Part shown: positions 1 through 64,000 of the stretch, in pieces
Numbering within the stretch: position 1 is the stretch's first letter
How the letters are laid out: every line of letters begins with the position of its first letter
DNA from: Saururus chinensis
Lineage: Eukaryota; Streptophyta; Magnoliopsida; Piperales; Saururaceae
DNA length: 64,000 nt
Reading direction: 5' to 3'
Assembly (NCBI GenBank): GCA_035235625.1
Contig: CP141148.1
Coordinates: 11,155,001-11,219,000, forward strand
Made by a program: the position numbers and the translations under genes
Notes under the pieces: model-generated
The model's database searches: none
What the model was told of the DNA's origin: nothing
What the model saw: only the letters and a program-made list of their open reading frames with translations

Positions 1-1041
1 AGGCGGCATCGTCTGCGGTGGCCGACGGTGGCCAGTGGAAATTCCTGCGTCCAGTGGAGACAATGGCGTCGCAGAAGAAGCTCTGGAGGTGGCTGCCGGA
101 GCACGGTGATGAAAGGGGACGAAGTCGACGGAACCGAAATCGGCGGAAGCTGTGACGCGAAAATGGGAAGTGTCGTCGGCGAAGCCAAAAATGGGCAGCA
201 TTCTGTTTGGACTGCGGCGGCCTTTGCGCCGATGTCGAAGTGAAAGCCAGAACGACATGGGATCTGGAGGTGTGATGGCGGAAACAAAGAAGGAAGATCG
301 GGCGGCGGCAACAGCTTAACAGGTGTAGTGGACGATCCGTCGGAAGAGAGCGCCGACCACCAGGCCAGTCTGGCAGGGAGGGTGTGGGGGAGGGCGTGGT
401 GGGGCGAACAGGGAGAGGTCGCAGGGAAAGATTAGGCTGTGGGCGGCGGATCTGGAGGTGGACGTGCCTTTCCCGTCAAGCGAAGCCGGTTCATGGAGGA
501 GGAGACATAGCCGTGGATCACGAAGCAGGTTTGGGCTAGGTCGGTGGGATGATTCACGACCAGAACAACAAGGCCGGCCGGAGAAGGAGACTGTGGAGCC
601 GGAATCACGTTCTCAGCAGCGATCGCGGCCTGGATCCTATGTGCGACTGCGGACAAAGCCAGGGAGGAGAAGAGAGCTGAGTGGAAGGTGGGTCCGGCCA
701 AAAGGGTGGGCGACGACTGAACGGGGAAGGTATCCCGGTGCTGGGCACAAGCAGCGGGCGGCAGAAGCAAGGCTGCCGGGCGGAAGGGGGCGTGAGGAGA
801 TAATTTTGCGGCAACAGCCGAACTGGATGGACAGGATGGTGCTGCGGTGGCGACCGGTGAACCAATGATTGACGGAAGGACGGCCGAGACGGACGACGGT
901 GCTGCATTTAAGGAAGCGCAAAGGATCCAACAATTGCACCTAGAGCGATCAAACTGCATCTGTGAGTACGCATCAAATTCATCACTTCAACTTGAAGTTT
1001 CAACTTTAATTGTTGTGCGCGGATGTGAAGACGATGCTTAG
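1..1041. other. GC-rich segment without a recognised gene
   Basis: This stretch is much richer in G and C than what follows, and is purine-rich with many gg/cgg words. Overlapping open frames exist on both strands (for example 432-959 minus and 458-868 plus), but they are low-complexity (Arg/Gly/Ser or Pro/Ser/Ala rich) and match no family I know, as expected for GC-rich DNA with few stop codons. A short stretch near 1083-1108 resembles one at 38348-38370, which lies at the edge of another GC-rich patch; both patches may come from one repeat family. I assign no product. Confidence 0.4.
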
Positions 1042-1640
1042 CATCAAGCTTTGTCGAATCGAACTCGTATGGTGTAATTGACTCATGGCGGAAGAAGGTG
1101 GGAGGAATATAAATGAAGAAAATATATATAAAAAATGTACAAAGAAAATTATTAAATAATAATATAAAATAATTAAATTTTAATTTGTGTACTCTTGATC
1201 ACTGCTACTCTACAATTAAGCGCGTTAATATTAATATTATTAAAAAATTTAATTGGAATAGACTTTTAATTAGAATAAGCCTCTAACATAAGTTTAAGCC
1301 TAATAAAATTTTAATTATTTTAAAATATAATTATTAATAAATAAATTTTAATTATACTAAAAGTAGACATAACCTAGACGATTCATAACAACATTATCAA
1401 GGAAAATAAAAAAACTCTATTAATTACATAAACTCTTCATTGCCATTTTTTGGATGCCTAAATATACGTGTAAATAGTTTAAAAAACAGGGAGTACTTTT
1501 GATGCAACGTGGGTACTCAAGAGGTCAATCGGAAATGAAAAAAAAAGTTTATTTACACCCAACACTAGAAATAGCAAAATACTCCATAACTTTATCTACA
1601 CAGAACAGCCAAAAACAAAAATGAAAAAAAAAAAGTCTGT
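1042..1640. other. AT-rich spacer, nothing recognised
   Basis: AT-rich DNA with many homopolymer runs and no open frame of note. No RNA gene or repeat with clear ends was seen. Confidence 0.5.
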
Positions 1641-1643
1641 TTA

Positions 1644-1820
1644 GCTTGACCGGATTCCATGATTAGCGTTTCTGAGCATGGACATAAGGTTAATAGCATG
1701 GTACATAGAGGCCTAATATAGTACATTGCTATATAGAAGGGTCATAGTAGATGTACTATGTTAGGTCCCTATGTAACATGCCAGGACCCTATATACCAGG
1801 TCATAAAGCCCGGTCAAGAG
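1644..1820. mobile_element. possible small MITE with TTGACCGG inverted ends
   Basis: The segment starts with GCTTGACCGG and its far end is the inverted form (CCGGTCAAGAG), giving an exact 8-bp inverted core. In between are repeated, partly palindromic words (tacatag, ctatatag, aggtccctat). An A-rich run follows at once and then the truncated end of the RLP pseudogene. I found no target duplication, so family and ends are tentative. Confidence 0.3.
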
Positions 1821-1854
1821 CACATTTTCCCAAAAAAAAAAAAAAACCTATTGT

Positions 1855-4102
1855 CTAAGGACGACCAAAACAATATAGTTCGAAAGTAAAATCTAACATA
1901 AAGGTACGAGGCATTGATCCTGATAACTGGTTCATTGCCAAATCTAAGACTCGAAGAGAACCATGGTTTCCAAGCTCCGGAGGTATCTTCCCCAAGAAGC
2001 AATTTGATCTCAAACGAAGCACTCGAAGAACAGGGAAGCTTTCTCCCATCCACGCAGAAATATTTCCAGAGAGCTTGTTTCCGCCAACGTCAAGAGTTTC
2101 TAATCGTGAACAATTGATTATTGATGAAGGCAGCATACCAGACAAATTATTATCACTTAGGTGCAATGACTGAAGCCAATAAAGATTCCCCAATGACGGA
2201 GGTATCCGGCCAAATAAGTGATTCCCACTCAAATCAAGTGCTTCAAGGTCAGTACAATTACCCATGTTAAATGGTATTTCGCCAGTCAGATTGTTCTGAG
2301 AGAGATCGAGTGTCCAAATCCAAATTACCCTTTCACATAATAAAGGTATTGTGCCAGTTATGTTGTTATTGGATGCAAGAAAGGCGCGACTTCGAACAAA
2401 GCTCGGTGGAATAGAACTGTTAAACTGATTGTTGGATATATCAACCAACCAATAAGAATTTAAAAAAGAAGGAATTGGCCCCGAAAATTTGTTCAAGCTT
2501 AAATCAATAACTGCAAAACAGAGGAGGGTGCTGATCTTTAGGGAATTGACCTTCAATTTTGTTTTTGCTAAGATACAAGTGGCGTAGTCCAGGAATTATA
2601 TTAGAAAACCATTCCGGTAGTTTGCCACTAATGGATGTATTAGAGAGACCTAAATAAAATAATCTAGTTTGTGTTTTAAGCCAAGAAGGGAACTCAGATC
2701 CAATGTAGCATGATCTAAGAGAAAGACATTCCAGTTGAAAAGGAGGAACCCAATTAGATGGAAGTTGAATCTCCAAGGAAGTTGATGACAGGACTAGTGT
2801 CTTCAATTTGGACATGCTTTTCAAATGATCTTCAATTACTCGTCCATGTAGAAAATTACTAGAAAGACGAAGGTCATTCAGGTTAGATAGTTTTCCTAAA
2901 CAGCCTGGAATGGTGCCTCTTAGCAGCGTCTCACCAAGATAAAGAGATTCCAATTTGCTGAGGAGACACAAAGAATCAGGTAAGTAACCCCCAATCCTGT
3001 TACCCGACAAACCCAAAATCCTCAAATTATATAGTTCACGGATCCCAAAAGGGATGACACCAGTAATATTTCCATTATATGAAAAATCAAGCTCCTCAAG
3101 GGAAGTGATATTATAATCAGAAATTGGCAACTCTCCATATAACCCACTCCCCTGCATCTCTAACACTCTAATTTTGGTCCAGCCACTGGCGAAAAGCTTT
3201 GAAACATTTCCCTCGATCAAGTTAGAACTCAATCTAAGTTCTTCCAAGTTGGGTTGTTCTGAGAACTTGGAAGTAATTAACCCTTCAATCCTATTGGAAG
3301 AGGCATCAACCGATAAAAGGGTACTGATATTTGCGAGCCATAAAATCAGAGATGACCCATTGAGTTTGTTGGAGGAGATATCAATGACCCTAAGAGATGA
3401 AGAATTTGAAACGGGAAGCGGGCGGGAAACACCTTGAAGATCACAGTCTTGCAAATGCAACTCATTTAGGGAGGGAAGGGAACTGAACACACTCATCCAT
3501 TCATGACTAGCTGCGGAAAGGTTCACCGAGTTCATGTTCAGAAACTTTAAGGAGTACAAGTTGGACACCCAATGGAGGCTATCTACATAGAGGCTATCTA
3601 TAATGGTATTCTGGTTTGAGAAATCCATGATCTCAATTCTAGAGAGGTTCCCAAGATGCCGTGGAACTACTCCGCTAAATTCTGAATTGGATAGGTTCAA
3701 ATACCTGAGTTCACGAAACGAACCAAGGAAGTTGGGGATTGAACCATTGAACAAGTTAAAACTTAAATCCAAATATTGAAGATGTTTTAGCTCCAGCAAA
3801 GTCGGGTCCAAGTGACCACCAAGACTCCGGCAGAGCCGTTGTTCATCAACACATCGATTACTGAGGTCAAGTTTAATGACATACCCGGTTTCATTATGGC
3901 AGGTGATTCCTCTCCATTTGCAGCACTCTGGACATTCACTCCAAGACTGTAGAACGTTGGATTCGTCCAAGAGGCTGATTCTGACCTTGAGCAAGGCTTC
4001 TCGCTCTGATGGTCTGCATTGAATAGCTATAGTGCAAAGGATCGCATGAACAACAATGAGAACCCCTAGAATGACGCGGTTGTAAGAACAGCAGAACTCC
4101 AT
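1855..4102 (-). pseudogene. LRR receptor-like protein, copy 1 (frameshifted, C-terminus missing)
   Basis: This is a Cf/EIX-type receptor-like protein, a class of plasma-membrane immune or developmental receptors without a kinase. The ATG at 4102-4100 opens a 532-residue frame. It has a hydrophobic signal peptide (about residues 8-28), an N-terminal LRR cap (SEREALL; the CPECCKWRGITC cysteine pair) and many plant LRRs (LxxLxLSxNxxxGxIPxxL). The frame ends at 2504. Relative to copy 2 (38746-40929), about one extra base near 2513-2522 shifts the reading, and LRRs continue in another frame (2556-1855). Similarity to copy 2 stops near 1898, just after SMPRTF, so the last LRRs, juxtamembrane region, transmembrane helix and tail are missing. 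The coding part is intronless, as usual in the family. A normal protein would be roughly 950 residues. It is very unlikely to make a working receptor. Confidence 0.88.
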
Positions 4103-4147
4103 TTAGACCACAAGTGTAGTTGCCCATTTACCGGAATTCTACTTGCC

Positions 4148-4158
4148 TCATTTATAGA
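4148..4158 (-). promoter_or_regulatory. TATA-like box upstream of RLP copy 1
   Basis: On the minus strand CTATAAATG lies about 50 bp upstream of the RLP start codon at 4102. The spacing would suit a short 5' leader. This is a sequence match only; no transcript evidence is available here. Confidence 0.35.
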
Positions 4159-4189
4159 TTGAATATTACGTTCTTAACACGTTGTGCAT

Positions 4190-4490
4190 AGGTTATGAAC
4201 TTATGATATAGACTCTTGGCTGGATTAGAAGAAAATGCCATAGACTATCCTTATTCACACGTATACTTTGAGCCAAGGCTGGAGCTGGAAGCTGGAGCCA
4301 CTCTCTTATCTAGTCACACGCCAAGTCATCGGGAACAGACTTTTAAATACGTCTTCCCCAGTCAGTCTCAGCGTGTAAGAATGAGAACCAAAAAATAATT
4401 TGTACGAAATGTGAAACCCAAAAAATAATTTGTCCAATTTGTAAAAATATCTTACCAAAACCATAAAAATTAAAATTAACTTGCAAAAAA
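4190..4490. repeat. RLP-upstream repeat, founding copy beside RLP copy 1
   Basis: The sequence directly upstream of RLP copy 1 (starts near tatgaacttatgatatagac and runs past the duplicated aaaaaataatttgt words) recurs at 13362-13650, 17264-17520, 18575-18645, 20556-20850 and 40945-41060. Here, and in the copy beside RLP copy 2, it abuts coding sequence; the others stand alone. It thus marks the promoter-proximal part of an RLP unit that was amplified. A small open frame (4216-4398) inside it is not convincing. Confidence 0.75.
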
Positions 4491-4981
4491 CTGAAAATAA
4501 CCTATCTAAAACACAAATTTTGCGAAACTTTTGAAATTATGAAAATTTAGTGAAATAAGCAAATTTCAAAATAAATTTCTGTCCATGCCCATTTTTCTAA
4601 AAATAGAGATCATTTGGTTATATTAAAAGATTTTAGGCCTCTAGGTTTTATGGGTATAAAAAAAGTTGCTAAATTTTTTATAAAGATAGGACTCGTATTT
4701 GGGTATGGGGCCTGAATACGGGACCTTTACTTGTGGCGTACCATTTGATCCCTGGGCCCCTACAGGCTACATGAGTAAATTGATTAACAAAAAATTGATT
4801 TTGATAAAATAATTTAAAATAACATATATTTAAATTCCCAATTAACATCTCATGCTCCTCATCCTTGCATTTACTAAATTACCCTTTAAATTTACCTTAA
4901 ACTCTGCCATTGTGTCTTGCAATGTTGAACCAAAGCCCGGATTAAGGAGAATGGTTGTATCCGGTTGACAATCAACAATAA
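4491..4981. other. AT-rich spacer before the MULE
   Basis: AT-rich with no coding sequence recognised. It was contiguous with 12024 onward before the MULE inserted. Confidence 0.5.
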
Positions 4982-4990
4982 TTTTTTTTA
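4982..4990. repeat. MULE target-site duplication, left
   Basis: Eight T then A, matching exactly 12015-12023. Nine bp is the usual Mutator target duplication. The low complexity of this 9-mer lowers its weight, but it sits exactly at both TIR ends. Confidence 0.8.
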
Positions 4991-5384
4991 GGGAAAATTA
5001 TTAAAATAATAATAAAAAAAATATTTACCAAAATATACCACTTTGGGAAATATTTCCCAAAGTGGTGTTCATTTTGGCCACGTAGGCGCCAGCTAAGCAG
5101 CTGGCGCCAGCGTGGCTTTTTTTTTTAAGTTGATTTCGTCGATTAGAACGACGAAATTAGCTTTAATACAATTTCGTCATTCTAAATAACGAAACCTTTT
5201 ATTACTTGACCCGGTTTCGTTGTTCAGAACGACGAAATCAACTTAAGCTGATTTCGTCGTTCTGAACGATGAAACTGCCACACTTGGCTAATTTCAACCT
5301 TTGGTCGCGGAACAACACTGATTTCGTCATTCTGAACGACGAAATCAACTTAAGTTGATTTTGTCGTTCTGAACGACGAAATCA
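4991..5384 (+). repeat. MULE left terminal inverted repeat
   Basis: Inverted match to 11617-12014. It contains a perfect 28-bp palindrome (5038-5065), a GGCGCCAGCT/AGCTGGCGCC hairpin (5085-5108), and six partly decayed hairpins built on GATTTCGTCGTTC/GAACGACGAAATC (about 5133-5157, 5171-5194, 5215-5238, 5250-5275, 5320-5345 and 5358-5383). Confidence 0.93.
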
Positions 5385-6135
5385 TCGTGCTTATACTTCC
5401 CAATCCACTCTGCCTCCAGTCGCCTCAGTGAACTGCTCTGCGCTCCGCCTCCGTCGAGCGATCCACCGCCCGCCTCTGCCGACATCCGGCCCGTCGCCGA
5501 CGTCCCGCCCGCCGTCGCCACCGTCCAGCCACCGCCGCCGCCGCCCAGGTCCAGCCCATCCGCTACCCGCGTCCAGCCCGCTCCAGTGCAGTTTTCTGGT
5601 GCGAACTTTTGCCTTCTTTTTTTTTTAGTCTCTTTTTTCAATCGTTGTAAAGGATCTTTTGTATGTTAAATTGAAGTAATTTATCTTTTGTATGCTATAT
5701 TGAATAAATTTGAAGTTTTAATTGTACCATCATTGTGCCCTAGTTTTAAAAGTATTGTTCTCAGTCGTTTTGTGTGTTTTTTTGTTTAAGATTATTGAAT
5801 TGAGATGAATTTTTAATTAATGAGTTTTTATTTGTTAAGATGCCAAGTCTCTCAAATTTTGGAAAATGAGGAGGATTTGAGTTTTTGAACATGCTTTTTT
5901 TACAGCTTATATGATTTGTGACATTGCATGTGTTATTGCATTAATTGTGTAATTTTATTAATTAGAAAATTTACTCATTAATATATAGTATTAATGATAT
6001 GCTTATATACTTGGTAAAGCTATTAGTTTCTATGCGTATATATTTTGAAAATATATTTGTTATGGTAGATATTAGTATTAGTTTGCTTAATCTAATATTA
6101 ATTTAATTTATTATTTATGAATTAATTGAATAGAA
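5385..6135 (+). other. MULE 5' leader region
   Basis: A C-rich block (5400-5600, rich in ccg and cgcc) is followed by T-rich DNA up to the transposase ATG. It probably holds the promoter, untranslated leader and perhaps a leader intron. No coding sequence is recognised; the short frames across the C-rich block are low-complexity. Confidence 0.5.
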
Positions 6136-8982
6136 ATGGCAGAAGAAATGGTTAGTTTTTTTATTAACTATGACGGACGCATAGAAGGATTATTAATGAA
6201 GAAACCGTCTACATTTGATGAATTTGAGATGCACGTAGCAAATAAGGTTGGGTTGGATCGAAGAAGATGGAAAATTACTATCAAATGTAATCTTCCGTCA
6301 TATAGATCGAGGATGACACTAATGTGCATATATGATGATGCATCAATGAGTTTTATGTTTCACCACTCGCGTCACATAATTTCTTTCGAGTTATTTCTCG
6401 AAAAAGAGGCCCGAGCAACTAGTGAAAGGTGAAGTAGTTCACATAGGAGCTCTCACAGAAGCTCACAAAGGAGCTCAGATAGAAATGTGAACAATGAAAG
6501 TCATATGTAAGTACCAGTGGACGACGAAGAAGAGGAAAATTTATCTATGACAGTAGCTTCAAATGAACGTCATAGGTCGTCTGCCCCTATTTACGATAGA
6601 AGTGGACCTACTTGGAGGTAAGGGTTGATTTAGTTGTGAATACGTTTCAATCTTATTATCCTTTAATAAAAATACGTTTAGCTAAATTTTGAGATTTTGT
6701 GTGTAATATGGAAGGTCCACGATGCATGCACACGAGCCATTTAGCATTCAAATGTCTCAAGGTGGTGCATGGTATGAAACTCAAAGTTCGATGGGCCTTC
6801 ATTACCCCTACACGTATGTTGGTCATACCGATGCTGGACCATCTAATCAGAGGTGAAATATATATTTATAAATGAATTCAACTTTTTTAGGCTTACGAAA
6901 TTTAATACATATGCGATGTTTATATGTAGGGGGGGATATGTCTACGGTGAAGATATTGATGAAAATGAGGATAATGAAGATGAAGATAATATTGACGAAG
7001 TAAGTGGAGAAGATTTTGATATGAATGTAGAAGGGGTTAGAGGTGAAGAAAGTGCTCAACAGATGGTTGACGGCGAGGGGGATGATGCGGTAGACAATGC
7101 CATTGCTGGGAATGATATGAATGTAGATGTTGAAGAGCCGCCGTACTGTGAAGTGGAGCCACTTTATGCACACATCACAGATGAGGAGATAGATGCGGCA
7201 GTGAATTCTACAATGGATTTGGACCAACAAAATGAAGATGAGTTATACGTTGGCCGCATCTTTGAGAATAAAGAAGCATTTGTTACAGCCTTGCAAGAGT
7301 TTTCCATTCAAAATCATGTCGAATACAAGGTTGTACAAACAAATCCGGCGGAGTGTACAGTGAAGTGCATTAATAGCACTTGCCCTTGGAGAGTGCATGG
7401 CTCAATCAAAAGGGGTGGTGGGTCCTTTAAATTGTAGACGTACAAAGGTGACTACACATGTCGGAATGCCCAGCTTAGCACAGATCATAGGCAGTGTAGT
7501 GCCTCCTTTATTTCGAAGGTCATAATGCCCGCTATCCAAGCCGAATTAACTCTTACACCAGGGGATATTATTCAAAGAATGAAGGAGAAGTATCATGTTG
7601 ACATATCTTATAAGAAAGCATGGGCAGCAAGGAATATGGCGATCAAGGCCATTTATGGCGATTGGGTAGAATCATATAAATTGTTGCCAATGTACCTAAG
7701 GGTGGTGCAAGAAGCCAATCCTGACACCTACTACCACTTAGAGGATGATGTAGTACCTCGTGCAGATGGTGGCACTTGTAGGAGATTTAGACGGTTGTTT
7801 TGGGCGTTTGGGCCGTCTATAGCTGGGTTTCGACATTGCATCCCTGTGATTGGCGTTGATGCCACTCACTTATATGGCAGATATCCTGGTGCTCTTATGG
7901 CTGCAACGGCTACAGATGGAAATAATGGGTTATTTCCTCTTGCATTTGGGCTTGTCGGGAAGGAAGACGGAGACAATTGGAAATGGTTTCTAATGGAATT
8001 GAGGGATCATGTACTGATGTACATGACGAACATCGTCATTATTTCAGATCGACATAAGGGGCTTCAGAAGGCAGTGCCTGATGTTCTTCTAGAGCCGGAT
8101 TACCACCATCATTATTGCATCCGTCACATAAAAGCAAATTTTAAGGAGTTCAAAAATGATACACTAACGGACTTGATTGGGGCAGCAACTTGTGCACTCA
8201 CAGTAGAAAAGTTTGATGTTAAAATGGACTTGATTGGTCAAGAGAGTCCTAGGGTAAAACATCTCCTCTTAGGAGGAGAATTGCATCCTGCACAATGGTC
8301 CCTTGCACACGGTGGTTTTATGACATTTGGCATGATGACTACAAATATGGCTGAAAGTTTAAATAGCGTCTTGAAGGGGGCATGGGGGTTACCCATGCAG
8401 GCTTTAGTGTCAGCTATCTTTTATCAGCTCATAAAATTTTTTGTTAAACGGTCTTCTGCCGCCTCTACCATAGCCACCCCATATATTCCTAGAGTGGAAG
8501 CCATATTGAGAGAGCAAACAAGAAAAATTGGGGAGTATATAGTTAATAGGATCAACAGGAGTCAGTACGAAGTGACATCAATTCGTGCCGGCAAGGTTAT
8601 GGTAAATGCTGCAATGCATACTTGTACATGCAACATCCCTCAGGTTTATGGTTATCCTTGCTCGCGCCTTATCGCCGTGTGGGCAAAGTGGCGGGAGCCA
8701 ATCCATGCATCACTGTTTTACACATCTTCTACTTATAGAAATGTGTACTCCGCAGAATTTTATTCTCCTCGTGGTCGGGAGTATTGGGAGAGGGATATAC
8801 CGTTTGTGTTATACCCACCGATAGCAACAAGGCAACCCGGTTGCCCACGGTTTGTTCGCATTAGGAATACTATTGACCGCAGAACAATGGAAAGAGATGG
8901 TAGAGGAGGATATAAATGCGGGAGGTGTAAACAAAGTGGGCATAATAGTAAATCATGTAGAAACCCTCCTGTTGATTGGTAA
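6136..8982 (+). pseudogene. MULE transposase (MURA-like), three exons, three in-frame stops
   Basis: It would cut and join the element ends in the nucleus. A consistent exon model is 6136-6617, 6715-6852 and 6930-8982, with GT-AG introns and kept phase. The N-terminus (MAEEMVSFFINYDGRIEG) is the PB1-like domain of plant MULEs; an acidic linker and a MuDR DNA-binding region (CTVKCINSTCPWRVHGS) follow. The DDE core, numbered from Met 7525, has D112 (GVDATHL), D175 (ISDRHKGL) and E277 (NMAESLN). Next come a SWIM-like finger (CTCN...PCSR, with Arg381 where His is usual) and a CCHC knuckle (CGRCKQSGHNSKSC). In-frame stops: TGA 6430-6432, TAA 6508-6510 (the latter overlaps a GTAAGT that could be an alternative donor) and TAG 7435-7437. 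Full length would be about 890 residues, normal for the family. Confidence 0.92.
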
Positions 8983-9078
8983 ACATATAATCAACCTCTG
9001 TATTTATTATATTTTTTTAGTTATGTACGCATGTATTCCTTACGATTAATGATATGATCTTCATCTTCCACAGATCAT

Positions 9079-11365
9079 ATGGATCATGCAGAGCCTTGTT
9101 ACGGGCCAGGCCCGAGTGACGCTTCTTTACTCGTAGAGCAGGAGTCACATAGGTCTGCTGCTATTTGGAGAGGAGAGGTATGATAACTAAAAATAAAATT
9201 TGTTTTATTTTTTTTTGGTTGATATAGTACAACATGTTATAATTTTAAAATTTATTATAGGACCTCGGGTGCCTTGAGTGCACCGAACATTTTAAATATC
9301 TCCGCCATTGGCCTATAGATGAGCGTATATTACCTTATATCGAGCGAGCGGGATTCGGCCATTTCATTCATCTACAGTATGTTCGTCTCAATCGGCCTCT
9401 ATTGACAGCTCTTGTTGAGAGATGGAGGAGGGAGACACAGACGTTTCATTTGTCATATGGAGAGATGTCAATCACGCTCATGGATGTGGCAGTTCTATTA
9501 GGACTCCATATTGATAGACGTCCGGTGATAGGCACGACAGGAGGAGCTCATATGGATATATTAGTTAGACTTCTTGGTAGAGCTCCTCCTCCTACAGTGA
9601 TGCGTGGTAGCTGAGTGAGCCTACGATGGCTCTTACAGGAGTTTCGTGAGCTCCCAGCCGATGCTACAGAGATAGTTATCGAGCAGCATGCACGAGCCTA
9701 TATATTGCATTTACTTGGAGCCACCATATTTACGGATACCACGAGCAGCCACGTGCATGTTTCGTATCTCTCTCTCCTTGCCGGCTTTGACATGGCTGAC
9801 ACTTATTCATGGGGTAGTGCTACTCTCGCATTCTTATACCGAGAGTTAGGAATGGCATGCCAGGCCATGACCTTGGGGATTGCGGGTTGTTTGACTCTTC
9901 TTCAGGTAAATAAATGTGTAACTTTACTTGGAGTTTTAGTCACGTATAATTTTTTACTTCTAATATTTGTTATCACTATTTTATGACATAGTTATGGTCG
10001 TGGGAGCACTTACACGTCGGCCGACCAACTGCTGAGATGGGTCACTTGGTCGAGGGTGCTCCATTAGGGGCAAGGTAGGTTGTATTTATGTTTACCACAT
10101 TACTTTTTAAGCAACGTTTTATGAACATATGTTGAACTCATTTCTTAAATTTAACTCCTTAAGGTGGAATGTTCGGAAGAAGAGAACCGAAAATCCACAA
10201 GGAGTCCTCCGTTTGTATAGAGGGGAGTTAGACCACCAGCGGCCATACTAGGTAATTTTATTACCGTGTTGAACTTTTTTATGTAATAATTTTAAAAAGT
10301 TTTGTCGTGATTTAAACTAACTTATCTTTATATATTATATAGATTATTTGGCAGCCGTACTCGGAGGACTTGTTGGCTGTGATACCTCCACTCTGCACTG
10401 ACGGTCGAGAGGTGTGGCTTTCTCGAACCCCTCTCACATGTTATGAGATTATAGAGATGTATGTGCCAGATCGTGTAATGCTCCAGTTTAACCTGGAGCA
10501 AGGGGTCCCACCTTCTACTGTCGAGTTTGTCCATTGTATCACTCGACAGGGCCGCCATATTACCGACTGGGCTATATATCATGCGTCGTATATTGCTCGA
10601 TGAGAGGATAGGAGAGCCACTATTATTAGAGGGGAGTTGGCTACGACATTGCGAGATGTTCGTAGTACTTATATGCACTGGTATTTACCGATTACACGGC
10701 GATATATTTTACATCGCGATGATGTAGAGGAGATGACATATCAGCCTAGGGGAGCATCTGAGGCAGCTCTAGTAAGTATAACTTTGTTAATTAAGGCATA
10801 TATTATTTTCTTATTTCATTTTAATTATTTATCTAATATTTAATTTATTTTTTTATAGCTTCGTCAGATTCGACATACTAATGCGTATTTGAGTGATGCA
10901 CTTGTCACCTGTACTTCGCACGAGGACTTAGCAGCAACATGTGAGTCAGTGATTAGAGCGTCTAATGATGTCCTTCGTAGCTTGCCACTACTTCATTCGG
11001 TGATCACAGATGTTCATCGAGATTATCCTGTCGACAAGGCCGCTCAGACGCAGCCGATGCACTCTTCATGCCCTGATATTCCATCATCATCAGCAGCATA
11101 TAGCTCTCCTCCAGGTTCATCATTTCCAGACACTACACATGTCACTCAGCTAGATCCGATTTTATATTATCGACGACATCGGCCAGCTCGTATTGTACCA
11201 TCTATTACTTATGCTGAGCCGGAGCCCCAGCAGGAACCTGACATGGAGTCGCAGTCGAAGCCGGAGCCCGAGCCCCAGCCCCAGTCTGAGCCAGAGCCAG
11301 AGCCACAGCCAGAGGTAGATCATGAGGAGCTCGTACACCACCGTCGAGGACGAGGTCGAGGATGA
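9079..11365 (+). pseudogene. plant mobile domain (PMD) protein carried by the MULE, six exons, three stops
   Basis: PMD (aminotransferase-like, PF10536 type) proteins occur in plant transposons and as host proteins such as MAIN and MAIL1; their role in transposition is unknown. Exon model with GT-AG borders: 9079-9177, 9261-9905, 9992-10074, 10164-10251, 10343-10771 and 10859-11365. Exon 2 holds the hallmark core (LVERWRRETQTFHL, YGEMSITLMDVAVLLGL, then SLLAGF); exon 3 has LWSWEHLHVGRP; exon 5 has WQPYSEDLL. The C-terminus is a Pro-Glu-Gln repeat tail ending in RGRGRG. In-frame stops: TGA 9612-9614, TAG 10249-10251 (at an exon end) and TGA 10601-10603. It lies about 100 bp after the transposase, same strand, as a separate gene. 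The exon borders are my inference from phase and domain continuity. Confidence 0.85.
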
Positions 11366-11433
11366 GGACGTAGGAGATTATGATATTACTTGTGATGCAT
11401 TATATTTGTTACTCGTATATGATGTACTTTACT

Positions 11434-11506
11434 TATATTTGTTATGGTGATATTCATGATAGTGATATTTGTTATGGTGATATTCGTGATAGTGATATTT
11501 GTTATG
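11434..11506 (+). repeat. 30-bp tandem repeat, about 2.5 copies
   Basis: The unit atatttgttatggtgatat and its continuation repeat with a 30-bp period just after the PMD stop, presumably in the 3' untranslated region. Confidence 0.7.
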
Positions 11507-11616
11507 GGTGGAATGAATGAAGTCGTGCATATACATCTGTGTTCTGTGTTTTGAATGAATGAATAGGGATAGGTGATAAAATTAGTTTTAAATAGTAATT
11601 TTAAAAAAATTTAATT

Positions 11617-12014
11617 TGATTTCGTCGCTCAGAATGACAAAATCAGCTTAATTTGATTTCGTCGTTTAGAACGACAAAATCAGTGTTGTTCCACGACCAA
11701 AGGCCAAAATTAGCCAAGTGTGGCAGTTTCGTCATTCAGAACAACGAAATCGGCTTAAGTTGATTTCATCGTTCTGAACGACGAAACTGGGTCCAGTAAT
11801 AAAAGGTTTCATCGTTTAGAATGATGAAATCGTATTAAAGCCAATTTCGTCGTTCTAAACAACGAAATCAATGTAAAAAATAAAAAAAAGCCACGTTGGC
11901 GCCAGCTGCTTGGCTGGCGCCTGTGTGGCAAAAACAAACACCACTTTGGGAAATATTTCCCAAAGTGGTATATTTTGGTAAATATTTTTTTTTTATTATT
12001 TTAATAAATTTCCC
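11617..12014 (-). repeat. MULE right terminal inverted repeat
   Basis: Inverted partner of 4991-5384. The perfect 28-bp palindrome is kept at 11941-11968, the GGCGCC hairpin at 11898-11921, and the gatttcgtcg hairpin series runs from 11618 to about 11870. Confidence 0.93.
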
Positions 12015-12023
12015 TTTTTTTTA
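12015..12023. repeat. MULE target-site duplication, right
   Basis: Exact copy of the nine bases at 4982-4990. Confidence 0.8.
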
Positions 12024-13361
12024 TCAATTTCTATAAATTTCTATAACTTTCTTTTAGAGTCAAGTCTCATTCTCCCAAGCGATGAAACTTTTTAATGGGA
12101 ACAAACTATCCTTTAGAGTCTAAGTCTCCCAAGCAAAGGGATTTTCATTGTTCACAACCTGGACTACTTCTAAATACCACTGATTAGCACAGTTTCTCAA
12201 AGTCTTCATATAATATTTGATTTTGCAATACGTTAAAACTGAAATTTTACTAATACTACAAGAGAAACAATATTGTACACAATTCTTTAAATATTGATCA
12301 CAAACCAATATAAATTATGCTATTCAAAATTACACTCTATCCACAATGTACTAACACGTAATTTTGTCATTGCAACAAGTGGTCCAGAGTGTGGTGTTTC
12401 TCACGAAGTTTCTCATGGGTCCATTCAAAATATTATGGACTACTGGTTACTGAGTCAAGCAAGAGTTGTTGATGTCAAGGAATGAGCAACCATTGCCGAG
12501 AAGTTGCGATATGAGAGTGACAAGAAACGACACTACAATTGGGGAAAAAGAAGCGCAGCTGGAACAAGTGGAAGCCAACAACAATTGAGAGAGAAAGTGC
12601 AAGGATAATTACATGAGACGACCATTCAAGAGAAGATGAGTAAGCAATATATGCTGAAATTGCTTTTCAGGAAGTCTAGTCAATTGGACTTGTCATTGTC
12701 TCCTCTCTATTCTCTCTCCCCCCCTCTCACGCCTGTCAAAGCGAGCCCTAGCTTTGAAGAGAGGGGAGAGATTATGGCAATTTACTTTTAATTTCTAGAA
12801 TTCTTTATTTGATATTATTTTTTGAAATTAATAAATATAATATAAAATAAATATATTAGCTACTCATACTAATATGTCTTGCTAATATATTGGGTATTAG
12901 TGATGCATATAAGTTTGTATCACTAATATATTAGGTATTGTGATGCATAGAAGTTTGTGTCACTAATAGAAAGGCAGCCACACATGTTTTTATGCATCAC
13001 TAATAGATTTTATTTTATTTTTATTATTTTTAAAATATAATAATAATTATAATTATAAAAATTAAAACTAAATTATCATGCTCTCTTCCCTCTCATCTTC
13101 TCAATTCTCCTCTGTCCTCTCTCTCTCTATTTCCTCTCTCTTTCCTTTATCTCTCTCCTCCTCTCTTTCTCACATGCATCGATGTGAGCCCTAGCTTTGA
13201 GGAGGAGATGGGGGAGGGTATTTGGATATAATTTGAATTTTTATTTGATATTATATTTTAAAATTAAAAAATAGAAAATAAAATAAAATAAATATATGCA
13301 TTGTTAATATACTGGGTGTTAGCGACACATATAAGTTTGCATCGCTAATCCATTATATTTT
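12024..13361. repeat. RLP-upstream unit, continuation beyond the MULE
   Basis: This continues the unit interrupted at 4990. The part 12062-12697 closely matches 13650-14330, 17520-17917, 20880-21490 and, in pieces, 41090-41330 and 42890-43380. The frames seen inside (for example 12294-12485) are not conserved as protein between copies. No gene is called. Confidence 0.7.
12698..13361. mobile_element. repeat with gcgacacat-type subterminal motifs, copy 1
   Basis: Two CT-rich blocks, each followed by gagccctagctttgaggag, alternate with AT-rich DNA carrying repeated attagtgacacat/atataagtttgtatcgctaat words in both orientations. The same block returns at 17918-18574 and, partly, at 20071-20555. 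The motif style resembles subterminal repeats of CACTA elements, but no CACTA ends or target duplication are visible, so the class is a guess. Confidence 0.4.
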
Positions 13362-16300
13362 ATGAACTTATGAAGTGGACTCTTAGCTAGACTAGAAGAA
13401 AATGCCATAGATTATGCTTATTCACGTTTGTAATTGCATCATATTGATCCATTCACACCCTTTGAGCCAAGAAGAGAGCCAAGGCTTCAGATGGAAGCTA
13501 GAGACACTCTTATCTAAACACAAACCAAGTCATCGGGTACGAGAACACATGGAATGGACTTCTAAATGCAGCCTCCCCAGTCATTGTCAGCGTTTAAGAA
13601 TGAGAACCTGTCTATTTTAGAAAGAAAATAGTGATGAGAACAAATAATCTTTTAAAGTCAAGTCTCCTAAGCCAAGGAATCTTAAATGGGAACAAACTGT
13701 CTTTTAGAGTCAAGTCTCCCAAGCGAAGGGATTTTCATTGTTCACAGCGGACGACCTAGACTACTTCTAAATACCATTAATTAGCACATTTTCTCAAAGT
13801 ATGCATATAATATCTGATTTTGCAGTACATGAAAACTGAAATTTAACTTATACTACAAGAGAAACCATATTGTGCACAATTCTTCAAATATTGATCACAA
13901 ACCAATATAAATTATTCGATTCAAAATTACACTCCATCCACAATGTACTAATAATCAGTGTTGTCATTGCCACAAGTGGTCGAGAGAGTGGTGTTTCTCA
14001 CGAAGTTTCTCATGGGTCTCTTCCCTACCATTCAAAATCTTGTGGACATGTGGTTATTGAGTCAAGCAAGAGTTGTTGATGTCAAGGAATGAATAACCAT
14101 TTCCAAGAAGTTGTAATATGAGAGTGACAAGAAACAACACTATAATTGGGGGGGAAAAGAAGCGCAACTGCAATCAAGTGACAGCCAACTACAATTGAAA
14201 GAGAAAGTGCTAAGGGTAATTATATGAGATGACCATTCAAGAGAAGATGAGTACGTGATATGTGCTGAAATTGCTTTTCAAGAAGTCTAGTCAATTGGAC
14301 GTTTTCCTTGTAATGAGTACAGTGGAGAGGTAGACCAATGTTTTAAAAACCAGCCCAACAATTGATCCGGATTGGTTGCCGGGCCGGGTTAATTGGGTTC
14401 AACCATGGGTCAACCCGAGTTGACCCATTTTCCTAAATATAAGCTTGAATATAAAGTTAGGTAACAAATTTGCATAAAATCATTGTAGCTCAATCGGAAA
14501 GATTAAGCATTGATATCACCAGAGACTTTCTTCTTGATTTCTGGAGGAATGGAGCAACGTAAAGTAGATAAATATTATATAAAAGATAATTATATTTCAA
14601 TGAATACAATGTATTGTCTTTGAAGGTACCAAGAGCTATAGCATATTCAAATTGTGCTACACTCATTCCACAAACACAATGGCTTTCTTACTCTTTCTTT
14701 TTTTATAATATGTCAATTTTGGTTCTAACTTGTTTTAAACACCAAAACCAATTTACCCTTCATATAAATAGAATATTTCCTTCAAAACAAAAGATAGGGA
14801 GAGTTGTTTTTCTTGAGATAAATGCTAGCTTAATCTAGAGTTAATTTGGATCTATTTTCTCTTGTGTGTCTCAAACTCTTTTATTCAAGTGATCTTTCTT
14901 ATTTATTTCTTTTCAAGCTATCCGGGATGGCTATGTTTGACAGAGACTAACACAAATAAAAATGAACAGAAAACTATCACGACCTATAAGGCACAACATT
15001 ATTACCTCATTTGCAAATAAAAAGCAAGGTGTACTAAGGGAGAACAATGGGAACACATAAACACACAAAGAACGAGGAAATGGAATAAATAGATATACGT
15101 GCTAATGAAGGATAAAGGGAAGAAACAGAGAATCGTATATAAATAATAAAATAATTAAATCTAAATCTCAATTCATCGTCTTAGAAATGATTGGAATAGA
15201 AAATGTATGTCATACGATTCACTTTTCTCTACTCAACATGTGCACAGTTTCATGTAGAATGAATCTACCTTTGCTAAAGAATGTCATCAAACATCACAAA
15301 TGCATTAGGCTTGTTATTGCTCGAGTCACAGTTTTGAAACTTTTTCATTATCAAAATTGTTAATTTGAGACCCAACTTATTCTGATTTTAAATGTATGAC
15401 ACAGATGTGTGTTTGGATCGCATGGATCTAGTTTTAAACCTTTGCTCATTTATTAGTATACTTAAATTATGGAAGAGTGCTGACAGTATCCCACATGAGT
15501 AAAGTTGTCGTTAGAATTAAATTATCATTTACACAAGAAATTAGGCCCATCACAATTCATAGGTTTTCCAAACTGAATATTGTAAATTTTCAGCATTCTT
15601 GGACATATTGTTTGTTTGTACACAATTGAAAGACAGCAATAAAGGACCAATCAATATGGACTAGTCAATCCATTCCACATTTCCTCGGTATGTCAAACCT
15701 ATCAATTCTGTAAGAAAATATAGCTCATTGCAAATTGAGATACTCATCAATGACAAAATTTTCTCCTTCAAAGCATTTCATCAAACAAAACAAAGACACG
15801 CATCTTTCAATATGTTTAACGAACCTTTTCTTGACTCTAACTATTAAAATGATAACCCCACGAAGCCTCCAACAAAAACAAAATTTTTACATCACCCTCA
15901 TTCCCCAATGAGGATAGTTGGATCTGCCAACTTCTAGAAACCAGGCGACCTCATTGGCGTTTTCTACACATCCCAGGGCCAGCTGATGAGGGGGAGAGAG
16001 AGAAACCTGATGGTGACTTCAATGCAGGTGCGGACCGCCGGAGGAACTAAGACCAGTGGATTGTTGACGGAGGAGCCAGACGAGGAAAGGAATAGGACAG
16101 AGCAAAGCAGCGACTGCCAGAGATAATCCCACTATATATATAAATTTAAGTTTTTTTTTATCTTCAGTCTTCTATATGAATATGATGTGTGGTATTATGT
16201 GTTTTTTTTTTTGTGTGTGGAGCTTTTGAATTTCACTGAGATTGAATGTCTGATTTGAGCTGTGAAAGAGATTGGCGGCCGGCCTCATTGGCATTGCGGA

Positions 16301-17263
16301 GGTACTTGGATTTTTTGTGTGGTGATCACACTAGGACTATTTTTATCATTTGTAGGTCATGTTTTATAGTGATGATCACTCTCACCCAGCATGGTACTGC
16401 AATGGCTCAATGATTATAAAATCCCTGTTGGTAGCAGCTGAAAGGATGTTGCATTTGAATTAAAGAGGGAAATGACAATTGGTTGATACATAGTAGCCAG
16501 AAGTGAAGATGGTTCACAAAAGTGGGGGGCTGTAGATGCTCTCAAATTGTTATTTTTATTATTTTTTACTTTTATTTATATTAATATTTTATTTAATTAC
16601 TACTTAATTTTTTATGTGTTGTAATTTATTTTGATAGAATATGTAATGGTGAAAAAAATAGTAATGAGAAATGGACTACCCAAGAGGATTGAACAATGCA
16701 TGATCTTTTAAGAACTAAAAAATAATGGGCTTAGAGTTGGAAATGCACAGGTATCTACTATGTGGCTAATTGTCTTGTAAAAGTTTACATAGAGGACTCG
16801 GGTTATAAAAATAAAAAACCCATGTTATGAATAGATTAAAAATGTGGAAAATTGTTTACAAAGATGGGATGAAAATGTTATCGAAGAGTAGAGTTGGGTG
16901 GGACTCGACTATCAGGAGAGTTACTCTTGAGGAGTATCAATAGAGTGAACTAATTGCGTTATGCTAGTTTTCTGTAGAATATTTATGTAAATATTTAGTC
17001 ATGGAATTATGCTACTAAGATGTGAATTTTTTATTTGGACGTAGGAAGATGTGGTTTTTAGTAAATATCAAGATATAAGATACTCATTGTTTGGACTTGG
17101 GTGTTTCTTCTTTTGCCAAATTTATAGACACGTCATTGATTCCTAATGATGAGGATGTGCAGGATAATTAGGCTCAATTAACTAGATAAAGGCATAGAGA
17201 AGACTCATCTTCACGTAGTCACAAGAGGATTAAAGAAGCAATGAAAGAAGATATAGATTTTAT
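13362..17263. repeat. RLP-upstream amplified unit 1
   Basis: It starts with the RLP-upstream sequence and extends about 3.9 kb. Most of 13362-15685 recurs at 20556-22855, and 16540-17040 at 22875-23390, at high identity. A block of about 860 bp (15690-16540) is present here but absent in the second copy. The unit ends at a tttatg junction where the next unit begins. Only short non-conserved frames occur (13414-13620, 13870-14079, 14614-14838), apart from the Myb/SANT remnant listed separately. Confidence 0.75.
16630..17263 (+). pseudogene. Myb/SANT-like remnant (PIF/Harbinger ORF1-like), copy 1
   Basis: In one frame the text reads NEKWTTQED, and further on KMWKIVYKDGMKMLSKS and VGWDSTIRRVTLEEY. 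This is the pattern of plant Myb/SANT-like DNA-binding proteins related to Harbinger ORF1 (WT..., W..., ml..SG.GWD...V). Stops and frame changes interrupt it and it is cut off at 17263 by the unit junction. A parallel copy lies at 22985-23644. Either a Harbinger accessory protein fossil or a related host gene is possible. Confidence 0.55.
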
Positions 17264-18574
17264 GAACTAATGATATGGACTCTTAGCTGGATTAGAAGAA
17301 AATGCCATAGACTATGCTTATTCACATGTATACTTTGAGCCAAGGCTTGAGCTGGAAGCTGGAGCCACTCTCTTATCTAGTCACACACCAAGTCATTGGG
17401 AATGGACTTTTAAATACGTCTTCCCCAGACATTCTCAGCGTGTAAGAATGAGAGCCCAAAAAATAATTTGTACGAATTGTGAAACCCAAAAAATAATTTG
17501 CCCAAATTGTAAAAATATCTTAGCACATTTTCTCAAAGTCTTCATATAATATGGAAAAAACTCAATGTACTAACAATTAGTTTTGTCATTGCAACAAGTG
17601 GCCCAGAGTGTGGTGTTTCTCACAAAGTTTCTCATGGGTCCATTCAAAATATTGTGGACTAGTGGTTACTGAGTCAAGCAAGAATTGTTGATGTCAAGGA
17701 ATGAGCAACTATTGCCGAGAAGTTGTGATATGAGAGTGACAAGAAACAACACTACAATTGGGGAAAAAGAAGCGCAGCTGCAACAAGTGGAAGCCAACTA
17801 CAATTGAGAAAGAAAGTGTAAGAATAATTACATAAGACGACCATTCAAGAGAAGACGAGTAAGTAATATATGCTGAAATTGCTTTTTAGGAAGTCTAGTC
17901 AATTGGACTTGTCATTGTCTCCTCTCTATTCTCTCTCCCCCCTCTCACGCATGTCAAAGTGAGCCCTAGCTTTGAGGAGAGGGGAGAAAGTATGGCAATT
18001 TAATTTTAATTTCTAGAATTTTTTATTTGATATTATTTCTTGAAATTAATAAATATAAAATAAAATAAATATATTAGCTACTCATACTAATATGTCTTGC
18101 TAATATATTGGGTATTAGTAATGCATATAAGTTTGTATCGCTTATATATTAGGTATTGTGATGCATAAAAGTTTGTGTCGCTAATAGAAAGGCAGCGACA
18201 CATGTTTTTATGCATCACTAATACATTATATTTTAGTTTTATTATTTTTAAAATATAATTATAATAATAAAAATTATAAAAATTAAAACTAAATTATCAT
18301 GCTCTCTTCGCTCTCCTCTTCTCAATTCTCCTATGTCCTCTCTCTCTCTCTCTATTTCCTCTATCTTTCCTTTATCTCTCTCCTCCTCTATCTCACATGC
18401 ATCGATATGAGCCCTAGCTTTGAGGAGGAGATGGGGGAGCGTATTTGGATATAATTTGAATTTTTATTTGATATTATATTTTAAAATTAAAAAATAGAAA
18501 ATAAAATAAAATAAATATATGCATTGTTAATATATTGGGTGTTAGCGACCCATATAAGTTTGCATCGCTAATCC
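17264..18574. repeat. RLP-upstream amplified unit 2 (short)
   Basis: 17264-17520 is very close to 4200-4480, including the duplicated aaaaaataattt words. It then jumps directly to the segment seen at 12185 and continues through another copy of the CT-rich repeat (17918-18574). No gene. Confidence 0.75.
17918..18574. mobile_element. repeat with gcgacacat-type motifs, copy 2
   Basis: Near-identical to 12698-13361, including both CT-rich blocks and the atgcattgttaatata stretch. Same uncertain class. Confidence 0.4.
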
Positions 18575-18645
18575 ATTATATTTTATGAACTTATGATATG
18601 GACTCTTAGCTAGACTAGAAGAAAATGTCATAGATTATGCTTAGT
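18575..18645. repeat. RLP-upstream unit 3, first ~70 bp only
   Basis: The start of the unit is recognisable (gacttatgatatggactctt to gattatgctta) and is then cut by the LTR-derived fragment. Confidence 0.6.
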
Positions 18646-20070
18646 AACCTGCATAGTAACCTGCTCCTGCAGTTTCCGGATGCGTGACATGTGTCGCGCA
18701 TCCGGCTTACACAGGGGCCTATTTAAGGAGAGGGAGGGAGGGGGGTTTGTGACGCCTCACCCTTTTCCTCCTCTCCTTTTCTTGAGACACGCCCGTTTTT
18801 ACACTTTAAACGTACATTTTTACTTCGTTTCTTATCCGATTCCGCCCAAAAACCGAACCTACCTAATTCGAGGGTGCCCGACGTCGTGAGAGGGTCCATT
18901 TTTTGAGATAACCCCTCTAAAAGGTTGAAATAACCCGAGGCAAGAGGTGGCCCTGTCTGCTGCACCCGAGCCAGACGAAGAGACCGTCCCGACGCTAGGG
19001 GAGGTTCTGCCCGCCTCACCCAAGCCGGATGAGGAAACTACTTCTGCGAAAGGGGAGGTGCCGCCCATAATTTTTAAGCCGACTGCAAACGTAGGCTTAA
19101 CGAGGGTAGGTGGTTTTAAGCTCTACTTATGTGCTACGACTAGGCGTATGTTTTATAATTTATTTATATTGAATATAATTTTAAAAATATACGATATTTA
19201 TTAGGGGCCGAGCGAACGCTAAGATAATAGCGTATCGTACACCCCTACGATGGAATTTATCGTGACTCGTGCTTTAATGACAATATTGTTTACGAACGAT
19301 TTGACTAGATTTTAAGGGTAGTTATTTGGTATAAAGCCCAAAAACTACGATCGGTTTTGAAGGGTAGTTATTTGGTATAAAGCCCAAAAGCTATCGGAGT
19401 TATGACTCCTAGGTACCGCCTATTATGGCATATGGCGCGCCCATGAAGTTGGATATCGTGGGAAGATCCTCTTCATTTTGATCCCGTCGCCCCACAAGCA
19501 TGGGTGTATGTCGCTCGAGTATCGGCGACATTCTGTTAACGATGATTTATCCGATTTTGATTTATTTATCGGATTCTGTGTACAAACGAATTATCCGAAT
19601 TTACCGGATTCTGCGAAGAACTATTTTGTCTAAGCAATGTGTTCGATTCTATTAGTCGATACTGTTGATTTGATTCAACATTGTATTATGAGAATATTTT
19701 ATGCATCTTTATTTATGCTTTACATTTTAGCATGTTAATAGATTTTAATTCTATCTGCTGAGTATAATCATACTCACCCACCCCTAGACGCCACAGGTTT
19801 GGTCGACAAAGATAATATTCCCGAGGATTGCTCATAGACTTCAAAGGACCTATGTTTTATCAAGTTATTTTATTATGTATTAATTTTGGTATGTGCGCGA
19901 CTTTGATTTTGTTGAGGCACGATAGGCCTTCTTCTGTAAAGTTTTTTTTTTGTATTTACCCAAATCAATGAATAGTTACTCTTCTGTGCACGATTGATCT
20001 TGGCCCGGTTATCACTACGAATTGCCGACGCTCCGACCTTTAAAATAATTTAAAAAGTTGGGGCATAACA
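18646..20070 (+). mobile_element. LTR fragment of a Ty3/gypsy-like retrotransposon
   Basis: It ends in TTGGGGCATAACA, the usual 3' LTR end style of many plant gypsy elements (ggggcgtgaca). Other LTR-like parts are a TATA-like box (tatttaagg, about 18722), the catactcacccacccc motif near 19770 and AT-rich U3/U5 style DNA. No primer-binding site or internal region follows, and the 5' end is missing, so it is a fossil fragment or truncated solo LTR. The small frames inside are not genes. Confidence 0.6.
19312..19402. repeat. 46-bp tandem duplication inside the LTR fragment
   Basis: The words gggtagttatttggtataa and agcccaaaa occur twice, 46 bp apart. Confidence 0.75.
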
Positions 20071-20555
20071 AATATATTGGGTATTAGTGACACATATAAG
20101 TTTGTATCGCTAATATATTAGGTATTGTGACACATATAAGTTTGTGTCACTAATAGAAAGTCTATTAGCGACACATGTTTTTATGCATCACTAATACATT
20201 ATATTTTATTTTTATTATTTTTAAAATATAATAATAATAAAAATTATAAAAATTAAAACTAAATTATCATGCTCTCTTTCCTCTCCTCTTCTCAATTCTC
20301 CTCTGTCCTCTCATTCTCTTTCTCTCTCCCTATTTCCTCTCTCTTTCCTTTATCTCTCTCCTCCTCTCTTTCTCACATGCATCGATGTGATCCCTAGCTT
20401 TGAGGAGGAGATGGGGGAGGGTATTTGAATATAATATAATTTTTTTGAATTTTTATTTGATATTATATTTTTAAATTTATAAATATAAAATAAAATAAAT
20501 ATATGCATTGTTAATATACTGGGTGTTAGTGACACATATAAGTTTGTGTCGCTAA
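20071..20555. mobile_element. repeat with gcgacacat-type motifs, copy 3 (5' part missing)
   Basis: It begins at aatatattgggtattag, directly after the LTR fragment, and continues as in 13305 and 18520. It lacks the first CT-rich block. Confidence 0.4.
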
Positions 20556-23500
20556 TCCATTATATTATATGAACTTATGATATGGTCTCTTAGCTAGACT
20601 AGAAGAAAATGCCATAGAACGTTTGTAATTGCATCATATTGATCCATTCACACCCTTTGAGCCAAGAAGAGAGCCAAGGCTTCAGCTGGAAGCTAGAGAC
20701 ACTCTTATCTAAACACAAACCAAGTCATCGGGTACGAGAACACATGGAACGGACTTCTAAATGCAGCCTCCCCGGTCATTGTCAACATGTAAGAATGAGA
20801 ACTTGTCTATTTTAGAAAGCAAATAGCGATGCGAACAAATAATCTTTTAAAGTCAAGTCTCCTAAGAGAAGGAATCTTAAATGGGAACAAACTATCTTTT
20901 AGAGTCAAGTCTCCCAAGCGAAGGGATTTTCATTGTTCACAGCGGACGACCTAGACTACTTCTAAATACCATTAATTAGCACATTTTCTCAAAGTATGCA
21001 TATAATATCTGATTTTGCAGTACATTAAAACTGAAATTTAACTTATACTACAAGAGAAACCATATTGTGCACAATTCTTCTAATATAGATCACAAACCAA
21101 TATAAATTACGCTATTCAAAATTACACTTCATCCACAATGTACTAATAATCAGTGTTGTCATTGCCACAAGTGGTCCAGAGCGTGGTGTTTCTCATGGGT
21201 CTCTTCCCTACCATTCAAAATCTTGTGGACCAGTGGTTACTGAGTCAAGCAAGAGTTGTTCATGTCAAGGAATGAGCAACCATTGCTGAGAAGTTGTAAT
21301 ATGAGAGTGACAAGAAACAACACTATAATTGGGGGGAAAAAGAAGCGCAACTGCAATCAAGTGGCGGCCAACTACAATTGAAAGAGAAAATGCTAAGGAT
21401 AATTATATGAGATGACCATTCAAGAGAAGATGAGTACGTGATATGTGCTGAAATTGCTTTTCAGGAAGTCTAGTTAATTGGACATTTTCCTTGTAATGAG
21501 TATAGTGGAGAGGTAGACCAATGTTTTAAAAACCAGCCCAACAATTGATCCGGATTGGTTGCCGGACCGGGTTAATTGGGTTCAACCATGGGTCAACCCG
21601 AGTTGACCTATTTTCCTAAATATAAGCTTGAATATAAAGTTAGGTAACAAATTTGCATAAAATTGTTGTAGCTCAATCGGAAAGATTAAGCATTGATATC
21701 ACCAGAGACTTTCTTCTTGATTTCTGGAGGAATGGAGCAACGTAAAGTAGATAAATATTATATAAAAGATTATTATATTTCAATGAATACAATGTATTGT
21801 CTTTGAAGGTACCAAGAGCAATAGCATATTCAAGTTGTGCTACACTCATTCCACAAACACAATGGCTTTCTTACTCTTTCTTTTTTTTTAATATGTCACT
21901 TTTGGTTCTAACTTGTTTTAAACACCAAAACCAATTTACCTTTCATATAAATAGAGTATTTCCTTCAAAAACGAAAGATAGGGAGAGTTGTTTTTATTGA
22001 GATAAATGCTAACTTAATCTAGAGTTAATTTGGATGTATTTTCTCTTGTGTGTCTCAAACTCTTTGATTCAAGTGATCTTTCTTATTTATTTCTTTTCAA
22101 GCTATCCGGGATGGCTATGTTTGACAGAGACTAACACAAATAAAAATGAACAAAAAACTATCACAGCCTATAAGGCACAACATTATTACTCCATTTGCAA
22201 ATAAAAAGCAAGGTCTGCTAAGGGAGAACAATGGGAACACATAAACACACAAAAGAACAAGGAAATGGAATAAATAGATATACGTGCTAATGAAGGATAA
22301 AGGGAAGAAACAGAGAATCGTATATAAATAATAAAATAATTAAATCTAAATCCCAATTCATCGTCTTAGAAATTATTGGAACAAAAAATGTATATGTCAT
22401 ATGATTCACTTTTATCTACTCAACATGTGCACAGTTTCATGTAGAATGAATCTACCTTTGCTAAAGAATGCCATCAAACATCACAAATGCATTAGGCCTG
22501 TTATTGCTCGAGTCACAGTTTTGAAAAGTTACTTTGAGACCCAACTTATTCTAATGTTAAATGTATGACACAGATGTGTGTTTGGATCACGTGGATCTAG
22601 TTTTAAACCTTTGCTCATTTATTAGTATACTGAAATCATGGAAGACTGCTGACAATATCCCACATGAGTAAAGTCTCCATTAGAAGTAAATTATCATTTG
22701 CACAAGAAATTAGGCCCATCACAATTCATAGGTTTTCCAAACTGGATATTGTAAATTTTCACATTCTTGGACATATTGTTTGTTTGGACACATTTGAAAG
22801 ACTACAATAAAGGACCAATCAATACAGACTAATCAATCTATTCCACATTTCCTCGGTATCCATTCTGCATTTCCTTGGTATTTTTATTATTTTTTAATTT
22901 TAGTTGTATTAATATTTTGTTTAATTACTACTTAATTTTTTATGTGTTGTAATTAATTTTTATAGAATAAGTAATGGTGAAAAAAATAGAAATGAGAAAT
23001 GGACTACCCAAGAGGATTGTACAATGCATGATCTTTTAAGAACTAAAAAATAATGGGCTTAGAGTTGGAAATGCACAGGTATCTACTATGTGGCTAACTG
23101 TCTTGTAAAAGTTTATAGAGAGGACTTGGGTTATAGAAACAAAAAACCTATGTTATCAATCAATTAAAAACGTGGAAAAAATTTACAAAGATGGGATGAA
23201 AATGTTATCAAAGAGTAGAGTTGGGTGGGACTCGACTATCCGGAGAGTTACTCTTGAGGAGTATCAGTAGAGTGAACTAATTGCTTTATGCTAGTTTTCT
23301 ATAGAATATTTATGTAAATATTTAGTCATGGAATTATGCTAGTAAGATGTGAATTTTTTATTTGGACGTAGGAAGATGTGGTTTTTTATTTAGAGAAGGC
23401 TGATCTTCACGTAGTCACAAGTGGATTAAAGGAGCAATTAAAGAAGATACAGATTTTATGTTTGTTGATGCATTGAGGTAGATGACATCTATTATGAAGT

Positions 23501-23644
23501 TGTTTCATGAAAGTTATCCCACATGTGCAGCCATGCAGGCTTTGCATGAGATACCTAATATGAATAAGAGAGAGAGAGATTTAGGGCACTGAAATTTCTC
23601 AAGCCACTTAAAGGAAAAGAAAACATCATTTTGTTAGATGTGGA
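20556..23644. repeat. RLP-upstream amplified unit 4
   Basis: Long near-copy of unit 1 (13362-17040) with the same order of landmarks: unit start, gaggtagaccaatgttttaaaaacc, the gtaccaagagcaatagc stretch and the Myb/SANT remnant. It lacks the ~860-bp block of unit 1 and is interrupted at its far end by a hAT-like insertion. The frame at 21797-22000 matches 14614-14838 but has a different end and no recognisable domain. Confidence 0.75.
22985..23644 (+). pseudogene. Myb/SANT-like remnant (PIF/Harbinger ORF1-like), copy 2
   Basis: Same broken reading as copy 1 (NEKWTTQED; ESYS region), but it continues further, through a stretch reading MTSIMKLFHESYPTCAAMQALHEIPNMNKRERDL. That looks like the C-terminal helical part of such proteins. 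It stops where the hAT-like element inserts at 23653; the sequence after 29472 may be its continuation. It is decayed by several stops. Confidence 0.5.
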
Positions 23645-23652
23645 AGGGGGAA
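23645..23652. repeat. hAT target-site duplication, left
   Basis: AGGGGGAA; the partner AGGGAGAA (29465-29472) matches at 7 of 8 positions. Confidence 0.6.
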
Positions 23653-24876
23653 TAGGGGTGTAAATGGATGGACACGTACATAGACAGAAATTAACTGCGT
23701 TCGTCTATTTTTACATAATTATATTACTCATCCATCCGCTATCCGTGATGGATATACAAATTATCCGTCTGTTTCTGTCCGCATGAACATAGATGGACAC
23801 AGACAAGTAGACTACATCTTGTATAAGTATTCAACCTGTATAATTCAAATACATACCATTTAACCTATCGGCTAATTATTATCATTCATCCAAATACATA
23901 TCATTCGACTTGTAGAATTATCTCACCCATTTGTCCATTCATTCAACCTATAATATCTAATTCAACCTATTCATCAATTCATTCATCCGTTCGTATTCAT
24001 CTAACTTACTGCATAACTAAAAGTCTTTGACAATATAAAATTTTATTCATTCATTCAACCTGTAATCCCAGTCATTCTTTAAATTACTACATCACTAAAA
24101 AAATCTATTCATTCATCCATTTAACCTAAAACCTATAAAATAACATTAATTTATAACATCAAATCATAGTCTAACTTATTACATCACTAAAACTCTTTAA
24201 CATAAAAGTGCATTCATTTAACCTAGAACCTCATTCATTTTTTAACTTATTACATCACTAAAATCTCCATTCATCTATTCATCTTATCTATTCATTCAAC
24301 CTGTAATTACATAAAATAACATCAATCCGTAACATCAAATTGTAGTCTAATTTACTGCATCATTAAAAGTCTTTAACAAAAGACTAACAATCTAAAAGTT
24401 TTTAACAACAAAAAAGACATCAACTTTCTCAATATGTTCTTCATTCTCCATAACTTCAACTCACTACAAACATAAAACAAAAAAATAAAAAAAGATTAAA
24501 ATAAGATGTAAGTAATAAAGTAAACAATAAGAAAATAGAAAACTTACAATGTAGTAAACATCTCTAAACATTTATAATTTCATCTTCTAAACTCAACTCA
24601 AAGATGCTTGTACAAAAAACTCCATCTCCCTCAAAATCTGTTTATTCTTCGTCCACACACAAATATAGAGTGACATTAATAATTAACTTAAAAATAATAG
24701 ATAAAAAAGAAAATAAAGTAAAATAAAAAATATTTTACCATCATATTTAGATCTCAACCAATTTTATGAACAAATCAAGTTTTGCATTGCTCTATGCTTA
24801 AGCAACTCCTAAATAGTCTAATTACTCTTCCACCTATACTAAAAGCTTATTCTGATGCAATTGTGGATAAAGGAAA

Positions 24877-27200
24877 TGTAACACCCAATATTTTTTATTA
24901 CATTTTCTTAAAATATCATGAAATTTTTTTGCAATATAACAACTGTAAATCTAAGAAAAATGACGAAATACAAAACCTATGAAAACAACGAAATACAAAA
25001 CCAGTGAAGACAGTTTATAATTTAAAACATTACACATACGTTTTTCTATCCAAAATTTTCTTCATTCGATCAAACATCATACAACCAAATCAAATATCCT
25101 CAGGCACTACTCGAAAACAAATGTATGAATAAATTAGCATGATCGTGGATTTTAAATACAAATCTACTTAGGCATCCATGAGTGCAAGTCACATAAACAG
25201 TATATTGTCTAATCCAAATTACAAGTTTAGTAACTATAAACACCTTAAATCTCATCTCACCTAATACATTAAATCATGGCATAAAAAGATACTTTCAGTA
25301 AGTCAAAGATATACTTGAGTCAACGGGAAACAATCCATCATAGAAATGAGCATCCTTCTCCAGGAGCTCTCCATCACAAACTTGCAAAAGCCTCCTGAAC
25401 AACGGGGCTAAAAAAATGGTAATGAGTATTTTCATACTTAGTAAGAAAATACCTAGTCAGGGAAAAAAATCCATGAACTTCGTAAGTTAATACATATATT
25501 CATCCATGCAACTACACATGAAGCAAGCAAGATATGAAACATAAATATGATCTCATACACAAACCATCGTACCAACTGATCTAACATTTACTCTTATGAC
25601 AAACTCCTACACCTACAATCTAACTCAGAGTCCTACCAACTTACTTGTACAATTATACACTTATAACATATACATACTCATATGATCTTATTCATACAAA
25701 CTTACTTGTACAATCTTACACTCACTCATAAATTCTCTTTCGTCTTTCTTAAAAGCTCGCACTTACACTTACTTTGAATCTTACACATAGAACTTACTCC
25801 AAATCGGATACATACAACTTTCTCTTACTATTCTATACATACTACTAACTACTAAAGCTCATTAGAATTAATAATCTCCAGCATCGGAAAGGAAGGGAAT
25901 GCCACTAGGTCATCACCTTAACCTTCAGGGAGCAAATAGATGCCATGGACTTTTCTGAAGGCAATGCAGACCAACTATGCTCATGGGGCACAAGATTAAA
26001 CACGTAATGGACTTTTCTAAAGGCAATGTAGACCAACTATGCTCATGGGACACAAGATTAAACACGTAAGAGCATATCCATGACACAGTGCCAACTAAGG
26101 GCGGAAAAACATAGGGTCCCACTCTTGGGCAAGAATCTTATAATGTCACTCTTGAGTAGAACATACAGTGTCATATGTAGGTAGAAAGACATAAGTGCCC
26201 ACAAAGGGCAGAAACTTACAACGCTCACAACAGAGCATCAGTCGTCTGGGGCTCAAAATAGCACACAAACAACAACCCATAGGATAAACACCATGGCAAG
26301 ACACGAGAAATCCTCAGCCGACTTATTATCAGCTAGCTCAAACACTAAACTTAATCCATCAAACCCTCAGTTCTCAAACTCACAACCCTATCAATAGCTT
26401 TGCTTATAATTCAAGTTTGAATTAAGTAAGTTATGTCGTACAATTATGCCATAATAATTCTCAAACATATATAGCTCCATCGATCAAACCGAAGCTGAGC
26501 CTGATCAGAAACCCTAGTTTGTCAGGGCATTAGACTTCACTTAACCCGTCCAACTCACAACATAACTCACCGTATACTAAAATCTCACATAATCATACGA
26601 TCCCTACCATCCACATTATTGTCGAAACATCTTACTCTACATCATCAAACTGAGCTCTTCATAGCAGATCCCCATTATCACCCTCTCAATACCTTACTTA
26701 TTATGCTTACTTTCCACTTTATAATTTGTACGTGATGTTTGTACAATTATGCACACTCTTACTGTCTAATAAACCCCCATAAGGCTCAATGCCTATGTCC
26801 TCTTACTTACCAAACCCCTAACATACGCTCCAAACTAGACCAAACTAATCCTCGTCCGTCAAACTTACGTCTGCCTTCTCCTATCATACGCTTACACATC
26901 TACAACAACATCCAACTCCATACCAAACCCTTTGTCACCTCTTACCGTTTATTGCCCAAACTTCTGCCCATATACCTAGTCCACATACATAACATACCAA
27001 CAACTTGCTAGCTGTTGCTAGCACATATTCTACATACATAAAACATACAACTCACATACATATCATATGCATTTCAACATGGCGTAATTCATTCTCTTAC
27101 ATCATGTAAATAGATCATGATTTAACATCCAAAGCATCGAATCACACAATCCTAGCAAGCTATTACATATTCGAAGCATGTTATTATGAAATTATGAGTT
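24877..27200 (-). mobile_element. LTR-like fossil inside the hAT element (far end unclear)
   Basis: It starts with TGTAACACCC, the inverted form of a gypsy LTR 3' end, and has the gagtattttcatacttagta motif at the distance seen in the solo LTR at 51527. The remainder is AT-rich and poor in long frames. I could not place the other end; it may reach past 28.4 kb. No internal region is present. Confidence 0.4.
25945..26068. repeat. 62-bp tandem duplication
   Basis: Two units of 62 bp starting atggacttttct, differing at a handful of positions. Confidence 0.85.
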
Positions 27201-27229
27201 CAAAGCTCCTCTACCTTGTAATCATGACG

Positions 27230-28420
27230 TTTGATCAAGCACATGGCGGTGGTGGTGTCGGTGGCGGAGTTGGTGGTCAAACCATTGTCAAGTTGAGAGA
27301 GCGGCTATCCTGAGGGTTTAGGACGTGCCAGAAGTGCTCACAGCCAAATGGGGTGTCAGAAGTTAAGGCAGTAAAATCCACGATCCACGGCGGCACACTA
27401 GGAGCAGCCGGGATAAAGGTCGTGCCAACGACTAGCAAGTGTGACCAAAAGTTGAGGGCGTACTCATCAAAGGTCGGCCAACGGCTAAGAAGTACTCGGC
27501 CGGCTACATGACGTTGAAATTGGGTGCAGACAACACCCAACGACATCGATTTTATGTTCACAAAGGCCCACATAAGGGAGAGTTGGTTGGGGCAATGCTC
27601 AATGAAGGAGGAGAGGTGGAGGAGGGTTCTGATGTCGACTCCATTCGATGGCAGAGACATCCGACGATTAGGCGGCACAAATACTGCACCTAACCCTAAA
27701 TCGCACGCGCAACTACTTGTACACGCAGCCAAAGGGGAGGGGGAGAGGGCTGGACGGTGTCATCCAAAGTCTCAGAAGGGGTGGTAGGGCCATGCCCAAG
27801 GGTGGTAACCAACAAAGACGGCCTTTGCCATGGTTGTATCGAGGTAGATCGATTAGAGGCCAAATGTCGTCCGACGGAGTTAAGGCGGTAAGAGGTCGAA
27901 ATGTAGTGCTTTGTATAGAGTGGTCAGACACATAATCAGCAGAGTAGGAGCTTGGCTCATGCCGAAACGAGGGGTGGTGCCATGCTAGGTTAGCCAACCA
28001 TCTCTACACTGAGACCCGCCGAACTAAGGTGGTCCAGAGGGTGTTCAGCTTCGAATGATGCTATGGTTGCCCAAAATGGAGAAAAACCCTAGGGACATAG
28101 GGAGGAGCAGAGGGTTACTGGCTACTCTAGTCAGCTCCGCCAGGTCCCTAGTAGCTGGGTGGAGCTGGGTCCATTGGACGACGATGACAAACGACAGACG
28201 GTGGCGATAACTTGTCGATAGCCCAACATAGTGAGACAACATAGGGGAGAGGCATCCAGGCATGAGTAGAGGAGAGACAAAGGGGATGGAGGATGAACCA
28301 GACTGAGGAAAACATCTACACATCGTCACCCGGCTTGGAATGACCTTTGGAATGACCTCAAAGGATAAAAAATGTTCTCTTTGCCATTTTATTTTTTGGA
28401 ACACGTTCATTTGTTTTATC
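27230..28420. other. GC-richer patch with unrecognised open frames
   Basis: Open frames on both strands overlap here (27277-27732 minus, 151 residues, is the longest). The minus-strand frame has mixed composition and is not low-complexity, but I know no family with it. Given its place beside LTR-like DNA it may be untranslated transposon sequence. No product assigned. Confidence 0.3.
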
Positions 28421-28667
28421 ACACGGTCTGGGCAGGTGAAATGTTTCCATTTTTGGAAGGAATCAAGACATTGGGTTCATGGGCATGTCATGCAATTATC
28501 ATGTCACGAGCTTCATCAAATTAGCATTTTATGATTTAATTGTACGCTTTCTCTTCTAATTTGTTGAATCTTAGTTAGTTTTTGTTACTCACCATTTTTT
28601 ATACTAAAAGTCATTGACGAATCTGAGCCGCATGATTTTAATCGTGCTATTAATTAGGGTTTTGAAT

Positions 28668-28905
28668 CCAATTGCCCATGTTATAGGCTCACTATCGAAT
28701 CTCAATACGACTCTACAGGATACATTGAGTGCATACTAATATTCAAAAACTTGGTACACATTAAGTTTTTCCTTTTTAAAATTATCTTTGACTTTGTTAT
28801 ACATTCACTATTAAATCTCGGATCCAAATCTATAAGATGCATTCACGTGCATGCCGATATTAAAATCGCCTTTGCCCATGTTACATGCTCACTATCAAAC
28901 CCATC
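28668..28905. repeat. decayed tandem repeat, two to three units
   Basis: The pattern gcccatgttataggctcactatc, then a t/gcattga/cgtgcat word, then atatt, recurs with about 80-120 bp spacing (near 28670, 28797 and 28868). Confidence 0.45.
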
Positions 28906-29464
28906 TTAGAATGACCCCCATTAGCAAAAGGAAACACACATCCCGAACCAATGTGGAGGTGAAACGAAGAACTACGCCGCCGTAGAAAAGAGAAGGAAGA
29001 GATTGAATTTGTGCATACCGGGTTTTTGTCTGCTTCGCCTTCCCTCACCAGTCCCCACTCTCATTTGGGGGCGGAGCAATGAGAAGGGTAATTCTGGATC
29101 CACTAGTTGAGCAACTAGCCCGCCCGACGAGAAAGGCACTAGAGATGGGCCTGATGTGGAGGAATCCAAAGGGCCACGGCAGATGGAGGGGAGGACTCAT
29201 TGCGCCCAATCATTGCACCCATGTCCAGATTTAGAAAGGGGCTAGGACATGACGAAGGGAAAAAACATTATATACTTGCAAACACAGACAGCCACGGACA
29301 CAGACAGGTTGTGTCCGCAACTATGTCCGTAAAATGACTTGACCAAAACTACCATCTACAATCGCATCCGTGTCCACGTAGACAAGCCAATATCGTCTGT
29401 TTTCATTGCAGATAGACACGATTGAGGACGGACAGTAGACAAATGTTGTCCGTTTACACCCCAA

Positions 29465-29472
29465 AGGGAGAA
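29465..29472. repeat. hAT target-site duplication, right
   Basis: AGGGAGAA, partner of 23645-23652. Confidence 0.6.
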
Positions 29473-29778
29473 GGAGGTAGCTTTATTGGTGCTTTGACGG
29501 ATGCCCATAGTTGGGTCTTTTTTAGGTTGACAAATATTAATTAGATTAACTAACTTCTATATGATATGTCAAATTTGTTAAAAATGTATTAAATACTATC
29601 ATGGCTAAATGTGGTTATGTGTATTCATTAGTGAACACTTTAGTGATGCGGTTGGTTGGTTGAATGTGGTTGTGTGCACTGAATGTTAAATACTTTGTAT
29701 TAAAAGTTTATGTTGTTGGTTGTATGCTTACATTTGTGAAATTCGTTATGTTATTTATTTGGTAATACAACTTTATAA

Positions 29779-30068
29779 AGGTGGTTTAGCTTACTTTTGA
29801 TTTTTGTGTATATAATAAGAAAAATATCTTTCAACATAACTATCACAAAAAATAATAATGGGTAAAATGTCTTTTCACATCATTTCAAAAAAGAAATGAC
29901 TTTCTTCAAAAACCTCTCCTCTAGAGAGTTGTTGAAAAAATTATATTTTGGGAAAATTCAATTTGAATTGACCCAAAAGGTAATTTTTTACAGGAAAAAC
30001 TATTTCAAATTGAAACAGGCCTAGTATTTAACCTCTTAAAGTATTTTCTCACATCTAAAACATGCCCC
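29779..30068. mobile_element. Tourist-like MITE A
   Basis: It runs from AGGTGGTTTAGCTTAC to AAAACATGCCCC, flanked by TAA on both sides (29776-29778 and 30069-30071). Its middle (29815-30030) is similar to the middle of MITE B, so the two are one family. A TAA target duplication is typical of PIF/Harbinger (Tourist) MITEs. The ends are imperfectly inverted. Confidence 0.55.
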
Positions 30069-30162
30069 TAATTTTCCTTATGAGAAGACTTGAAGGGAAA
30101 ACGTTTTCGTGCCTCGACCAAAATCTTCCTATCCAACTTAGAATTTTCATTTTCCATTTTAA

Positions 30163-30606
30163 GGGTATGTTTGGCTTGCTCTTTAAAGTAGAAAGAAAAT
30201 AGTTTTTTATTAAAATAATTTTTTAGCAAGAAAAACATAAACGGAAGATGTTTGATTAGAATTTATTTAGATGATTTTAAAGAGAAATCTGATTTTAGAT
30301 TAATTTTGCCTTTTATGTGTAAAATGTCAAGAATATATTCTAGCATAATTATGGCACAAAAGATATAATGGGTGGAATGCCTTTTCACATTATTTTAAAA
30401 AAGAAATAGCTTTCTTTAAAAACTCTCCTTAAGGAGAGTTCTTGAACAAATTAAATTTTAAGTCAATTCAGTTTAAATTGACCTAAAAGGTGTTTTTCAA
30501 CAGGAAAAGCCATGTCAAATTAAAATGGGTCATCAAAATTTGTTTTAGTGCTTTCCCATGTCGAAAAAGCACTTTCTAGCTGTAGAAAGCGCCTCCCAAA
30601 TGACCC
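30163..30606. mobile_element. Tourist-like MITE B
   Basis: It starts GGGTATGTTTGGCTTGC and ends CCTCCCAAATGACCC, which read inward share GGGT..TTTGG. TAA flanks both sides (30160-30162 and 30607-30609). There is no coding capacity. It is longer than MITE A, mainly in the left half. Confidence 0.65.
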
Positions 30607-30609
30607 TAA

Positions 30610-33600
30610 GTCCTATCTTTTTGTAATGATACTATTATCTTTTTTAAAATCCTAAACAACCTTCCACCCTTTGAACTTTTTCCATCATCTTTGATTCTTT
30701 TTTTTCATCACCGACTCCATCATTGTGTACAATTTAGGCCAAAACCGCTGTCCTCCCTCTTGGCTCTGATTGTTGCTCTCGTTTCTCTCTATGCTCACTT
30801 CTTTCTAGTAGTACTTCCATCGGCTTCTCCATGTATTTAAGACTTTGGTAAATGCCCCTAATTTTTGTCCTCTTCTATGCTAAGATTTGTGTTATCTATG
30901 TAGACCTTTCCCTGACATCTTTTGTACAAGGTTGCCATTCTTCTCCTCTCTCCCTCTAATTGCTGCAATATTGGTTCAAAATTTTATTTTTTCTTTCTTT
31001 GTTTTGTTTTTTATTCTAAATCTGCAACTGATGTTTGACCACTAAGGTCATTATTTGAGGAATTTTTTGTACTGATTTTGACTCAATCGATGTGGATTAT
31101 TTCTTTAGATCCAGTTAGTACTCAACTAGCATTTATAATGATAAATTATAAAACTTAGTCATTTAGTGTAACAACATTTTGAGAGACAATAAAAATGAAG
31201 AGGTAGTAGTTGATTGTTGAAATGCTTCAGCTAAATTGATAAGATATTGAGGTATTTATATATTAAAATTTTCCATCAATTGATATGTTACATTTTCATT
31301 CTTTTTGTCTTTGGATACACGAGATTATTGAAGCATTCATATGGTAGACTTAGCAAGAAATCTATTTTCAACTGCATACCACTGATGCCAACAAAACAAT
31401 ATTAAGTTATCTTAAATTAAATGGTAAAATTTCAGGTGCATTGTTGGAAGACTCCAAGAACCCATATAATAGAGATATCACAATGAGATTGGAGATGAAA
31501 AGCGAATGACAAGGTAGCAATTTGAGCACCTTATCCTTTAGTGACATTTTTGTAATAGTGATATCGCATTGCTGGCTTTTGTGCCTTTTTGGGTTGTTAT
31601 GAGCTAAGGGGTGTTGATCACACGCAAAGTAAGTTGTTAATCAATTTACTCTAATCTACCCACAATTGCTTTAAATATTTGATTGGAGATGACTAATTTA
31701 TCATATGGTCAAATTATGGAATTGGGTTTAATATGGTGTTTAGTTATTGTCTCTCCGCTTTTACCTGTTTTTTTGCCATTGAAAGATTCTTGTTTATAGT
31801 TAATAGTCTAAATGTGTTTTGAGTAGTTTTTTTGGAAATTTATACCTTATTGGATGAATGCTTATATTCATACACTATTTTTACACGAAAATCATACTTT
31901 GCCTGTGATTGGATAGAGAAACGTGGGTCTTACTAGGCAATAGGTGTCCGCCCCTGACCCAAGGGCCTCCTAGAATGAGGTCTCGACTTGATTTAAATGT
32001 AATATCTTGTCAATGAATCAACACATGGCAATTATGACAATCATTTAGAATTAAACAAACCACTACTATCATCACTCGAATTCAGCTACCCATATCTTAC
32101 AACAATAACTATTTTATGATGGACTAAGAACTCATTTAAAATTACTCTCAAGAAATTTGAGAGCAAAAGAACACAATTTGAAAGCATGAGGCACATTTGA
32201 ACATAGAATCACATAATTGTAAAATTCAACCTGTGTGCATTACAGAAAATCTATTAAATAGAGACTTATGATGAGGAACAAGTAATCTTTTGAAATTTCC
32301 CATTTAATGCCCAAATGTGTGAATATAAATTAAATTCATTGATAACAAGCATCTCATTTCGTATTTAATACTTCTCGTTTGATTGATGTCACTGGTACGA
32401 AGGTGACATCCATTGATAATAGGAAAAAGTTAATATGTACTTGGTATATTAGGAGCCACTAGATCCAATAGCTCCTGGGCAGGTGGATGATAAAAACCGA
32501 CCCTGCCCCTTGAATAACATGGGCCGCATGAACCAAATCAGGTGGCCCATATGTGTCTGAAGCTATGCCAAGTACATATTATGAGACTCTTGATAATATG
32601 TTAAACCATAATTGTATGTGAAGGCTCATGTAGAAATCTTGCCAAATTTATATTTATCTAAGGGAATCTTGAGTGTTTTTTTGCCCTGCCATGGTAAGAT
32701 ATGTCCAAGTATACTACATAGCAGTTGTATAATAAATGAATTTTAAACATGATCGTCATTAGTTGTGTTGGTATGATCCTTAATCAATTTTCACTGAATC
32801 CTAACTGTTATTTTCATAATTGTGTAAGAAAATTGACCAATTGAAGGGAATGATGCATGGCATGATCCATCATTAGAATGTGTCTAAGGTTGCTTCTTGC
32901 TATGAGATTTGATGGGTGCCTTTGATAACAACCTAGGCTATATCGTTTATTTGATTTTAGAGTTTTTTCCATATTGCCTGGCCGAAGAATGAAAAATTCC
33001 ATATTCCTTAGATTTTAAATGAAAATGCCATAAAACCTGGAATAACACGATATAAGGTAAATTTTGGACGAAAATACCCCTAATCGGAGATAGGGTTTTA
33101 TATCTTAAAAACCCCTCATGAAGTCACATTTATTGGAATACGATTTTAGACACTGACGATTCCGCTGATTGAAAATCCATTCCAATTGAAAAGTCCTTTG
33201 ATTGAGTAGTGTTCACACAGTGTGAGAGATGATTTTGTGACCTACCCGACCAAACATTGAAGATTAGGGTTTTTTTTGTTCAGCAACGAGTTTGAGAAAA
33301 AACACTCTGGATGTTAGTTCGGGAATGATTTTTTTTTGTAAGTTGATTTTAAAACTATATGCCCCATAGCTAGTTTCGGTCATGTAGCAAGGTTCCGTTT
33401 GCAGTGATCCCAGTAAATGAGTAAAATTTGGAGAAAAGCAGCTGCTGAACGAGGAGTTAATCTGGCTTGGAGAATATAAGCGACGGTTTCATCATAAGGC
33501 CTTTACCAAAATCTATACTGGATATTTGTATTCACGATTTTTTATTTGGCGTGTACGAGAGCACACAACATAGGCAATCGAAGTAGATGATCGTTTGTTC

Positions 33601-33847
33601 AGAAAGACGATAAGTCATATATCGTGTGTTTGATACAACGCTGGCAACATGATATTCAACCATGATGATATCGTATATGAGAGTTCCTCTTATCATATGT
33701 TTGATAGCATGATAGATATACTTATCATATAAATAGAAGTTAGTTAGATAATGTGAATTGACGCAACTATTGATTATGGTCACGACCCATTGTTGATATA
33801 CAAATATTTATCCAATTTTTTAAAGTAAAGTTAGAGTGTTACATCAA
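30610..33847. other. AT-rich intergenic stretch without recognised genes
   Basis: More than 3 kb with only short, isolated frames (32814-33002 and 33532-33783, both minus) and no domain I recognise. Words such as atatcgtgtgtttgata near 33600-33720 resemble those in the intron at 34600-34850 and the tandem repeats from 35.1 kb, so the repeat family may begin here. Confidence 0.45.
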
Positions 33848-35102
33848 ATGGTGGAGTCAGTGAAGGCAATAGAAGAGAAGAATAAGAGAATCTACGAGAG
33901 AAGAGCAGGTCTGGGAATGAATAGTTTCCCCGCTGGACTGCGTCTATCAAAAGACCTTTTGGATTCACGTCCAGGATGTAAGGCTATCTTGGTGGAGACT
34001 GGGTTCTACTCAGTATATGATTGCGAGCCCATCATCATCTCCAGGCCGCTCTTGGATGTTCTCATTGGTGAGTGTTGGGACGACTCATAGGAGGTCTTCA
34101 ACAAAAGGGTCAAAAGACTACCCCTTATTGTGGATGAAGTGGCAATGATCAGGGGTTTGAGTGGAAAAGGTTACCCGTGTAAATTGGAAAGTAGCAAGGG
34201 GAAGGTTGTCCAAGGCAAGGGGCAATTCTACCAGAAGTTCTTCCAAGGGAAGTAGCTGGAGAAGATAGGACTTGAAGAAATGTTGAAAGAAGTGGTTGCA
34301 AAAACACAGACTATTTCAGATGAGGACTTAGCACGGTTGGCTATCGTGCACATGGGTGTCCTCGTATTATTCACATAGAGCAACATAGTCGTATCCCCAA
34401 CTCTATGTGATTACATAGATGACCTGTTGGTCATGGGGAGCTACAATTGGGCTGGTGCCGTACATAGTATGTTGATGAGAGGCATATCATTAGCCCACCA
34501 GAACATCATGAGCAGAGAGGATGAGCGTTCCTCCAGGGCTGAAATTCTCGTTAGGGATTCATTAGTGCTCCAGGTAACGTTCGTATGTTTTATACCATGA
34601 GAAAGTCCATTATCGTCAGTTTACGATATGTTTACACACACATATATATCGTCGTATCGCTCCAACGATATCAAGTCAAGCGTGTAATCAGAAATGCGAT
34701 GTATAACACTAACTTAGACCTATCGTGTGCGCGGTAACACGACTAAGTATAATATTGAGTATAGGAAATTACACGAGGGTGAACAATCGTGTTATCATAA
34801 ACATGATGTGGCCTCAAAGCATGTTATCAGAACATGACTAAATTGTTATACTTACGCTAGTCACCATTTACACTACTAACCATTTTCTTTTGTATTGTTT
34901 GCTAGGTATCATTTTATGAGCATACGTCCATATGGGCTCCCTGTTGTCCTCTATGCTGTCCGAGGTGGAAGGGGTGGCCCGGATTTACCCAACTTTTGAG
35001 TGAGGTGGAGAAGGACGATAAACTTGACACAGGCGTTGAAAAGTCAAGGAAGAAGATTTTAGCTCATCACCGGATGTGGAAGTGGTATGAGGAGGTCTTT
35101 TG
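33848..35102 (+). pseudogene. decayed two-exon gene, DUF1985/Ulp1-associated-like
   Basis: Exon 1 runs from ATG 33848 to 34573 (CAG|GTAACG) and exon 2 from 34906 to the TGA at 35100-35102; phase is kept over the GT-AG intron. The reading includes RLPLIVDEVAMIRGL, DEDLARLAIVHMGVLVLF, YIDDLLVMGSYNWAGAVHSM and VSFYEHTSIWAP. These resemble the pattern of plant proteins with DUF1985 or similar regions often found with Ulp1-type transposon proteins (short motif before a conserved GL, DD, then W, then YEHT). At least three in-frame stops interrupt it. It could be part of a decayed transposon or a dead host gene; no Ulp1 protease domain follows. Confidence 0.45.
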
Positions 35103-35114
35103 ACATATGTTCTG

Positions 35115-36990
35115 TTGATTACATGATATTGGTCATTCCATGTGTTCGAACGCATGACAATTGTAGTATCATAATGTCCCAATTTCTGATGCATCATTCC
35201 CAAAGCATCACCACAATGTCCGCTATATCAATAACTTCCATAACCCAGTAGTTCGTAACCCTATATATATTAGGGTTAGGGTTGTAGAACACTCGCCCAC
35301 TAATGTTCAGCACCAAGATGGATTATTTTGGAGATTACTTTAGTGCTTGATGGTGAATCTTCCCTCGTTAGATACGGTCCTCACCTACATCTACGGGGGA
35401 AGAACCCATTCAGGCATTATTACAATGTCAAGAATGTTTTGTCCCATTGCATTTGATCGGTCCTCACCAGTTACATCTATTTCCCCTATGCTCCATAGAT
35501 TTTGTCTTGCAATATAGCTGAGAAGTGAACTCCATATTTTTATTATTTTTTGTATATTTTGTAAATATTCTGAAGAGAAAAATATTAATAACAACTTTTT
35601 TTGTTTCCATTCATAGTTGTGTTCCAATAGTTTTTATACCATTATGAAAACATACAACAAAACAATAGGTCGTCGGTTCGGATAGACAACTGGCAAGTAA
35701 CTCGTGTTCTTACTAGTACTATGATAGATATATTGGCCATATTTTTGGACACATGAAAGATATATTGGTTGTATGTTCAGACACATGAAAGATATATTGG
35801 TCATATGTTCGGACACATGAAAGAAGGGCAAGCTCACTGAACCTCCTTGTTCAGCCCAAACCTGCTGGTGAATTGAACCTTCTTGTTTGGGACGCCGTGC
35901 CTATCAATTGGGAGATGATAGAACATTCTCATTTGGCCAAACCATGAGGTTTAGGCTGCCTCGCCTATCGGTTCGGTGTCGTATGAACCTTCTCGATCTT
36001 GGCTCAATATATATTAGGGTTAGGGTTTAGGCTTGGCCAGCATGTGTTTGGCTCCGAGACGGAACATTCAGGAGATTACTTTAGCGTTGGCTGGCGAATT
36101 GAACCCCCATCAAATACAGTCCCAGACTACATCTGAGGGAGGGCAAGATTCACTACCTAAACAACTATCATGAGATCGATAATATGATAGGCTGATTTTT
36201 TTTATCGTATTTGCTGTGACACGCCATTGTTACATATCGTGTGATTGAATACACGGCATCATCAACGGCCACGTGTCTTTAAGTATCTAGTAGCATTAAG
36301 TAGTACCGCTATGATCGTATGCTTACTAACACGATAGCTATATTGGTCGTACGTTTGGATAAACGAGGGAATAACATGCTGCCCGAACGACTTGGTGCAC
36401 CCCAAACATTCTAGTGCAGGCAGAACCTTCTCGTTTCGGCAACCTAGCCTATCGGTTCGGAGACGATAGAACATTCTGGTGCGGCCGAACCTTCTGGTTA
36501 AGGCCACCTAGCTTGTTGGTTAAAAGTCTTAGGAACCTTCTCGATTTTGGCTCACTATATATTAGGGTTAGAGTTTGGAGAACGCTCGCCCACTGATCTT
36601 TCACCGGCGGGATGGAGCATTTGGGATATTGCTTTAGCGTTGGATGATGAATTGTGCCCCCATCAGATAAGATCTTGACCTGCATCTAATGGAGGACAAA
36701 ATTCGCTATCAGGTGTTATTTCAATGTCACAAATGTTCCATCCCATATTAACTGATCGGTCCTCACTTTTCCCCTTTTCCCATTCATATCTGAGGAGTGT
36801 GCATAGAGAACTCCTACCCACTGATCTTCGGCACCGAGACGGATCATTCAGGAGATTGATTTAGCATCAGATGGTGAATCTTTCCCCTGACAGATACAGT
36901 CCTCACTTGCATCTGTTGGAGGACAAGATTCACTATCAGGCGTTATTTTAATGTTGCAAATGTTCCTTTGTATTTTAACAGATGGTCATA
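35115..36990. repeat. complex tandem repeat, about 3 large units with a recurring TATA-leader block
   Basis: A block starting atatattagggttagggt, then cgcccactgat, gagacgga/gatcattcaggagatt, tttagcgttgga and gatacagtcctcacctgcat, occurs near 35265, 36005, 36555 and (without its first part) 36800. The two middle copies are preceded by related sequence (gccgaaccttct..., cctatcggttcgg, gaaccttctcgat). Unit length is about 550-750 bp. Open frames here are shadows of repeats. Origin unknown; LTR or transposon leader DNA is possible. Confidence 0.65.
35721..35822. repeat. 32-bp tandem repeat, three copies
   Basis: Unit agatatattggtcatatgtt plus cggacacatgaa, at an exact 32-bp period. Confidence 0.85.
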
Positions 36991-38745
36991 AAGATCATTA
37001 TCTTTGTTTTTGCTAAAAAAATGTTCTGTGAATATTAATATTTGTTATGTAATGGACCAATATTATGTAATGAAAAATAGTAGTTATATAATTTTTTTCC
37101 AAACAAACAATTGGAGTACTGATATGTAGGTCGTCCATTTGGATACATGACTACCGTGCCAATCGTCTTTGTAAAAACACGCTAATATGACACACAACTG
37201 AAATTGATCATATGTTAAATAGCACGGTTCCGATATGGAAGAGCACCACCATAAGGGTAGTTAATGCAGCCACAACGACAACTGCGCAGGTGACCTTTGC
37301 AGTCACGGTAGTCAATCTCCTCAATAAAAGCATGAACATCAACAAGTTGATCTTCAAGAGTGGTGTAAGCAAAATAGGGCATAGTGGTGGATCTAGAAAG
37401 AATGGATGAGATGGGACTATTAGAGGGTATGAGCCAGGAGGGCGATGCTCATTACGAACCAGTCCAAAAAACACCCTCGCCACACATTGGGGCATCTCAA
37501 AGTAAAACAACAAAAGAAGTTGGTTGCTTGACTAGTAGAATTGGTGGGCAACGACTCAATCGACAATCGACGAGGAAAGCCTGGATAGAAGAAAACGCTG
37601 GAGTGATGGAGCCAGTCTGGATCTAGGCAGATGCACCCGCCAAAGCAATGGAGGCACGCTCGAGTAGATCGGCGGTGGTGGTGCTGCGGACAGAGCACCA
37701 GTGGTGGCCGATAGAAAGGGTAGATTTCTTGAGTGGTCAAGGGTTGTGGTAGTGGCTAGATCCACCTACAGGAGGGTAGACGCCACATGGCCAAAGTGGA
37801 TGCAAGGGCTTATAGATTTGGCGACAAGGCGACCGATCTGGATTGGCCAAAAAGAAGCCAGTCAATGAGGGTTCAACCACATGGGCGAATGGCAATGGGG
37901 CGGGAAATCCATCCGGGCTCTAGCAGATACACCTAGAGGAACAATAGCGGCTAAAGGAAACTAGAACGATGGCTCAGTTGATGAACGGGAGGTGGCCAGG
38001 GCAGCGGTGCGGCAGAATCGGTGAGTGATAGTACCGATGGAACTGGAGAGAATGAAGCACCAGAAGGCTTCAAGAACACATCTGGAGTGAGCGAACAACA
38101 TTCGTGAGTGAGGAGATGGAGCGAAGGAGCATACTAATGGCTTCCTCCTATGCGGCTTGGTTGGTGGCAATAACAGTCTTCACATCGGTAAACTCAAAAT
38201 CATCGGTTTAACTTGAGTTTCCAATTGTTCATGTGGATGTGAAGACGACTGGGAGAGGACTCCAAGATGGGCATATCACAGAGGGCCAAGGACTCCACAG
38301 TCATGAGAGCCGGTGTGATACTTGGCATTGGTTTTGCTGATGCGGAAGACTCATGGCGGAGGGTGGGTAGCACAAGGTGTAGAAACAACCCTTACCTACC
38401 AATGGTGTAGACGAGGGTCTACACAAGAATAATAAAGAGAAAGGGGAGAGAAGAGAAGGATTAGGGCAGAAAATAAAATAAAAGTAATTTAATTTTTATT
38501 GTTTGATTTAGAATAGGCTGAACACTACAATTTATAGAAAAGTAAAGTAGTATTCCTATTAAAATAAGGTAAGGAAGATTAATCTTAGTGAACTTAGAAA
38601 ATAGACTAATCTAGAAAAGTAAAAGAAGTAATCTAATTAGGATATTAATCTAATTAGGAACATATAAGAAGTGTGCCACTAAGTGGATTCAAGATTGGAT
38701 TCATGAGAGGTCTTTTAGGCCTTGCAATATTAATTACTCTTGCAG
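36991..38745. other. mixed spacer with a GC-richer patch (37.2-38.4 kb)
   Basis: Several small frames on both strands (37212-37409, 37384-37626, 37420-37740 minus) overlap one another and resemble no known protein. The patch ends in actcatggcggagggtggg, similar to 1083-1108. 38400-38745 is AT-rich and looks like LTR or untranslated DNA, but no ends were found. Nothing here is called a gene. Confidence 0.35.
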
Positions 38746-40929
38746 TTAAATATAGTCGACAACATGATCTTGAAACTGAAAAAGTGCACATCTCCAAGAA
38801 CGTTTGAATACTAAAATACCCAATACGCACAATAATCCTACCACATAACCAGATCCGATACCAGCAGAAAACCAAACTTCTTCACTCCTTTTAGTTGACA
38901 ATAAAGTAGGTGTTAAACCACTTATTGTGTTGTTGCTTTCACAGTTAGGGAGTGGAAACCCGCAAAGTCCAAGATTGTTGCTATAAATTGATGCCTCAAC
39001 CAAAGTTTGAAGCTGCCTGCCAGTTGGAATCTTTCCGGACAAACTGTTGTGGGCTAAATTCAAGTGATTTAAGAAATTTAGATCAGATAAGCTGGAAGGG
39101 ATTACTCCTGAGAGATTATTTTCAGATAAATCCAGTGACAACAAATTTGCCAATTTCCCTATATTTTTTGGTATAATCAGCCATGAAAGGCCCATAACTT
39201 CATTTGGAATCTGTCCTGATAAATTGTTCCCTGAGAGATCAAGACAAGTAACAAGAGAAAGAATCCTATCATAGGTATATGAATATCCACCAATTTGCAC
39301 GACCACCCTTTCATTGTAATAACCACCAAAGATAAGTAAGGCATTTGAGGTCTGTCTTGTTCGCATTGCTAGCAAATTGCCAAAGGTACAAGGAATTGAT
39401 CCTGATAACTGGTTCATTGCCAAATCTAAGACTCGAAGAGAACCATGGTTTCCAAGCTCCGGAGGTATCTTCCCTGAGAAGCAATTTGATCTCAAACGAA
39501 GCACTCGAAGAACAGGGAAGCTTTCTCCCATCCACGCAGAAATTTTTCCAGAGAGCTTATTTCCGCCAGCGTCAAGAGTTTCCAATTGTGAGAAATTGAT
39601 TATTGATGAAGGCAGAATGCCAGACAAATTATTATCACTTAGATGCAATGACTGAAGACGATGAAGATTCCCCAATGACGAAGGTATCTGGCCAAATAAG
39701 TGATTCCCACTCAAATCAAGTGCTTCAAGGTCAGTACAATTACCCATGTTGAATGGTATTTCGCCAGTCAGATTATTCTGAGAGAGATCGAGTGTCCAAA
39801 TTCCCCTTTCACATAATGAAGGTATTGTGCCAGTTATGTTGTTATTGGATGCAAGAAAGACGGAACTTGGAACAAAGCTCGGTGGAATAGAACCATTAAA
39901 CTGATTATTGGATATATCAACCAAGTAAAAAGAATTTAAAAAAGAAGGAATTGGCCCCGAAAATTTGTTCGAGCTAAAATCAATAATTGTTGAACGAGGA
40001 GGGTGCTGATCTTTAGGGAATTGACCTTCAATTTTGTTTTTGCTAAGATTCAAGTAGTCTAGTCCAGGAATTGTATTAGAAAACCATTCCGGTATTTTGC
40101 CCCTAATGGATGTATTAGAGAGATTTAAAGCAGATACTCTAGTTTGTGTTTTAAGCCAAGGAGGGAACTCAGATCCAATGTAGCATGATCTTAGCCTAAG
40201 ACTTTCCAGTTGAAAAGGAGGAACCCAATTAGATGGAAGTTGAATCGCCAAGGAATTTGATGACAGGTCTAGTATCTTCAATTTGGACATGTTTTTCAAA
40301 AGATCTTCAATTACTCGTCCATGTAGAAAATTACTAGAAAGACTAAGGTGTTGTAGATTAAATAGTTTTCCTAAACAGCCTGGAATAGTGCCTCTTAGCA
40401 GCGTCCTAGAAAGTCTAAGAAATTCTAACTTGCTGAGGAGACACAAAGAATCAGGTAAGTGACCCCCAATCCTATTACCCGTCAAAGCCAAATACCACAA
40501 ATTATATAGTTCTCCGATCCCAAAAGGGATGACACCAGTAATATTTCCATTATCTGAAAAACGAAGGTACTCAAGGGAAGTGATATTATAAACAGAAATT
40601 GGCAACTCTCCATATAACCTATTCCCCTGCATAAATAACACTCTAATTTTGGTCCAGCCACTGGCGAAAAGCTTTGAAAATTTTTCCCGGATGAAGTTAT
40701 CCCACAATCTAAGTTCTTCCAAGTTGGGTAGTTCTGAGAACTTGGAAGTAATTAACACTTCAACCCTATTGGAAGAGGCATCAACCGATAAAAGGGTACT
40801 GATATTTGCGAGCCAAAAAAGAAGAGATGACCCATTGAGTTCATTGAAGGAGATATCAATGACCCTAAGAGATGAGGAATTTGAAAAGGGAAGCGGGCCG
40901 GAAACACCTTGAAGATTACATCGTTGCAA
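38746..40929 (-). pseudogene. LRR receptor-like protein, copy 2 (N-terminus missing, C-terminus intact)
   Basis: An open frame of 727 codons, the longest in the window, is filled with plant extracellular LRRs. It ends in the family's C-terminal parts: NNLGLCGFPLPNC, an acidic-poor spacer, a transmembrane helix (about residues 686-708) and a 20-residue basic cytoplasmic tail without kinase. It aligns with RLP copy 1 from that copy's CDLQGVSRPLP onward, so roughly the first 215 residues (signal peptide, cap, first LRRs) are missing. The first Met is internal. One late LRR (NEVMGLSWLIIPKNIGKL) is about 12 residues short. Without a signal peptide it should not reach the membrane. The frame itself is uninterrupted, so the loss may be recent or a spliced upstream exon may exist; I see none. 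Confidence 0.88.
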
Positions 40930-40944
40930 ATGTTACAATGTTGC

Positions 40945-41340
40945 AAATGCCATAGACTATGCATATTCACATTTATACTTCGTAATTGCATCATATTGAT
41001 CCATTTGCATTCTTTGAGCCAAGATCATAGCCAAGGCTTCAACCGGAGGCTGGAGCCACTCTCTTATCTTTTAGATTCAAGTCTCTCTGGAATGTTCAAT
41101 GAGAACAAACTATCTTTTAAAGTCAAGTCTCCCTGGAATTTTCATGAGAACAAACTATCTTTTAGAGTCTAAGTCTCCCTAGTGAAGGGATTTTCATCGT
41201 TGACATCTGACAACCTGGACTACTTCTGAATACCAGCATATAATATTTGATTTTGCAGTACATTAAAACTGAAATTTTACTAATACTACAAGTGAAACCA
41301 TTGTACACAATTCTTTAAAGAATGCGTCTATTTCCATACT
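40945..41340. repeat. RLP-upstream repeat beside RLP copy 2
   Basis: From atgccatagactatgcatattcac on, it follows the amplified units at 13400 and 20620 (tttgtaattgcatcatattg, then cttttagagtcaagtctccc repeated three times with small changes, then aaaactgaaattttacta). It joins the LRR coding sequence directly, through a repeated ttgcaaatg. Confidence 0.7.
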
Positions 41341-41700
41341 TCTTATAAATTTTTTTAGGTGAGGTTGTCTTTCAATATTCTTCTTTTTTTCATCAACACT
41401 AAAAAAATAAATAGCAACTTACACATAAAAGAGAGAGGAAATGGAAGGAGCACATTCAAGAACATTTCATAAACTTAGACAATTATCATAATTTCAGATA
41501 AGAACATTATCTTAATTAGTTTCTATGAAGCTTAAGAATACATTGCAGCCACCCACTCTCTTTGGGGTGTGCTACTCAAGTTTTACTCCTTTTGACATAT
41601 CATATCACAATAATGAAAAAAGTGATAAAAAGGGTAAGAGAAAAGACTGCAGAGGCAAAACGTTTAGATGATAAGGCAATAGACATGAACCACTCACTTG
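41341..41700. other. spacer, nothing recognised
   Basis: AT-rich, without frames of note or clear repeats. Confidence 0.45.
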
Positions 41701-41708
41701 GAAGCAGG

Positions 41709-42810
41709 TAGGGCTGCACCAAAAAATCGCAACAGAACTAAATTTGGAAGCAGGTAGGGCTGAACCAAAAACCCGGAACAAAATTAAACCGGGAAAAATC
41801 AAACCGAAATTTAGTGGTTTGGTTTGGTTTGGTTCAGTTCTGGTTCGGTTCTTAAGAAAACCAGTAAATTTTGGTTCATTTCGGTTTTAAGAAAAAAAAA
41901 TGACACCGAAACTGAACATTTGGGACAGGAAGAGTAGCTAGAAATGGATGGTAGACGTTAGAGGACATGGATCTCTGGAACGTTTGGTTGTGGTCTTCAA
42001 CTATTTTCATTGGAGCTGAATAATGTGAAAAGATTCCTATCTTCTAATAAATAGTACGACTCGAATTTGTTGACAAGGAAGAAGCTTTTGTGCAATTGGT
42101 GTGCAAAATTGCTAGTAGCATGTGCTATTTTGTTCCTGATCAAAACAATTCGAATTGTGTTCATGTCCATCAACAACACCTGCTTCAAGGAGGCTGCTTG
42201 GCCATCATCAACCCAGAAATTCTCAACCAAGTTCCATGGTCCAAACCTCAGGTCACAATGTTTTTACTCACCCAGTGGAGAATATGAACTGCAACTTGCC
42301 TCGGTCCATTTATAGCAAACCTGAGAACAGGAAGCCTTCGACTAATGATGAGGATGACATTATTGAAGGGGGATTTGATGAGCATAGAGAGGGCCCTAAA
42401 GACAACAAATTGTCTTCGTGGCAACGGATGAAATGGACAAATTTAATGGTGCGACTTCTGATCACAATTGTCACTATGCTATAGACCTGAGGAGTGAGGA
42501 CAGAGCTGCGAAGAAGGAAAGACTTAAACAAACCTTTATCAATTTTTATGTATAAATGTGTATGATGAATGGCTTATGTTGCAATCTTCAATTTTTTATT
42601 ATTTTGATCTGATTTTGATTAATTAAATAATTTAATTAAAATGTTTGGTTTTTATTCAGTTTTGGTTGGTTTTCGGTTCTTATGTCGGTTCGGTTCAGTT
42701 TTTATATTTTGGTTTTATAATTTAGTTCGGCTTGGTTCCTGTATCTAGGTTCCTTAATTCGGTTCGGTTCTAGTAGGAACCGTCTGGAACCAAACTGTGA
42801 TGCAACCCTA
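41709..42810. mobile_element. non-autonomous hAT element, 1.1 kb
   Basis: The ends are TAGGGCTGCACC and the inverse of TAGGGTTGCATC (gatgcaaccctag). GAAGCAGG flanks both sides exactly (41701-41708 and 42811-42818), an 8-bp target duplication typical of hAT. Both subterminal regions are full of ggttcggtt/aaccgaac words in opposite orientation, as in Ac-like elements. No transposase. The middle (about 41930-42540) is unlike the ends and could be captured DNA. The left end is duplicated (41747-41760). Confidence 0.8.
41930..42540 (+). other. non-terminal insert of the hAT element, possibly captured DNA
   Basis: The composition is more balanced than that of the ends. Three overlapping frames (42067-42315, 42090-42287, 42155-42484) cover it; the last carries an acidic stretch (STNDEDDIIEGGFDEHREG). 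I do not recognise the protein in any frame. If it is a gene fragment, it is broken by frame changes. Confidence 0.3.
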
Positions 42811-42869
42811 GAAGCAGGAGGCTTGCCCAGGTCAGTCCCACCAGGAAGCAAGCAAGTTCTTCCCGTTAG

Positions 42870-43740
42870 GAAGAGCATTCTTCACCTTCTCTTATACTAT
42901 TCAAAATAACACTCCATCCACAACGTACTAATAATCAGTGTTGTCATTGCACCTAGTGGTCCAGAGTGCGGTGTTTCTCACAAAGTCTCTCATGGGTCTC
43001 TTCGTTGCCACTCAAATCTTGTGAACCGGTGGTTACTGAGTCAAGCAAGAGTTGTTGATGTCAAGGAACGAGCAATTATTGCTGATGAGAGTGACAAGAA
43101 ATAACACTATAATTGAGGGAAAAAGAAGCACAATTGCAATCAACTGGCAGCCAACTACAATTTAAAGAGAAAGTGGTGACAAGAAACAACACTATAATTG
43201 GGGGGAAAAGAAGCACACCTGCAATCAAGTGGTAGCCAACTACAATTTAAAGAGAAAGTGCAAGGATAATTACATGAGACGGCCATTGAAGGGAAGAAGA
43301 GTATGTGGTATGTGCTGAAATTGCTTTCCAGGAAGTCTAGTCAATTGGACTTGTCATTGTAATGAGTAAAGTGAAGAGGTAGACACATTCTCTCGTATAA
43401 TTATATTTCAATCGATACAATGTACCACCCTTGAAGGTACCAAGAGCTATAGCATATTCAAGTTGAGCCACACTCTTTCGACAAACACGACTTTCTTATA
43501 CTTTTTTTTTAAAAAATATGCCAATTTTGGTTCCAACTAGTCTTAAACACAAAAACCAATTTGCCCTTCATATAAATAGAGTATTTCCTCCAAAAACCAA
43601 AGAGGGGGAGAGTTGCTTTTCTTGAGATAAACACTAGTTTGATCTAGAATTAATTTGGGTCTATTTTCTCTTGTGTGTCTCAAACTCTTTAATCTCAGTG
43701 ATCTTTTCTTATTTATTTCTAATCTTTGAGCAATCAAACC
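42870..43740. repeat. RLP-upstream unit 5, right part
   Basis: It corresponds to 13915-14890 and 21115-22080 (cactccatccacaacgtacta..., gtaccaagagctatagcata..., aaccaatttgcccttcatat). The unit resumes after the hAT element and flanking spacer. The minus frame 43543-43737 is not conserved in the other copies. Confidence 0.65.
43091..43262. repeat. tandem duplication of about 86 bp
   Basis: gtgacaagaaataacactat through aaagagaaagtg occurs twice in succession; other unit copies have it once. Confidence 0.75.
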
Positions 43741-44012
43741 TTCTTAAATCATGTCTATTTAATTAGAGGTTAATCTTGACAGTTTTCGCCAAAAACCCTA
43801 AAAATCATGTATTTTAATTTCCTTGAAAAAGTCTTAAGTACCGGAAACTAATTGGTAGTGATTCTTTGCTAGAAATATGGAGACAATCATGTGCTTAGAA
43901 GATTGAAAACCATTATGGAAAAAAAATTGGAGATGAAGTACATGACCAAAGGGGAGATTGATTAGATAAGAAGTGAAGTGCATCTTCAGTAAATCAAGGG
44001 ATTACACTAAGA

Positions 44013-44781
44013 TGACTTGTACCAAAGTTTTCTACATGACGAATTTCAAAAGGATGGACAAGGTTCTATGGTTTTTTCAGAATGGGTTTTCCACATAAAA
44101 AATCTTGAGAGCTATGTGCTTAATTGTTTTAACTTTTTGCACTTGAAATAATTTTCAATAATTTGTTTTGTTGCATGATAAACTAGAAATTGATCCTTAA
44201 GTAATTAGATTAAAATTTTAAAGTTGTTAATCTAGTTAATTTAAAATGGCAACTATTGCATGCTTGACGTGACCATGTGTGACAATGTTTCAAATTTTTG
44301 TTCCCAACAATCACTTTTGGTGTACAACAAATATTTTAGGTCATGTTTTCTCCCACAATTTCGTCTTTGTGCACAAAATTTTCCATTTTGGTATTTTATT
44401 TGGTTTTTGAGCATAAGCTTTGCCAAAACCTCATCCATCCAAAAGAAGGCAACGATTGTTTGTAACTGAGTTGGAGTCTTCGATGGTTTTGCATCACTTT
44501 GAAAACATGCAGATGAGGGAGATGAGTTTGAAGTCCTACCATTATTCCTTCCCTAACCGCATTTGGAGAACTTCCAAAGATCTCGTTCATTGATCTCAAT
44601 GCACTATTAATACGTATTTCTACAGCATTTCTTAGTGGTTTACACATATTTTTGCATGGTAACATGTTTTAAATTGTGTGGTTGTAGTGTTGCAAGGAGC
44701 CTGATGGGAAGGGCAACTCTCACTCATTCCCTTATGCGTGAAAGACCAACCATCTAGGTAATTCAAGTCTCAATTGAAGCA
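44013..44781 (-). repeat. gypsy 3' LTR
   Basis: Direct repeat of 50226-50997; on the minus strand it starts TGCTTCAATTG and ends GGTACAAGTCA. Small frames within it (44253-44665) are not genes. Confidence 0.8.
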
Positions 44782-45690
44782 CTATTTTCTTCCCTGTTAC
44801 AACACACCAAATGGCTTCAAGTGGAAAGGGGCACCTTGACCCTAGTATATCATATTTGGATGCTCCAAGCATAGTTGATATACTACAATCTTGATATGGT
44901 GGAGCACATGTCCATTATGGTGAATAACTTGCAGACTCTCAGGTTGAGGGCTTTGTTGAATTCCGCATTGAGATATCTAACATTGACTTGTTGGAAAACA
45001 TCATTGTCATCGGTTTCATTGCTTTGTTGTGGGCCCACACCATGAATGTATAGAGGAGGAAGGAGAACATTCCTGTAGTCCACTTCTTCGACAGACATTT
45101 TAGGGGTAAGTGTCCACCCTTTTAATGATATTTTGTGGCATGTCCTTACTCCAATGTTCATATGCCCTTTCTCATTAAATGGTTGGTTTTGTTTTATGTG
45201 CATTTTTGGTGCGTATTATGTTTTTTATTGTTCAATAATTGGAATATTTTGGTTCATAGCTTCAATGGTATTGATGATTTTGCTCGTGCATTAAACAATT
45301 AGGGTTTTACAAATAACAAAGTAATACAAATTCCTGCATGTAATATTATGAAGATGGAGCTGAAAGAAGACTCAAATCTTTGTTTGGTAAGGTAAAAGAA
45401 TGGGCATATATATCACATTCACACACTTAAGGGTAAAAAAGGCCTTAGGTAGAAGTGTGGGTGAGAGATGAAGACTTTTTTAATAAAAGTTCAAAAACAA
45501 ATTTAGAGCAATTGATCGCTTGATTGCCCTAATCGATTGGCCTTGAATGTCCTATGGTTTTTCCAAAAATTACTAACCGAATGATCGCCTCAATTGATTG
45601 ATCAATTGGAGGTTGAATGTTTACACAAAAGATTTAACTGAGTTGGGAGTGATCGATCGCTTGGTAGAACAAATCGCATAATAAACAAAA
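44782..45690 (-). other. gypsy region between integrase remnant and 3' LTR
   Basis: No recognisable domain. A short minus-strand frame near 44.9-45.2 kb has no similarity I know. Repeated gattgatcga-type words occur at 45490-45680, as in the repeats at 56.2-56.5 and 62.5-62.65 kb. Confidence 0.4.
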
Positions 45691-48600
45691 CTTTCATGAA
45701 AAAAGATGGAACTTAGAATTATACAAAAAAACTTTTTGAGATGGTTCAAAAGTCTTACAAAGTATGCTCTTATCATAAAATGTCTTCATTCTTTTCATGT
45801 ACATTCTAACACTCTCATAAGCATCTTGTCGAATTTTATCTAATTTATTTAGTTGTAATTTTTTGTGCAACCCAGCCTTGTTAAGATTGAAGTTGACAGC
45901 CTTGATTGCCAAAGAGGCCCTATGTTCTAGCTCCACAGGCAAGTGACAAGTCTTTGCAAAAATTAGTTAATAAGGAGACATTCCAGTCGAGATTTTGAAA
46001 GTAGTACGATAAGCCCAAAGAGCATCGGTTACTCTTAATGACTAATCCTTACCATTTGGATTCAACATTTTTTGCCAAATATATTTGATTTCCCGATTTG
46101 AAATTTCTACGTATCCACTTGTTTATGGGTGATAGGGTGCAACAACTTTATATGTGATTCTATATGTTTTCAACAAGGCCTCAAAGGACCTATTACAAAA
46201 GTGTGTACCCTGATCACTTATAATGACTCTAGGGGTTCCAAATCTTAATAAAATATTTTCTTTTAAAAATTTCACAACAACTTTGTAATTATTTGTTTTA
46301 CATGGAATAGTCCCAATCTATTTAGACACAAAATCAACAGCTATTAAGATATAAAGATAGCAAAAAGAGCGAGGAAAAGGTCCTATAAAATCAATGCCCC
46401 AATAATAAAAAAATTTAATAACCAAAATTGGGTTAAGAGGAATCATATTCTTATAGGATATGGCTCCTAACTTTTGACAACGTTCATATGCTTTGCAAAA
46501 GTTATGCTTGTCTTTAAAGAGAGTTGGCTAGTAAAAACTACAGTAAAATCTTGGTAATAGTCTTTTTAGCAGAAAAATGACCACTACATGCTTTAGAATG
46601 GCAGAAGGAGATAACATTTCTATGCTCAGAATCATGCACATATCTCCTAATTATTTGGTCCAGACAATATTTAAACAAATAAGTATCATCCCAAAAAAAG
46701 TGTTTTACCTCTGTGAAGAATTTGTTTTTATCCTATTGAGTCCAATAATTGGGAGTTTTACATATTACCAAATAGTTTGCAATGTCAGCATACCACAAAT
46801 ATGAGAGGTGGTAAATAAACTGTACATACAGGAAAGGAGTCCTTAATTAGTAGCAATTCCAAGGAATCAAAAAAACCAAATATGGACAAGTGAATAACGA
46901 CTACATTTTTTACTCCTTTCTTGTCATTGATAGTGAGATCAAATTCTTTGAGTAGGAGGATACACCTGACCAATCTAGGCTTTGCATCCTTCTTGATTAG
47001 ATGATATTTTAGAGTTTCATGGTGAGTAAAAATAATAATTTGGGAACCAATCAAATATGATATAATTTTGTCGAGTGCAAACTTTACAACAAGAAGGTCA
47101 TTTTCAGTAGTTCATTTGAGCGTCATTTAAAGTTTGACTTTCATAATGAATGACACAAAGCCTTTTATTTTCTGTTGCCCAAGAGAAGCCTCAATAGCAT
47201 AATCACTAGTATCACACATAATTTCAAAGGGCAAGCTCTAATCATCTGGTTTCATAATAGGAGCATAAATGAGCATGTTCTTTAGCTTTGTGAAGGCTTA
47301 TTCACATGCTTCACTCCATTCAAAGAAGTTGTCTTTTGATAGAAGATTGTACAATAGTCTAGAAATGGTACTAAAATATTTAATGAACCTTCTATTAAAT
47401 CCCGCATGCACCAAAAAAGATCTAACATCTTTATTTGTTTTTGGACTAGGCAAATTGGCAATCAATTCAAATTTTGTTTTGTCCAATTGAATTCCCTACA
47501 AAGAAACAATATAACTAAGTATTATTCCCTTAGTGACCATAAAATGATTTTTTTAAAAACATTTAAAACAAGATTTTTCTCCTCCCATTGAACCAAAATT
47601 TTTTCAAATTATTAAGACAATCATCAAAAGAATCTTCAAAGACAAAAAATCGTCAATAAAAACTTCAAGAAAATGAGCCACCATGTCAATAAATATACTC
47701 ATCATACATCTTTCAAATGGTGCAAGAGCATTACATAATCCAAATGACATCCTTCAATAAGCAAAGGTACCAAATGGATACATAAAAGTTATCTTTTTTT
47801 ATCCTCAAGTACAATCTCTAATTGATAACCAACCACCCTTTCTAAGATTTGGTCCATGAATAGTAAGACAAAATGGTCTTTCCTAGTGACAAAGTGGAGT
47901 TTCCTGTAGTCAATGCACATGCACCAACTAGTGGTGACTCTAGTTGGGATCAACTCATCCTTTTCATTGTTTACAACGGTCACACTGGATTTCTTCGGTA
48001 CCACTTAGGTAGGACTTACCCGCTGACTATCAAAAATATAGTATATGATCCCTACATCTAATAATTTTAGGACCTCATCTGTCACAACCTCTTTCATGTT
48101 AGGGTTCAACTTATGTTGCATCTCTCTCGAAAGTTTGGCATTATCTTCTAAGAAGATCTTATAAGTGCAAACTAAGTGACTAATTCCATTAATATGAGTT
48201 ATAGTCCAACCAATTAAATATTTATGTTCTCTAAGGACATTGAGCAACTTTTTCTCTTGTGTATAGTCCAATTGTAAGGAAACAACCACATGTTATGTCT
48301 CTTCTTCACCCAAAAATTCATATTTAAGCTCAATAGGAAGGGGTTTTAACTCATGTTTTAGTATTTTAACACTTGAAGGGAGGAAAATGCTATTGGGAGC
48401 AAGCAATTCCTTGAAGCATGCCTTCCACTTTTTTGTGTCCAACATGGGGTTGACTCTAATAAAAAAATTACATCATTAATTACAAATTTATCATCAAAAT
48501 TAAAATAAGCAAGACAAACTTCAAACGGATCATAGAATAAAGAAATAAGAGACTTGCCATGCACAAGACTCTTAATTATGTTCACTTCATAAACATCATT

Positions 48601-48910
48601 ATCATCTCTTAGTTGCCTATAAATATTAAAAATATTAGCTTTCAAAGTCATATTTCCAAAAGAAAGCTTCACAACACCATTTATATAATTAATAAGAGCA
48701 TTAGAAGTAGCAATAAATGGGCTGCCTAATATGACAAATCTGAGTACAAGAATTCAAAATTGGTTGTGTCCAAAACAATGAAATCAACAAGAAAGTAAAA
48801 TTTTTCCACTTGGACTAGCACATCCTCAATAATTTCTCTTAGTGTTTTAACTGAGCGATCTGCAATTTGAAGAGTTATGCTTGTGGGCATGAATTCATTA
48901 AGTCCCAATT
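45690..48910 (-). pseudogene. gypsy pol remnant (protease, RT, RNase H, integrase)
   Basis: On the minus strand, a protease-like part (around 48.7-48.9 kb, with ITLQIADRSVK), reverse transcriptase parts (about 47.3-48.3 kb, with CIDYRKLH and the HAGFNRRFIK end), an RNase H part (around 46.8-47.1 kb), and integrase with its C-terminal PVELEHRASLAIKAVNF stretch (45.7-46.5 kb). That last motif is typical of the Athila/Tat branch. It is a fossil, broken throughout. Confidence 0.75.
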
Positions 48911-50225
48911 ATTCATAAACAGAATAATATAAGAGATTAACACTTGCCAGAATATCAAGCAAAACTTTTTCAATTTTCTAATTCCCAGTTATACAAGATA
49001 TGGTTAGACAACCAAGATCTTTTTATTTGGGTGGGGTGTTTTGTTGTAAAATTGTACTCACTTGTTTTGTAAAAAATATCTTCTTTTATACATTTAGCTT
49101 ATGTTTGATTGTACAAAGGTCTTTTAAATTTTTTGCATAAGATAGAATTTGTTTAATTATCATCTAGGAGAAGAATGTTAATCTTAATTTATTTGAAAAT
49201 TAAAAAAATGTCACCATTTTGCACCAATTTAAAAAAAGATTATAATCTTTGGGGAAAAGGAGGAGGAATGGGAAAAATACAATCGGAGTTGTAAAGTTCA
49301 TCACCTTGTTTAGAATCAAAGACACCTTGGGTTCAACAACCATCCTTTGAATGTCATTATTAATGACTTTTCCCCTTCTCAAAGTGGTAATTGACTTAGC
49401 ATGCTCCTCTTGTGAATTCAAGAATATCAAATTTTTAATTACAAATTGACCTTTAGGATTTAGTTGAGGTTGAGAATGAAACTTCTCTTTTCCTTAAGTG
49501 TTAAAGTTGTGGTCAACTGAGTGATAGAAACCTTCAAGTTATTGATGGCTTGCATTGTTTGGTTGTTGATTGTTATTGACTTTGTATAAATGTTTGCAAT
49601 GTGTTTTCATGAGTTTTATTATATGATGGAACATAAGTTAAAGAAGAAAGAGGTACCTATATATTAAACTCATTTCTCCAACTAAAGTTAGGATGATTTA
49701 TCTAATTAGAAGTATAAGATTTAGAATAAGGAGAAAAGATATGTCTTTTATATGTATTTATAGTATTTCCTTGAGTATGCAACACCTATTGAAAATCAGA
49801 GACTGCCAGAAAATTTTGTGTTTAGTTTCTATCACATTCACATATACCATAAATATCTTGTACTTTTTTGGAAACCTTAGACATGTTTCTTTATTAATTT
49901 TCATAGCCTCAATTTTTCTAGTTAAACTTGCAATTTTTGCTTTCACATCATCTTCTTCTTTAAAAAGGTACTTGCCCCCTTAGTTGTCACATTAAATTTT
50001 GTCTTATTAGCACTTCCAAATTCATTAAAATCTTCCCATTATTGGGCATTTTCAGCCAATACATCAAGGTTTTTTACTCAAAAACTCTTTATTACATATC
50101 ATTTCAACAAATTACCTCATTTGATAGGTTAAATCATTATAAAATAAACTAATTGTACACCACATTTTATATTCCATAATGTGGGCACAACAAAAAAAAA
50201 TTCTTAATTGTTTAACTTTTGTACA
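48911..50225 (-). other. gypsy gag-side region, decayed
   Basis: Between the protease remnant and the 5' LTR. Short frames (49200-49430, 49758-49946, both minus) give no clear capsid or nucleocapsid signal. No primer-binding site was recognised beside the LTR. Confidence 0.4.
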
Positions 50226-50997
50226 TGACTTGTACCAAACTTTTCTACATGACGAATTTCAAAAGGATCGACAAGGTCCTTTGGTTTTTTTTGAATAAAT
50301 TTTCCACATAAAAAATCTTGAGAGCTATGCATTTAATTGTAACTTTTTGCACTCGAGATAATATTCAATTAGGGTAATTTGATTTGTTGTATGATAAACT
50401 AGAAATTGATCCTTAAGTAATTGGATTAAAATTTTAAAGTTGTTAATCTAGTTAATTTAAAATGGCAACTATTGCATGCTTAACATGTGCATAGTGTGAA
50501 AGAGTTTCAAATTTTTGTTCCCAACAATCACGTTTGGTGTATAATTAATATTCTAGGTCTTGTTTTCACCCACAATTTCATCTTTGTGCACAAAGTTTTC
50601 AGTTTTGGCATTCTATTTGGTTTTTTAGCATAATCCTTTTCCAAAACCTCATCCATACAAAAGAAGGCAACAATTGTTTTCCACTAAATCGGAGTTATCG
50701 ATGTTGTTGCATCACTTTGAAAACATGTCGAGGAGGGAGATGAGTTTGAAGTCCTGACAACATTCCTTCCCTAACTACAATTGGACAACTTTCAAAGATC
50801 TCATTCATTGATCTCAATGCACTATTTATATGTATTTGGAGCATTTCTTAGTGGTTAACACATATTTTTGCATGGTAACATGCTTTAAATTGTGTGGTTG
50901 TAGTGTTGCAAGGAGCCTGATAGGAAGGGCAGCTCTCACTCATTCCCTTATGCATGAAAGACCAACCATCTAGGTAATTAAAGTCTCAATTGAAGCA
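50226..50997 (-). repeat. gypsy 5' LTR
   Basis: Direct repeat of 44013-44781 with many small differences. Confidence 0.8.
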
Positions 50998-51002
50998 CTA
51001 AT

Positions 51003-51247
51003 ATAAAGTGGGTCCCACCTACAACACACTTCTCGGGGCCATAGCCTACTTTACCGATGTTTGTTTGATACATTCTTGGGCTCGATACATTTGTTTCTCG
51101 GAGCCCTATCGAATATCTTAAGGCTCCTCTAAACGAATCAAGCTCCAAATGGTCTTATTTTAAGAAAAACCGTTATTTGGGCCTTACAACTCGTTAATGG
51201 GCCTAAACGTTCAAATTTCAAAAATATTGAAATTTCGGGGCATTACA
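51003..51247 (+). mobile_element. LTR 3'-end fragment
   Basis: It ends in TTTCGGGGCATTACA, the gypsy LTR 3' end style, with AT-rich sequence before it. It is truncated at the junction with the gypsy 5' LTR. A fossil fragment only. Confidence 0.45.
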
Positions 51248-52117
51248 ATAGGTAACCAACAACATGACAATGTTGGCCTGATCCAAATTAGTATAAATAT
51301 AGGTTTGTTCTGGTATATGCGCAGTGGAGCACTAAAGCTCCATAGTACGTAGAGGAATGTTATAGCTCTTGCACACAAAGGCCGCTCTTGGATCGTTGGA
51401 TAGTTTTAAAAAATTTACTCCGATATAGTTTTCTGAAACCTCGCGTCAAGTTACAACCCGAGTTGTTACATTCATGGATGTCCATTGTCCAGTTGTTTGC
51501 CCGTGTTCGTATTTATACTGGGTGAATGTCACGCCCCAGCACTTCCCGACTTGAGCCGAACCCAATCCAGGGGCCGGTCAAGCGCACCGGGGGCAATAAG
51601 GAGATTGAAAATGATTAGCGGAAGACTTAAGCCCTAGTCTCGGGCGATCTAAAATTTACAGAGTTCATGCACCACTTTGTGCAAGAGTAAATAAGTAAAA
51701 ACAAAGAGTTACTTTAACTCTAACTCCAACCATGAATCTTCAACCCACATGCTAATTAATCCAAAGCCACACACTGGACTTAATACAAGGTCTCAACAAC
51801 TCAAGATATAGTATATCACAAATCTAAAACAAGAACCATCTCACAAGGTTCTAACATCCAAAACAAGATAAACAAAGAGACATGCACGACTAGAAGCCTC
51901 CACGACTACTCCCAAGCATCCTCCGACCTTTCCTCATATAGAGGATCCTGTTGGTCTGCGTGTCACGCCACGCAGCCCCAAAACAAAATAAGGAAAATGG
52001 GGTGAGTATAAAAACTCAGTAATGGTTTTAATAAAATGACAATCATAAGAAAACACAACGGCACAACAGTACATCAAATAAGATTCACCATTGATCTAAT
52101 ACACTATTTCCTGATCA

Positions 52118-52505
52118 TGCATTCACATCACATCAACCTGCATAATAGTGTCTCATTCACACATATTCTGATCATAGCATTCATAACACATAATCCTGCA
52201 TAATAGTGTTTCATTCACACATATTCTGATCACAACATTCTTAACACATAACCAGCATAGTTGTGTCTCATTCATACATATTCGGGAGATGCATTCATAT
52301 CACATAACTTGCATAATCGTGTCATTCACAAATATTCTGATCAATGCATTCATAACACATAACCTGCATAACCGTGTCTCATTCACACATATTCGGGACA
52401 TGCATTCATATCACATAACCTACATAATCGTGTCTAAATCACATTTTCTGATTTATGCATTCAGATCACATAACCCTGCATATAGTGTCTCGATCACACA
52501 ATTCA
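52118..52505. repeat. ~57-bp tandem array inside the solo LTR, seven copies
   Basis: ctgcataatagtgtctcattc starts near 52138 and returns at about 52195, 52252, 52310, 52365, 52421 and 52475. The frame at 52289-52603 (repeated SHNL-type words) is a shadow of this array. Confidence 0.85.
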
Positions 52506-52639
52506 GACTATTTAGAATATCACCTATACTGCCTAAGAAGTGTCTCTGCAACACATTCAAATCATGCATAGCATACATCATATACATGCATCAACATAAA
52601 TGAAGAATGTCTTCATCAAGGAGTAAACACAATCATTGC

Positions 52640-52960
52640 CGCAAGGCTGGACGTGGTCCAAATTTCCTAACTAGAAACCTGGGGCATTGCCCGATCAGGA
52701 CACAGTCCGAATTCCATAAGAGAAACCAAGATGTAGGAGTCAGCCCCTCTGCTCGCTAAGGATAATCCACACGGGAAATCCAAATTCCGCAAAGGGAAAC
52801 TAGAGCAGGTCTGCTCGCTGAGGACAATTCTGGCTAAGAAAGTCCAAATTCTACGTAGGGAACCTAGAGTAGGGTGTTCGCTAAGGACATCTTTGCAGTG
52901 GGGAGCGTCCAAATTCCCGCTTCGGGAACCCAGAACACATGGTAGCCAGTGCACAAAGGC
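52640..52960. repeat. ~70-bp degenerate tandem array inside the solo LTR
   Basis: About four to five units with gtccaaattccg, gggaaacctagag and ctcgctaaggac words. The minus frame 52667-52954 is a by-product. Confidence 0.65.
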
Positions 52961-55115
52961 ATACCACTCTGGGTGCTTAGTGTCCAGATGTGACTATCTC
53001 AATAAGTAAATCTCAACCGCAAGACAAGAATACAACCCGTCCTTATATAATTCAATTTGACTCGACTCAACCCGGGGAGTATCCATGTTCCACATAGGAA
53101 CTCAAATCGAAAACATGTCCTTTCAGACCATCCAAGTTTCAATTAATTCACTGATAGATTAATCCGGCACACAATCTCAATCATTTCATACAACTGATCA
53201 ATTCCGATTAGCCAATGGTAAAACCTCATTCATGAAGTCCGATCCATGATGCATGATGTCATGATACATCCGTGAGTAAGATCTACGTGGGCTCTAACAC
53301 ATGGAACGTGGTCCTAATCAGTCCCCTCATGCATCATAATCACCTCATAATTAATTACAATGTCGTAGTAGATTCCCCATACGTGTGTGTTCATGCATAT
53401 CCTAAGCATACCATCAATGCTTTGATATAAGCTCATAAGGCAACCTATACATGTTTAACCCATTCAAAATAATGAATTCTAATTGAAATCACAAGCAAAA
53501 TTCACCACAAAGCTTAAATCTATCTATGTGAAATTGAACATTCTCATCCACAACTATGATTTTTTCACACATTAAGCTACGATATGAGCACATCCATCAC
53601 CCATAAATCATATCATTATAGGAGAACTCATCCTACCATTTTCCTCATAACATCCCTGCTGGAAGCATATTCCAATCACAAGAATTGCCAACATTCACAA
53701 GCTCAAGGTACTTCAATATCAATATGCATAATTATTAACAGAATATCATGCCACAAGACTATACTTAAACACATTCCATAAATTTTTCATCATCAATTCT
53801 ATACCTCTAGTAGCCTAATATCATCATAGAATACCTCTCATAACCATTAGAATCATCAAATGGAGTAAAACATTGAAATGTGCATAAGTTTCAAAAATAG
53901 CAAAAACTGTCGTGTAGCCGTTTGAACGCCCTGCAGGGCTGTTCGATCGGCTATACTGTAAATCAGTCAAAAATGTAGGGTTGTTCAAATGCCCTGGTAG
54001 GCCGTTCTAACGCCAACAAAACAGTTTTAACCTTCTTCTTTATTTTCGAAAATCAAACCGAAACACCATGAAAATACTTCAAATCTTCATCCATGGTACT
54101 AAACATTAACAAAAACTCATAAAACCTTCCAGAACACTAATCTATATCATTCTAAGATAAAACCCTAAGAAATCAAGATAAAAGATTAGCATTTACTAAA
54201 CCCACCATTAGAGCACTAAATCAAGCAAACCCATTCTAAATAAATCATGAAAAATCGAGATTTTTACTATAAGAAAACTGAGATTTTGAAGACCCATTAC
54301 CTTGTCACTTGTTTAGGTTTGGATTTGACCTTCACCCTTCTTGGAAACCTTCCAAAAACATGGTGTCTAAGTTAAACTCCATTAAAAATTGGTTGAACAT
54401 TGAAAACCTTAAAGAAATCTTAGATCTAGGGTTTGTTAAGCATAAAAAATGAATTTTGAGAAGTAGAGTTTGAAGTAAGAGAGTAAATCAGTGACTTCGA
54501 TGCTTGAAATCGAATCAAATCAAAGGGGAAATGATAGATTAAGAAGGGATTAGGAGAAAAATCTAAGATTTAAGCTTAATTAAGGAAAAACATACCTTAA
54601 TCCCTTCTAATTCGGCCTAATTGGGGAACTAGGCCCTAATCCCTTCTCCTAGCCTATTCCCAAAATGGAAATGGCTCAGCCCATTCCATTTATAGTAGGG
54701 TTCGGGGTGCACTTATTGAACTAATGGGGTGTAAATAGAATTTTTGGCTAAAAATAGGTATTTTACAAATTTAAGCACTAATTAAACCTGAGAAAATTCT
54801 AAAAATTTATGTATGAGCTTATGTTGATGTCTGAGGCATTTTGGTCCAAAAATCCTAATTTTGTTGGTGGGGCCCATAGGGGGGTCCCGCCAAACCTTAA
54901 TTTTTGGAAAATTAGTGAAAATTAGAAAAATCTCAAAAATTCAGGTTTGACCCAAAACCACTTAAAACCAATAATTGTAAAGTTGGTTTTTAATTAAAAC
55001 CTTCATAAACCCATTTATTTTCAAAAACCACCGAATTAATTAGAAAACGTTTAAGCCCCACGATAACCGATAAATAATCATTAAAATAAACCGGTTCAAG
55101 ATCAAGGATCTTACA

Positions 55116-55601
55116 GTAAATATTTTTTTATGTCTAAAGCAAACATGGATAGAGACACAGAATAACTAATTTTGTTCATGCTAATAGGTGGCTACAAACA
55201 TAGACAATTATGTCTGAGGACATCTATATCTGCCCATTTTAATAGTAATAGGGACCATAGTTAAAAAAAGGGGATCAATTATTATGTTAGGATCTATCCT
55301 AACATGGTACATAGCTTCTGGACAATGGAAAATGGTAAAAAATTGCGATATGGTAGCTATGTAGCAAGTTAAGACTTAGCCTAACATATTACATAGCTAT
55401 TGGATACTAAGAATTGACTTTTTTAGTGTGTCTGTGTCCGTATGTGTTTTCCCATGTCCATGGAAGAAGGACTTGGACATAACATAATATGGACAAGGGC
55501 GAACATAGATGAAATATATGCATATAGCGGCTGGACATGAACAACCCTTTGACTGAGTCCATTTTTGTCCATGTGCACCCCTTGGTGAAATTACACAACT
55601 T
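55116..55601. other. spacer with repeated tacatagct words
   Basis: The words atggtacatagct / ctatgtagcaag resemble the possible MITE at 1644-1820. The right part may be the end of a hAT-like element. No gene. Confidence 0.35.
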
Positions 55602-55895
55602 TTGGCTAATGTACGAGCACCTCTAGGAGACTCATTCTGTGCACAAGTTCAACATATGAAAACTAAATTCCAAACATTGTCAAAGGGTTCAAAAAGTATT
55701 ACTAAATTTGTTCAATTCACTAAAACTCTCACCTCGGGTCTTACTAATGATGGTAAAAAGGTTGATGATGACAACTTCATCCACATGATTCTTCATGACC
55801 TTGGTTGGGGGTTTTATTTGATGCTAGCAGCGATCAATATTGTCGAACAGTCTTTTGTCCATAGTGCTAGAACATATGTGACATATGTGTTGTAA
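55602..55895 (+). pseudogene. Ty1/copia gag fragment
   Basis: The reading HMKTKFQTLSKGSKSITKF, LTSGLTND and DDDNFIHMILHDLGW fits copia gag proteins (the L..LkkG..s...y, d.L...G, dl...iL.GLg pattern). Both ends are missing. Fossil. Confidence 0.6.
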
Positions 55896-57180
55896 TTGAC
55901 TTCATTTCATAGAACAAAACTTTATCCATTCAAGTCTGTAATTGAGTCTTAGAAGTCTCATTTAGTTTGTAGTATTAAGTTATATTTAGAAGTGATAGAC
56001 TTGAAGTATTGGAGTAGGCGTGTTTCAAGGGTTCAAGGTGGAAGACTTAAGTGATTAAATTTTGAAGCTTAAGGTAAGAATCTCACACACACACACACAC
56101 AAAGACATACACTTACGATTATTGAGTATTTTTCACATTTAAGTGTGAGAAAAAGAATGAAAAAGAAAAGGAGGAAAAATAGTAAATTATTTATAAGCGA
56201 TTAATTGGCTTTGAATGTAAATCGATATGGTGTGAATGATGTTAAGATTTTGTTGAATTATAAACTGATAGATTGTGCAGGTGTAACAATAGATTGAGAA
56301 AAGTCCAGTAATATGAATAATTGATCACCACACACTGGATTGATTGGTATAGCTCCAGTAATACAATTGATAGATCAGATGATTGAAAAGATAGATCAAT
56401 TCTAATGTTGAGAAAAATTCGTATAAAGAACGATTGATTGCCTTGTGGAACAATCAATCAACCTATAAGTAAATACTTATTTTAAGTTAAATCTAGAATA
56501 TTTATTTCCAAGTAAAACATCAAAACCCTAGCTGACTTAGACAAGTATTTATATGCTTTATTGTGATGAATTGAAGAAAATTTTTAGAGAAAAAAAGTAG
56601 TTTTATTCCTTCCAACCATCTTTGATCATATTGAGTGAAAACAATTAAAAGGTAAGAGATTTGATTCATAAACATCTAATGAATTGAATTGAGAACATTT
56701 GAATCCACGTCACACCACGCACAAGGTTTTTGTTGAAGGCTTATCAAGAAAGACATTGATGGAGCTTCAACAAGATCAATGATGAAGAATTTTGATTGAA
56801 GGTTGTACAAGTAAAGAAGACAAAATTCAAACTCGAAGGGTAAAGTACAAAGAAGAACTTTAAGGCCAACAAACATTTAAGGAAGGGACTTATAGTGTGG
56901 ATGTAGGTTGCTAGTCTTCATTTTTATATGTTCTAAGCTTCATAGTGTATTGAGTTTAACTGGTGGACATGTTACATATTTTTTTCCAGTTTGGGTTTCA
57001 CATTAACATCGCTTGTGTTGTATTATGTGGGGTGCTTGCTTGGTTTATATTAATAGTTTTTTACTTTAATTTGTTGCACATCAAGGTTGCTGTAGTTATT
57101 TGTCATCAGTAGGTATTTGGACTAAAATTACTATGACTGATGAATTAGTATCTCTAATACTTGATTTTGAATTAAAGCTA
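55896..57180. repeat. repeat segment also present at 62.3-63.3 kb
   Basis: Shared order of landmarks: a cacaca-rich start, gagtgtgagaaaaagaatga, gattaattgg, gattgatcgatc-like words, a taaatgaagaaaa stretch, aaaggccaacaa, then ttgtaagttt- or gttctaagct-style T-rich DNA. Similarity is moderate. Possibly LTR or untranslated retrotransposon DNA. A (CA)n run is at 56084-56100. Confidence 0.4.
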
Positions 57181-58095
57181 ACTAGTAACTCACCTCAAGG
57201 GATTGCAAGATTCATTTGTTACCTTTTTCTCTAGTCGTTGTTCTTGTCATGGGATAGTCCTCACCATGGTGTTGGTTGAGGCTAGTTTAGAGAAAAAGGA
57301 GGCACCACGCTGCCACCAACACCCCCTAATGCCCCTTCCTCTGGATACTGGCTCATCCTCACACCAACACCCCCTAATGCACCAAGATTCATTTGTAACC
57401 CTGATGACCCGGCAGATCCGGGTTGAAAAAAAATAAGAGGGGAAGCTGAGGCCGGGTGGTTTATCTGCCGTTGGGGTCAAGTGGGCTGCTGGGGAGGGGA
57501 AAAGGGGAAGGAGAAGGTCTGGCCATCATACAACCGCACATAATTTACATCAAACTTGAATCGAAGAAGAAAAAAACTAATTGAGGAGCCTTTGATTCTT
57601 GGAGTTGGGAAGCATCAGTTCATTAAGAAGAAACAAACCCACCAAGCCAATGATTGCAACCAGTCCGCCTCATCTGCTTCCTCCTCCACATCCCACCCAC
57701 CGGCTTCCTCTTACCCCAAGCATAAGCTTGCTTCAGAGACACAAAAGATCTTCCCTCCCTCCAAAACTACCCAACAATTTCCAGCCCTCCTACATAAATA
57801 CATAAAACACTAAAAGTGAAAAAGCAACAGTAGGCTAGTAGCAGAGAAGGGGAAGAGAAAGAGGTGCCAGACAGAGAGTTGGGTCCTGGAAGGAGCAAAG
57901 AGAGAGCCTTTGGAGGAGGCCGCGAAAGGATTAAGAGGTGAAATCCTCTGTTGAGTCATTAGGTAGAGAGTTGGGGGGAGTGGGAGTATTTATATTAAGC
58001 GGGCCAACCCGGGTTAACCCCGGGTTGAACCGTTTGAACAGGTCCGACCATTATTCCGGGTCAAGAGTGGGTATTAAAACACTGCCTTAAGTGCA
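57181..58095. mobile_element. GC-rich insertion in the copia remnant, class unclear
   Basis: Flanked by copia-like text. The right end has gttaaccccgggttgaaccg...attaaaacactgcc, the inverse of gttttaaaaaccagcccaac...ggttcaacc at 14338-14430 and 21522-21610, so the same repeat family is present three times. gcaccaagattcatttgt-like and accaacaccccctaatgc words are duplicated within 57204-57400. The frames at 57203-57813 are not recognised. Confidence 0.35.
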
Positions 58096-59440
58096 TGTTC
58101 CTGAATTAGAAGGATATTAGTGCCTAGTTCTTGTGGATGATGCTTCTCTCCCAGTTCACTCTTTTGCGGCTATGGAGCTTGGTGACCAAATTGATCTAGA
58201 ATAGTACCCAATCCACTATGATTGTGGGTGCCTCGGCTCTTCAAGGCATGCGTTTATATCATGGGTGTGATAAAGTCATGGTGGGAAATGGACATGACTC
58301 ATGAACAATCGCCAATGTTGGTACTCTACCTTCCGCTGATGGTGGTCTTTCTCCTTCTCATGTGTTTCTCTCACCTTATATTAAGAACTTACTCTTCATC
58401 TCTTAGTTTACACGAGACAATAATTGTTATTTTATTTTCTACTCATTGAGTTTTATTGTGAAGGATGGATCAGCGATGAGGAAGTTTCTCCTTGAAGGTA
58501 CATGTTGCAATGACTTATTTCTAATTTGTCTCTCATTGTCAAATGTGTTGGACACTCAGATCAATAGCTTTTAGGCGCATCAGCACCACCATGACCCATG
58601 GCATAGACGCTAGGGTCATCCATTGAATAATGTGTTTGGCTTTATTTTTAATTAGTTGCAATTTTCTATGAAAAATAAATATTTTTATGATAATTGTGAG
58701 TTGGGTAAGTTCTAAATTTCTGTTTGAACATCGCACTGCTTATGCTACTAAATTTTGGCATACAATATATTATGATGTATGGGGCCAGCTCCTCAAGTTT
58801 CCCTTGATGACTTCTATTTAATTGTGGTCGATGAGTTTTATAATTTACATTGCTCTTCCTATAAAACTGTAAATCTGATGTTCCTATGCATCACCAACAC
58901 TATATTTCTCTGGTTGAGAACTTATTTGATACCCATATTAAAATAGTGTAGATAGACGGCAGCGACAACTTTATTTCTCATGGCTTACAGGCCTATAACT
59001 CATTCCATGGCAGTCTCTATTGTACATCATGGCCCTATATGTCTCAAGTAATGAACTTGCTAAGTAGAAGCATCACCATGTTCCTGAAACGGGGCTTTCT
59101 CTTATGGTGCACCCACATATTCTAAAATTCCATGAGAATATTGGACATTTGACTTGTCTATGAAAGTTTATTTTATTTATCGGCTTCCAAGCCACCCTTG
59201 CTATGAATATGAAATCTCTATTTGAATCGGTATTTCACAACCCACCTAAATGTATGCATCTTTGGAGCTTTGGATGTGTGTGCTACTTATGTCCCTCTTC
59301 CTAATAAGGACTATTATTCCTTTGCTAAGCTTCCATCACTTCCACATGAGGCACCACTATTCAAGGTGTGTCGCCATCCCTTATCGGATCTCTGGTTGGC
59401 CCTTTGTGGGCCTTAGCTTCATAGCATTGATGGAGTAGGT
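58096..59440 (+). pseudogene. Ty1/copia protease-integrase remnant
   Basis: Readable pieces are DVWGPAPQVSLDDFYLIVVDEF (integrase core), DGSDNFISHGLQAYN, YCTSWPYMSQ and SLFESVFHNPPKCMHLWSFGCVCY (integrase C-terminal side), in the order of copia pol. A protease-like part precedes them. No reverse transcriptase is recognised after 59440, so the 3' half is missing. Broken many times. Confidence 0.65.
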
Positions 59441-59950
59441 AATTAGTCCTTAGTAAGTGTTTGAAGTTGTTTCATAGATTAGTACACATTTTGAGGACTC
59501 TAGATGACCTCCTTGATGTTGCATGGATATTAGAGGTTGTTATTTTGTAACCTATGTTTGGAAGTGGAAAGCACTCATTCATGTTTAAATTATTGATATG
59601 ATTGATTACTCATGTAATAGAATGTTATAAATTACATTAGTTTGTCTCACAAAGTATAAATTACATTAGTTAACCATTTGTGGTGCTTTTAATTGTTGAA
59701 GGCAAGAGGTACTTACAATTGGGACTAAGAGGTAGTAGAAGTGTTAAGCAACTAACTTCACAGGTTTCCTTATTTATTTTTTGTTTAACAAATAAAATGT
59801 AGGCATGTGAGTGTGCCAATTTATTCTTAACTAAGTATTTTAAATGTTGTAAAGGTAGACAAGTGCCGATATGAGGTGCTATGAATCTTTATTTTCAATT
59901 TAGTTGTTAGTGGTATTTACTATATTATTATCATACAAGCGTGTTGAATA
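59398..59950. repeat. direct repeat, copy A
   Basis: ccctttgtgggccttagctt, then ttgaagttgtttcatag, and later aggcatgtgagtgtgcc recur in the same order at 60969-61480. Identity is moderate. Confidence 0.55.
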
Positions 59951-60968
59951 AACTAGTATTTATGCCCCCAAGCTTCATAAATCATTGATTTCTTGATTTG
60001 CTATAAAATGATGATTTTTACACTACATAGTTTTCATAAAAGAAAATATTATAGTCTATTTTTAAAATTGGATTCATGATAGTTTATTCTTTTTCTCTTG
60101 CCACAGACACATTTGCCAACACGTGGATGATGGTGTCAATGAGAATGGTTTCCCACAAACACATGGGGATGCATCGATATCATACTTGGCATAAGTAGGG
60201 AGATTGATATGTTGATGATCATACAGATGAACCTAACTCGTAGTAGTCTATCAATTGTCTACAGGGCTTGATGTGTTGTTGGTGGTGTCAATAGCCGTTG
60301 GTATTGACTCCGACATGTCAATTGGGTGACTGACAATAATTTGTTCTATATTTTTTATATAATCTTTTAGTAGTTTTTTTAGGGCCAATGAAAATGTATT
60401 TTGGATAAACATTACTTCAATAATGAACATAAGTAAACAGTGAAACATAAGATAAAAAACATGTGAGGGGAGGATATTGAGAAATGTTAATTACATAATG
60501 AAGCAAGTATTCATTGGAACACATGGTAAAAGACATGTGAAAAGAGGGAAATGCAAACCCTAAGTGCTCCATGTGTGGGTCTGTTTAGTCATATAATGGG
60601 AATTGTTCTTATGCCTTCTTTCCTAGGCTTGTGAGTTGGTTTGGAATACAAATACTATGTTTAGGAAAACCAAGAGGGTAGTAACCTCGACCTAGTGATG
60701 AATGATATGGAGGGTCATGAGTACCGAGTGATGTGGTCGGTTCTAAGAGTGGGTCCATTATCTATGAAGAGGAGGGTCATGATGTGAAAAAGGATCATGC
60801 ATTTTTGGCTCCCCTAGGCTTGGGAGTTTTGTTTGTAGAGCAATTCCCCTAGTCATAGAGTTAGTTAGAATGAAATAACTTCTAAAGAAACATGACTCTC
60901 ACGCAACACAAGAAAAGAATTCTCGATAATTATAAAAGGTTGAGAATCTCACCACTTGAGTCTATGAG
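59951..60968. other. spacer between direct repeats, nothing recognised
   Basis: AT-rich; one short minus frame (60251-60448) without a known domain. Confidence 0.4.
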
Positions 60969-61480
60969 CCCTTTGTGGGCCTTAGCTTCATGGTAGTGAT
61001 GGTGCAAATAATAGTCTTCAACAAAAAATTGAAGTTGTTTTGTGGAGTGATGTAGAATTTGAGGAGTTAAAGGGATTACATTGATGTTGTTGCAATACTA
61101 ATGAACCCCTTTTCTTTGAAATAATGGTAGAGTCTTGGACTATCATTAATGATAAGGTTAAATTTATAATGATTTTATACATGGTTTCTTATTTAGCCAT
61201 CCAACTAGGTATACTCATATACTCTGTATCTATGTGGTATAGGTATAGTGCAAGATAACATTCTTTCAAGGGACACAATTAGAGAACCAAGGATGATCTT
61301 GTAATGGCACTTAACTTGTTTATTAAATTTAAATATTTTACATAATAGTAGATAACTATAGGCACGTGAGTGCCAAGATTACATGATATTTAGACATGCA
61401 CTTGGGCTAGGGCTTATTTTATTTATGATATGGTGTTACAATTACTTATGTACTCTAATTTGATATTTGTATGTTAGCAA
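60969..61480. repeat. direct repeat, copy B
   Basis: Partner of 59398-59950. It could be the same element's terminal repeat or a duplicated segment. Confidence 0.5.
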
Positions 61481-61800
61481 AACAAGTGGTTCTCACCCTT
61501 CGTTATCTTGACAAATGTTTGGAAAAAAAAAGTGTTTCTGCTATCACATTTTCAAAAATGTATTTAGAAATTATCAGGGCATGATAGTAACTATCTAATT
61601 TACCCTTCATAAGGGCATCCCTATTCTCCACCACCTCCAATCCACTCGCCCCTTCCATCTATATGTCCGTCTCCATCCCCATCTCCAAGAGACATTCATG
61701 TCCAAATGCAGCTTACTATACCAATCCCATTATTTTTTAGATGTCGATGAAAGGCGACTACATCTAGCACTGACTTTCGCTACCATCTATTCTAGCGGGG
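61481..61800. other. spacer, nothing recognised
   Basis: No frame, RNA or repeat recognised, apart from a C-rich patch at 61620-61700. Confidence 0.4.
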
Positions 61801-62190
61801 TTGTTAGTATATACAATATGACATGTTGTCGTGTGATCAACTCCATGGTTAAAAGCCCAATCTTAAGGTAGTTTACAAGTGTAATGTTGTCAGTATATAC
61901 AATAGGACATGTTATCGTATGATCGTCTCCACACTAAGAAGTCCTATCATAGGGTCATTTACCAGTGTTTTGTTAGTAAATATGATAGGACACATTAGTA
62001 TGTGACTAGTTCCATGCTAAGAAGTTATATCGTTGGGTCCTTTACCAAATTTATGTTCTTGGCATGTACAATAGGTTATGCTATTGTGTGATTGGCTCCA
62101 CACAAGAAGTCCTATTGTAAGGTCGGTCGTTCACCAAGGTTATTTTCTTAGTACATATCATAAGACACTATCATGTGATCTGCTTGTTAG
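61801..62190. repeat. ~86-bp minisatellite, about 4.5 copies
   Basis: Unit landmarks: ttgttagtatatacaatagg, acatgttatcgtgtgatc, ctccacactaagaagtccta and ggtcatttaccaag. Units start near 61801, 61887, 61970, 62056 and 62145. A lone partial unit is at about 63374-63415. Confidence 0.8.
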
Positions 62191-62329
62191 AATATATGTG
62201 GCCATATGTATTGTATTGGCTTATTTTAGTAAATAAAATATTATCAAATTAATATATAATTTGAGCCATAGGATAGAATATTTGCTTCTCAAGATCACAT
62301 GGTGAAGATGAAGTAGATCAGAAGACTCA

Positions 62330-63300
62330 CTCAGAAATATTTTTGTAGGTAAAAACACTAAAAACATCCACACAAATCACGCATTTAAGATAAAAGGGTT
62401 TATCATATTAGAGTGTGAGAAAAAGAATGAGTGAAAAATTACACGAATATGTAAATTTTTTATCCAAGATTAATTGGGATTAATTGGAAAGAATTTTAAA
62501 TTATGGTGCTATATCAATATTGGAGCAAGTTACTTTGTTCATCCATCAATCAATTACTCTAGAGATCGATCGGCTACTGTATCAATTTTTCTCAAAAGTA
62601 GGCCAAGACGATGGGCGATCACTCAGTTACTATAGTGATTGATCGTTGGAGCCCGTAGTTTCCCAAAATAGGCCATTTTGATTTGAATTAGATTCTTATT
62701 TATGGTCTAACACCCAAATTGACTTAGTTATCTATATAAGGGGCATTTTGGACGTGAAAAATATGAGAGAAGCTATTGTTATCATAAAAAGATATTAGTA
62801 GGTCTACTTTATTGGGTTATAAGAGAATAGAGTTTTCCTTTAACTACATGCTTTGAAAATCAATTCAATTAGCTAAAAATGAAGAAAAATTTATAATACA
62901 ACACACATAAGAACTCGAAGAGTTGTAGCAAAGTTTTTTATCAATGAGTGATTAAAGAAACTCAAAAGAAGATCAACAATTGAAGAAAGCCTTTGATTGA
63001 GCTGTTAGAAGAAGATAAAGTTGGAATACGATGAGAGAAAGATTTTAGGTTTTGATGGAGGGAGAAACTTAAAGGCCAACAACAAAAAGGATTGAAAAAA
63101 GAACAAAAGTTTTCGTTTGGGTCAAGTCAAGAGGTTAGTTGGTTGTTCTTAAGTCTTGTAAGTTTTTATTTAATATATATTGATTTGGCATTGTGAGGCT
63201 TTTATAGATTTTTACCCTAGTTGGGGTTTTTTACATAAAAATTCTTATATTTTGCATACTTTATGGTTTAAATGAGGTCATATCTTATATTCTTTATGTT
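62330..63300. repeat. repeat segment related to 55.9-57.2 kb
   Basis: See the partner at 55896-57180. It contains gagtgtgagaaaaagaatga, ggattaattgg, agatcgatcggc and gtgattgatcg words, then aaaggccaacaacaaa. Confidence 0.4.
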
Positions 63301-63419
63301 CCTAAAATAATCAAACTAGGGGCAATGTGATGATCTGCGAGGTTAATTAGATAAATATTAAACTTTTATTGCTCTACTCTAAGAAATCATATCATAAGGT
63401 CATTTACAAGGGTTAGGAG

Positions 63420-64000
63420 AAAGAGGAGCAATGCCTTCTTGGTGGCAAAAAATTAGGTGTTTCGGGGGAAGAAGGAACATCACCTTCGTCTTATTTCCAA
63501 CAAATGACATGGCCAAGAAGGAACACCACCTTCATCATCTAAACAGTAAAAGAGAATTTAGGGTTAGGGGAAGGAGTAGTGCCTTCTCTGTGGGGAACAA
63601 AAATGGGGCTTTAAGGGGATTAATGATTAGTGACTTTGTCTTCTTGCCAGCAGATATAAAGACAAAGAAAATGAGCAATTTTCTTAGTGGCAAAAGAAAG
63701 GGACAACAAGGAGCACTGTAAATCATCTTGGCAGCAGAAGATAGGAGAGTGTAATTGCAAGGATGAGCTTGAAGAAAATGGCAAACCCCATCAGTCCTTT
63801 TGAAATGATAACCAATGTCACTTCTACGTAAACTCCCCTACAGAGGTGGGTTTCCCACCCTTGAATGTCCTTTCTTTCCTAAATTTTTTTCCTTTGAGAA
63901 TGGTGCAACCAAACATATTTTTTGTGGAAAGGCCATTTCAAAACTTTAAAAGTGCCCCAAGAAAGGCACATCCAAGCGAACCCTGTTTCTGGATCAAAAA
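63420..64000. other. unrecognised sequence with small frame 63431-63721
   Basis: The 96-residue frame is basic (K/R/G/N rich). It holds an internal imperfect repeat (ggagcaatgccttcttggtgg and ggagtagtgccttctctgtgg), as does the DNA. No known domain; I do not call it a gene. Confidence 0.3.

What the first reader, a model, noticed from the sequence alone, without database searches (positions are those of the whole stretch)
4991..5384. MULE inverted repeats are packed with three classes of palindrome
Each ~395-bp TIR contains a perfect 28-bp palindrome (5038-5065; 11941-11968), a GGCGCC-armed hairpin, and six phased hairpins with arms GATTTCGTCGTTC. So many nested palindromes inside a Mutator TIR is unusual. 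They could be transposase binding sites, replication-fork stalling hairpins or small-RNA sources. The 28-bp palindrome is unchanged in both TIRs although flanking TIR bases differ.
Basis: partly seen in the sequence, partly recalled or inferred. Interest (0 to 1): 0.7.

Follow-up and report, generated by a model that had tools for sequence, protein, structure and literature searches.

The report
Palindrome-coded ends of a plant transposon
The ends of a common plant jumping gene carry a 30-letter perfect palindrome and six smaller mirror-image motifs that mutate less than the DNA between them, which suggests they are docking sites for a protein, probably the transposon's own, rather than mere hairpins.

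Summary
The element is a 7,024-bp MULE (4991-12014) with 9-bp target duplications TTTTTTTTA. Each terminal repeat holds a perfect palindrome of 30 bp (not 28), a GC-rich hairpin and six near-perfect 23-bp dyads. All 12 dyads found in the window lie in the two terminal repeats. The host genome holds 487 exact palindromes, 1,855 with up to 3 mismatches.

The three palindrome classes differ. The 30-bp palindrome and the dyads change less than the spacers between them, also with base class controlled, though the statistics are modest; the palindrome is not clearly better kept than the terminal 46 bp. The GC hairpin does not stand out: it is often missing, and about 2% of matched copies have a flipped loop. 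Of 118 CpG changes in dyads, 110 are C-to-T/G-to-A, so these DNAs were probably methylated. Paired arms show no excess of compensatory changes, which speaks for sequence-specific protein binding and against selection for hairpin pairing.

Best reading: dimeric binding sites for an element-encoded protein, arranged like the subterminal motif arrays of CACTA elements and of the mosquito MULE Muta1. Binding was not tested. The precise arrangement looks new to me; the kind of thing is known.

The parts
4982..4990 (.). 9-bp target-site duplication TTTTTTTTA, left
   Evidence: identical to 12015-12023
4991..5384 (+). left terminal inverted repeat, tip GGGAAAATTATT
   Evidence: inverted repeat arms; aligned among 24 TIRs, the window's two included
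5037..5066 (.). 30-bp perfect palindrome, left
   Evidence: 487 exact sites and 1855 within 3 mismatches genome-wide
5077..5116 (.). GCCACG..GGCGCC..GGCGCC..CGTGGC hairpin, left
   Evidence: least conserved of the palindromes, loop sometimes flipped
5134..5156 (.). dyad unit U1, left TIR
5172..5194 (.). dyad unit U2, left TIR
5215..5237 (.). dyad unit U3, left TIR
5252..5274 (.). dyad unit U4, left TIR (U3+U4 form a 62-bp near-palindrome, 5214-5275)
5322..5344 (.). dyad unit U5, left TIR
5359..5381 (.). dyad unit U6, left TIR (U5+U6 form a 66-bp near-palindrome, 5319-5384)
6853..7437 (+). open frame with MuDR-type DNA-binding domain (PF03108, E 3.7e-11)
7525..8982 (+). transposase open frame, MULE domain PF10551 (E 3.6e-19)
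   Evidence: 88 scored of 4436 candidates in the genome, the window's copy and 87 others at 90-95% identity
9615..9986 (+). Plant mobile domain open frame (PF10536, E 2.8e-19)
   Evidence: matched in 30 of 30 loci, the window's own included
11617..12014 (-). right terminal inverted repeat
11620..11642 (.). dyad unit, right TIR (U6)
11657..11679 (.). dyad unit, right TIR (U5)
11727..11749 (.). dyad unit, right TIR (U4)
11764..11786 (.). dyad unit, right TIR (U3)
11807..11829 (.). dyad unit, right TIR (U2)
11845..11867 (.). dyad unit, right TIR (U1)
11890..11929 (.). GC-rich hairpin, right
11940..11969 (.). 30-bp perfect palindrome, right
12015..12023 (.). 9-bp target-site duplication TTTTTTTTA, right

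Best explanation
The palindromes are double-stranded, two-fold-symmetric binding sites. The 30-bp palindrome, centred 56-65 bp from the tip in 13 full TIRs, is a site for a dimer of the element's transposase (inferred; its core is two inverted copies of the tip hexamer GGGAAA). The interior dyads TTTCGTCGTTC-N-GAACGACGAAA, often in pairs 37-38 bp apart, are further dimer sites, for the transposase or an accessory element protein, and carry four CpGs each, so host methylation could modulate binding (inferred). Shown: the anatomy, copy number, lower change at these sites than in spacers, the C-to-T decay, the lack of pairing covariation, the recurrent 37-38-bp pairing. Inferred: protein binding, which protein, the effect of methylation.
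For: Base-class-matched conservation: dyad A/T sites 22/1649 (1.3%) changed against 62/1256 (4.9%) in spacers, 24 TIRs (column test p=0.03). In the 7 TIRs fetched by whole-TIR BLAST, not by palindrome: palindrome 2/210 against spacer non-CpG 45/748 (Fisher p=7e-4). Genome-wide, anchored on exact flanks only: 45 of 100 listed sites (of 132) have the exact palindrome, against 14% expected at spacer rates (bootstrap 9-21%; per-TIR mean 17.5%). No excess of arm covariation: 7 double-changed pairs against 6.1 expected in dyads, 28 against 27.9 in 24 palindrome sites. 57 of 105 dyad intervals are 37-38 bp, in 31 of 34 arrays. The element encodes a MuDR-type DNA-binding domain. Precedents for element proteins on end or noncoding motif arrays: TNPA on Spm/En (PMC2613891), VANC21 (PMC5735166).
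Against: No binding data. Against the terminal 46 bp the palindrome's advantage is weak (p=0.038 on all sites, not significant when split by base class in the 7 unbiased rows), and in the nine flank-matched TIRs the terminal stretch changed in only 6 of 361 cells (part of it was selected exact). Palindrome against spacer is not significant at A/T columns in the 7 rows (p=0.14). Counting variable A/T columns rather than cells, dyad versus spacer is p=0.097 in 24 rows and 0.035 in 7. CpG sites in the dyads are not clearly protected (12.1% against 16.2%, p=0.11). Copies are related by descent, so cells are not independent. Flank anchoring favours young copies. Dyad-like units also occur away from the arrays in a few other elements. 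The tip-hexamer match is only p=0.02-0.04 under arm shuffles.
Confidence: 0.55

Rival explanations
1. RNA/siRNA source: read-through transcripts fold on the nested palindromes, Dicer cuts them, and the small RNAs direct methylation of the family; the symmetry is exploited by host silencing.
For: The dyad array folds strongly as RNA (-116 kcal/mol, z -14.1), as does the terminal part (-62.7, z -10.2). Decay is mostly C>T/G>A at CpG in the dyads (110 of 118 CpG changes) and runs at non-CpG C/G sites of the palindrome in other copies, as expected if CHH sites too were methylated. Long MULE TIRs are linked with siRNAs in a passage of PMC6446971.
Against: It gives no reason for the element to keep the sites; no excess of compensatory changes. 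No match to any Rfam family at gathering score in 4900-12100, which says little about siRNA. It may well happen as a by-product.
Confidence: 0.2
2. DNA hairpins or cruciforms: the palindromes extrude and help excision, replication-fork stalling or TIR exchange.
For: GC-hairpin loop is flipped in 16 of 730 matched sites (16 flipped, 714 standard, up to 3 mismatches), as expected of hairpin-mediated inversion; deletions inside the 30-bp palindrome occur (L041, L045, L051, L053).
Against: The GC hairpin is the least conserved palindrome (non-CpG 32/584 = 5.5%), and arms of the others do not covary beyond chance. Instability shows hairpins may form, not that they are useful.
Confidence: 0.12
3. 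No function: the array is a relic of palindrome-prone duplication in a young family, and low change at A/T sites reflects mutation bias.
For: Scored transposase copies are close (90-95% identity to the window's), decay is dominated by cytosines, and CpG columns are not clearly protected.
Against: A/T sites of dyads change 3.7 times less than A/T spacer sites (24 TIRs), and non-CpG C/G sites of the palindrome (1/84) far less than those of spacers (29/292) in the 7 unbiased TIRs; the 37-38-bp pairing recurs in diverged elements.
Confidence: 0.13

Closest known systems
Muta1 and other long-TIR MULEs of Aedes aegypti (PMC5225508; passages read)
   Same: MULE transposase, 8-9-bp TSD, long TIR made of a palindromic terminal motif plus an array of short subterminal repeats; over 300 putative nonautonomous derivatives of Muta1, with variable repeat number
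   Different: [quoted passage not shown] here a 30-bp perfect palindrome is centred 56-65 bp inside and the repeats are 23-bp inverted dyads, often 37-38 bp apart
Subterminal TNPA-type motif arrays of CACTA elements (Spm/En, soybean Tgmt*; PMC2613891, passages read)
   Same: repeated short motifs near the ends that can form palindromes (2 + 12 in Tgmt*), taken as sites for an element protein (TNPA for Spm/En; proposed for Tgmt*)
   Different: 13-bp CACTA TIRs and 3-bp TSD; motifs lie inside of the short TIRs; a different transposase superfamily (recalled)
VANC21 motif arrays of VANDAL21 (PMC5735166, passages read; that VANDALs are MULEs is recalled)
   Same: transposon with dense short noncoding motifs bound by an element protein that causes loss of methylation
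   Different: nine-base motifs all in one orientation, often in tandem repeats, in noncoding DNA; no VANC gene was looked for here
Foldback-like MULEs: Tm1 (PMC3169594), MuTAnT and, as cited there, FARE1 (PMC4486113); abstract text and passages seen
   Same: long modular terminal repeats with foldback character, 9-bp TSD and MITE-like members (Tm1)
   Different: no 30-bp perfect palindrome or paired dyads described in the passages I saw

Membership tests
Mutator-like element (MULE) | MULE transposase domain | tested here: met
   PF10551 E 3.6e-19, bits 69.5 against cut-off 27.6
Mutator-like element (MULE) | target-site duplication of about 9 bp | tested here: met
   TTTTTTTTA on both sides; exact 9 bp in 14 of 19 pairs tested, 3 more with one mismatch, 2 none
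Mutator-like element (MULE) | long terminal inverted repeats | tested here: met
   394 and 398 bp, 89% identical
Muta1-like / type 2 Foldback complex TIR | TIR with terminal palindromic motif plus tandem subterminal repeats, variable in number | tested here: inconclusive
   palindrome and arrays of 2-6 dyads found, but the palindrome is not at the tip and the repeats are inverted dyads
CACTA element | CACTA tips and 3-bp TSD | tested here: not met
   tip GGGAAA, TSD 9 bp
VANDAL-type anti-silencing system | VANC protein and its motif array | not tested
   no search for VANC was made
Transposase-binding site array | binding of an element protein to the motif | not testable with these tools
   needs a binding assay

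The most novel reading that the evidence does not exclude
A two-part dimer-site code in a MULE end: a CpG-free 30-bp palindrome that anchors the transposase whatever the CpG methylation, and paired CpG-rich dyads at 37-38-bp pitch that work as a methylation-sensitive switch for transposition or expression, read by an element protein such as the transposase or the co-encoded Plant-mobile-domain protein.
Probability: 0.15. Interest if true: 0.6.

Novelty: new variant of a known kind. Interest (0 to 1): 0.38.

Why it matters
What long MULE TIRs are for is, to my knowledge, unsettled. This family offers many natural copies in which candidate protein sites can be told from filler by their rate of change, so the cis-code of a MULE end becomes directly testable. 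It also shows that a hairpin-looking terminal repeat can be tested for pairing selection from sequence alone, and here fails that test.

Tried and rejected
Pairing selection (hairpin function): rejected as the driver, since arms of the dyads (7 double changes, 6 of them complementary, 6.1 expected) and of the palindrome (24 readable sites of 1548) do not covary beyond chance. Two of the 19 non-exact palindromes are nevertheless perfectly symmetric again (0.4 expected, p=0.05), and L043 carries one symmetric change (by eye); I treat these as chance or rare arm conversion.

The three palindromes as one class: rejected, because the GC hairpin behaves differently.

A first anchor pattern mixing two spacer variants found only 3 sites and was useless. 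The spacer control (489 sites within 3 mismatches, of which 85 listed as exact, against 487 of 1855 for the palindrome) is not a clean comparison: its ambiguous letter was misplaced and the two patterns sample different sets of copies; I do not rest on it. The notebook holds a by-eye comparison of the lists (11 of 24 C1 sites with an exact palindrome), superseded. One DNA fold (5089-5124) was cut at the wrong place and is ignored. The 20 loci L039-L058 were picked from exact palindromes on contig C1, so they are biased for the palindrome; palindrome conservation is therefore judged only on L002-L008 and on the flank-anchored count. In one search some TIRs ended early and inflated the rates; mask 21-column stretches with over a third mismatches or gaps, and the 13-row sets point the same way. 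For one search I grouped the units by hand into 34 arrays and left out 12 of the 151 units as isolated (in L041, L043, L044, L046, L051, L053, L054). The 24-row alignment took only TIRs with the subtype string before the palindrome: 24 of 50 TIR ends. Text searches for the literal motif strings found no paper (5 strings, 0 papers), which is weak evidence of novelty. Searches were the other paper searches. The host species was not identified.

Full report
What it is. The window lies at G000:C9:11155001-11219000 of a 516-Mb genome in 11 contigs. I take it to be a plant from the Plant-mobile-domain and MULE content; the species is not identified. The element spans 4991-12014 and is flanked by the perfect 9-bp repeat TTTTTTTTA. 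Open frames between the terminal repeats match DBD_Tnp_Mut (PF03108), the MULE transposase domain (PF10551) and the Plant mobile domain (PF10536). So 'Mutator-like' is right.

The observation. Both 30-bp palindromes are real and are the longest perfect palindromes in 64 kb. Six dyad units per TIR were found by scanning, all 12 inside the TIRs, none elsewhere in the window and none in five shuffles. The GC hairpin is there too.

The family. Genome-wide the palindrome occurs 487 times exactly and 1,855 times with up to 3 mismatches, against 0 for the reversed-pattern control (each site is reported on both strands). The transposase has 88 scored matches among 4,436 first-look candidates: the window's own copy and 87 others at 90-95% identity. 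Of 19 TIR pairs tested in the window and held loci, 14 have an exact 9-bp duplication, 3 have one mismatch and 2 have none (two of the 14 needed the left end moved by 2 or 9 bp). All 14 duplications end in A. The 14 elements range from 754 bp (L041) to 7,107 bp (L040). The held stretches L042, L044, L046, L051, L053 and L054 show no match to the transposase, DNA-binding, Plant-mobile-domain or C-terminal queries, and L056 matches only the C-terminal query; I take the elements there for nonautonomous relatives sharing the ends.

Conservation. Twenty-four TIRs of the same subtype, of 50 TIR ends found, were aligned and non-homologous stretches masked. Splitting sites by base class matters, because cytosines change most. 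At A/T sites dyads changed in 22 of 1,649 cells and spacers in 62 of 1,256 (column test p=0.03; variable columns 17/81 against 21/66, p=0.10). At CpG sites the figures are 118 of 977 and 25 of 154 (p=0.11). For the 30-bp palindrome only the seven TIRs fetched by whole-TIR similarity (L002-L008) are unbiased: 2 of 210 cells changed, against 45 of 748 non-CpG spacer cells (p=7e-4) and 12 of 316 in the terminal 46 bp (p=0.038). Split by base class in those seven rows, palindrome against spacer holds for non-CpG C/G columns (p=0.018) but not A/T columns (p=0.14), and palindrome against terminal 46 bp holds for neither. A genome-wide count anchored on exact flanks, with any 30 bases between, gave 132 sites. 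Of the 100 listed, 45 have the exact palindrome. At spacer rates measured in nine held TIRs with the same flanks, 14% would be expected (bootstrap 9-21%; mean of per-TIR values 17.5%). In those nine TIRs the terminal stretch changed in 6 of 361 cells, though part of it was selected to be exact. The palindrome is thus kept better than the interior spacers, but not clearly better than the terminal stretch.

Kind of decay. In the dyads 110 of 118 CpG changes are C>T (50) or G>A (60). In the palindrome, which has no CpG, 1,548 sites keep all 18 A/T letters when C>T/G>A is allowed at the 12 C/G letters (the pattern itself demands intact A/T letters). Of the 24 readable, 5 are exact, 8 carry 1-2 changes and 11 carry 5-10. 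I infer past methylation at CpG and non-CpG sites.

Pairing or sequence? If hairpins were what counts, changes in one arm should be matched in the other. They are not beyond chance: 7 double-changed pairs (6 complementary) against 6.1 expected in dyads, with 126 single changes, and 28 against 27.9 in the palindrome. Two of 19 non-exact palindromes are perfectly symmetric again, slightly more than expected (0.4, p=0.05). The GC hairpin changes at non-CpG sites (5.5%) at a rate between the terminal 46 bp (3.6%) and the spacers (7.0%). Sixteen of 50 TIR ends have no match to it within 5 substitutions in either loop direction, and its loop is reversed in 16 sites against 714 in the usual direction. 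It looks like a structure that flips, but not like one that is kept.

Arrangement. Across 34 arrays grouped by hand, 57 of 105 intervals between dyads are 37-38 bp, and 31 of 34 arrays have at least one such interval; array size is 2 to 6. Twelve of 151 units were isolated and left out, some of them away from the arrays in other elements. The core of the palindrome is two inverted copies of the tip hexamer GGGAAA; shuffled arms do as well in 2-4% of trials, so this is only a hint.

Mechanism. The best reading is a set of dimer sites: the 30-bp palindrome for the transposase, and paired dyads for the transposase or an accessory protein, with CpG methylation a possible modulator. The binding itself is inferred. 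Element proteins that bind repeated motifs are reported for Spm/En TNPA (PMC2613891, passages) and for VANC21 of VANDAL21 (PMC5735166, passages). That maize MURA binds a site within the MuDR TIR is recalled, not looked up in a source here. Folding energies show that transcripts could form long hairpins, so small RNAs may be a by-product.

Compared with known families. It is a MULE by domain, TSD and TIR. Muta1 is the closest described architecture I found (PMC5225508, passages), but the arrangement differs. I found no paper with these strings, which says little, since Repbase and most subscription papers were not searched. Novelty: new variant of a known kind.

Noticed in passing
window 9615-9986; L009-L038: A Plant-mobile-domain frame lies behind the transposase in 30 of 30 loci, the window's own included. 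PMC5418596 (passages) reports Plant-mobile-domain capture by MULEs in grasses and Amborella and speculates on anti-silencing.
   Followed up: partly
held loci and window, element ends: All 14 exact 9-bp target duplications are AT-rich and end in A next to the tip, suggesting a target preference.
   Followed up: partly
L051_2603 and L054_3053 (TIR ends), 16 sites genome-wide: Loop of the GC-rich hairpin is inverted relative to its arms, as if flipped through a hairpin.
   Followed up: partly
L054:3053-5032: An element with other TIR-like ends inside it (3402, 4932), one of which joins hairpin sequence directly to half a palindrome, as if by template switching.
   Followed up: no
window 14405-14428 and 21588-21611: Two near-identical palindromes ATGGGTCAACCCGAGTTGACC(C/T)AT outside the element, perhaps from another repeat family.
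   Followed up: no
window 30421-30440: 20-bp perfect palindrome AACTCTCCTTAAGGAGAGTT.
   Followed up: no
window 2504-4102, minus strand: Leucine-rich-repeat receptor-like open frame next to the element (named by eye).
   Followed up: no
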